Shown: positions 1 to 37,387 of the stretch, piece after piece
How the letters are laid out: each line of letters opens with the position of its first letter
Position numbering within the stretch: position 1 is the first letter of the stretch
From: Limosilactobacillus reuteri
Lineage (GTDB): Bacteria > Bacillota > Bacilli > Lactobacillales > Lactobacillaceae
Reading direction: 5' to 3'
Length of the DNA: 37,387 bases
Assembly (NCBI RefSeq): GCF_020784725.1
Contig: NZ_JAJGTZ010000042.1
Location: forward strand, 2,501-39,887
The notes under the pieces: model-generated
Told to the model about the DNA's origin: nothing
Databases searched by the model: none
The model's input: the letters and a program-made list of their open reading frames with translations, nothing else
Made by a program: the position numbers and the translations under genes

Positions 1-557
<557 letters not shown>

Positions 558-636
558 GGAGCGGTCAGGTTTATTGAAAGAGAAGAGATAGGATTTAGTT
601 TTGAGAGCACAAGCTCTCGTCCGAAGGGACAAAGAG

Positions 637-753
637 TGTGGTGATGATGGCTTGAAGGATACACCTGTACCCATGCCGAACACAGAAGTTAAGCTTCAAC
701 ACGCCGAAAGTAGTTGGGGGATCGCTCCCTGCGAGGATAGGACGTTGCCACGC
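637..753 (+). rRNA. 5S ribosomal RNA
   Basis: A 117-base 5S rRNA lies about 80 bases after the 23S end. It starts TGTGGTGATGATGG, contains the conserved CCCATGCCGAACACAGAAGTTAAG segment (672-695), and ends GTTGCCACGC, which pairs with the 5' end. Ends are accurate to one or two bases. It belongs to the same rRNA operon as the 23S and is followed by a tRNA. Confidence 0.95.
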
Positions 754-811
754 AAACTAGAACGTGGACCGGTTAAACGATTCGCGTCTTTTATTTAATA
801 ACAGTTTCTGG

Positions 812-817
812 TATAAT
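812..817 (+). promoter_or_regulatory. possible -10 box ahead of tRNA-Thr
   Basis: A perfect TATAAT lies 20 bases upstream of the tRNA, so the tRNA could be transcribed independently as well as by read-through from the rRNA operon. No good -35 box is seen (TTTTAT near 789-794), so the call is weak. Confidence 0.35.
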
Positions 818-837
818 CAATTAGGAATTGTTATTAT

Positions 838-910
838 GCTGACTTAGCTCAGTTGGCAGAGCACGTCACTAGTAATGATGAGGTCGGAGGTTCGAATCCT
901 CTAGTCAGCA
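838..910 (+). tRNA. tRNA-Thr (anticodon AGT)
   Basis: A 73-base cloverleaf folds fully: acceptor GCTGACT/AGTCAGC, D-stem GCTC/GAGC, anticodon stem CGTCA/TGATG with loop CTAGTAA, T-stem GGAGG/CCTCT with loop TTCGAAT, and discriminator A. The anticodon AGT reads ACU threonine codons. CCA is not encoded. The last 11 bases (TCTAGTCAGCA, 900-910) recur at 17472-17482, so this tRNA 3' end is the attachment site of the downstream element and is restored intact by the insertion. Confidence 0.95.
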
Positions 911-1104
911 CTATAAAAACTTACAAGGTTTATTAGTCCTTGATATATCAACGTTTTACGAAGATGTATCAAGGATTATTTTTGTTTATTTAAGAATATC
1001 ATGCACACAGCTATGCACACAGAAAAAGTGTGTGCATGAGCTTGCATCGAGAGATTGCCGAAACTATTGATTTAATAGGCTTTATAGCAGATTTTTTGTG
1101 TGCA
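900..1104 (+). repeat. left attachment-site repeat (attL) with integrase arm-type motifs
   Basis: The segment matches 17472-17664 in direct orientation (fixed offset 16572 through the first ~100 bases), with scattered mismatches and one extra ~12-bp piece here. The core is the tRNA 3' end TCTAGTCAGCA. The heptamer TGCACAC occurs at 1002-1008 and 1014-1020, and its complement GTGTGCA at 1030-1036 and 1098-1104. This is the arrangement expected of arm-type sites for a tyrosine integrase. The role of the heptamers is inferred. Confidence 0.85.
938..983 (+). terminator. Rho-independent terminator after tRNA-Thr
   Basis: CCTTGATATATC (938-949) pairs with GATGTATCAAGG (963-974) with one G-U, followed by a T-rich tract ATTATTTTTG. 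It ends the rRNA-tRNA transcript. The same hairpin is duplicated at 17510-17546 inside the right repeat. Confidence 0.7.
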
Positions 1105-1110
1105 TTTATC

Positions 1111-1171
1111 TATTTTTGTTGGTGATGGCACAGATGCTCGAATAGTTGGTGTACCATTACCAACAAAAATA
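1111..1171. repeat. 18-bp inverted repeat with nested alternative hairpin
   Basis: TATTTTTGTTGGTGATGG (1111-1128) is complementary to 1154-1171 with one mismatch, separated by 25 bases. Inside it GTTGGTG (1145-1151) can instead pair with the TACCAAC of the right arm. The two folds are mutually exclusive. It lies between the left att repeat and the first gene, so it could be an attenuator, an extra recombinase site or the end of an older insertion. No gene is seen in 911-1208. Confidence 0.6.
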
Positions 1172-1208
1172 GGGGGCATTAAAGTATTGAAAGGAATGAA
1201 TTAATTAA

Positions 1209-2090
1209 ATGACCCTTGACTTTTTATCGCGTATTGAAAAAAAGATTTCCCTAGTAACAGGATTGTCAATCTTCGATATTATTTATGCAATTGACTTAAT
1301 TGCAATTTTTATAGGTGCCAATAAATTTTCATTAAATTCAGAAATATTTAATTGGGGAGGATTAAACATAGGCGATTTATTTTATGATGTTGGAATGTTA
1401 ATATATTCTAACAATGCGCCAATTATTGGCATAATATTTTGCGTTGTAATTGTACTTATGGCCCTTGGGGCTGATAATGATAAGATGACTAAAGTATTAG
1501 ATTTATTGCCCAAAGAAGTTGAATATACTGATAATACGGTAGGTGGATATAATCCATATGTAGCTATAAAGAGACTACTTAATTTAATGTGGTTTATATA
1601 TCATAATTTATGGATTGTTTTTTTGACATTAGTAATCTTAACTGGTAAATTTCAGTTATATATAACAAATATTAGCATGGAAAATAGTGAGGCTGTTTAT
1701 TATTTGTTATTGATATTTAATTTTATTTATTTGCTATTCTTATTAGTAAAGCGATTATTTTATTATCGCATTCCTAGGTATCTCCATCACAAAAAAATCG
1801 ACGACATAAATAATAAATCCCACTACTTGATAATTAATCAGTTTGAGTTTAAAGGTACTCATTATTATTTTGTTAAAGATTTATTGCTAGATAATCCCTT
1901 ATTCTATTTTGCAAAAGAAGAAGATTTAGGATTTGCAAATAAAATGACTATAATCGTAAATAGTTCAAGCAACTTTGAGGAAATAAAGTATGAATTTGAT
2001 GCTGAGATGAAGTATAGAGGCTTAGATAGGATTAGTAAATTGACAGCTGAATTGTCTACTTTCTTAAAACGTAATGATGATTTATCTTAG
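1209..2090 (+). CDS. hypothetical four-helix membrane protein
   Basis: This 293-residue protein is not recognised. Four hydrophobic segments lie at about residues 18-38, 68-88, 127-147 and 163-180, followed by a soluble C-terminal domain of about 110 residues with many charged and aromatic residues. A polar loop of about 40 residues separates segments 2 and 3. The start has AAAGGAATG upstream. It is the first gene inside the left end of the element, where cargo such as immunity or exclusion genes is often found, but nothing in the sequence shows a function. Codon use is very AT-rich, like the rest of the element. A terminator shared with the convergent lipoprotein gene follows. Confidence 0.75.
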   Translation: MTLDFLSRIEKKISLVTGLSIFDIIYAIDLIAIFIGANKFSLNSEIFNWGGLNIGDLFYDVGMLIYSNNAPIIGIIFCVVIVLMALGADNDKMTKVLDLLPKEVEYTDNTVGGYNPYVAIKRLLNLMWFIYHNLWIVFLTLVILTGKFQLYITNISMENSEAVYYLLLIFNFIYLLFLLVKRLFYYRIPRYLHHKKIDDINNKSHYLIINQFEFKGTHYYFVKDLLLDNPLFYFAKEEDLGFANKMTIIVNSSSNFEEIKYEFDAEMKYRGLDRISKLTAELSTFLKRNDDLS

Positions 2091-2183
2091 TCATTCCCGT
2101 CATATTAGTTTTTGGTTATATTTTCAGTATAAAAGGAAGTCCTGAGGCGATGAGGCAATATTGAATGCTTACAATATACTTAA

Positions 2184-2223
2184 GGCAACAATACTACTTT
2201 TTAAGTTTTGTAGTATTGTTGCC
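2184..2223. terminator. bidirectional terminator between convergent genes
   Basis: GGCAACAATACTAC (2184-2197) pairs perfectly with GTAGTATTGTTGCC (2210-2223) over a 12-base T/A-rich loop. A T-rich tract follows on the plus strand. It lies between the membrane-protein gene and the convergent lipoprotein gene. Confidence 0.75.
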
Positions 2224-2227
2224 CCTT

Positions 2228-3103
2228 TTAATTTTCTTCCATATTATCAGCAATAATATCAACAGTTAATTGATGATGATTTTCTGGGGTATAGAATTCT
2301 TGCTTTAATTCAGAAAGTGTTGTTGTATGTTCAACCATTTTTTGCTTATAAGCTGGTGTATCATCACTATGATCTAATGTCCAATAGGTGACATTATTAC
2401 CATCAATTTGGTATTGAACATCACCATCAGAACCATAACCAACAGTTCTTCTCCCATTATCAGCAGTTGATAGTTCCATACTTGCAGTGTTATTGTCAGA
2501 TACATCTAAAGTATTGAAGCCATTGGCTTTAGCATAGATAAGAACAGCTTCAGTCTTTTCATCAAGGTCAGTTGGGGCTGCTTGTTGACTGCTATTAGTG
2601 GTATCAGTATCTTTGTTCAAGCTAAACTTAGTAATTACTTTATCAATCTCACCTTTTTGGTTAGTATACTTATTTGCTAATTCTTGCTTTGTGTAGGTTT
2701 TGCTACCGTTCTTGTCACCCATACCAGAACCGTCAGTATTTTCGTCATATTTGACGGTTACATTGTCGTCATTGACACTAACATTAGTAGAATGCCCCAT
2801 TGGAAATACTCCAAAGGTATAAGTATTACCATTCTTGGTAATCTTCATACCCTCATTATCACCAGTGCTTCTAGTGGTATTTGCTAATTTCGAAGCGCTA
2901 GTTTGGCTAAGCATTAGATATCCCATGACTCCATATTCGTTGTTATTGAACTTATAAGATTGGGGTTTAGATGAACTACTTGAAACTTTTTTAGTTGTTT
3001 TAACACTGCTAGAAGTGTTTTTGGTACTTGAAGATTGATTGCCGCAGGCGGCTAATGATAGTGCAATCATTACAGTGCTGGCAATAACAAGTCTTTTTTT
3101 CAT
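2228..3103 (-). CDS. secreted lipoprotein, function unknown
   Basis: A 291-residue protein begins with a lipoprotein signal peptide: MKKR, a hydrophobic core, and lipobox LAAC with Cys20 as the lipidated residue. A Ser/Thr/Lys-rich linker follows to about residue 48. The mature part has an N-terminal region around YGVMGYLMLSQ and a C-terminal region (about 180-291) rich in Asp, Asn, Tyr and Trp, including NGRRTVGYGSDGDVQYQIDG. This architecture resembles the small surface lipoproteins with repeated modules common in Limosilactobacillus, but I cannot assign a ligand or reaction. A strong ribosome binding site (GGAGGAG) precedes the start. It is transcribed away from the XRE regulator gene next door. 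Confidence 0.85.
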   Translation of the reverse strand: MKKRLVIASTVMIALSLAACGNQSSSTKNTSSSVKTTKKVSSSSSKPQSYKFNNNEYGVMGYLMLSQTSASKLANTTRSTGDNEGMKITKNGNTYTFGVFPMGHSTNVSVNDDNVTVKYDENTDGSGMGDKNGSKTYTKQELANKYTNQKGEIDKVITKFSLNKDTDTTNSSQQAAPTDLDEKTEAVLIYAKANGFNTLDVSDNNTASMELSTADNGRRTVGYGSDGDVQYQIDGNNVTYWTLDHSDDTPAYKQKMVEHTTTLSELKQEFYTPENHHQLTVDIIADNMEEN

Positions 3104-3183
3104 AAATACTCCTCCAAATATTAAATAACATTATAGTTGTACTTAAATCATCATAATAGTTGTAGTCAAATAAGACAAGATAA

Positions 3184-3226
3184 AAAGCAGGTACTACGAA
3201 ATTACGAAAATCGTAGTACCTGCTTT
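3184..3226 (-). terminator. terminator of the XRE regulator gene
   Basis: Arms of 16 bases (3184-3199 and 3211-3226, AAAGCAGGTACTACGA and complement) enclose an 11-base loop. On the minus strand the stem is followed by TTTTTATC, so it terminates leftward transcription from the regulator at 3239-3565. Confidence 0.8.
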
Positions 3227-3238
3227 ATTCAGGAATTA

Positions 3239-3565
3239 TTACTCTTTGTCAAGGTTTATTAATCCTAAAACATTTTTTGAAACCTGTTCAGCTTGCTTTT
3301 CATCCATTGCATTTAATGCTTGCCAAAGTTTCTTTTGATAAAATCCCATTTCAGCTTCATAAGTTGAGCCATGCATTAGTTTATCCATACTTGTCTTAAG
3401 TACCTCCGCTATATATGATAGCGTCTTAGCACTGACATTATTAGCTGTTCCAACTTCCAAACGTGAAATATAGTTAATAGATAATCCAGTTTGGTTGGAA
3501 AGCTGTTCTTGTGTGATGCCAAGCTCATGACGCCTGGCTCTGATGTTAGCTCCTAGATTATTCAT
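3239..3565 (-). CDS. XRE-family helix-turn-helix regulator
   Basis: A 108-residue DNA-binding protein. Residues 5-62 form a Cro/CI-type HTH: IRARRHELGITQEQLS, then a recognition helix around GLSINYISRLEVG, then AKTLSYIAEVL. The last 45 residues are helical and Lys/Gln-rich, possibly for dimerisation. It is divergent from the surface-protein gene at 3868 and lies upstream of the lipoprotein gene, so it may control either or be the element's own repressor. No operator is evident beyond the AT-rich 300-bp gap. The start has GAGGG eight bases upstream. Confidence 0.88.
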   Translation of the reverse strand: MNNLGANIRARRHELGITQEQLSNQTGLSINYISRLEVGTANNVSAKTLSYIAEVLKTSMDKLMHGSTYEAEMGFYQKKLWQALNAMDEKQAEQVSKNVLGLINLDKE

Positions 3566-3709
3566 TTTGAAGCCCTCATTTCATTGTTTATTTCTAGGAT
3601 ATTGAAGAAATACTAATAAAATAAGGCACTGTACTTATTGTTTATATCAATTTATACGCATATATAATCACAAGTACAAAAATAATGTAATTATAGTGGT
3701 AAAAGGTGT

Positions 3710-3859
3710 TATAATTACTCCTGTATTAAGTTGATATATTCAAGAAAAAGTTACGTTGAATACATTATATCTACACTCAATGCAACGTAGCTTTTAGGAA
3801 AATTGTAGAATTATCAACGAATTAAATAAAAAAACACCTTCATTCTGAAGGCGGGGGAG
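3710..3859 (+). promoter_or_regulatory. promoter and structured leader of the surface-protein gene
   Basis: A TATAAT box lies at 3710-3715. Downstream, AAAAGTTACGTTG (3746-3758) pairs with 3783-3795 with one G-U and ends in TTTT. A second small hairpin, CCTTC/GAAGG (3837-3851), sits directly against the ribosome binding site GGGGGAG (3853-3859). The first could act as an attenuator and the second could influence ribosome access. These roles are inferred from position. Confidence 0.5.
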
Positions 3860-3867
3860 TAATTAGT

Positions 3868-6630
3868 ATGATGAAAGAACACATTAATTTCAACACTGTT
3901 GCTAAGGAACACAAGAAGCTATACAAATCAGGTAAGACATGGATGGCTGCCACATTAATGACAGTAGGACTTGCTGGTGGAGCAATGTTAGCAGGAACAA
4001 CTACTGCTAACGCTGATGAAGTAACACCAGTTCAAAGTACAGGTACTATTCAAGCTGGTCAACAAGCAACTGATCCAGAACTTGCTAATGCACAATCAGA
4101 TGCCCAAAAGCAACAATCAACTATTGATAGTGCTAATGCTCAATTAAAGGATCAACAAAACCAATTGAGTGAAGCGCAAGGTCAACAAAGTTCTGCTCAA
4201 CAAGAACTTGATCAAGCTAAGCAAGCACAACAAGCTGCTACTCAAAATGATCCAGCAGTTAAGCAAGCTCAAGCAGATGTGAACCAAGCACAGCAACAAG
4301 TTGATAATCAACAACAAGTAATTAATGATGCGCAAACTGCACTAAACAACGATAGCCAAAACATCCAAAGTGCTACCAGTGCTGTAAGTCAAGCTAGTCA
4401 AGCAGTTGACCAAGCACGCCAAACTGCTACAGATGCCATTAACCAAGCTGCAGCACAACAAGCTAATGAAGCTCAAAATAAAATTGACCAGCTTGAAAGC
4501 CAAGGTAAGGCTCAAGCTAGTCAAAACTTAGATAATCAGATTAACAATGTTAGTGGTCAAGTAACAGACACACAAAATAATGTAAATAATACTAATTCAA
4601 AGATTAGTGACTTACAAGGTCAAGTAAAGGATTTGCAGGATCAAGAAAAGAATACTCAAACTGATCCTAATATTAAGACAGTGCCTAATGGGGTAATTGA
4701 TACTTCCAAGAGTTTGTTGGAAAATGCTAGTCGGAATAATTTATGGATGAGTGCAGATAGAAGTCAAGACAATGGTAATATTATTCCACAAAATATTTAT
4801 GTTTCACCAGATAACGATAAAACTGCACTAGATCCATACGCAAACATTGGCAATGCTAGTGGCTCACAATATGATAATTACTTTAATACTAATTTTGACT
4901 TAGTAAATCAAAATACTGGTATGACTGACGCACAAAAGCAAGAGTTAGCTATCCTTATGCTGAATGAAATTAACCATGCTCGTGAACAACGAGGTTTAAA
5001 GCCATTCACCATGAGTGAACAAAAGTATCAACAAGCACAAGTGCGAGCAAGTCAGCAAAGTGCTAATGGACTTGAACATAATGAAAATGACATTATTTCT
5101 GCTTTTGGGCGTGATCAATATGAATGTTTAGCATATATTCCTACTAATGGTGGAAGTAACATGCTTTCCTTGCTTTATAATGCTGCAGGAACACTTGGTA
5201 ATATGTTGGATGCTGATGCATCTAGTGATTGGGGACATCGAGAAAACTTCCTCGAAGACACTGGTGATCTAAATTATGATGCAGCCTTTGGTTTCCACCT
5301 TACGGATGATGGCCAATACTACGTATTAACCTTTGATTATGATGGTCCTGCACGTAACAACACTCCAAATATGATGGATCGCATTGCACAATACCAAGCA
5401 ATGGGGCCAATTACTGGTGATGCTAAGACTGTTGATAACAGTGCTAAGATTAACAATTTGAATAATCAAATCACTAACCTTCAAAACGCTTTATCCAGTC
5501 AACAATCACATTTGCAAGATTTAAATACCCAACTTCAAAACTTGCAAGCACAAAAAGCTAATGTTCAATTTGACTTGAACCAATTAAGTTCAGACCAACA
5601 AACTGAATACAATAATGCTAAGGAAACATTAGCTACAGTAAATGATTGGAAGCAAGGACAATTATCTAATCTTGATAGCAACAGTAATGTTCAAGACGCT
5701 TTGAACAAGTTAAGTTCGGCTAAGAACAATCTTGAAAGTGCAAAGCAAACTCAAAGTGAAGATGAAGCTAAGTTACAACAAGCCAAGGATGGTTTAGCAA
5801 GTTTGAACCAAGTATTAGCTACCAAGAAATCTACTCTTGATAATGCAGAACAAACAGCTAATGCAAGTGCTAATCAAGCAGTAAAAGATGCACAAGCCAA
5901 GTTAGACACTATTAATGGTAAGATTGCTGATCTGCAAAATGCTATTGAAGCTACAAAGTCAACTATCAGTAATGCTCAAGCACAACTTGATAAGGACAAT
6001 CAAAAGATTGCTGACATCAAGAACGGTTCACATACTACTAAGCCTGATACTGGTAAAGATGAAGGTAACAAGGGTACTACAACCCCAACAGATCCAAACA
6101 AGGATGATAACAAGGGTAGTGAAACTACTAACCCAACCAATCCTGTTAAGCCAGATGATGGTAAGAAAGATGATAATCAAGGTACTACTCCAGTTGAACC
6201 ATCTAAGCCAAGCGATGGTAATAAGAATAATGTAACACCATCTGATCCAAATAAGGATAATAAGGGTAGTGAAACTACCAATCCTACTACACCATCTAAC
6301 CCAACAACTCCTGCACAACCAGATACAGGTAATGCAAGCATTAGTGGTCAAGCTGGTCACAAGCCTGCCACATCAGATAAAGGTAGTGAAGTATCTGATA
6401 ACAATACTACTAAGCCAACCATTGTATTACCAACTACTGATAAAGAAAATGGTTCAGCAGTTTCTGGTGCACAAGGACAAAATACAACTATGACTCGTGA
6501 ACAATATAAAGCGCAACAAGCTAAATTGCCACAAACAGGTAATAATGACAGTAAAGCAGTGATTGCACTAGGAATATTAGCTGGTATGTTTGGCTTTGGA
6601 TTGGTTACTAAAGGCAAAAGGGAATTTTAA
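3868..6630 (+). CDS. sortase-anchored surface protein with SEC10/PgrA-type domain
   Basis: A 920-residue cell-wall protein. The KxYKxGKxW signal motif is at residues 17-25, with a likely cut after TANA (residue 49). A Gln/Ala-rich coiled coil covers about 75-260. A globular domain at about 350-495 (MTDAQKQELAILMLNEIN..., WGHRENFL, YYVLTFDYDG) matches the SEC10/PgrA surface-exclusion family as I know it. A second coiled coil covers 525-710. A Pro/Thr/Asp/Lys repeat linker with DPNKD and KGSETTNPT repeats covers about 715-850. An LPQTG sortase motif at 887-891 is followed by a hydrophobic anchor and Lys/Arg tail. PrgA/Sec10 in enterococcal pheromone plasmids limits redundant conjugation; lactobacillar homologues are often described as adhesins. 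Which applies here cannot be told. Confidence 0.92.
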   Translation: MMKEHINFNTVAKEHKKLYKSGKTWMAATLMTVGLAGGAMLAGTTTANADEVTPVQSTGTIQAGQQATDPELANAQSDAQKQQSTIDSANAQLKDQQNQLSEAQGQQSSAQQELDQAKQAQQAATQNDPAVKQAQADVNQAQQQVDNQQQVINDAQTALNNDSQNIQSATSAVSQASQAVDQARQTATDAINQAAAQQANEAQNKIDQLESQGKAQASQNLDNQINNVSGQVTDTQNNVNNTNSKISDLQGQVKDLQDQEKNTQTDPNIKTVPNGVIDTSKSLLENASRNNLWMSADRSQDNGNIIPQNIYVSPDNDKTALDPYANIGNASGSQYDNYFNTNFDLVNQNTGMTDAQKQELAILMLNEINHAREQRGLKPFTMSEQKYQQAQVRASQQSANGLEHNENDIISAFGRDQYECLAYIPTNGGSNMLSLLYNAAGTLGNMLDADASSDWGHRENFLEDTGDLNYDAAFGFHLTDDGQYYVLTFDYDGPARNNTPNMMDRIAQYQAMGPITGDAKTVDNSAKINNLNNQITNLQNALSSQQSHLQDLNTQLQNLQAQKANVQFDLNQLSSDQQTEYNNAKETLATVNDWKQGQLSNLDSNSNVQDALNKLSSAKNNLESAKQTQSEDEAKLQQAKDGLASLNQVLATKKSTLDNAEQTANASANQAVKDAQAKLDTINGKIADLQNAIEATKSTISNAQAQLDKDNQKIADIKNGSHTTKPDTGKDEGNKGTTTPTDPNKDDNKGSETTNPTNPVKPDDGKKDDNQGTTPVEPSKPSDGNKNNVTPSDPNKDNKGSETTNPTTPSNPTTPAQPDTGNASISGQAGHKPATSDKGSEVSDNNTTKPTIVLPTTDKENGSAVSGAQGQNTTMTREQYKAQQAKLPQTGNNDSKAVIALGILAGMFGFGLVTKGKREF

Positions 6631-6685
6631 TTAGACTAATGAAGTATTAGGCTTAATATACTTACTTATTCTTTCTTAAAATAGA

Positions 6686-6736
6686 GCAATGAGATGTTGA
6701 ATTATGTGTTCTTTCGCTACATCTCATTGCTTTTAT
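6686..6736 (+). terminator. terminator of the surface-protein gene
   Basis: GCAATGAGATGT (6686-6697) pairs perfectly with ACATCTCATTGC (6719-6730), followed by TTTTATTT. Confidence 0.8.
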
Positions 6737-6784
6737 TTAATACAAGTTTTCAGTAAGGTGGATAACTAGTAATGAATAAAATTA

Positions 6785-6928
6785 GTGAAAAAATTAACTA
6801 TTAAAAATACTGATAAGATAGATGTTCCAGTTACAGAGTTAGAAAATAAAAATATATCAATATTTGATATGGTTAGTAGTCAACAGATTAAAATTGATGA
6901 TTGTGCTCATAAACCTAAAAAAGGTTAA
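6785..6928 (+). CDS. possible 47-residue peptide, GTG start
   Basis: A short frame starts at GTG 6785, reads VKKLTIKNTDKIDVPV and ends DDCAHKPKKG. AAGGTGG lies about 20 bases upstream, which is too far for an ideal binding site. A competing ATG at 6772 gives only 10 codons in another frame. The peptide is charged, has one Cys near its C-terminus and no signal peptide or transmembrane segment. It may be a real small protein or a decayed one. The rest of 6929-7050 holds no gene I can support, only a second AGGTGAATAACT sequence near 7003-7016. Confidence 0.3.
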   Translation: MKKLTIKNTDKIDVPVTELENKNISIFDMVSSQQIKIDDCAHKPKKG

Positions 6929-7050
6929 AAATATTACTGCTTTATGTGTTCACGCTAAAAAATTTTTTTGAATAAATCTTTTTTAATTAGAATAAGTTTG
7001 TTGAGGTGAATAACTTTAACAAAAAATTTAAAAAAGGATAGGTAAGATAA

Positions 7051-7362
7051 ATGTTACGAAAACATTTCCACGAAACCTATATGGTTTCATTAATCCAATT
7101 CTTAAAGAATTGGGAATATCTGTTAGCTATGAACGACAAAGCAAAAAAGACAATCACTCTTAAGCGAGGTAACAAAATTGTTGCTACCGTATTTACTCCT
7201 TATACTTTTGAAAAAACTGATGCCGAGATTGAGAAGTTGGAAGCAACTCATCAAGCAGACCAGTTTAAGATTAAGAATTTAAGAAAAGAAAATGAAATTC
7301 TTAAAGCTCGTCTTGAATTGTTAGAAAAATTAAATAGAACTAACAACGATCCATTTGAATAA
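7051..7362 (+). CDS. hypothetical small protein with C-terminal coiled coil
   Basis: A 103-residue protein, not recognised. Residues 30-50 form a short basic beta-rich stretch (KKTITLKRGNKIVATVF). Residues 58-95 form a Lys/Glu-rich heptad helix ending KARLELLEKL, a likely coiled coil for dimerisation or partner binding. AAAGGATAGG precedes the chosen ATG. The internal Met27 (7129) is also possible because the first 26 residues differ in composition, but it has no good ribosome binding site. It converges on the exonuclease-like gene and has its own terminator. Confidence 0.65.
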   Translation: MLRKHFHETYMVSLIQFLKNWEYLLAMNDKAKKTITLKRGNKIVATVFTPYTFEKTDAEIEKLEATHQADQFKIKNLRKENEILKARLELLEKLNRTNNDPFE

Positions 7363-7365
7363 ACA

Positions 7366-7401
7366 AAAACACTTAGCGACTGAGATTGCTAAGTGTTTTT
7401 T
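7366..7401. terminator. terminator between convergent genes
   Basis: AAAACACTTAGC (7366-7377) pairs perfectly with GCTAAGTGTTTT (7388-7399) and continues into a T6 run on the plus strand. A run of A before the stem also gives a T tract on the minus strand, so it can serve both genes. Confidence 0.8.
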
Positions 7402-7408
7402 GTTGCTA

Positions 7409-7903
7409 CTAATTTTCTTGTGCTTTACGGTTATTTTCCATTTCATGGAAGCAGAAATTGATTCCTTTAGCATAATCAATACCTGTACGATCAAAAACAT
7501 TGTCAGTCAAAGGATAGCCATAATAAATACATAGGTTTTCGATTGTATCCATGCTATTTCCTAAGATTCTAAATGAATCAGCTAAATCAATAATCGTTTT
7601 ATTTGCTAAGTTAATACCTTGCTTTTCTAAAAAGGAAGTTGAGCCATAGAAGGTTATAAGCGTCTCTGAGCTATCAAATATCTTTTGGATCTCTTTCCTC
7701 GACTCTTCAAATAGAGGCTCCTTAATGAGGCTCTCCGGCATGATGCCGTTGATGTTACTATCCCAGTAATCCACCTGTTTAGTATCAAATTTACGATTGA
7801 ATAATACTTGGTTATTAGGATCAATAATTGTTAGGCGGATTATTTCATCTAAAGAGGCAGGACCAGTAAGATCAATCCAATAGATTAGTTCTTTATTCTT
7901 CAT
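7409..7903 (-). CDS. DnaQ/RNase T-fold protein lacking catalytic acids
   Basis: The 164-residue protein (start at the ATG 7903-7901, chosen because GAGGTG lies six bases upstream) follows the DEDDh exonuclease pattern: a first strand YWIDLTG, DEIIRLTIID, a middle IHG-like turn NGIMPESL, an exoII-like FYGSTSFLEK, TIIDLADSF, and a final ENLCIYYGYPL segment. The usual DxE is DLT, the exoII Asp is replaced (TSF), and the exoIII H-x4-D pattern is absent. It is therefore probably not a nuclease, though the fold may still bind nucleic acid or protein. It lies one base after the stop of the recombinase-like gene upstream (TAA-A-ATG), so the two are translationally coupled. The fold assignment is by pattern only. 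Confidence 0.75.
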   Translation of the reverse strand: MKNKELIYWIDLTGPASLDEIIRLTIIDPNNQVLFNRKFDTKQVDYWDSNINGIMPESLIKEPLFEESRKEIQKIFDSSETLITFYGSTSFLEKQGINLANKTIIDLADSFRILGNSMDTIENLCIYYGYPLTDNVFDRTGIDYAKGINFCFHEMENNRKAQEN

Positions 7904-7904
7904 T

Positions 7905-8537
7905 TTAATCACCTCGACTGGCATTGTAACTCTGATGATTAGTAGAAAGCTGCTTCATTTTGATTTGTTTTTTTATCCTATAAAGAGTTGATTTTGACAA
8001 ATGAAATTTTAATTGCGTTTCACCATAAGTATGGGCTTGAAGATACTTATATGCTTGCCGGTATAAGGGTGTGATAACACGTTTGTTGCGACCGCCAGTA
8101 TTTAAGGTAGCTTGATACTTCTTCTGTTTGATGGCTTTAGAAATATTTTGACTACGAAGATAATCAAGATAGTTAAGGTGAGCTAATTGAGAAGCAAGTA
8201 TCCAATTACTAGAATCACTATCATCACTTAAATCCATATCACTAGACTCAATTATTAAGCCTTTATCTTCAACAATATACATAAGACAGCAAAGTTCTCG
8301 AACATTACTATAAAGACATGTTAGGGTAGGGACTACTAGAACATCCCCTTCTTGTGCAATAGTATTAAGAAATTTACGAAGCTGATATCGGTCTTTATTA
8401 TTTTTTCTAAATACATCAGCAAAACAATTTTCGTGAGGAACTCCCATACTCAGAAGGATGGTAGCTTGATACTTGAAACTGTCCTCTTTACTGATTTTAT
8501 CTTTTAAAAATCCTGAAACATAACCATATTTAGTCAT
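7905..8537 (-). CDS. serine-recombinase-like protein with lost active site
   Basis: Start chosen at ATG 8537 (MTKYGYVSGF), which has AAGGAG upstream and aligns with the intact recombinase at 9174-9749; length 210 residues. Compared with that paralogue, the first strand GYARVS is GYVSGF, so nucleophile Ser10 aligns with Phe10 (a nearby Ser8 is out of register). KLDRLARN (63-70) is TLTCLYSN (71-78), losing Asp65, Arg66 and Arg69. Arg43 is kept as Arg50. The C-terminal DNA-binding region is well kept: ITPLYRQAYKYLQAHTY and STLYRIKKQI against ITPHYKAAYSYLLDHTY and STLQRIKKQI. This suggests a DNA-binding, non-cutting protein, perhaps a repressor or recombination partner. It is first in a two-gene operon with the DnaQ-fold gene. 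Confidence 0.82.
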   Translation of the reverse strand: MTKYGYVSGFLKDKISKEDSFKYQATILLSMGVPHENCFADVFRKNNKDRYQLRKFLNTIAQEGDVLVVPTLTCLYSNVRELCCLMYIVEDKGLIIESSDMDLSDDSDSSNWILASQLAHLNYLDYLRSQNISKAIKQKKYQATLNTGGRNKRVITPLYRQAYKYLQAHTYGETQLKFHLSKSTLYRIKKQIKMKQLSTNHQSYNASRGD

Positions 8538-8693
8538 GGTGATTGTCACTCCTTTTTTATTAGGTAGTGGTAATCTAATAAAAAAACTGTCCAGCTTCAT
8601 TTGAAGTTGGACAATGGTGGGAGGAATAAGGCATGAAAAATAATATCAAGGGTTGATGATAAAGAGTATATTATTTTGCTACTGCTCTTAGTT

Positions 8694-9112
8694 AAAAGTG
8701 CAGTTTTTGGTGCAATTTTGATGAAATAGGGTGACACTTAAGTCGATAAATTAACACCAATTTCTTAAACAAAAATTAGGCATGAATTCTTAATATTAAA
8801 ATAGTGCAGGAAAATGATGCGTATTCAACACTTTTAATTGCACCATACTTAATCCTTACTGGCAGTAAGAATTAGAGTGGATTTTCTTGGCAAAATAATG
8901 GAATTTAGTGCAACTAAGTGAAATTACTATAAACATTGTCATATCAAGGTTAAGAAGCTAAAAGTGTAAAAGTGCAATTTCCTTGAGAACTCATCTTATA
9001 TTGATAAATTTTAAGAGAAAATAAAGAGTAAATAGATAATTAATAGTGTTAATAGTAATAATTAAAGTAATATATATTGATTCTGATTTAATATTTGCAC
9101 TTTTACACTTTT
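8694..9112. promoter_or_regulatory. iterated AGTGCA/GGTGCA sites upstream of the recombinase-like operon
   Basis: This gene-free stretch (8538-9173) carries seven (A/G)GTGCA motifs: 8697-8702, 8709-8714, 8803-8808, 8838-8843 (reverse), 8907-8912, 8971-8976 and 9096-9101 (reverse). Several extend to AAAAGTG or GTGCAATT. The cluster lies between the intact and the catalytically degenerate recombinase genes, upstream of the latter. It reads as an operator, a res-type site or an iteron array. Binding is inferred. Confidence 0.55.
8960..9112. repeat. perfect 18-bp inverted repeat, 117 bp apart
   Basis: AAAAGTGTAAAAGTGCAA (8960-8977) is exactly reverse-complemented at 9095-9112. Each arm contains a doubled AAAGTG half-motif. 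The intervening 117 bp is AT-rich and non-coding. Inverted identical sites beside a serine recombinase could allow inversion of the segment, or could be paired regulator sites. Confidence 0.75.
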
Positions 9113-9173
9113 GATAAGAAGTGATAAGTCAATCTTTAATCTTCACAATAACAAAACCGCCAATAAAAAAAGG

Positions 9174-9749
9174 TTAATGAGATTGCTCGTCATCATTGAT
9201 CTGTTTTTTGATTCTTTGAAGTGTAGAAATAGAAATATTGAAAGCCTTAGAAGTATCTTTATAGGTATGATCTAAAAGGTAGCTATAAGCTGCTTTGTAG
9301 TGAGGAGTGATTAATCTTTTTGGACGCCCTTCATGGTAATTTTTCTTATGCAATCTAGCATATCGTTTACCTTCTTGCGTTCTATCAACGATCATATCCC
9401 TTTCCATTTCCGCAACTGCCAAAAGGATAGTTTTAACCAATCTACCAATGGTGCTGTTTTCAAGTAAACCTATATTTAATACATTGAATTTAACCCCTTT
9501 GTTCATTAATGGATCAAGAACATTGAGTGCTTCTCTTGTGTTCCTTGCTAATCGATCTAATTTGGTAACGGTAATAGTGTCACCAGGCTTTACTAATTTT
9601 ATTAGCTTGTCAAATTGTGGCCTGCTAGTAGTAGTTCCAGTGAATTTCTCTGCCAATATTTTATCTGCGCCAGCACTCTTTAATTGATTAATTTGATCAG
9701 CTAACGATTGTCCCTTAGTAGAGACCCTTGCATAACCAAACTGTGTCAT
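9174..9749 (-). CDS. serine recombinase of the resolvase/invertase family
   Basis: A 191-residue site-specific recombinase with all hallmark residues: the YARVS motif with Arg8 and nucleophile Ser10, Arg43, and KLDRLARN at 63-70 with Asp65, Arg66 and Arg69. A long E-helix (LLAVAEMERDMIVDRTQEGK) and a C-terminal helix-turn-helix (about 145-185, ending STLQRIKKQI) follow. Length matches the small resolvase/invertase class. It probably resolves multimers of the excised circular form or inverts a segment. The start ATG has only a weak AGAAAG-type ribosome binding site. It is oriented like the degenerate paralogue but separated from it by about 640 bp of repeated motifs. Confidence 0.95.
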   Translation of the reverse strand: MTQFGYARVSTKGQSLADQINQLKSAGADKILAEKFTGTTTSRPQFDKLIKLVKPGDTITVTKLDRLARNTREALNVLDPLMNKGVKFNVLNIGLLENSTIGRLVKTILLAVAEMERDMIVDRTQEGKRYARLHKKNYHEGRPKRLITPHYKAAYSYLLDHTYKDTSKAFNISISTLQRIKKQINDDEQSH

Positions 9750-9771
9750 TTTTTATCACTACTTTCTGATT

Positions 9772-9845
9772 AAAGTTGATGAACACAGTTTAACTCCGCT
9801 GTTAGTAGATCTAAAGTCTTATCCAGAAACTTAAAAGTTGATGAA
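9772..9845. repeat. 12-bp direct repeat upstream of the serine recombinase
   Basis: AAAGTTGATGAA occurs at 9772-9783 and exactly again at 9834-9845, 62 bp apart, immediately upstream of the recombinase start. The spacing is about six helical turns, so paired regulator or recombinase sites are plausible, but nothing else supports this. Confidence 0.5.
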
Positions 9846-9876
9846 TAATTACCATTTATTTAAAAATCTGGCGAAT

Positions 9877-9907
9877 AAAAAAACCGTTCTTCGGGCTAGA
9901 AGAACGG
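9877..9907 (-). terminator. minus-strand terminator with no visible upstream gene
   Basis: CCGTTCTTC (9884-9892) pairs perfectly with GAAGAACGG (9899-9907). On the minus strand the stem is followed by T7 (9883-9877). No minus-strand protein gene ends here, so it may end an untranslated RNA transcribed leftward from the origin region. Confidence 0.7.
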
Positions 9908-10022
9908 AAATATTATCTTAAGAAAAATTTAATAATTTTGTTTATGTTAACTCATTTGTTTTTCTTATTCAAAAAAAGTATCAACGTAATAACAGCTTGA
10001 AATCAGCTTTTATAGCACTTTT

Positions 10023-10311
10023 TAAAGATATAATAATAATTAACTTTAATTATTATTATATCTTTAATAGGGTAGATTGTCAATCAGAGGCTATTTACTT
10101 TTTTTAAATTAGAGGTATTATAATAAATAATAATTAATTAATAAATAATTAATTATTATTTAAACTAAAAAAGTTTTCATGTTACCACTGGCTAGTGAAA
10201 CAGAAAACTTTAACCTTAACCTTAACCTTAATTTTAACTATTCTTAACAGTCAAAACTGAAAATAATATATAAATATATTCACTACCAATGCATATATTT
10301 ATATACACTAT
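10023..10311. other. candidate replication origin: AT palindromes and CCTTAA repeats
   Basis: Four inverted repeats lie in the 650-bp gap before the replication genes: 21-bp perfect arms 10023-10043/10046-10066 (2-base spacer); 17-bp perfect arms 10124-10140/10146-10162 (5-base loop); 9-bp arms 10170-10178/10203-10211 around a CACT/AGTG hairpin; and 13-bp perfect arms 10267-10279/10293-10305. Between the last two is a run of TTAACC hexamers (about 10208-10238). This placement, easy melting and symmetry fit an origin used by the adjacent replication proteins. No coding sequence is supported in 9750-10401. Confidence 0.6.
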
Positions 10312-10401
10312 TATTATAACCTTTATTCTAAATAAAGGCAAGTTTAGTATACCCTTTTTCAGTTTTACTGTTTTGAAAAACTTGGAAAGGGGTATTTTCT
10401 T

Positions 10402-11307
10402 TTGGTAAAAATTAAAAAGAAAAATGGGATTATGTATTGGCCTAGTACGCCTAAGTTTCTCTTAATGGCAGAACAGCTGCATTTAACGCCAGATTTTAAT
10501 CATCGACCAGAAACTATGGATGAAGAGCACGAAAATATTAAGTTACTGCCTCCACAGTTACTATCATCTTTGGTTGCGACAGGACCGTATGAAGGTTATC
10601 AAAAGGAACGGCTTAATTTTACCAACAATGGTATTTACCAATATATAAAGTGCATAGCACGTAATGTAGCTCAAATTGATGTCCACTCGTTACTACCAAC
10701 TATGGCTTATCAATTAGGATTATTGGATGAGGGGCATAAAAAATTATTTTTGGAAAAAAAGGAAATTGAGGCGGATACTCATTATCCTAAAAATAAACGA
10801 TTGGTTGCAAAAAGAAGAAGAATAAAGCTTCAACTAAATAAGTATTGCTCAACAATTGGCGAAACGAAAGTAGAACACAGCATTAATCGTTTTAAGGCTA
10901 TGTATAGTGGAATGAATATGGTCTTCGATATGCTGAATTATTGGGGACTATCCAATGTAATCAATTGTGTTAACGATGGATTTATTGTTACTAACTTTAA
11001 CGAAGAGAAATTTGAGCAATTTAAAGAAAAGTATAGCAAGAAAATTAAGTATCTAACATTTTCAATTAAGCAATATGATTATTGTCTTGTAAAAAATGAT
11101 TTGGAATACCTTCTTATCAATAACGATGGGGATTACAAATGTCGTAATCGTCAATTTGGGCAAAATAGTGTTTACGAATTGTTGACAGGCAAATCGCTTA
11201 AGTATGAAACGGTTAGTTTTGATGGAAAAGCATTGTTGGAAGCGGAACGTATTGAAAAAGAGGCTATGGAAGTATGCAAGAATTTATTTTTGAAAACCAA
11301 TCATTAA
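10402..11307 (+). CDS. short family-B-like DNA polymerase palm protein
   Basis: A 301-residue protein starting at TTG 10402, chosen because GAAAGGGG lies nine bases upstream. It shows polymerase-like motifs in the right order: motif A-like IDVHSLLPTM (Asp93; compare DxxSLYP), motif B-like KLQLNKYC (Lys142 to Cys149; compare KxxLNxxYG), and motif C-like VNDGFIV (Asp192; compare DTDS or TDG). The N-terminal exonuclease domain of true family-B enzymes is absent and the whole is about one third of the usual length. It overlaps the helicase gene by 34 bases, so it is probably a replication-initiation or priming enzyme for the element. Assignment rests on motif reading; a degenerate or non-polymerase protein remains possible. 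Confidence 0.6.
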   Translation: MVKIKKKNGIMYWPSTPKFLLMAEQLHLTPDFNHRPETMDEEHENIKLLPPQLLSSLVATGPYEGYQKERLNFTNNGIYQYIKCIARNVAQIDVHSLLPTMAYQLGLLDEGHKKLFLEKKEIEADTHYPKNKRLVAKRRRIKLQLNKYCSTIGETKVEHSINRFKAMYSGMNMVFDMLNYWGLSNVINCVNDGFIVTNFNEEKFEQFKEKYSKKIKYLTFSIKQYDYCLVKNDLEYLLINNDGDYKCRNRQFGQNSVYELLTGKSLKYETVSFDGKALLEAERIEKEAMEVCKNLFLKTNH

Positions 11308-13340
11308 ACGGAAATGTCAAACCTATGAAAAAGATTTCCAAAAAATTGGATGAAATATTAGAAGATGCAGGTTTTTTAGACGTTAACAGTAAGACATTTA
11401 ACATGCATTACTATACTTTTTCAATTGATAAAAAAAGCAGTAAGAATGTTAAGCCTTACATTAATGAATTTACAAAAACATCATTACTTAATCAAGTTTT
11501 TATGTCTAAAACTAAGATTGATGATCGAATTAACCTGTTTGGACAAACTATAGTTGCAATTGAAATTGATGATATTGATGAGTTCTTAAAAAAACATCCC
11601 AACTATACTTTAGCTAATTTAATACCAGTTACAATCGAATCTATTAATGGAGATAAGATTGATGAATGGTTAGATAATTTTATTGAGAACAATAAAATTA
11701 ACTTAGTTAAAAACATTTACTTTTATAATGAATTGGCAATGGTATTGCAGATATGGGCTGTTGAACATGATATGGATGCTAATAATTTAGTGAAGCAACT
11801 CTATAATGCTGTGAAATATAACACGTTGAGGAAGCAAATTATTGCTGAAAAAGTGTATAACGATCCTCAAACAATTCTTGTGGGTAATCAGCTTATGGCA
11901 CTGAATGAGAACCATATTTATACTGCAGAACCAACTGTTATCAATAATGTTATTGATAGATATTTGCCTAGGGCAAAGTTTGATAATATTATGAATGCTC
12001 GGAAAAATGTCCATGCGCAATTATTAAATTCAAGGTTTAAAAATGAAGTATTAGATGATGGTTTTAAATCACAAAATCAATCCATCATGATTAAACCGAA
12101 TGGTAATATCCAAATTTCATCGCCATTAGTAGGAAAAATGGAAAACCATGTCAATGTTGATTACGTTGACATGGAGAAGAATTCAGAATTGAAAAATAGT
12201 GAAGAATATAAACAAGTAATCCAATTTCTAACTCATATTAGCGGTGGTAAATTAGAACAAATATTATATATGCTTGGTTTTATTCCATTGCAAAACACGG
12301 GTATTGTAGCTAAAGCACGGAGTTTCTTCATCCTATTAGGAGTTCCTGGCGCTGGTAAAACTGTCTTGGCTAGTTTGTTGGAGAAAATTTTTAATAATCC
12401 AGAAAGCAGTTCTTCATGTATCTTGGTCTCGGAACCCAATGTAAATAAGGCATTAACTGATCCTAATCTAATTGATGCCAATGATGTCAAAAAAGGACAG
12501 CTTACGTTATGGTTTGACGATTATCAAACCAATTCACAAAGTAATGCTATTTCCTATAAAACTGGGACTACTATTAACGGGATCACGAGTGGTAAGAGGG
12601 TGTCTGGAGCAGCCAAGTTCAAACAGTACCATGATGTGAAGTTACCATCATTAATTGTGATTGCCACTAACGTGTTGCCACAGATTCGCCAGTTAGGAAC
12701 GGCAGATCGAGTGTTTGTGTTTAACTGCAATAACAAGTTATATGATGATGTTGAAATTCCTGATGAAGATATTGCAACTTGGCTTAATAATCAAAAAGTT
12801 CAAGAAGTGATATTCTCCTTAATTATCAAGTATGCGTCTAAACTTGTGACGATGAGCAAACAAGATTTGGACTTGATTTTCAGTGAAGAGAATTCTGCTC
12901 AGAATAGTCTATCTAACATTAATTCATCGCTTTTAGAGTTTCTTGAAGCTCAACATATTACATGTCCTTTTGATCTAATTGGAATGGGGACAAGTACCTT
13001 ATTTGAAACTTACAAGGATCATACTCATATGGTTGCCGCGTCATATCGTACATTTAAAGATCAGATAAAATCATTGGGGCTTGATTTTCAGAGGAAGCAT
13101 TTTAAGGGAAACTATTATAGTAACGTTATTGTATCAGGCAATAAGGTTCTTGATAACAGAAAAATGAAAGATATGTTCACGAGATATGACGCCTTACCAG
13201 ATAAATTATTCAACTATAAAACGTCTTCTGATATGTATACGTTACAACATTGGCATGAAAATTTTGCAATTTACAGAGAAGAACAAAGTAAAAATAAACA
13301 AATTTCTAAACTCTTTGTTCCTTTTAATTTTAATGAATAA
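11274..13340 (+). CDS. SF3 (P4/D5-type) replicative helicase
   Basis: A 688-residue protein. The C-terminal half carries an SF3-type ATPase: Walker A GVPGAGKT (356-363), Walker B LWFDD (about 412-416), and a sensor segment IVIATNVLPQI (about 460-470) followed by TADRVFVF. This matches phage/plasmid primase-helicases of the P4 alpha/D5/DUF5906 type, which unwind DNA as hexamers at the origin. The N-terminal 300 residues have no recognised primase motif, in keeping with the polymerase-like protein upstream supplying synthesis. Its start overlaps the upstream gene by 34 bases; the internal ATG at 11325 is a weaker alternative. Confidence 0.85.
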   Translation: MQEFIFENQSLNGNVKPMKKISKKLDEILEDAGFLDVNSKTFNMHYYTFSIDKKSSKNVKPYINEFTKTSLLNQVFMSKTKIDDRINLFGQTIVAIEIDDIDEFLKKHPNYTLANLIPVTIESINGDKIDEWLDNFIENNKINLVKNIYFYNELAMVLQIWAVEHDMDANNLVKQLYNAVKYNTLRKQIIAEKVYNDPQTILVGNQLMALNENHIYTAEPTVINNVIDRYLPRAKFDNIMNARKNVHAQLLNSRFKNEVLDDGFKSQNQSIMIKPNGNIQISSPLVGKMENHVNVDYVDMEKNSELKNSEEYKQVIQFLTHISGGKLEQILYMLGFIPLQNTGIVAKARSFFILLGVPGAGKTVLASLLEKIFNNPESSSSCILVSEPNVNKALTDPNLIDANDVKKGQLTLWFDDYQTNSQSNAISYKTGTTINGITSGKRVSGAAKFKQYHDVKLPSLIVIATNVLPQIRQLGTADRVFVFNCNNKLYDDVEIPDEDIATWLNNQKVQEVIFSLIIKYASKLVTMSKQDLDLIFSEENSAQNSLSNINSSLLEFLEAQHITCPFDLIGMGTSTLFETYKDHTHMVAASYRTFKDQIKSLGLDFQRKHFKGNYYSNVIVSGNKVLDNRKMKDMFTRYDALPDKLFNYKTSSDMYTLQHWHENFAIYREEQSKNKQISKLFVPFNFNE

Positions 13341-13357
13341 TGTTAGGAGAAAAAATA

Positions 13358-13594
13358 ATGGAATATCAAGCAATTAATGTTAAACAAGAATTCTTTTTAA
13401 AATATTTTGTCAAGGTAAATGAGATGGGTAATGCTAAACAGTTACCAATTAATGTGATTAATGATGATCACTATATTGTTGGTATGTATTACCCCATTAA
13501 TGCCAGCGATAAATTAAATAAAAATATTGATGAATTGATTAGAGAAATTCGAAAACTAGAAAACTATCGAAACCATAAGAGAACTAGGAAATAA
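13358..13594 (+). CDS. hypothetical small protein of the replication module
   Basis: A 78-residue protein starting at ATG 13358, which has TTAGGAG eight bases upstream (an in-frame upstream ATG at 13340 lacks this). It has a beta-rich first half (LPINVINDDHYIVGMYYP) and a basic helical tail ending NHKRTRK. It begins 17 bases after the helicase stop, so it is in the same operon and may assist replication or excision. Not recognised. Confidence 0.7.
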   Translation: MEYQAINVKQEFFLKYFVKVNEMGNAKQLPINVINDDHYIVGMYYPINASDKLNKNIDELIREIRKLENYRNHKRTRK

Positions 13595-13685
13595 AAGTAT
13601 TAAAAATAAACAGGAAAATAAGAATTAATAATGATCTGCGTTACACAGAGTTATAATCCAAATCATAAGGAGGAGGCTGTTATTT

Positions 13686-13889
13686 ATGTTTGGAAAAGAA
13701 ATTTTAAATGGGAAACAGCTGTGTGAAAAACTTGGAATTAGTACAACAATTTTATATCAATTAATAGACAATGGTATGCCATATCATCAGTTAACAACAA
13801 ATAGTAAGAAGTATTATATTATTGATGAAATTGAGCAATGGCTGTTACAAGCAGGCTATCATGCACATACCGTATGGGTAAAAGATTAA
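13686..13889 (+). CDS. excisionase-like helix-turn-helix protein
   Basis: A 67-residue protein with the HTH_17/MerR-like layout of small excisionases: LNGKQLCEKLGISTTILYQL, a wing including KKYYIIDEIEQWL, and a short tail. Xis proteins bind and bend att DNA to steer the tyrosine integrase towards excision. A very strong ribosome binding site (AAGGAGGAGG) precedes it. It lies directly upstream of the integrase, separated by a terminator, so their ratio could be set by read-through. Confidence 0.8.
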   Translation: MFGKEILNGKQLCEKLGISTTILYQLIDNGMPYHQLTTNSKKYYIIDEIEQWLLQAGYHAHTVWVKD

Positions 13890-13907
13890 GTTTATTTTTT
13901 TTACAAA

Positions 13908-13943
13908 GCTATGGAAAGTTTATGAACTTTTCATTGCTTTTTT
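13908..13943 (+). terminator. terminator between xis-like and integrase genes
   Basis: GCTATGGAAAGTT (13908-13920) pairs with AACTTTTCATTGC (about 13925-13937) with wobble/mismatch positions, followed by T6. It would reduce integrase expression from the replication operon promoter. Confidence 0.7.
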
Positions 13944-13967
13944 ATCAAGGAAGCTGAGGATATTAAA

Positions 13968-15170
13968 ATGATTAAGAAAATGACGACTGGAAGACATAAA
14001 GGAGAGTACCAAGTACGTATTCAGCCTATTAATAAAATCACCGGTAAAAGGGAAAACTGGCCAGTAGATTATGCTTCTAATCGTTCGACTGCTAAGGCAT
14101 TAGAAAGACAGATGTGGGCGGACTATGAAGAAGGAATGCAGCTAGCGGATGGCAATGCAGTCTTTGCAGAGGAATTTCGAAAGTATATCAACCGCAAGAA
14201 AAATACTATTTCACCTGTTACGTATCGTGACTGGAATAATTCAGCTAATGAATTTGAAAAGTATTTTAAGAATACCAAGATTAAAGATGTTAGTGAACGA
14301 TTAGTTGAACAGTTTGCTCGTGATTTTATTCATAAGCATAAAGCAACAGTTGGACGTGCAACGGTAATTGATCATCGTTTAACTCATATGAGAAGTTTCT
14401 TTAATGAATTAATTGGTAAGGTAGTAAAAGAAAATCCAGTACCCGAACAGTATTTGGATAAGTTCTTTCGTAAGAACGAATTCAGTGTTAGAAAACAACG
14501 ATACCTATTTACAACTTCTGAACTTGAATTAATTAAAAAGCAGATTCAAGGTGCTCTAAATCATACTACAATAGATAAGTGGGGAACACGTTTAGCACTT
14601 TGGATCGATCTGGAAACAGGAATGCGCCCAGGCGAGATTCAAGCTTTGAAATTTAATAATCTTATCACAGAAGATGGGTATACTACTTTCAAAATTAATG
14701 ATAGTTGGTCAGATTACGCTCGTAAATTTAACGGTACCCTTAAAGCGCGTCCAAAAGGATATTCGCGATGTTGTTTACCAATTTCGCAAGAATTAATTGA
14801 CTTTATTGATACTTATAAAAAGGAACAAAAGAAATTTTTGAAATACCATGGATTGACTAATCCTAAAGGCTTAATCTTTCTAAACCTTCATGATTATAAG
14901 ACATGTGCGAATAATATACCTATCACACAAAAAAGCATGAATGAAATGTTAAAGAAGATTTGTGGTGAGTTGAATATTAGTGGTAATGGATCGCAATTAT
15001 CGATGTATTCTTTCCGACACACACTATGTACTAAATTAGCAAATAAACCAGGGATATCCTACCCTTGGGCAGCTGAAAGGATGGGAAATAGTCTTTCGAT
15101 TTTCATGCGAGTATACGTTAAGGCTGACCGGGATGTAAATCAGAAAATGATGGATAATTGGATGGCATAA
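13968..15170 (+). CDS. tyrosine-type integrase
   Basis: A 400-residue phage/ICE integrase. An N-terminal arm-binding domain (GEYQVRIQPINKITGKRENW, 13-32) is followed by a SAM-like core-binding domain (about 65-165) and a catalytic domain with Arg220 (TGMRPGEI), a basic KARPKG segment supplying the catalytic Lys, Arg350 (SFRHT) and the nucleophile Tyr383 (FMRVYVKA). The usual His of the LGH box is Asn (MGNS). It should recombine the tRNA-Thr 3' end (TCTAGTCAGCA) with the circular form. GAGGA lies upstream of the ATG. It lies 2.3 kb from the right att site. Confidence 0.96.
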   Translation: MIKKMTTGRHKGEYQVRIQPINKITGKRENWPVDYASNRSTAKALERQMWADYEEGMQLADGNAVFAEEFRKYINRKKNTISPVTYRDWNNSANEFEKYFKNTKIKDVSERLVEQFARDFIHKHKATVGRATVIDHRLTHMRSFFNELIGKVVKENPVPEQYLDKFFRKNEFSVRKQRYLFTTSELELIKKQIQGALNHTTIDKWGTRLALWIDLETGMRPGEIQALKFNNLITEDGYTTFKINDSWSDYARKFNGTLKARPKGYSRCCLPISQELIDFIDTYKKEQKKFLKYHGLTNPKGLIFLNLHDYKTCANNIPITQKSMNEMLKKICGELNISGNGSQLSMYSFRHTLCTKLANKPGISYPWAAERMGNSLSIFMRVYVKADRDVNQKMMDNWMA

Positions 15171-15198
15171 AAAAGGAGGCCCCAAAGCCTCTTTTTTA
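15169..15198. terminator. bidirectional terminator after the integrase
   Basis: AAAAAAGGAGGC (15169-15180) pairs with GCCTCTTTTTT (15187-15198) around a CCCAAA loop. The stem overlaps the integrase stop codon and gives a T run on both strands. Confidence 0.8.
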
Positions 15199-15290
15199 TG
15201 TTGATTTATATAAGTAACGTATAAAAGATTGTAAAATAGTTTACAATGGTATAGAAGATTTTTAATTTTATTGATCCAGGAAGTAAGCAC

Positions 15291-16604
15291 ATGAATGAAG
15301 ACAAAAATATAGAATACAAGAGCACACTAACTAATAAACTTAAAAGAGAGATTGTTAGTTTCTTAAATACTGATGGTGGCACGATATATCTTGGTGTTGA
15401 CGATGAAACAAGGGAACCTTTAGAGATAACTGAAGAACAGAAGCATGAATGGGAAGAAAAACTAAACCGTTGGTACACCAATGCCTTTTATCCAACTCCG
15501 TTCAGTTTAATTGATATTCGACCTAATGATGAAGTGTTTACGATAAAAGTGAAAGCAGGAAGGCACAAACCATATGCAATAGCTAATCAAGGTTTTGATT
15601 CTGATGGTGTTTATATTAGGTTTGGAAGTTCTGCAGTTAAAGCAACAAATGAGCAAATAAAACGAATGCTTCAACAGAATAATGGGAATGATGAGTTTGA
15701 TTCTGAAAAATCAGAAAATCAAGATTTATCATTCGAAGAATTACAAAAAAGGGCAAAACTGAAAGAAGTAGATTTTAGTATAAAGGCTTTACATATGCTA
15801 AAAACACCTAATGTTTATAATAATGCAGCTTTCCTAGTTAGTGATCAAAATACAACTACTACAAAGGTTGCAATTTATCAGGGCAATCATGTTATGGAGT
15901 TTAAAGACAAAAGAGAAATAACAGGTGCTCTAACTTCTCAGATAGATGAATTACTCTATTACATTAATTTAAATAATAGAACCAGAATAGAAATTGACGG
16001 AGATCCACAACGCCATGAAATAAAAGATTATCCAGGTGCTGCTATACGTGAAGCAGTAGTTAATGCTTTTGCACATAGGGACTATTTATTACATTCTACT
16101 GTAAAGGTAGAAATTTTTGATAATAGAATGGAAATCCTTTCGCCAGGTGGAATTCCAGATGGACTAACATTAGAGGAAGTTAAAGATGGTATGACTGCTG
16201 TTCGTAATCCTCAATTAGTTCATATTTTAGATAAATTGAAATACATCGAAAACTATGGGACAGGTATTCGTAGAATGTATGAAGCATACCGCAATACTGA
16301 AAAACACCCTAGCTTTGATGTTAGGCCAAATTCTTTCAAGGTCATATTGCCAAATATTAATTGGGATAAAGATGAAATATCTCAACCTCAACCTAATTCT
16401 CAAAAATTACTAGGTGTAGATTCGCAATCTGTAATGTATATTTTAAATACGTATGGAAGTCAAACGAGAAAGAGCATTCAAGAAAGATTAAATACTTCTG
16501 CATACCACGTACGTAATTTATTAAAGCAATTAATTCAAGAAGGTAAAGTTAGACAAGTCGGTAAGTCTGTCAATACTAAATATGAAAGCGTCAAAAAGCG
16601 TTAA
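15291..16604 (+). CDS. AlbA_2/Schlafen-type ATP-binding regulator-like protein
   Basis: A 437-residue protein with the layout of COG2865-type proteins. An AlbA_2 (Schlafen-like) domain at about 1-125 has the signature EYKSTL, IVSFLNTDGGTIYLGVDD and GVYIRFGSSAVKAT. A GHKL/HATPase-like domain at about 240-360 has REAVVNAFAHRDY, SPGGIPDGL and ENYGTGIRRM. A C-terminal winged helix (about 380-430) has RKSIQERLNTSAYHVRNLLKQL. Family members are annotated as transcriptional regulators; Schlafen-type domains also occur in antiphage proteins. As right-end cargo of a mobile element a defence role is possible but not shown. AGGAAG precedes the ATG. The last codons enter a 10-bp tandem repeat. Confidence 0.88.
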   Translation: MNEDKNIEYKSTLTNKLKREIVSFLNTDGGTIYLGVDDETREPLEITEEQKHEWEEKLNRWYTNAFYPTPFSLIDIRPNDEVFTIKVKAGRHKPYAIANQGFDSDGVYIRFGSSAVKATNEQIKRMLQQNNGNDEFDSEKSENQDLSFEELQKRAKLKEVDFSIKALHMLKTPNVYNNAAFLVSDQNTTTTKVAIYQGNHVMEFKDKREITGALTSQIDELLYYINLNNRTRIEIDGDPQRHEIKDYPGAAIREAVVNAFAHRDYLLHSTVKVEIFDNRMEILSPGGIPDGLTLEEVKDGMTAVRNPQLVHILDKLKYIENYGTGIRRMYEAYRNTEKHPSFDVRPNSFKVILPNINWDKDEISQPQPNSQKLLGVDSQSVMYILNTYGSQTRKSIQERLNTSAYHVRNLLKQLIQEGKVRQVGKSVNTKYESVKKR

Positions 16605-16637
16605 AAAGCGTTAAAAAGCGTTAAAAAGCGTCAAAAA
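16588..16637 (+). repeat. 10-bp tandem repeat over the 3' end of the AlbA_2 gene
   Basis: Five units of about 10 bp, (T/C)AAAAAGCGT, run across the stop codon. Because 10 is not a multiple of 3, and because units with C rather than T remove the TAA, base changes or unit changes in the first copies would extend or alter the lysine/arginine-rich tail. In this copy the stop falls in the second unit. Confidence 0.8.
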
Positions 16638-16833
16638 TTTATATGGAATTAATCATAGATAGTCAATCGTTATTAAATGAATGCTGATGGGGTTGGAAAG
16701 TATTTGAGTTAAAAGACTAATTTGCTGAATGTATATTGAATCGGTCTAATTTAAAAGTCATTGGTACAAAACCAGCTAATTTTACATTGAGAAAACGATT
16801 ATTACACTGAAAATAGTAAGGGGAAATTTAAAA

Positions 16834-16959
16834 GTGGTAGAGAAAAATGATAATAAACAGGATTCATCTAGTAATAAACTTCATGACAATTTCCCTGATA
16901 TATTAGATCAGAGTTTGAAGGAGGATTATGAAGTTTTAGAATTCCTAAAAGATAAATAG
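16834..16959 (+). CDS. possible 41-residue acidic peptide, GTG start
   Basis: A GTG at 16834 with AAGGGG ten bases upstream opens a frame reading VVEKNDNKQDSSSNKLHDNF and ending YEVLEFLKDK. It is hydrophilic and acidic with no recognised domain. The surrounding 16605-17199 is otherwise without supportable genes and looks like decayed sequence, so this may be a gene remnant. Confidence 0.35.
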   Translation: MVEKNDNKQDSSSNKLHDNFPDILDQSLKEDYEVLEFLKDK

Positions 16960-17099
16960 CAATAGAATGTTTAATTTCTTTTGGTATAGAATGCACATAA
17001 TTAAACATACTGAATTAAAATTTCTTACCCTGAGCGTTGATGTATCAGGAGTTATATGAATTTAATCGTTACTTTCTGCTATTATTCGTAGGCATAAAA

Positions 17100-17131
17100 A
17101 TCTTGATCATTTATAGTAAAATGATCAAGAT
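17100..17131. repeat. 13-bp perfect inverted repeat
   Basis: ATCTTGATCATTT (17100-17112) and AAATGATCAAGAT (17119-17131) form a perfect stem over a 6-base loop. There is no T run on either side, so it is not a standard terminator. It lies between gene remnants near the right end of the element. Confidence 0.6.
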
Positions 17132-17199
17132 ACTAAGCCAGTGATTAAGATAAGGGTTTGACTAAAATTAAGTAATTTGACTATCAAACACTGAATCAT

Positions 17200-17421
17200 T
17201 TGAACTATTCAAGTGATTTAGTAAATAAAATGAATCAAATTTATAATTTAAGAGGTAAAACCGATAGCTATGAGACTGATTATAGGGACACGTTGGACTG
17301 CTTAGTAGAAGTAACTAAAATTCAAAGTACTAGTTCATCAAACCGAATTGAAGGTATTTATACAACAGATGAACGAATGAACAAAACATGCACACAACTA
17401 GACACACGAAATCTAAATTGA
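17200..17421 (+). pseudogene. truncated Fic-family protein, N-terminal fragment
   Basis: The frame (about 73 residues from TTG 17200, or from the ATG at about 17230) has the Fic/DOC N-terminal signature around SSNRIEGIYTTDERM (residues 46-60). After DERMNK the frame runs into unrelated sequence and stops. The catalytic Fic core with its HPFxxGNG motif is missing. The break coincides with the TGCACAC motif (17389-17395) just inside the right attachment site, so an earlier recombination event probably cut the gene. Confidence 0.75.
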
Positions 17422-17471
17422 TTGGCTTAATTGTTGATATATCAATGCCTATGCAATTTAACCTCTGAGCT

Positions 17472-17664
17472 TCTAGTCAGCATTATTAAAACTTACAAGG
17501 TTTATTAGTCCTTGATATATCAACGTTTTGCGACGATGTATCAAGGACTATTTTTGTTTATTTAAGAATATCATGCACACGAAAAAAACGTGTGCACGAA
17601 CTTACGTCGAGAGATTGCTGAAACTATTGAGTTAATAGGCGTTATAAAAGATTTTTTGTGTGCA
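17472..17664 (+). repeat. right attachment-site repeat (attR) and duplicated flank
   Basis: Direct repeat of 900-1104: core TCTAGTCAGCA (17472-17482), then a copy of the tRNA terminator hairpin (17510-17546), then TGCACAC (17574-17580) and GTGTGCA (17590-17596, 17658-17664). Only the core is expected from simple insertion in a tRNA end. The extra ~180 bp, including arm-type motifs, lies on the chromosome side of the crossover and suggests an earlier related insertion. Nothing coding is seen in 17422-17786. Confidence 0.85.
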
Positions 17665-17699
17665 AGTCATGATTTGAAACATTTAATATAAAAGAGAAA

Positions 17700-17733
17700 A
17701 AACATGGTTTCAACAATCGCTGAAATCATGTTT
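17700..17733 (-). terminator. terminator of the quinone-reductase-like gene
   Basis: AAACATGGTTTCA (17700-17712) pairs with TGAAATCATGTTT (17721-17733) with one G-U. The minus strand continues into TTTTTCTCTTTT, so it ends leftward transcription from 17787-18809. Confidence 0.75.
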
Positions 17734-17786
17734 AGTTAAATTAGCATTAAATTTTACTCAGCGATATCTATCATAAATAACTTTAG

Positions 17787-18809
17787 TTACTTTTGCCAAT
17801 CTGCGACGACTACTTTTCCAATCATATGCCCATTTTCAACAAGACTGTGAGCTTCTCTAAGATTATTGGCATTTATTGGGGAAAGTGATTGTGTTAAAGT
17901 GCATTGCAATTCGCTATTATCAATTGAAGTTGCTATTTTATTAAGAATCTCGTGCTGTGATTGCATATCTGGTGTATGATAATAAGATTTTGTGTACATC
18001 CATTCCCAAGCGAATATAGCCTTTTTAGGTGTTAATAATCGTAAATTAATAGGTCGTCTATTTTCGGTAATAGATGCGATGGCACCCTCTGGCTTAATTA
18101 ATTCGCACATTTCTTTCCAATGGCTATCAATATCTTTTAATTCCAAAATGTAATCAACATATTTATAGCCAAGTTTATGAACTTCATTTACTAGATTCTT
18201 TCGGTGATTTACTACATCTGCAGCTCCATGAGATTTTACCCAGTTAATACTTTCAGGTCGAGAAGCTGTGGCAATAACTGTTAGTCCAGCATTAGATGCT
18301 AATTGTGTTGCAACCGATCCTACACCTCCAGCCCCATTAATAATAAGAATTGTTTTACCTTCGTTGGTTTTTTTATCTTGAGATAGGGATAATTGTTCAA
18401 ATAATGCTTCATAAGCAGTCAGGGAAGTTAATGGCATTGCAGCTGTTTGGGCATCCGTCAATGATTTAGGTGCATTTCCGACAATTCGTTCATCTACTAA
18501 CTGATACTCACTATTACTTCCTGACCGTTTAAATGAACCAGCATAATAAACACGATCACCTGGTGAAAAAAGTGATACCTTGCTACCAACTTTTTCAACA
18601 ATTCCACAAGCATCCCAGCCAATAATTTTTGGCTTTGAAAGTTTCCCGTGTCCACTTCTTCGTACGCCAACATCAACAGGATTAACTGAGACGGCATTAA
18701 CTTTTACTAATAAATCGTGTCCCTTAGGTGTTGGCTTTGGTGTCTCAAATTCAAATAAACTTTTTGGATTTTTAATATCCAAATGTTCGCTAAAGCCAAT
18801 TGCTTTCAT
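17787..18809 (-). CDS. zinc-independent alcohol dehydrogenase/quinone reductase-like MDR protein
   Basis: A 340-residue medium-chain dehydrogenase/reductase. Start chosen at ATG 18809 (MKAIGF), with GAGGA eight bases upstream. A GroES-like N-terminal fold (residues 25-130, with NPVDVGVRR, GWDACGIVEKVG and GDRVYYAG) precedes an NADP-binding Rossmann fold (INGAGGVGSVATQLA, about 150-165). Structural and catalytic zinc cysteines are lacking, as in quinone reductases. It probably reduces quinones or reactive carbonyls with NADPH in the cytoplasm. The gene is divergent from an HxlR regulator, a standard pairing for electrophile-responsive control. Confidence 0.9.
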   Translation of the reverse strand: MKAIGFSEHLDIKNPKSLFEFETPKPTPKGHDLLVKVNAVSVNPVDVGVRRSGHGKLSKPKIIGWDACGIVEKVGSKVSLFSPGDRVYYAGSFKRSGSNSEYQLVDERIVGNAPKSLTDAQTAAMPLTSLTAYEALFEQLSLSQDKKTNEGKTILIINGAGGVGSVATQLASNAGLTVIATASRPESINWVKSHGAADVVNHRKNLVNEVHKLGYKYVDYILELKDIDSHWKEMCELIKPEGAIASITENRRPINLRLLTPKKAIFAWEWMYTKSYYHTPDMQSQHEILNKIATSIDNSELQCTLTQSLSPINANNLREAHSLVENGHMIGKVVVADWQK

Positions 18810-18885
18810 AATTAATTCCTCTTTTCTTTCTTTTATACTTATAAAGAGTAAGTGAAAGAGAAAATTAAACAAGAAGAGAATTTAA

Positions 18886-18949
18886 AATTTCTATGTAACA
18901 AATTTTTCCCTAATAGTGGTAAGAGGAAATATCGTGTATTATAGAAATT
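18886..18949. promoter_or_regulatory. divergent promoter region with 9-bp inverted repeat
   Basis: AATTTCTAT (18886-18894) is perfectly inverted at 18941-18949 in the 167-bp gap between the reductase and the HxlR regulator. It is a candidate operator for the regulator, though 46 bp apart and AT-rich, so chance is possible. Confidence 0.35.
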
Positions 18950-18976
18950 AGGATTCAAAAATAAATAGGGAGGAGC

Positions 18977-19327
18977 ATGACTTTGAAAAGACATATTTAT
19001 AATTGTAGTGATGGTTGCTCAGTCGAGAGTACTTTACAAATTATTTCGGGTAAATGGAAAAGTGTAATCATATATCATTTAATAAAAAATAAAGTATGTC
19101 GTTTCAGCGAATTACAAAAACGGATGCCAAATTGTTCTAGGCGAATGTTGTCTTTACAACTTAGCGAACTAGAAAAAGATAAGATTATTGAAAAGAAAAT
19201 ATATCCAGTCATTCCTCCTAAAACAGAATACAAATTAACCCGTTTTGGGCAAACGTTAACCCCACTTATCATTGAAATGGAGAAATGGGGAAGAACATAT
19301 AACACTATAAATTTAGAAGAAAATTAA
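18977..19327 (+). CDS. HxlR-family transcriptional regulator
   Basis: A 116-residue winged-helix protein of the HxlR/DUF24 type: an N-terminal Cys region (Cys10, Cys14), then VESTLQIISGKWKSVIIYHL, FSELQKRMPNCSRRMLSLQLSELE and the wing TEYKLTRFGQTLTPL. In family members such as YodB/HypR, N-terminal cysteines sense quinones or disulfide stress; two cysteines here are in a suitable place. GGGAGGAG precedes the ATG. It is divergent from the reductase gene, its probable target. Confidence 0.92.
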   Translation: MTLKRHIYNCSDGCSVESTLQIISGKWKSVIIYHLIKNKVCRFSELQKRMPNCSRRMLSLQLSELEKDKIIEKKIYPVIPPKTEYKLTRFGQTLTPLIIEMEKWGRTYNTINLEEN

Positions 19328-19394
19328 AAAATAATGTGAACTTTTATTGATTTCTAATTATAGCTATGATAAGATTTTACTCTTAATTAAGACG

Positions 19395-19582
19395 AAAGCG
19401 AGAACAGATTAATGTCATTTACTACTAATGTACACGTAAATATTATTATTATTCGGATCATTAATTAGATGATGCGAATAATTAGTGCTGTTCGCATCAC
19501 CATACTAGGGATGTGAACAGTAATAGTGGTAGAGACATTTCTGTCGGCCAGCTGACTGTTCAACAGTTAGCTGGTTTTTTTT
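19395..19582 (+). promoter_or_regulatory. structured leader with terminator upstream of the MFS transporter
   Basis: The 345-bp gap after the HxlR gene contains successive hairpins: 19448-19461/19469-19482 (one mismatch), 19487-19498/19510-19521 (two wobbles), a small GACA/TGTC hairpin (19534-19545), then a strong terminator CCAGCTGACTGTT/AACAGTTAGCTGG (19548-19574) with T8. The transporter starts 90 bases later. This looks like a transcription-attenuation leader of unknown class, or simply the hxlR terminator preceded by chance structure. A T-box bulge (TGGN-ACC) is not convincingly present, though AGTGGTAGAGAC near 19526 is faintly similar. Confidence 0.5.
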
Positions 19583-19671
19583 ATTGAAGGGATGTGGAAA
19601 AAATGGAAAGTGAAATTAAGACTAGAAGTGATAATAGATCGTAAATTAAACTGAAATGAGAGGTAAATACT

Positions 19672-20994
19672 ATGGATAGTACAGTAACTAACACCCCGCA
19701 GACAAACAGCAAGCTTAATGTAAAACTTGATCCTGTCAAGACAGTAATTTTGGCTTCGATGATGGGAACGGCAATTGAGTTTTTCGATTTTTACGCTTAC
19801 GGGACTGCATCTGCTGCCTATTTTCCCAAAATTTTCTTTCCGCAAATGACCCCTTTACTCGCAACACTTTTAAGTTTGTTGACTTTTGGAGTAGCCTTTG
19901 TAGCACGCCCGGTAGGTTCCTTCCTATTTGGACATTATGGTGATCGTTTAGGACGCAAGAAAACACTTGTGGTCTCACTTTTAGTAATGGGAGTGGCGAC
20001 GGTAGCCATTGGTTTCATTCCTAGCTATCAGGTTATCGGCGTTTGGGGAGCATTGTTACTTTGCCTTTGTCGGTTTGTCCAAGGAATCGGGCTTGGTGGT
20101 GAATGGTCCGGGGCTGTATTAGTAGCTACTGAAAATGCTCCGGCTAACAAGCGGGCGTTATATGGTGCATTTCCGGAAGTGGGAGCACCAATCGGATTCT
20201 TCCTATGCAATGGCTTATTCTTTGCTTTAGAACGGGTACTAACACCAACGCAAATGATGACGTTTGGTTGGCGAATTCCTTTTTGGGCCTCGGCTGTTTT
20301 AGTCGTTATAGGGCTGTATGTCCGCCGTCGTTTACAGGAAACACCTTTGTTTAAGTTGGCTCAAGAACGTGATAACACAACTGCTTCGCCTCTTCGTGAA
20401 GTATTCAAATCTAATTGGCGTGAAATCTTAAAAGGAACTTTCATCATGGGAGCAACCTATGCACTATTCTTTACATTAACAACCTGGTCATTATCATATG
20501 CTACAACAGCTTTAGGTTTTACCTCTTCGGAATTTTTATTATTATTAATGGGTGCAATTGTTGAATTCGCTGTTTTGATCATGTTAACTTCTGTATTAGC
20601 GGATCGTGTTGGTCGGAAAAAAGTTTTATTAACTGCGTCAGTAGCACTAGTTGGCTATTCCTTGGTATTCCCATATTTCCTTACAGGACAACATAACTTA
20701 GTTGGCGTTTTACTCTTCTTAGGACTAGGATTCTTAGTAATGGGTACTCTTTATGGTCCAGTCGGCGCTGTTTTGCCTGAACTGTTCCCAACCAGAGTTC
20801 GCTATTCTGGTGCAGGAATTACTTATAACTTAGCTGCAGTGGTTGGGGCAGCGGTTGCTCCAACTGTAACAACTTGGTTAATTGCTAATTATGGATTACA
20901 TTCGGCTGGATATTATATGCTAGTTTTATCAGTACTAGCAGTTATTTCTTGGTTATTGACAAAAGAAACAAAAGATGTGGATTATACTAAATAA
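19672..20994 (+). CDS. MFS transporter, metabolite:H+ symporter (MHS) type
   Basis: A 440-residue, 12-helix major facilitator. The N-terminus GTAIEFFDFYAYGTAS is typical of the MHS group (shikimate, proline/betaine, dicarboxylate carriers). The loop 2-3 signature is GHYGDRLGRKK, with a second copy at the start of the C-half (LADRVGRKK), and GGEWSGAVLVATENAP is also MHS-like. It probably imports an organic acid or betaine with protons; the substrate cannot be read from sequence. GAGAGG lies upstream of the ATG. Transcription is likely controlled by the structured leader before it. Confidence 0.9.
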   Translation: MDSTVTNTPQTNSKLNVKLDPVKTVILASMMGTAIEFFDFYAYGTASAAYFPKIFFPQMTPLLATLLSLLTFGVAFVARPVGSFLFGHYGDRLGRKKTLVVSLLVMGVATVAIGFIPSYQVIGVWGALLLCLCRFVQGIGLGGEWSGAVLVATENAPANKRALYGAFPEVGAPIGFFLCNGLFFALERVLTPTQMMTFGWRIPFWASAVLVVIGLYVRRRLQETPLFKLAQERDNTTASPLREVFKSNWREILKGTFIMGATYALFFTLTTWSLSYATTALGFTSSEFLLLLMGAIVEFAVLIMLTSVLADRVGRKKVLLTASVALVGYSLVFPYFLTGQHNLVGVLLFLGLGFLVMGTLYGPVGAVLPELFPTRVRYSGAGITYNLAAVVGAAVAPTVTTWLIANYGLHSAGYYMLVLSVLAVISWLLTKETKDVDYTK

Positions 20995-21104
20995 TATCTT
21001 GTTTAGAGGAATTAGTGAGAAAACTTACTGATTATAGTTATTAGATAAAAATTTATGTCCCCGTTAAAAAATGATGTAAAAATTCGGGGCAAGTCATAAA
21101 TGAT

Positions 21105-21145
21105 AAAGCCACTGGTAACACACATTAAATGCTACTAGTGGCTTT
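21105..21145. terminator. bidirectional terminator between convergent genes
   Basis: AAAGCCACTGGTA (21105-21117) pairs with TACTAGTGGCTTT (21133-21145) with a wobble and flanking A/T runs. It serves the MFS gene and the convergent SDR gene. A second weak C4G/CG4 hairpin lies at about 21058-21090. Confidence 0.75.
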
Positions 21146-21150
21146 ATTAT

Positions 21151-21891
21151 TTACATTGGTTGTCCAGTTGAGATTTCAAAGCCGGCTGTTACAGGAATTA
21201 CTTCTCCCGTGATTGCGCTAGCAGCTGGGCTGGCAACAAAATAAATTGCAGCGGCGACTTCTTCGGGTTCAACAATCCGATTTAATGGGCTGTTCTTTGC
21301 GAATTTTTGTTTATCTTGGTGAAAAAGCGGGGTATTAGTCGGACCAGGTGCAACAACATTTACGCGAATATTATTTTTACCGTAATCAATTGCCATTGCC
21401 CGAGTCATATTAATAATCGCTCCCTTGGCGGCATTATAAGCAACCATTGCTCGATCACCAGCCATTCCTGAGACAGAGGAAATATTAACGATACTACCAT
21501 GATCTTGTTCAATCATTGTTGGCAAGAAGGCTTTGCTAACGAGGAAAGTTCCCTTAACATCAACATCAAAGATTTTATCCCAATCTTCTTCACTTGTTTC
21601 ATGAACCTCACCGTGAATAACGATTCCTGCATTATTGACAATCGCATCAACGGTTTTAAATTTATTGAGAGTTATTTGCTTAACATGTTCAACCTCACTT
21701 GATTTACTAATATCGGCTTGAATAAAAGCAACTTGTGCTGGAGAATATGTTTCGCCTAATTGTCGTTCAACTTGCATCCCCTTTGCTGCATCACGACCGA
21801 TAAGCACCGCATTCCACCCGTTTTTAAGAAAAATATCAGCAGTGGCAAGACCAATCCCAGAGGTTCCACCAGTAATAACAACTGTCTGCAT
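21151..21891 (-). CDS. short-chain dehydrogenase/reductase
   Basis: A 246-residue classical SDR: cofactor motif TGGTSGIG (7-14), NNAG (86-89), and the catalytic triad Ser139, Tyr152 (YNAAK) and Lys156. The PG motif after sheet F (VNVVAPGPTNTPL) and the C-terminal tetramer segment are present. It is an NAD(P)-dependent alcohol/ketone oxidoreductase; the length and C-terminal GEVIPVTAGFE are 3-oxoacyl-ACP reductase/FabG-like, but an isolated gene argues against fatty-acid synthesis. The ribosome binding site is AGAGGAG. Confidence 0.93.
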   Translation of the reverse strand: MQTVVITGGTSGIGLATADIFLKNGWNAVLIGRDAAKGMQVERQLGETYSPAQVAFIQADISKSSEVEHVKQITLNKFKTVDAIVNNAGIVIHGEVHETSEEDWDKIFDVDVKGTFLVSKAFLPTMIEQDHGSIVNISSVSGMAGDRAMVAYNAAKGAIINMTRAMAIDYGKNNIRVNVVAPGPTNTPLFHQDKQKFAKNSPLNRIVEPEEVAAAIYFVASPAASAITGEVIPVTAGFEISTGQPM

Positions 21892-21998
21892 ATATAAAAC
21901 TCCTCTCTAATCTTTTCTCTAATTATGGCATTTTTGGCCGGATTTAGCTATTTGTTAGAAAAGTCTTTATAATAAAATAAGGATGAGGAGGAAACGCA

Positions 21999-22226
21999 AT
22001 GAATACAGCAACCTTAAAAGCGCTCCAAAATTTGCTTCATGGACGTGGCTATACATTAGAACAAGTAGACGCACAACTAATTCTTAAATATCATGGACAA
22101 GAGCGAGCAGTCATTACGCCACCTGATCGCTATCAAGTGAAAGACCTTGACCTGAATTTTAATGATTGGGTTGAGTTCAATAAGTGCATTCGCAATATTC
22201 GCCATTATTTAGCTAGTAACGAATAG
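21999..22226 (+). CDS. hypothetical 75-residue protein
   Basis: A short soluble alpha/beta protein: an N-terminal helix (ATLKALQNLLHGRGY), a strand pair (AQLILKYHGQERAVITPP), then FNDWVEFNKCIRNIRHYLA. An excellent GAGGAGG ribosome binding site supports it. It is followed after 78 bases by the NAD(P)-binding protein gene on the same strand. Function unknown. Confidence 0.75.
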   Translation: MNTATLKALQNLLHGRGYTLEQVDAQLILKYHGQERAVITPPDRYQVKDLDLNFNDWVEFNKCIRNIRHYLASNE

Positions 22227-22304
22227 AAAGCCTTTTCTTTGGCAAGAATACTTCCTCGTGATAGAGTTATTCATGAAGGGAATATAGTCCAAGGAGGGAT
22301 AGGC

Positions 22305-22955
22305 ATGATAAGAGTTGGAATAATTGGTGCTTCTGGAATGGCAGGTAGCGCAATCTATAAATTAGCATCGACGAAAAAAGATTTGAATGTAACTGGAATT
22401 GTTCGAAATGAGAGTAAGGCCAGAAAGATCCTTGGTGATGATGCCAATTTGATCAGTGGTGATATTTTTGCCTTAAGTGATAGTTTGTTGTCGCGGTTTG
22501 ATGTGATTGTTGATGCATATGGTACTAGTCCAGAGAATGCGGATCGGCAAGTAAGACTGGCTGAGAAATTAGTAGTTTTAGCCCGGAAACATAAAATCCG
22601 TTTAATTTTCATTCTTGGTGCCGGAAGCCTTAAAACTGGTAAGGATAAGCATCTATTTGTTGATGATATTGAAAAGATGCCTGGTGCTGAGACGTGGATT
22701 AATACACCCCGCCAGCAGTTAAAAGAATTACAGTATCTTGAAACCATTTCTGACATTGATTGGCTAGGAATTTCACCATCAGCAGTATTTGAAGCTGGGG
22801 TTGCGACTAATTATATTCTTGGTCAGGATGAATTATTATTTAATGAACAAAATGAATCAAAGGTAACTTCTGGCACAATGGCAAAGTTAGTGGTCAATGA
22901 AATTTTAGCGCCACGCCACCATCGTGAACGAATTACTGTTATTGATGCAGAATAA
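22305..22955 (+). CDS. NAD(P)H-binding Rossmann protein (NmrA/YwnB-like)
   Basis: A 216-residue atypical SDR. Start chosen at ATG 22305 with AAGGAGGGATAGGC upstream. The cofactor motif GIIGASGMAGSAIYK lies at the N-terminus. FDVIVDAYGTSPE and LIFILGAGSL give the next strands, and DWLGISPSAVFEAGV matches the C-terminal region of YwnB-like proteins. Members bind NADPH, and some reduce flavin or biliverdin or act as redox sensors. The active substrate is unknown. Confidence 0.88.
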   Translation: MIRVGIIGASGMAGSAIYKLASTKKDLNVTGIVRNESKARKILGDDANLISGDIFALSDSLLSRFDVIVDAYGTSPENADRQVRLAEKLVVLARKHKIRLIFILGAGSLKTGKDKHLFVDDIEKMPGAETWINTPRQQLKELQYLETISDIDWLGISPSAVFEAGVATNYILGQDELLFNEQNESKVTSGTMAKLVVNEILAPRHHRERITVIDAE

Positions 22956-22967
22956 TTATTGAGTATT

Positions 22968-23005
22968 AAAAGGCATGAGAACGTAAATCAATTCTCATGC
23001 CTTTT
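22968..23005. terminator. bidirectional terminator
   Basis: AAAAGGCATGAGAA (22968-22981) and TTCTCATGCCTTTT (22992-23005) form a perfect stem with A and T flanks, between convergent genes. Confidence 0.85.
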
Positions 23006-23009
23006 AATA

Positions 23010-23243
23010 TTAATCAACTAATTTTCCGATAATCGGCAGTTTCGAAACCGGTGAATACTTTTTAGCAGCTTGCTGATAAGTGACGTCTGATAAATCATGG
23101 CCGAAAACATTACCATGGATTTCCGCGCCTTTCCACTCTGGAACCTCAGAAACATCATAAACGTTTCCGCGAACTCCAATATATGCTGGACGACCTTCTT
23201 GCCCGTTATATTGCGCTAATTCATTGTGAGTAAATGACCGCAT
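23010..23243 (-). CDS. cytochrome b5-like heme/steroid-binding domain protein
   Basis: A 77-residue single-domain protein matching the bacterial Cyt-b5 family: FTHNELAQYNGQEGRPAYIGVRGNVYDVSE, then W-K-GAEIHGNVFGHDLSDVTYQQA. Classical b5 proteins bind heme with two His in HPGG and a later site; here the HPGG-like region is replaced and only His43 and His49 remain, so heme binding is uncertain. The ribosome binding site TAGGAGGG is strong. Single gene with its own terminator. Confidence 0.85.
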   Translation of the reverse strand: MRSFTHNELAQYNGQEGRPAYIGVRGNVYDVSEVPEWKGAEIHGNVFGHDLSDVTYQQAAKKYSPVSKLPIIGKLVD

Positions 23244-23316
23244 AATAATCCCTCCTATAAGAAGCTGGGAATCGACTCGGCCTCTTCCTGTCTGAGTGTA
23301 ACAACATACGAAAATC

Positions 23317-23338
23317 GATAACGAGTTTATTCGTTATC
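23317..23338. terminator. hairpin between the NhaC-type and b5-like genes
   Basis: GATAACGA (23317-23324) pairs with TCGTTATC (23331-23338). On the minus strand it is followed by GATTTTCG, a weak tail. It may end the NhaC-type transcript. Confidence 0.4.
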
Positions 23339-23385
23339 TTATCATCACTATAACACGAAAATGGTAATGACATTGGAAATTCAAT

Positions 23386-24804
23386 TTATTCAGTTGCTAA
23401 GTTTGCAGCAAGGCTTTTGACTGGGACTTTCACGAGCATTCCTGCAATGATAGTTAGGATCGTAACAAGGAATGGGAAAAATGCCCAAGGAATGAAGCTT
23501 AATGGATTGATTTGTAAGGTACTAGCGATGAATACTCCAGAAACACTCCATGGGATAATTGCGTTGACTGCGGCTCCTGCATCATTGAGAATCCGGGTCA
23601 AATCAACCCGTTTTAAGCCTAATTTATCAAATGATGGGAGAAATGATTGCCCAGGAAGAATAATTGCGAGGTAGTGTTCCCCAACAAGAAGATTAATCCC
23701 AATGCAAGTAAGGGCTGTGGAGAATGCTAATCGACCAGGCGTCTTTACAATTCCAGTTAAGTGAGTAATGATGGCGCTAATAATATTGAACTTGATCAAT
23801 AAACCACCTAAAGCAAGCGCAAAGATAATTAGGGCGAGAGAAGTAAGCATACTAGAAATACCGCCTTTAGAAAGCAGTGTATCGATTGTTTTGTCACCAG
23901 TATGCGAAACGTAACCAGTCATGATGGTATTAGTAATCGTAGTGAGGCTGGTTTTAGGTGCATGAATCCAGCCAAGTACGACCGCGAATAGTGAGCCAAG
24001 GCCAAGAGAAGGAATAGCAGGAACTTGGAAAATGGCTAGTACGATTAGGAGCAGAACTGGGAGAAGAGCCCATCCGGAGATCCAGAACCCATTTTGTAGC
24101 CCGGCCATCATTTGATGAACGGCATCTAAACTAACATTTTTGGAATTTAACCCTAAGAAAGTGTAAAGAATAAGACAGATTGCCCAGGCAGGGATATCGG
24201 TGGTGAGCAGGGATTTAATATGCTTGTAGATATTAATTTCGCCCACACTGGCAGCTAGATTCGTTGTGCCTGAAAGTGGGGAAATATTCGAACCACAGAA
24301 AGCCCCTGAAACAATTACCCCCGCAGTTAAACCGGGGTTAATTTTAAGAGTTGCGCCAATGCCAATAAAGGCAATTCCCATTGTCGATACAGTGGTAAAT
24401 GAGCTTCCGCAAGCGACCCCAACAAGGGTACAAACGATAAAAACTGTTGGTAAGAAGAACTTTACAGAAATAATTTCAAACCCAAAGTACATAATTGTTG
24501 GAATAGTTCCTGAGAAAATCCAGGTAGCAATTAAGACACCGATAGAAAGAAAGATAATGAGGGGGTCAACACCGGCTCGCAAACCATGACGCATTCCATT
24601 CATTATTGTATCCCATTTAAATCCACGAATTCGCCCGTAAACAGCAAGCAAAATAAATGAAATAAATAATGGAGCTTGCGGTTCTTGATGCTTAAAAATA
24701 ATAGGGTAGCCTAAGATGCCTAAAATAACGCCAAGAATAAGTAAACTTTCGCTAAAACCAATCACTGGCTCAGCACTATTTTTTGGTTTGTTAATAGTCT
24801 TCAT
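23386..24804 (-). CDS. NhaC-family carrier, probably a tyrosine-related transporter
   Basis: A 472-residue membrane protein with about 11-12 helices and NhaC signatures: YGRIRGFKWDTIMNGM, GVACGSSFTTVSTMGIAFIGIG, SGAFCGSNISPLSGTTNLAAS, and the C-terminal IPWSVSGVFIASTL. Characterised NhaC proteins exchange Na+ for H+, but close relatives under amino-acid-specific regulation have been predicted to be amino-acid carriers, including tyrosine (YheL type). The leader here contains a peptide with four tyrosine codons and an attenuator, which points to tyrosine as the substrate or signal. The ribosome binding site is AAGGAG. Confidence 0.88.
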   Translation of the reverse strand: MKTINKPKNSAEPVIGFSESLLILGVILGILGYPIIFKHQEPQAPLFISFILLAVYGRIRGFKWDTIMNGMRHGLRAGVDPLIIFLSIGVLIATWIFSGTIPTIMYFGFEIISVKFFLPTVFIVCTLVGVACGSSFTTVSTMGIAFIGIGATLKINPGLTAGVIVSGAFCGSNISPLSGTTNLAASVGEINIYKHIKSLLTTDIPAWAICLILYTFLGLNSKNVSLDAVHQMMAGLQNGFWISGWALLPVLLLIVLAIFQVPAIPSLGLGSLFAVVLGWIHAPKTSLTTITNTIMTGYVSHTGDKTIDTLLSKGGISSMLTSLALIIFALALGGLLIKFNIISAIITHLTGIVKTPGRLAFSTALTCIGINLLVGEHYLAIILPGQSFLPSFDKLGLKRVDLTRILNDAGAAVNAIIPWSVSGVFIASTLQINPLSFIPWAFFPFLVTILTIIAGMLVKVPVKSLAANLATE

Positions 24805-24829
24805 TGTGTAATTCTCCTTGTTTTTTAAT

Positions 24830-24997
24830 AAAAAAAGACCAACTAGATCAGCGGCATTTACTTAATCTAGTTGGTATTACGGTAGTATAAAAATCGCGGG
24901 AAACTACACGCCCTTACTAGATTAATGTACCTAGCAAAGGACTCATTAAAACAACCCTGCTTAGGTACGAACACCGCTGTCCGTACCTAAATGAGTA
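24830..24997 (-). promoter_or_regulatory. attenuator with alternative hairpins upstream of the NhaC-type gene
   Basis: Read on the minus strand, the elements in order are: ACTCATT (24996-24990) pairing AATGAGT (24947-24941) around TTAGGTACG/CGTACCTAA (24990-24982/24969-24961); TAGGTAC (24933-24927), which can steal GTACCTA; TTAATCTAG (24925-24917), which pairs perfectly with CTAGATTAA (24870-24862); and the terminator ACCAACTAGAT/ATCTAGTTGGT (24875-24865/24848-24838) with T7. The TTAATCTAG pairing destroys the terminator, so it is an antiterminator. A leader peptide with clustered Tyr codons ends eight bases before this array. The pairings are seen; the switch is inferred. Confidence 0.75.
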
Positions 24998-25004
24998 CAG
25001 ACAA

Positions 25005-25064
25005 TTATGAACGGTAAGCATAGTTGTTATAATACTTGGTTGAAGTTAATGAGTGTTGAATCAT
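25005..25064 (-). CDS. tyrosine-rich leader peptide
   Basis: A 19-residue frame, ATG at 25064-25062 with GAAAGGA ten bases upstream, reads MIQHSLTSTKYYNNYAYRS. Four of six residues 11-17 subset positions are Tyr (YY-NN-Y-A-Y; Tyr11, Tyr12, Tyr15, Tyr17), followed at once by the alternative hairpins. An additional ACTCATT within its coding region can also pair with AATGAGT downstream, so ribosome position would alter folding. It probably senses charged tRNA-Tyr by ribosome stalling. Confidence 0.7.
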   Translation of the reverse strand: MIQHSLTSTKYYNNYAYRS

Positions 25065-25134
25065 GTTAGTTGTTCCTTTCAAGTTAAGTTGTAATCATTA
25101 AAACATTCTAATTTTATTTTGTCAAACTCTAATT

Positions 25135-26160
25135 TTAAAATTCACCAGAAATATCCTTATCAGAAAATGAATGAGGATCGGGGACGAAAGAAATATCAGT
25201 GTCAATTATTCCAAATTTATCTCGCATTACATTTTCGATGTGCTCTGATAATTGGAAACTCTTGAGGATCGTCATTTTAGCGTTAACCATCACGGAAGCA
25301 TCAAGCGTGACCACGTTTCCGTTATAGTGAGCTTTTAGTTCGACAACTTTTACAACGTGCGGAATATTAGTGATTGTTTGGCGGTATTCCTGTTCAGCCT
25401 GAGGATCAAAGTAGTCAGTTAGGTTGAGACTACTTTCAAAGAAAATTTTTAGTCCAGAATACAGAATAAAGAAACCAACGACAATACTGGTAGCACCATC
25501 AAGCCAACGAAGATTAAAGAGGAGGGCACCGCCAATTGCAATCAAAGTTCCAATACTTGTGAAAGCATCACTCAGGCTATCTTGGGCAGAAGCAAGCAAC
25601 GCGGCGTTTTTTAATTTAAGTCCTGTTTGTCGGTTCATATACCAAACAACTAGCATAATAACTGACGCAATTCCGGCCCCAATCAATGCGACTGGTTGTG
25701 GAACCACCCGACTTGCAGGATTGAGGAGGCTTTTAATGCCATCGATGATAACGCTTAAGGCAATCGCAACCATAACGACCGCTGTGACAAGGGAAAAAAT
25801 TGTCTCATAACGCCAACGAACGAATTGTACTCGTTGGTCAGATCCCATGTGTGCTTGATAGTTTCCAGAAGGTAGCCGTGCGCCAATGATATCATCATCA
25901 TCGACATCCTGGGCAATGTGTAAGCCCATCATCAGTAAAAAGGTTGAGATAATTCCCGAAAGGTTGTTGAAAGCATCGGCCCGTAACGTCTGCGATTTAC
26001 TTATTTCAGCTAACCAGTACTCGATAATTGAAATAACAACATAAGCAACCAAGTTATAGATTAAATGGTGTTGGGAAGCTCGAATCTTTGCTAGTTCATT
26101 TGCTTGCGTTTTTTCCCAGTTATTCATTTCTTCGGTTGTATGTCTTTTAAATTTAGTCAT
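25135..26160 (-). CDS. cation diffusion facilitator, probably Mn-type
   Basis: A 341-residue CDF transporter with six predicted helices and a cytoplasmic ferredoxin-like C-terminal domain (about 265-335: AHYNGNVVTLDASVMVNAKMT). Metal-site residues are Asp62/Asn66 in helix 2 (ADAFNNLSG) and Asp194/Asp198 in helix 5 (AQDSLSDAF). The D/N-x3-N/D pattern instead of HxxxD is typical of manganese (MntE-like) rather than zinc exporters. It would expel metal in exchange for protons. An Asp-rich loop (DVDDDD, 85-90) between helices 2 and 3 is unusual and could bind cations. Confidence 0.9.
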   Translation of the reverse strand: MTKFKRHTTEEMNNWEKTQANELAKIRASQHHLIYNLVAYVVISIIEYWLAEISKSQTLRADAFNNLSGIISTFLLMMGLHIAQDVDDDDIIGARLPSGNYQAHMGSDQRVQFVRWRYETIFSLVTAVVMVAIALSVIIDGIKSLLNPASRVVPQPVALIGAGIASVIMLVVWYMNRQTGLKLKNAALLASAQDSLSDAFTSIGTLIAIGGALLFNLRWLDGATSIVVGFFILYSGLKIFFESSLNLTDYFDPQAEQEYRQTITNIPHVVKVVELKAHYNGNVVTLDASVMVNAKMTILKSFQLSEHIENVMRDKFGIIDTDISFVPDPHSFSDKDISGEF

Positions 26161-26214
26161 TAATTTAAGAACTTCCTTGATTAATAAAATCAGTTTAATT
26201 GTAACGCAAAAAAT

Positions 26215-26246
26215 AAAAGCCGAGAAAATGATTTTCTCAGCTTTTA
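26215..26246 (-). terminator. terminator of the 30-residue gene
   Basis: A stem formed by AAAAG-C-GAGAAAAT and ATTTTCTC-AGCTTTT around 26215-26246, with a minus-strand T-rich tail, lies just after the small gene and before the CDF gene. Confidence 0.65.
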
Positions 26247-26271
26247 CTAAAAATAATAATGAAAATAATTG

Positions 26272-26364
26272 CTAGGCCCGGTTATTAATTACGTGGGCGC
26301 ATGTTGCAATAATCAGTCCCATAAAACTTACTACAGCGATCATATTACTCATAATTGACATCAT
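26272..26364 (-). CDS. 30-residue hydrophobic small protein
   Basis: ATG at 26364-26362 with AAAGGAG nine bases upstream opens a frame reading MMSIMSNMIAVVSFMGLIIA and ending HVINNRA. It is a single transmembrane helix with a short basic end, and its own terminator follows. It could be a small membrane regulator or a type I toxin-like peptide; no antisense RNA partner was identified. Confidence 0.55.
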   Translation of the reverse strand: MMSIMSNMIAVVSFMGLIIATCAHVINNRA

Positions 26365-26370
26365 ATTGAA

Positions 26371-26639
26371 CAACTCCTTTACATAATTAAAATATTTTTT
26401 ACAGCACAACCAATGACAGTTGCCTTTTTGGAAAACAAATTATAATGATTGTTTTCCCCTCTCCACCAAGTATTGTAACAGGTCTTAGCAGTAGTGACGA
26501 TAATAATTAGCTAAGCTTTTAATGAGCTTTTTTACGAAAGAAAGGAGTGATTATAAGTAAAATATTATAAGTGACTATCATAGGAATTAATAAGTTTTAA
26601 TTATTAAGCAAAACCGAGTTTATTCTTTAAAAAAATAAG
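26371..26639. other. intergenic region without recognised features
   Basis: About 270 bp of AT-rich sequence between the hydrophobic peptide and the hydrolase gene. It must contain the promoter of the peptide. I see no gene, repeat or clear hairpin. Confidence 0.5.
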
Positions 26640-27182
26640 TTATTCAGCTAGTTTATTTAATTCTTTTAAGGCTAACGGGAATTTTGTAAAGCCGTCACTA
26701 GTCAAAAAGTGGCCGCCTTTTTCTTTAACTATGAGTTTTGCTCTAATTTTATTAGCGACCGCAATGCTATTTTGATAAGGAACGATGGGGTCATCTTTAG
26801 CTGTTATAACGGTAGCTTTAGCAAGTTTAGGGAGTATATGCTCATAATGAGGCCGATCTTTCATAAACTCATCTAATTCAGGATAAGCTGGTAATCCTTT
26901 ATCAAATGCTCCCACCAGTAAAAGCCGTGTATCTTTAACATGATGACGTTCAATATAACGAAGGGCCGTAATGCAACCGAGACTATGAGCGACGAGGATG
27001 AGGTTATCTTGGGGATGAATTTGGTCGTCAACCGCTTGATCCCATTCAGCATGTTGAGGATTAAAGGGATTTGGTAGCCATATCCGATCAAGGGCGATTA
27101 TTGGTTTCGCTTCTTCTTCGAGCCAGGGGAACCAGTCGTCATCCCTGGTAGAAGTGCCATGAATTAAATATGCGTTCTTCAT
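26640..27182 (-). CDS. RBBP9/YdeN-type alpha/beta hydrolase
   Basis: A 180-residue serine hydrolase. The LIHGTST oxyanion region is at the N-terminus, the nucleophile Ser67 lies in VAHSLG, the acid Asp130 or Asp131 in AKDDPIVPY, and the His158 base in GGHF. Length and order fit RBBP9/YdeN proteins, which are small esterases of unknown physiological substrate. It starts 11 bases after the PsiE-like gene, so the two form an operon. Confidence 0.92.
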   Translation of the reverse strand: MKNAYLIHGTSTRDDDWFPWLEEEAKPIIALDRIWLPNPFNPQHAEWDQAVDDQIHPQDNLILVAHSLGCITALRYIERHHVKDTRLLLVGAFDKGLPAYPELDEFMKDRPHYEHILPKLAKATVITAKDDPIVPYQNSIAVANKIRAKLIVKEKGGHFLTSDGFTKFPLALKELNKLAE

Positions 27183-27193
27183 TATTATTACTC

Positions 27194-27595
27194 CTATTTC
27201 ATAAAGTGTTTCAGTACTACCATGCCGATGATTAATAATAAAATGGCAATCGAATTAGTAAGGACTTCATAAGGCTGACCGTGGGCGGCAATTAGTCCCC
27301 GGATTAAAGCCATAATTCCTAAGCTTAATAGAAAATCGACTGCGATCCGTCCATGATGCTTTAGCGCGGCAATTATCATTGTCATAAATGAAAAGAAAAG
27401 AAAAAAGACAATAATACGATCCAAAATCTTAAAAATAACATGATCCGTATTCCCATCTTGCATAAGTGGAATCAGCGAAAAAGTTTCCGTAAATAAAATG
27501 ATAGTTAATAAAATTCCTAGAATTGCTAGTGCGCCGAGTGTACATAGACGCAAAATATGGCTAAAATTAGCTGCTAATTTATATATTTTTTTCAT
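27194..27595 (-). CDS. PsiE-like four-helix membrane protein
   Basis: A 133-residue protein with four transmembrane segments. The pattern LDRIIVFFLFFSFMTMI, ALIRGLIAAHGQP and NSIAILLLIIGMVVL matches the PsiE (phosphate-starvation-inducible E) family layout as I know it. Function in the family is unknown. GAGGAG precedes the ATG. First gene of the two-gene operon with the hydrolase. Confidence 0.75.
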   Translation of the reverse strand: MKKIYKLAANFSHILRLCTLGALAILGILLTIILFTETFSLIPLMQDGNTDHVIFKILDRIIVFFLFFSFMTMIIAALKHHGRIAVDFLLSLGIMALIRGLIAAHGQPYEVLTNSIAILLLIIGMVVLKHFMK

Positions 27596-27726
27596 TCTCT
27601 AATACTCCTCAAGAAAACGCTTTAACTTTAGGATAGCAATGATCAAGAAATTTAGCTAATATTTAACAAAATAGTTGTTAAAAATATGCGATACTTAAAG
27701 ATGGATAACAAAAGGAGGAGTGAGAA

Positions 27727-28497
27727 ATGCGCAAACCCTTTATTGCTGCTAATTGGAAGATGCATAAAAATGTCCAAGAATCAATTGAATTTGTGGATGC
27801 AATTAAAGGAAAGCTGCCGGATCCGCAAGAAGTTGAAGTCGGAATTGCAGCCCAAGCTTTTGCATTACCCAGTATGGTTCAAGCTGCTGATGATTCAGGA
27901 TTAAAGATAATCGCGCAAAACGCGGCGGCTGAATATTCGGGAGCTTTCACTGGTGAAATTAGCTTACGAGGTTTAGCTGACGCTGGTGTTTCATATGTAA
28001 TGTTAGGACATATTGAACGGCGCCATTTATTCCACGAGGATAATGAGTTGGTTAATCGGAAAGTGTTGGCCGCCCTTCAAATGGGAGTTACTCCGATAAT
28101 TTGTACGGATGAAACGATGGTCCAGAAAGAAATTAATGGTGAAATTCACTACGTTTTCCAGCAATTGATGAGCGTATTGAGGGGCGTTTCTCTTGATCAA
28201 ATTAAAAATGTAGTTGTTTCCTATGAACCAAGTTGGGCAGTTGGATACGGTCAGCACGCCAATCCAGTTCTTGCTGAAGAAGGATGTCGTCAAATTCGGC
28301 GGACAATTGCTGATAACTATACTTATGAGATTGCTGATAAGATTAGGATCCTCTATGGTGGTAGTGTCAATCCTGATAATATTGGAATGATTATGAACAA
28401 GCCAGATGTAGATGGTGTATTAATTGGTCGGGCAAGTTTAGATGTTGATAATTTCTTGCGAATGGTCAATTATTTAAAAAAGGACCAAGAAAAATAA
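27727..28497 (+). CDS. divergent triose-phosphate isomerase
   Basis: A 256-residue TIM-barrel enzyme with the catalytic set: Lys11 (ANWKM), His95 (LGHIERR), Glu167 (YEPSW) and the phosphate-binding GGSV loop near the C-terminus. Several normally near-invariant positions differ: LGHSERR is LGHIERR, the C-V/I-GE segment is ICTDET, and loop 6 is YEPSWAVGYG. This suggests a second, divergent copy rather than the glycolytic housekeeping enzyme, which in lactobacilli usually lies in a gap-pgk-tpi cluster. Related proteins act on other phosphosugars. The ribosome binding site is AAAGGAGGAG. It is a stand-alone gene. Confidence 0.85.
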   Translation: MRKPFIAANWKMHKNVQESIEFVDAIKGKLPDPQEVEVGIAAQAFALPSMVQAADDSGLKIIAQNAAAEYSGAFTGEISLRGLADAGVSYVMLGHIERRHLFHEDNELVNRKVLAALQMGVTPIICTDETMVQKEINGEIHYVFQQLMSVLRGVSLDQIKNVVVSYEPSWAVGYGQHANPVLAEEGCRQIRRTIADNYTYEIADKIRILYGGSVNPDNIGMIMNKPDVDGVLIGRASLDVDNFLRMVNYLKKDQEK

Positions 28498-28550
28498 AAA
28501 AGTATTTCTCTTTACCGTCATTTTATGTTATAGTTATTAACAGTTGTTAT

Positions 28551-28626
28551 GGCGGTATTGGTGAAGTTTGGTTAACACACCGGTTTGTGGGTCCGGCACG
28601 CGTGGGTTCGAATCCCACATACCGCC
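28551..28626 (+). tRNA. tRNA-His (anticodon GTG)
   Basis: The acceptor GGCGGTAT pairs over eight bases with ATACCGCC, giving the G-1:C73 pair specific to tRNA-His. The anticodon arm is CCGGT-TTGTGGG-TCCGG with GTG, and the T-arm is GTGGG-TTCGAAT-CCCAC. It resembles Bacillus tRNA-His closely. The last pair of the anticodon stem is T-T here instead of A-T. CCA is not encoded. A strong terminator follows. Confidence 0.93.
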
Positions 28627-28636
28627 CTGACCTAGT

Positions 28637-28677
28637 GCGATGGCAAAGGTTTTTTTCCTTTGCCATCGCGCTTTTTT
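28637..28677 (+). terminator. terminator after tRNA-His
   Basis: GCGATGGCAAAGG (28637-28649) and CCTTTGCCATCGC (28657-28669) form a perfect 13-bp stem over a T7 loop, followed by GCTTTTTT. Confidence 0.92.
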
Positions 28678-28771
28678 GTATTCTCTGTTTTATGAATTTT
28701 AATTGATAACCTCAAAGAAAGTAACTTAAAATAGAAACGGTATAAGGTGGAGAAAAAAGGGGGCTTTAATT

Positions 28772-29725
28772 ATGAAAAACATTCAAGTTGGTGGAACAAA
28801 TTGGGAAGTATCGAACGTTGCGTTGGGAATTATGCGAATGGGGACATTAGCAGTGCCCAAAGCGATTGATGCCTTAGAAGTCGCCCATGATGCTGGAATT
28901 AACTTTATTGATTCAGCTGACATTTATGGCAACGACCCACAGTTAGGGCGCGGATCTTCGGAAATTCATTTTGGTGAAGCGTTAAAGAAAAGCAGTCTTA
29001 CTCGTGATGACTTTTACATTCAGTCAAAAGGAGGCCTTTTTGCGAACGCGGATAATAAGATAACGCGGTATGATTCGTCAAAGAAGCATTTAATCGCTGC
29101 TGTTGATGGGATTTTGCAACGGATGGGAATTGATTATCTTGATTCATTTTTGCTTCATCGTCCAGACCCCTTAATGGAGCCTGCAGAAATAGCAGAAGCC
29201 TTTGACCAACTTCAAGCATCTGGGAAAGTCCGCCATTTTGGAGTATCTAATTTTAACCCGCAACAAATCGCGCTCCTTCAAGCCGCAACAAATCAACGGC
29301 TTTTGATTGACCAGGTACAGTTTGGTTTAAAGCATACGGGGATGATTGATTTTGGCTTGCATACAAACATGACTGATGATGCTGCAATCAATCATGACGG
29401 AGGATTATTAGAATACACGCGTCGTAAACGGATGACGATTCAAACATGGTCGCCTTTCCAGTACGGCACATTTGCTGGGACATTCATTAATAATGATCAA
29501 TTTCCTGAGTTAAACGTAATGTTAGAAACTCTTGCGCAAAAATATAAGGCAAGTAAAAATGCAATTGCCGTTGCGTGGATTTTACGTCATCCTGCGCATA
29601 TGCAAGTGTTGCTTGGTACTATGACGCCAGCTCATATTATTGACAGTGCTAAGGGAAGCGATATTACGTTGACGAGCCAAGAATGGTATGACCTATATCT
29701 TGCGGCTGGGAATGATTTGCCATAA
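28772..29725 (+). CDS. aldo/keto reductase (YdhF-like)
   Basis: A 317-residue (beta/alpha)8 NADPH-dependent reductase with the tetrad Asp47, Tyr52 (DIYG), Lys86 (SKGG) and His129 (LLHRPDP), and the GVSNFN motif that contacts cofactor. Length and motifs fit the YdhF-type oxidoreductases. The physiological carbonyl substrate is unknown. Its stop codon overlaps the next ATG (TAATG), indicating co-translation with the PAP2 gene. Confidence 0.94.
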   Translation: MKNIQVGGTNWEVSNVALGIMRMGTLAVPKAIDALEVAHDAGINFIDSADIYGNDPQLGRGSSEIHFGEALKKSSLTRDDFYIQSKGGLFANADNKITRYDSSKKHLIAAVDGILQRMGIDYLDSFLLHRPDPLMEPAEIAEAFDQLQASGKVRHFGVSNFNPQQIALLQAATNQRLLIDQVQFGLKHTGMIDFGLHTNMTDDAAINHDGGLLEYTRRKRMTIQTWSPFQYGTFAGTFINNDQFPELNVMLETLAQKYKASKNAIAVAWILRHPAHMQVLLGTMTPAHIIDSAKGSDITLTSQEWYDLYLAAGNDLP

Positions 29726-30225
29726 TGAAAAAAGATTATTTACATTTCTATCAGCATATTACAGCTCCTTTTTATCGACACCCGTGGACAATTCCTTTAT
29801 TACGGGCGGTTAATAAATTTGTTGTGTGGACTATGTACGTTGCTTACATCGTTATATTAGTGTGGGTAGGGAAAAATAATGTCTTGAAAGCAGGAGCTTT
29901 TCTGCTTATTCCCGGTATTGGCTTTATCCTACTTTCTTTTATTCGCCAACGAATTGACGCGCCACGACCATACGAAAAATTTCCGATTAACCCCTTAATT
30001 CTACGTCAAAAAACTGGTGATTCATTGCCTAGTCGTCATGTTTTTTCTGCGACTGTTATTGCGATGTGTGGGTTAAGGTTAAATTTGATTTTAGGAGTTA
30101 TCTTACTGGCTTTAGCTATTGTTTCTGCTATTACGAGAGTGATTGGCGGAGTTCATTTTCCTCGTGATGTGGTTATCGGGTTTATTTGTGGCGTTATTTG
30201 TGGTTCGTTTTTATTTCTTGTCTAA
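29725..30225 (+). CDS. PAP2-family membrane phosphatase
   Basis: A 166-residue membrane protein with several helices and the phosphatase signature: C1 RQRIDAPRP (74-82), C2 SLPSRHVFSAT with PSRH instead of the usual PSGH, and C3 RVIGGVHFPRDV (about 137-148) with catalytic His and Asp. It probably dephosphorylates a lipid phosphate such as phosphatidate, PGP or undecaprenyl pyrophosphate at the membrane. It overlaps the aldo/keto reductase stop by one base. Confidence 0.9.
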   Translation: MKKDYLHFYQHITAPFYRHPWTIPLLRAVNKFVVWTMYVAYIVILVWVGKNNVLKAGAFLLIPGIGFILLSFIRQRIDAPRPYEKFPINPLILRQKTGDSLPSRHVFSATVIAMCGLRLNLILGVILLALAIVSAITRVIGGVHFPRDVVIGFICGVICGSFLFLV

Positions 30226-30245
30226 ATTTTAGAAAGGTGTATTTC

Positions 30246-33095
30246 ATGGACAATTCAGTGCTGCAAGATGCAATTTTGAATGGACTTATTAGTACTCACT
30301 ATCAAGGCAATACGCTACTAGGTCCGCAATTATTAACTAACAACCAATCATCGACAATTTGGCAAACATTACGGCAAGAATTACTGTCATGTAAAGACTT
30401 TACGTGGTCCGTTGCCTTTATTACGTTAGACATGTTAGTTCCCTTTAAGGCAGTGATGGCTGACTTAGCACAGCAAGGAGTACACGGGACCATCATTACC
30501 AGTGATTACTTGAATTTTAATCACCCCGCGATGTTTGAAGAATTGCAAAAAATTCCTAATTTAACGGTCAGAATTGCTGATCTTAATGGATTTCACACTA
30601 AGGGGTATTTATTTAATCATGGAGAATATCAGACCGTAATTATTGGGAGTGCTAATTTTACGCGATCTGCTTTATTAGTTAATAAGGAGTGGAATTTAAA
30701 ATTAAGTTCCCGCCAAGAAGGAAGCCTTTTTCAACAACTAGCGGCGGAATTGGATGCTGTTAAACATGAGAGTACAGTTCTAACATCAGAGTGGATTGCA
30801 GCGTATCGCAAGAATTGGCAACCACCAAAGCCTAGGGTGACGCAACCGGAAAAATTAAAACCAATTGAGCCTAATCAAATGCAACAGGCCGCCTTAGGAC
30901 AATTAAGTAATCTGATAAAAACTGGCGCTAAGAAAGGACTGGTCGTTTCAGCAACGGGAACTGGAAAGACATATCTGGGAGCATTTGCGGTCAAAAAATA
31001 TCAGCCGCGCCGTTTCTTATATATCGTTCATCGAGAACAAATTGCCAAAAAATCGCTAGCTAGTTTTCGACGAGTTATCGGCGGAAAGGAAAATAATTAT
31101 GGATTGCTGACAGGTAATTGCCATGATTGGAATGCTAAATATTTATTTGCAACTGTCCAAACACTAAGCCAACAAGCAGTACTGGATAAGCTCAAAGCTA
31201 CCGAATTTGACTACATTTTGATCGATGAGGCCCATCGTGCAGCAGCACCTAGTTATCAACGAATTTTAAACCACTTTATGCCGCAATTTTGGTTGGGGAT
31301 GACTGCAACCCCTGAACGAATGGACAATCAAGATATATTTAAACTGTTTGATTATCATTTGGCCTATGAAATTCGTCTGAAAGATGCATTGGCTGCTAAA
31401 ATGTTAGCGCCATTCCATTACGTAGGTGTTACCGATTATGAAGTTGATGGAGAAGTGATTACTGAGACTTCCAAGTTAAATCAATTGATTGCTTCGAAAC
31501 GAGTTAATTATGTTCTTAATCAGTTAGACTACTATGGATATTGTGGCGATCAGCCTCGCGGATTAGTATTTTGTAGTCGACAGGCAGAGGCAAAAGAATT
31601 GGCAGTCCAATTTAACGCGGCTAACCATCCTGCGATTGCATTGACAAATCAGAGCAGTAGTCAAGAGCGGACAAAGGCAGTTGAGCAATTAGAGGCAGGA
31701 AAGATTGAGTATATCATTACCGTCGATCTTTTTAATGAAGGGGTCGACATTCCATCAGTAAATCAGATTGTAATGATGCGTAATACCCAATCACCAATTG
31801 TTTTTATCCAACAACTAGGGCGCGGACTGCGTCAATATCCTGGTAAAGAGTTTGTGACAGTTATTGATTTTATTGGAAATTACCAACATAATTACATGAT
31901 TCCTCTTGCCCTTAACCAGGATAATAGTCGAAGTAAGGATCAAGCGCGGCGTGAAGTTAAGGTGCCAACGAATTTTGACGTTTCAACCATTAACTTTACG
32001 AAGGTTGCCGAAGAACAAATTTTAGCCTCCCTTGATAAAGTTAAATTGGACTCGATGCGTGAATTGCGGCAGGCGTACCATGATTTAACTAACCAACTAG
32101 GGAGGACACCATTGCTGGATGACTTTTATCGTTATGGTTCTGTTGATCCCCGAGTATTTGCGCAAAATTCCCAGCTCAGTCATTATGGTGACTTTTTAGA
32201 GAAGATGGGGATAGAACTTAAATTAACTAAGTATGAGCGTCAAGTACTAGCATTTTTAACTAAAGAGCTGCTTAACGGTAAACGGCCACATGAATTGATT
32301 CTCCTTCAATGCTTACTTCGCGGTACGTGTTCAATTGATGCTTTTAAAGCAGAATTAGAACAGCAAAATATTCGCGTTACACCAGCTGTTTTACAATCAG
32401 TTGACGATATTTTAAGTTTGCAATTCTTTAATGTAAAAGCTGGTAAACAGTTAAAAAAGGATCAGTATGGCGGACACCCGATTCTTGAGCATCCAGATTT
32501 ATTAACGTATCAGTTAAATTCAAAAATTCGAGAAGGACTAGAAAGTCACAATGATTTCAAGCGATTGTTTACAGATGTATTAACAACGGGACTTGAAATC
32601 ACTAAGCAATATGATCTCAAGCAAGCATTTACCCTTTATCAGCAATATGATCGAAAAGATGTTTGTCGCTTATTAAATTGGCCCCTCGATGTAAGTGCTC
32701 CGTTATATGGGTATCGAGTAGCGGAAGATGTTTGTCCGATTTTCATTACCTACCATAAGGATGCGGAAGAAAAAAGAAATGCTATCTATAATAATCAACT
32801 ACGAGATGGCCGTTCATTGCGCTGGTACACACGGACCCCTCGTCATCTTTCATCTGATGAAGTGCAGCGGTTGCTTGCGGGAGTAAAAGAGGGTAAGCCA
32901 CAAGTAAAGTTACACTTATTTGTGAAACAGAGCGATGCAGTTGGCAAAGAATTTTATTATTTAGGGCCTGCTTATATTCAACCGGACTCCGTAAGAGAAG
33001 AATTGGTTGGTCCAAAGAAAAAAGCGGCAGTGGGGATGGATTTAGTCTTAGAACATCCGCTGACACCAACCATGATGAACTTATTGGCGATGTAA
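30246..33095 (+). CDS. PLD-nuclease/DEAH-helicase/DUF3427 protein
   Basis: A 949-residue protein. Start chosen at ATG 30246, with GAAAGG upstream. The N-terminal phospholipase-D-like domain (about 20-190) has HTKGYLF and GSANFTRSAL. An SF2 helicase follows: Walker A ATGTGKT (about 236), DEAH box (about 326), TATPERMD, NEGVDIPS and GRGLRQ (about 524). The C-terminal 300 residues match the DUF3427 type with YDRKDVCRLLNWPLD. Such proteins resemble restriction-helicase subunits and are found as solitary genes in Firmicutes; a role in defence or repair is likely but unproven. Only one HxK motif is visible, so a dimer would form the nuclease site. Confidence 0.9.
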   Translation: MDNSVLQDAILNGLISTHYQGNTLLGPQLLTNNQSSTIWQTLRQELLSCKDFTWSVAFITLDMLVPFKAVMADLAQQGVHGTIITSDYLNFNHPAMFEELQKIPNLTVRIADLNGFHTKGYLFNHGEYQTVIIGSANFTRSALLVNKEWNLKLSSRQEGSLFQQLAAELDAVKHESTVLTSEWIAAYRKNWQPPKPRVTQPEKLKPIEPNQMQQAALGQLSNLIKTGAKKGLVVSATGTGKTYLGAFAVKKYQPRRFLYIVHREQIAKKSLASFRRVIGGKENNYGLLTGNCHDWNAKYLFATVQTLSQQAVLDKLKATEFDYILIDEAHRAAAPSYQRILNHFMPQFWLGMTATPERMDNQDIFKLFDYHLAYEIRLKDALAAKMLAPFHYVGVTDYEVDGEVITETSKLNQLIASKRVNYVLNQLDYYGYCGDQPRGLVFCSRQAEAKELAVQFNAANHPAIALTNQSSSQERTKAVEQLEAGKIEYIITVDLFNEGVDIPSVNQIVMMRNTQSPIVFIQQLGRGLRQYPGKEFVTVIDFIGNYQHNYMIPLALNQDNSRSKDQARREVKVPTNFDVSTINFTKVAEEQILASLDKVKLDSMRELRQAYHDLTNQLGRTPLLDDFYRYGSVDPRVFAQNSQLSHYGDFLEKMGIELKLTKYERQVLAFLTKELLNGKRPHELILLQCLLRGTCSIDAFKAELEQQNIRVTPAVLQSVDDILSLQFFNVKAGKQLKKDQYGGHPILEHPDLLTYQLNSKIREGLESHNDFKRLFTDVLTTGLEITKQYDLKQAFTLYQQYDRKDVCRLLNWPLDVSAPLYGYRVAEDVCPIFITYHKDAEEKRNAIYNNQLRDGRSLRWYTRTPRHLSSDEVQRLLAGVKEGKPQVKLHLFVKQSDAVGKEFYYLGPAYIQPDSVREELVGPKKKAAVGMDLVLEHPLTPTMMNLLAM

Positions 33096-33165
33096 TCACA
33101 AATATATCGCTTTCATTTTTTGCTAAATCTTCTATAATTAAAGGCGTAGAAAGAAGATGAAGATT

Positions 33166-33444
33166 ATGGCAAAAGGAAAGGTAAAAACAAGCGATAAGCG
33201 TTCAGTTCGGGACGTTAAATTAGATGAATTGGCTGGCTTATTAAATGAATTTGACGTTAATACAATGGGAGCATTAGTAAAGTCCTTAAAGAAGAGTCAA
33301 AAGAAGAGTAAGCAAAGCAAGAAAGATGAATTACGTGATACTATTGAGCGGCAACAAGAACATATCGATGAACAAAAAAATACGATTGATCAACTTAACA
33401 ATCATATTTCTAAACTAATTGATCGTCTTGATAATAAGCTGTAG
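33166..33444 (+). CDS. basic coiled-coil small protein
   Basis: A 92-residue protein; ATG 33166 is preferred because GAAAGAAG then lies nine bases upstream (an in-frame ATG at 33157 touches that sequence). A central Lys-rich segment (SLKKSQKKSKQSKKDELR) is followed by a heptad helix to the C-terminus (IERQQEHIDEQKNTIDQLNN). It could be a nucleoid- or cell-division-associated protein; not recognised. A TATAAT at 33132-33137 gives it its own promoter. Confidence 0.75.
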   Translation: MAKGKVKTSDKRSVRDVKLDELAGLLNEFDVNTMGALVKSLKKSQKKSKQSKKDELRDTIERQQEHIDEQKNTIDQLNNHISKLIDRLDNKL

Positions 33445-33488
33445 AAAAATGGCCGGGAAAAATTAAAATTTTTCACCGGCCATTTTTT
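33445..33488. terminator. bidirectional terminator
   Basis: AAAAATGGCCGG (33445-33456) pairs with CCGGCCATTTTT (33476-33487) with an A/T-rich inner loop, between convergent genes. Confidence 0.88.
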
Positions 33489-33489
33489 A

Positions 33490-34845
33490 TCATTCTTTTT
33501 TATTTACTGGTTGTTTAAATAAATCATTAAATGCTTCACTGATTGTTGGGTGGGTATAGATTTGGTCACGAAGCATTTGATAGGGCAGTTTTGCCCGCAT
33601 TGCAAGAACAATCATGTTGATAATTTCTTGCGCTTCCTGGACATAAAGGGTAGCCCCAATAATTAAGTTCGTTTGTGGATCGACTAATACCTTAAGCAGT
33701 CCACGGGTATCCTTCAATACTTTTGCTTTTGGAATTGCAGCAGCAGGCATCTTAAAGAGTAGGTAATCTTTCCCTTGTTTTTGCGCCTCTTTTTCTGTTA
33801 AGCCGACTTGTGCAAGGGAAGGTTCAATAAAGACATTGGTTGGGACAATTAAACGATCACTAACTCGACGTTCCTTATTACCGAATAATTCATCTTTAAT
33901 GATCCGAAAGTCGTCAAGTGAGATGTAAGTAAATTGGGGACCCCCTTTAACATCCCCGATTGCCCACACATTAGGAACGCTAGTATGGAGAAGGTCATCG
34001 ACAACAATCGCGCCGTTTTTAGCGACCTTAATATCTGTATTTTGCAAATCAAGGTCCGTCGTTGCAGGTTTTCGTCCGGTTGCCACTAAAATTTTATCAG
34101 CGAAAATAGTTGTTTCACGATTATCCGCTTTAGCAAAAGTAATTGCAGCTTGCTCATCTTGTTCGCTAATTGCTTTAATATCAACTCCAACTTCAAAGCG
34201 AACCCCGTTATCCTTAAAGTTTTGAATTACCATTTCAGCCACATCATCATCTTCACGTGGTAGTAAAGTCTGATGGTGATCAAGAACCGTGACGTGTGAA
34301 CCAAAGGAAGTGAACATATTCGCAAATTCAAGGCCAATATAACCGCCACCGATAATCACGAGTTCACGTGGTAACTTAGGCTGCTCCATTGCTTGGGTAG
34401 AATTCATGAGAAATGGACTATTCTTCAATCCGGGAATGTCAGGGATGGTTGGTGTTGCGCCAGTATTGATAAAAATCCGTTCACCCTTGTAAGAAAGAGT
34501 TTGCCCATCTGGCGTTTGCACATCAATCGTGTGGTTACCAGTAAAATGAGCAGTTCCATCTAAGACAGTGATATTATCTTCACTTGCTAACATTTGATAA
34601 TTTTTTTGACGGAGTTGGGATGTCATCACATTTTTTCCATCGATCGCGTCCTCAAATGAGGTTCCATGAGCAGCTTCAATAATTAGCCGTTTGGAGGGGA
34701 GACAGGCAATATTAATGCAGGTTCCTCCATACATTTGCTTCGATTTTTCAATAACAAGAACTTGTTCCCCATGTTGAGCGAGAAACTTTGCGAGTGTTTT
34801 TCCGCCCTTGCCAAACCCGATAATAATATTTTTGACTGTTTCCAT
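33490..34845 (-). CDS. RclA-like FAD/NAD(P) disulfide reductase
   Basis: A 451-residue class I flavoprotein disulfide reductase: FAD motif IIIGFGKGGK at the N-terminus, redox pair Cys43-x4-Cys48 (GGTCINIACLPSK), NAD(P) motif IIGGGYIGLEFANMF, ATGRKP, a second FAD motif VWAIGDV, and a C-terminal dimerisation domain with HPTISEAFN. It is shorter than glutathione or mercury reductases and lacks a lipoamide pattern. It resembles RclA/hypothiocyanous-acid reductases that protect against reactive chlorine species. GGAGG lies upstream of the ATG. The specific substrate is inference. Confidence 0.9.
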   Translation of the reverse strand: METVKNIIIGFGKGGKTLAKFLAQHGEQVLVIEKSKQMYGGTCINIACLPSKRLIIEAAHGTSFEDAIDGKNVMTSQLRQKNYQMLASEDNITVLDGTAHFTGNHTIDVQTPDGQTLSYKGERIFINTGATPTIPDIPGLKNSPFLMNSTQAMEQPKLPRELVIIGGGYIGLEFANMFTSFGSHVTVLDHHQTLLPREDDDVAEMVIQNFKDNGVRFEVGVDIKAISEQDEQAAITFAKADNRETTIFADKILVATGRKPATTDLDLQNTDIKVAKNGAIVVDDLLHTSVPNVWAIGDVKGGPQFTYISLDDFRIIKDELFGNKERRVSDRLIVPTNVFIEPSLAQVGLTEKEAQKQGKDYLLFKMPAAAIPKAKVLKDTRGLLKVLVDPQTNLIIGATLYVQEAQEIINMIVLAMRAKLPYQMLRDQIYTHPTISEAFNDLFKQPVNKKE

Positions 34846-35131
34846 TAAAAAGCCTCCAAAGTTGAAATTATTTTACATACTTTGAAATTATACTAAGAAT
34901 AAACGCTTTGTCACTTAAAACGCTTAAATAAGACAATTGTGCAGTTTGCATTATATTGAACAAAGTGTTAGGATAATATCGTAAATATATTAGTCCCAAC
35001 TGCAGTCAGAACTTGTATATTAAAGAAAAACGTATTAGATAAACATTGTATATTATTGATCATAGATGGTGTTTCATCAAAATAAAACGTTTTACTAATT
35101 TATAAAAAGTTTTGATTGAGGAGAGATTATA
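34846..35131. other. divergent promoter region
   Basis: About 285 AT-rich bases separate the divergently transcribed flavoprotein and SemiSWEET genes. Both promoters must lie here. I see several AT-rich stretches but no clear repeat, operator or RNA gene. Confidence 0.45.
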
Positions 35132-35452
35132 ATGAAAGCCGCGCATTTAGTAGAACACGCCAAAAAAGCAGATGAAAAGAAGCCTGTTATTCAAGAGACC
35201 AAGTTTATCGACATCTTAAGCAAGGTTGCAACAGTTGTAGCTATTTTGATGTATGTGTCCTACATTTCACAGATTAAGAATAATTTAGCAGGAAATTACG
35301 GTGCTCCTTTACAACCATTAGTGGCAGCGCTTAACTGTACGTTGTGGTGCATTTATGCTTACTTCAAGCAGCAACGTGATTGGCCAGTCTTTTGGGCAAA
35401 TTTCCCTGGCATTATTTTTGGCTTAATCACCTTTATCACATGTCTACACTAG
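35132..35452 (+). CDS. SemiSWEET-type sugar transporter
   Basis: A 106-residue protein with three helices after a 24-residue polar N-terminus, following the PQ-loop/MtN3 pattern: KVATVVAILMYVSYISQI (with S in place of P before Q), APLQPLVAALNCTLWCIYAYF, and QRDWPVFWANFPGIIFGLIT. SemiSWEETs act as homodimers and move sugars across the membrane by facilitated diffusion. GAGGAGAG precedes the ATG. It is followed by a dispersed repeat with strong hairpins that may terminate it. Confidence 0.93.
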   Translation: MKAAHLVEHAKKADEKKPVIQETKFIDILSKVATVVAILMYVSYISQIKNNLAGNYGAPLQPLVAALNCTLWCIYAYFKQQRDWPVFWANFPGIIFGLITFITCLH

Positions 35453-35462
35453 GAACAAATAG

Positions 35463-35641
35463 GGGACTGTGACATAAGTTAAGTTACTTTCATAAAAAGC
35501 AAATACGCAGTACAACAATGGCCTCTAACGTCCGGCAAAACGAACGTTAGAGGCCTATTGTTGCTTGCGGGGGCTCCCAGAGGCTAGCTTCGCGTCGAAA
35601 AACGAAGTCACAAGTGACTTCTGTCTCGCTCCCTATTTTTT
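35463..35641 (+). repeat. dispersed hairpin-rich repeat, copy 1
   Basis: About 180 bp, matched by the window end (37230-37387) with few differences and in the same orientation. A long hairpin has AACAATGGCCTCTAACGT at its left arm and ACGTTAGAGGCC-TATTGTT at its right arm. Smaller stems CTTCG/CGAAG and AGTCAC/GTGACT follow. It has no coding capacity and lies directly after the SemiSWEET gene. Probably a non-autonomous repeat (MITE/REP-like) of the host. Confidence 0.88.
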
Positions 35642-35665
35642 ATACGCTTACTCTCAACTCTATGA

Positions 35666-35671
35666 TATAAT
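35666..35671 (+). promoter_or_regulatory. -10 box of the DEDDh exonuclease gene
   Basis: TATAAT lies 35 bases before the chosen start. No good -35 box is seen. It sits just outside the dispersed repeat. Confidence 0.5.
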
Positions 35672-35705
35672 GAATCGAACATACGTTTTAGAGGGGCGAG
35701 TAGAG

Positions 35706-36410
35706 ATGCTAAAAAATGGAATGTCGGTAGTTCGTTTTAGTTCTTTTGCGCCGGTGACAGAGATGATTTTACAGTCGCTGCCCGCTGAGAAGGACAAAGA
35801 GGAACAGAAAGCACCGGCCATTAAAAACTTTGATCAATTACGTCAACGATTAAATAGTAAAGCACGATTCCTTATTTTGGATCTTGAGTTTTTTCAAGAT
35901 CAACAGAAGCATCGAAATGGAGTTGCCCAGATTGCGGGGAGAATGTTTGAAACACAAAGCGGTTTTAATTACTATCTCTATGCTCAGAATATGTCCGCTG
36001 AGCGACAATTAGCTTTTTTACGACAATATGATCTTCGCCTTTCGGAAGCAAATGAGTATGAGGTTAGACAGATTTTTAACCGGATTTTTCATTTTATTGC
36101 GGTAGAGCGGCCTGACTATATTGTTAGTTGGGATAATGGAACTGACTTTGAATCATTGAATTATGAAGCAAATCGATTAAAGATTAGGAAAGAGGACCGT
36201 CCCTGGCGTACGATTCAGTCATTAGATTTGGAAAAATTAGTCGCTAAGGAAGTATGGAAAAATAAAAATGGGATCAGTCTGGAAAAGATGTGTCGTTTGT
36301 TGCATCTTCCCCGGGTTAAATACCATCAAGCGCAAAATGATGTGATAGCGATTGAACAAATCTTGAAATTTTATGCTCGTGATTTAGAGCGTGAATTAAA
36401 TTGTCGCTGA
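35706..36410 (+). CDS. DEDDh 3'-5' exonuclease
   Basis: A 234-residue nuclease of the DnaQ/RNase T superfamily. Start chosen at ATG 35706 after a GAGG-containing ribosome binding site; upstream in-frame codons run into the repeat. All catalytic residues are present: Asp59 and Glu61 (LDLEF), Asp147 (NGTDFES), His207 and Asp212 (YHQAQND). It trims DNA or RNA 3' ends; which one is unknown. It is a useful local contrast with the acid-less DnaQ-fold protein at 7409-7903. Confidence 0.88.
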   Translation: MLKNGMSVVRFSSFAPVTEMILQSLPAEKDKEEQKAPAIKNFDQLRQRLNSKARFLILDLEFFQDQQKHRNGVAQIAGRMFETQSGFNYYLYAQNMSAERQLAFLRQYDLRLSEANEYEVRQIFNRIFHFIAVERPDYIVSWDNGTDFESLNYEANRLKIRKEDRPWRTIQSLDLEKLVAKEVWKNKNGISLEKMCRLLHLPRVKYHQAQNDVIAIEQILKFYARDLERELNCR

Positions 36411-36485
36411 TCGTTACTAAAACTTAAAATTTAGTTCATGATTTATCCCGATTGACTTTTTATAATTAGTAACAATTGAAAGAAG

Positions 36486-37220
36486 GTGAACGAGATAAAT
36501 TTCATTTTTCGACTGCTTAAGCGGATATTTATAATAGGACTTTTAGTAGGTGGAGGATGGCTTTATTTCAATGATGCACGGGTTCAAGCAACGGCGAACC
36601 AAACTGCATGGAACGTTCGTGATCGTATTGCTAAGTTAATTGGCAGGGACAATCCAAATTCAAACGATAATTCTAATCTGCACTTAAACGATGCAAATAA
36701 CGGTTCTTCTAAAAACGAACAAGGACCAACGACAGAACAACAAACAAGTACACAAACTTCAATCCCAGCGACTGGACGATGGGCGACTAATCAAGCGACG
36801 GTCTACGTAAATACAAATAATGCTCAACTTGATGCGGCTACTAATACTGCAATCCAAAACTGGAATCAAACTGGGGCATTTACATTTAAACCAGTAAACA
36901 ATCAAAGCAAAGCGGATATTGTTGTAACGACGATGAACCGCTCTGATTCAAATGCTGCTGGATTAACAAAGACATCTTCTAATTCGTTGACAAGAAGATT
37001 TATGCATGCAACGGTGTACTTAAATACATATTATTTAACTGACCTAAGTTATGGCTATAGTCAGGAACGAATTGTTAATACAGCCGAACATGAACTGGGA
37101 CATGCGATTGGACTCGATCATACTAATGCTGTTTCGGTAATGCAGCCTGCTGGATCATTCTATACGATTCAACCAGATGATGTGCAAGCAGTCCAAAAAC
37201 TATATGCTAATAATAAATAA
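36486..37220 (+). CDS. matrixin-like zinc metalloprotease, membrane-anchored
   Basis: A 244-residue protein with an uncleaved N-terminal anchor (about 8-27), a Ser/Asn/Gln/Thr-rich linker (about 55-95), and an extracellular protease domain with the zinc motif HELGHAIGLDH (202-212) and Met-turn SVMQPAGS. It resembles M10-type matrixins of lactobacilli. The GTG start is not certain: the purine-rich AAAGAAG touches it, and AAGGTG could instead serve a rare ATA at about 36495. It lies between the two dispersed repeats. Confidence 0.88.
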   Translation: MNEINFIFRLLKRIFIIGLLVGGGWLYFNDARVQATANQTAWNVRDRIAKLIGRDNPNSNDNSNLHLNDANNGSSKNEQGPTTEQQTSTQTSIPATGRWATNQATVYVNTNNAQLDAATNTAIQNWNQTGAFTFKPVNNQSKADIVVTTMNRSDSNAAGLTKTSSNSLTRRFMHATVYLNTYYLTDLSYGYSQERIVNTAEHELGHAIGLDHTNAVSVMQPAGSFYTIQPDDVQAVQKLYANNK

Positions 37221-37229
37221 AAATAGCGA

Positions 37230-37387
37230 GGGACTGTGACATAAGTTAGGTTACTTTCGTAAAAAAAGAAAATACGCAGTACAACAATGGCCTCTAACGT
37301 CCGGCAAAACCGAACGTTAGAGGCCTATTGTTGCTTGCGGGGGCTCCCAGAGGCTAGCTTCGCGTCGAAAAACGAAGTCACAAGTGA
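37230..37387 (+). repeat. dispersed hairpin-rich repeat, copy 2 (cut by window end)
   Basis: Second copy of 35463-35641 with small changes: TTAGGTTACTTTCG for TTAAGTTACTTTCA, one extra C in the loop and a 2-base longer A run. The long hairpin arms (GGCCTCTAACGT / ACGTTAGAGGCC) are conserved. It continues past the end of the window. Confidence 0.88.

Follow-up and report, generated by a model that had tools for sequence, protein, structure and literature searches.

The leader RNA in front of an NhaC-family carrier gene in Limosilactobacillus reuteri very probably acts as a ribosome-mediated transcription attenuator, sensing charged tRNA-Tyr to control this gene, whose product would most likely be a tyrosine carrier. 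The leader lies in a stretch of 37,387 nucleotides (the window), on the minus strand from 25064 to 24830, where a 19-codon open reading frame (ORF) and an intrinsic terminator stand between a promoter and the NhaC-family gene. The observations behind this reading are a conserved leader, a terminator, covarying helices, the absence of a T-box, a predicted switch that depends on ribosome position, and leader peptides that are nearly Tyr-only. Ribosome stalling and termination in the cell, like the substrate of the carrier, are what we infer from them.

Upstream of the promoter, a CDF cation transporter gene ends at 25135 on the minus strand. After the leader ORF come about 175 nt of structured RNA, whose end at 24830 is formed by an 11-bp terminator and its T7, and then the NhaC-family gene (Table 1). 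The folding of the leader RNA of the window gave a z of -4.53, with none of 200 shuffles equally stable. A preliminary description of this DNA had proposed a leader ORF with a good ribosome binding site and Tyr codons, which is indeed present at 25064-25005 of the minus strand, and two sets of mutually exclusive pairings. These are present as well and are kept with compensatory changes, namely, TTAGGTACG/CGTACCTAA (D:E) versus TAGGTAC/GTACCTA (E:H), and TTAATCTAG/CTAGATTAA (I:J) versus the 11-bp terminator followed by T7 (J:K, 24848-24830). The helices C:D, B:F, and H:I go beyond those pairings and complete the relay. The same description had a repeated ACTCATT pair with AATGAGT; the copy inside the ORF holds as part of helix A:G, whereas the copy after the ORF was rejected as a regulatory repeat, being present in only 5 of the 30 aligned leaders, all near relatives.

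Table 1. Features of the NhaC leader locus, in window coordinates
Feature	Position	Strand	Remarks
Promoter	25097..25125	-	-35 TTGACA (25125-25120), 17-nt spacer, -10 TTTAAT (25102-25097); predicted, aligned in orthologues
Shine-Dalgarno AAAGGA of the leader ORF	25074..25079	-	Ends 9 nt before the ATG; conserved in orthologues
Leader ORF, 19 codons and stop, MIQHSLTSTKYYNNYAYRS	25005..25064	-	In 32 of 33 orthologous loci at at least 77% identity
Tandem Tyr codons 11-12 (TATTAT), proposed stall site	25029..25034	-	Conservation; folding-scan maximum here
Segment A (codons 4-7)	25046..25054	-	Partner G; A:G paired in 92.4% of cells, 7 of 8 pairs changed on both sides
Segment B (codons 13-17)	25015..25027	-	Partner F; alignment of leaders
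Segment C	24995..25002	-	Partner D; 2 nt past the stop codon (0-2 nt in relatives)
Segment D	24979..24990	-	Partner C (24986-24979) or E (24990-24982)
Segment E	24958..24969	-	Partner D or H; four-column chain C119-D133-E152-H195
Segment F	24951..24963	-	Partner B of the leader; overlaps the 3' part of E
Segment G	24941..24949	-	Partner A of the leader; alignment of leaders
Segment H	24927..24939	-	Partner E (24936-24927) or I (24939-24931)
Segment I	24912..24925	-	Partner H (24920-24912) or J (24925-24917)
Segment J	24862..24875	-	Partner I (24870-24862) or K (24875-24865)
Segment K (24848-24838) and T7 (24836-24830), intrinsic terminator with J	24830..24848	-	J:K paired in 95.3% of cells, 6 of 11 pairs changed on both sides
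NhaC-family carrier, 472 aa, proposed tyrosine carrier	23386..24804	-	Pfam PF03553; TIGR00931

Read from the sequence, the locus combines the features by which an attenuator is recognized: a short ORF, preceded by a ribosome binding site, lies downstream of the promoter and ahead of the gene, its tandem codons specify the amino acid of the regulated pathway (presumably that of tyrosine), and terminator and anti-terminator helices exclude each other. Under tyrosine shortage, the ribosome would stall at the tandem Tyr codons 11-12 and mask the leader segments A and B. C:D would then form, leaving E free for H and I free for J; the J:K terminator would be blocked, and the NhaC-family gene would be transcribed. 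With tyrosine in good supply, the ribosome would reach the stop codon and cover C, 2 nt beyond it; D:E, H:I, and J:K would then form and transcription would end. An untranslated leader would form A:G and B:F, with F taking part of E, and would likewise terminate by default.

Conservation of the leader frame and covariation of its helices

NhaC homologues were found in 49 of 50 Limosilactobacillus genomes. After removal of 8 duplicates, the orthologue set comprised 33 loci at at least 77% identity, all from this genus, and the leader ORF is present in 32 of them. The tandem pair at codons 11-12 reads YY in 31 of the 32 leaders and FY in L080. The distance from this pair to the stop is 9 codons in 29 of the 32 leaders, 8 in L045 and L046, and 7 in L078, where the leader is degenerate (positions were read by eye in L038 and L080 and by script in the others). 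The later Tyr codons vary among NhaC leaders (YNNDAY, YYYNAAY, YYNNAADR), and synonymous TAC/TAT changes occur. In L030 (genome G035), an NhaC orthologue at 97% identity, the promoter-leader region is wholly missing, and the ATG of the gene directly follows the stop codon of the upstream gene. The alignment of orthologues, which the preliminary description had proposed as a check, returned a conserved frame and Tyr pair together with compensatory changes in the helices. Extra sequence separates the attenuator terminator from the NhaC gene in L038 (about 380 nt) and L040 (about 190 nt).

Covariation was assessed in alignment A1, which holds 30 leaders (29 distinct) and leaves out the degenerate L078 as well as L044, whose leader peptide is identical to that of L042. 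The terminating set D:E, H:I, J:K is paired in 94.6% of cells, with 40 cells changed on both sides, and the leader-sequestering set A:G, B:F in 88.8%, with 27. For the anti-terminating set C:D, E:H, I:J, these values are 96.8% and 29, keeping in the count the outermost I:J pair (A1 columns 198:278), which is separated by gaps and pairs in 64.3%. The double-change counts of each set were reached by none of 500 shuffles, statistics that ignore the relatedness of the leaders, and slid controls pair in 21.6-48.0%. For the anti-terminating set, the number of pairs with double changes was reached by 14 of 500 shuffles and the number of pair types by 71 of 500. Unguided RNAalifold on the leaders returns A:G, B:F, D:E, H:I, and J:K.

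Additionally, the changes were placed on the branches of the NhaC tree by parsimony (29 leaders, L046 being absent from the tree; ties resolved in one fixed way), where 29 branch changes keep a pair by double change, compared with a mean of 1.7 for slid partners. They are distributed as A:G 8, B:F 1, C:D 1, D:E 3, E:H 1, H:I 3, I:J 2, and J:K 10, and independent compensatory changes within NhaC leaders are therefore few for B:F, C:D, and E:H (1 each). The independent-pairs test on a single column pair gave only 2 pairs. The chain of columns C119, D133, E152, and H195 reads T-A-T-A in nine near relatives and in L039, and mostly C/T-G-C-G elsewhere, with intermediates in L036, L038, L040, and L041 and a mispaired C in L051 and L079, a pattern that would follow from a need for each segment to match two alternative partners. 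Covariation in these alignments supports the anti-terminating, terminating, and leader-sequestering helix sets.

Strong RNA conservation outside the ORF, for example the consensus GACGTTCGCACCTAAGCA, would also fit a riboswitch for a metabolite or an ion, or a leader bound by a protein, in which the overlapping ORF only couples translation, and NhaC is named for Na+/H+ exchange. We consider such an RNA very improbable here, because much of the conserved sequence falls in the alternating segments, and because the related RNAs described below precede varied genes that share aromatic amino acids and have leader peptides holding Tyr/Phe runs. No Rfam family matches the window leader above its cut-off, a PreQ1 match of 13.6 bits against 39 being at the level of chance. 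The trpB motif RF04312, the best weak match by bits (17.6 against 59, E 8.6), was likewise rejected as the identity of the leader and attributed to chance.

Ribosome position and codon content

To relate these helices to translation, RNA from the leader ATG (rather than the promoter) to just after J was folded at equilibrium with a ribosome footprint masked. With the first Tyr codon in the A site, the mean pair probability of E:H exceeded 0.5 in 18 of 30 NhaC leaders, the window included, compared with 0 of 30 without a ribosome or with a ribosome at the stop codon; 12 of the 30 gave no equilibrium switch. When the stall position was scanned, the mean E:H was 0.60, 0.58, and 0.53 at -1, 0, and +1 relative to the first Tyr codon and then fell to 0.30 at +4, 0.06 at +5, 0.03 at +6, and 0.00 from +7. 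This profile matches the conservation of the peptide, as the Tyr pair is kept, the Tyr at +4 is variable, and the Tyr at +6 falls outside the effective range.

For the window leader, the pair probabilities on stalling are C:D 1.00, E:H 0.93, and I:J 0.93. The stop-codon state gives D:E 0.99, E:H 0.00, H:I 0.48, and I:J 0.50, and the state without a ribosome gives D:E 0.68, with E:H, H:I, and I:J at the same values as at the stop. Since I:J and H:I are nearly equal in these last two states, a clean decision would need co-transcriptional folding. Among the 30 NhaC leaders, I:J beats H:I in 5 without a ribosome and in 4 with a ribosome at the stop.

Over the last ten codons, the share of Tyr in Tyr plus Phe is 0.96 in 27 distinct NhaC leaders (4 of which hold one Phe), compared with 0.61 in 43 leaders of MFS genes, 0.59 in 19 of biosynthesis genes, and 0.44 in 11 of ABC/APC genes, the MFS group being confirmed by DNA motif (47/47 loci) and the other groups by reading plus Pfam/NCBIfam for some, and aminotransferase leaders and a few others being left out of the grouping. 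Phe is absent from the central codon of helix B:F in the 30 NhaC leaders, which have Tyr there in 23 cases, Ala in 4, Asp in 2, and Asn in 1, and the middle position is mismatched in 25 of them; among 54 other leaders, 31 have Phe at this codon and 10 have Tyr. The simplest reading would be selection for a Tyr codon, acting against helix B:F.

The end of the peptide could be read differently. In an arrest-peptide attenuator, the kind of system represented by TnaC, free tyrosine or another aromatic compound would act with the nascent peptide to arrest the ribosome at the stop codon, holding C and causing termination, and the signal would be the free amino acid and not charged tRNA. The masked folding is compatible with this, since D:E needs exactly a ribosome at the stop codon, and peptides of the wider family end alike just before it (..YYFGFAYFR, ..LNNYYFSYFR). 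However, the residues next to the stop vary in NhaC leaders (RS, RA, YL, RN, VV, SA, YG) and it is the upstream Tyr pair that is kept; helix B:F explains much of the peptide end, and the Tyr/Phe content tracks the class of the gene. We therefore regard arrest at the stop codon as improbable and favor stalling at the Tyr codons when charged tRNA-Tyr is scarce.

T-boxes and the probable link to tyrosine

The preliminary description had set a Tyr-codon leader against the T-box known from such genes elsewhere, and both halves of that contrast were borne out. Searching window positions 24700-25250 with all of Rfam returned no T-box (RF00230) even at E ≤ 10, although the genome as a whole yields 26 T-box matches at E ≤ 0.001, of which 13 exceed the cut-off. 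One T-box, under the cut-off, precedes an NhaC paralogue at 44% identity in the same genome (L018). In 7 of 17 relatives, the search found a T-box; these matches score 54.7-83.2 bits, with E ≤ 3.2e-9 although none reaches the gathering score of 93.

On a tree of NhaC proteins (64 rows; a quick method with long branches flagged, omitting L087, L046, and fragments below 300 residues), a five-locus T-box clade (L057, L058, L081-L083) is the sister group of the leader clade, which comprises 31 rows and L030, and this relationship has starred support. The three leader states require 5 changes on this tree, compared with 27.7 when shuffled, the state "none" having been assigned to some rows from the T-box core motif alone. 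For L058, L081, L082, and L083, Infernal places UAC (Tyr) at what we take to be the specifier position within the aligned T-boxes. Branching next outside these two, a clade of L059 and L084-L086 contains loci that neighbor tyrP; the gene order in L059 is tyrP (tyrosine-tyramine antiporter, above cut-off), nhaC, tyrS, and a partial gene upstream in L084 also fits tyrP best.

That T-boxes precede NhaC in the sister clade, and that the T-box core motif (a motif match only) stands before 53 of 60 sampled NhaC-family genes of the family, might suggest a T-box or degenerate T-box at the window leader as well, reading tRNA-Tyr directly and leaving the ORF incidental. Such a reading is almost certainly wrong, as no T-box appears at the site at E ≤ 10 though the same search finds them in relatives, and as codons are conserved here rather than an RNA specifier loop. 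The Tyr-codon attenuator thus appears to stand where the sister clade has its T-box.

The carrier matches PF03553 at 164.6 against a cut-off of 23 and TIGR00931 at 369.3 bits against a cut-off of 370. Its matches in named genomes are labeled Limosilactobacillus in 22 of 25 cases (Candidatus included) and only Lactobacillus in 3, L. agrestis and L. balticus being the nearest among the matches listed, at 95-96% identity. We take it to be a tyrosine transporter, a reading helped by the order tyrP-nhaC-tyrS and by the Tyr T-boxes described before NhaC genes (Wels 2008, PMC2494555). Furthermore, a gene in a tyrosine decarboxylase cluster is named nhaC-2 in PMC4932888.

Further short ORFs occur at NhaC loci with a T-box. 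In L057, L058, L081, L082, and L083, a short Tyr-codon ORF follows the T-box, for example MDYYYQYFFSDD and stop in L057; its stop overlaps the gene start in L058, and it runs into the gene in L082 and L083. Between T-box and NhaC gene, 25 of 62 distinct upstream regions (L124, L126, L128, L130-L132, L134-L141, L158, L162, L166, L167, L169-L172, L177, L180, L182) carry a very short ORF with the peptide motif GGxxRY, often ending ..CGGNPRY before the stop. It varies synonymously, so that the peptide rather than the DNA seems conserved, and it is possibly a second tyrosine sensor. In L065, L067, L089, L077, L133, and L129, an ORF of 37 to 40 aa like MKFIEKLRMQATFAQILNEKEINEVQRNYYYRPYQNY lies in the same interval.

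A probable wider aromatic family and known systems

We think it likely that the window leader is one branch of a largely unrecognized family of aromatic amino-acid attenuators, in which a relay RNA, read by a ribosome on a Phe/Tyr peptide, would control genes of aromatic biosynthesis and transport in about half of the sampled Lactobacillaceae genomes. In Limosilactobacillus, the NhaC branch would have taken Tyr codons for Phe despite the helix mismatch and replaced the Tyr T-box of the sister clade, possibly via ancestors with a T-box and a Tyr-coding uORF in tandem.

The family was traced with covariance models under strict filters and with rough E-values. Model R1, built from the NhaC leaders, has matches in 39 of 50 genomes of the genus at E ≤ 0.1, with second sites in several, and in 15 of 395 genomes of the order at E ≤ 0.01; in the genome of the window, it matches the NhaC leader only. 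Model R2, built from second-site leaders aligned to R1 (27) and containing only B:F, D:E, and H:I, matches 141 of 301 sampled Lactobacillaceae genomes in 26 of 40 genera, and 13 of 398 genomes of the class (all at E ≤ 0.01); a few Lactobacillales outside Lactobacillaceae carry the RNA too. Of 64 examined R2 matches, 61 have an ORF that is preceded by a ribosome binding site and stops at a shared point of the structure, and most of these ORFs are rich in Tyr and Phe (no such ORF in L268, L240, and L241; L280 is odd).

The genes downstream of R2 matches, according to Pfam/NCBIfam, include an MFS carrier (L221), chorismate mutase (L227), shikimate dehydrogenase (L287, L244), class I/II aminotransferases (L276, L251), ABC substrate-binding proteins (L275, L198; those in L247 and L240 are nearest TrpX, below cut-off), and an amino-acid permease (L196, nearest BcaP, below cut-off). 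Those in L263 and L215 have no Pfam/NCBIfam match and look prephenate-dehydratase-like in sequence. Elsewhere in the window, at 19672-20994, an MFS carrier gene is nearest the metabolite/H+ symporter subfamily and a shikimate transporter model, below both cut-offs.

Helices C:D and E:H, which R2 does not contain, are paired in 90.7% of 793 cells across 54 aligned leaders of the wider family, the register of segment H having been set from L223 as the best of 8 shifts (343/373 cells) before this test. There are 103 double changes, compared with 31.8 when shuffled (0/500), and slides pair in 25.9-45.1%; pair types are no higher than shuffled (141/500). Masked folding, which covered 36 of the 54 leaders with the RNA extended to J, gave E:H above 0.5 in 4 of 36 on stalling and in 1 of 36 without a ribosome, rising to 9 of 36 on stalling if C:D was forced to form first. 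With the RNA ending at segment I, 1 of 52 leaders exceeded 0.5 on stalling and 1 without a ribosome. This predicted outcome is weak and counts against a simple equilibrium switch in the wider family.

Over the leaders of 15 second-site loci, no Rfam family matched above cut-off, and RF02863 was not among the matches; matches below threshold, to mir-5879, AaHKsRNA41, and Teg23, overlap or adjoin the leaders in L210, L199, and L203. Distant members do match RF02863, "Enterococcus sRNA 2410," which is listed at E ≤ 1 for 11 of 12 loci and lies above cut-off (61 bits) in L249, L242, and L239, before shikimate dehydrogenase genes; it is not among the Rfam matches of the window leader. Northern blots of a 195-nt E. 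faecium RNA, sRNA_2410, showed two transcripts (PMC5593968). From its name, we take this to be the RNA of RF02863, which, as matched by the distant members in L239-L249, may be a terminated attenuator transcript; the two transcripts described in PMC5593968 would fit. In L249, L247, and L244, weak matches to the RF04312 "trpB ncRNA motif" (33.3-34.5 bits against a cut-off of 59) fall on the same stretch, which is possibly a Trp relative.

Amino-acid control in Lactobacillales is usually attributed to T-boxes, and a search of the open-licence literature returned no report of a Tyr leader or of the present attenuator family in these bacteria. If our reading is correct, a leader-peptide attenuator family across many genera would change this picture for aromatic amino acids and would give substrate predictions for many carriers named only MFS, NhaC, or ABC. 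The NhaC genes would then represent a natural experiment, with two kinds of tRNA-Tyr sensor replacing each other before the same gene. The contrast between nearly Tyr-only and Phe/Tyr codons makes the specificity directly testable.

Leader-peptide attenuation is a long-known kind of control. The his operon attenuator of enterobacteria, with its six segments A-F, resembles the NhaC leader in several traits: cognate codons in a leader ORF, stems that alternate along a chain and end in a terminator, and termination in the absence of translation. The NhaC leader differs from it in its Tyr codons, its seven alternating segments (C to K), its occurrence in Lactobacillales, and its two long-range helices, which pair the leader ORF with the region between E and H. 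RF02863 resembles our family in that distant members match it and differs in being filed as an sRNA. The Tyr T-box before NhaC, as described in PMC2494555, shares the gene family, the amino acid, and transcription anti-termination with the window leader, but the T-box RNA reads tRNA directly and is absent at the window leader. In Firmicutes, His leader peptides have been predicted in bacilli as T-box replacements (PMC2965389) and also in Peptostreptococcaceae and Erysipelotrichales, with T-boxes reported for these genes in Lactobacillales (PMC9413887). As in these Firmicutes systems, the NhaC leader peptide would take the place of a T-box; unlike it, they control histidine genes, in bacilli, Peptostreptococcaceae, and Erysipelotrichales. 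A Phe uORF before aroF has been proposed in Acholeplasma (PMC8632094). Finally, the leucine attenuator peptide of the S. aureus ilv-leu operon, for which mutational and reporter data are described (PMC5794164), likewise joins an amino-acid leader peptide to a terminator in a Firmicute; unlike the NhaC leader, it belongs to branched-chain amino acids, another genus, and a biosynthetic operon.
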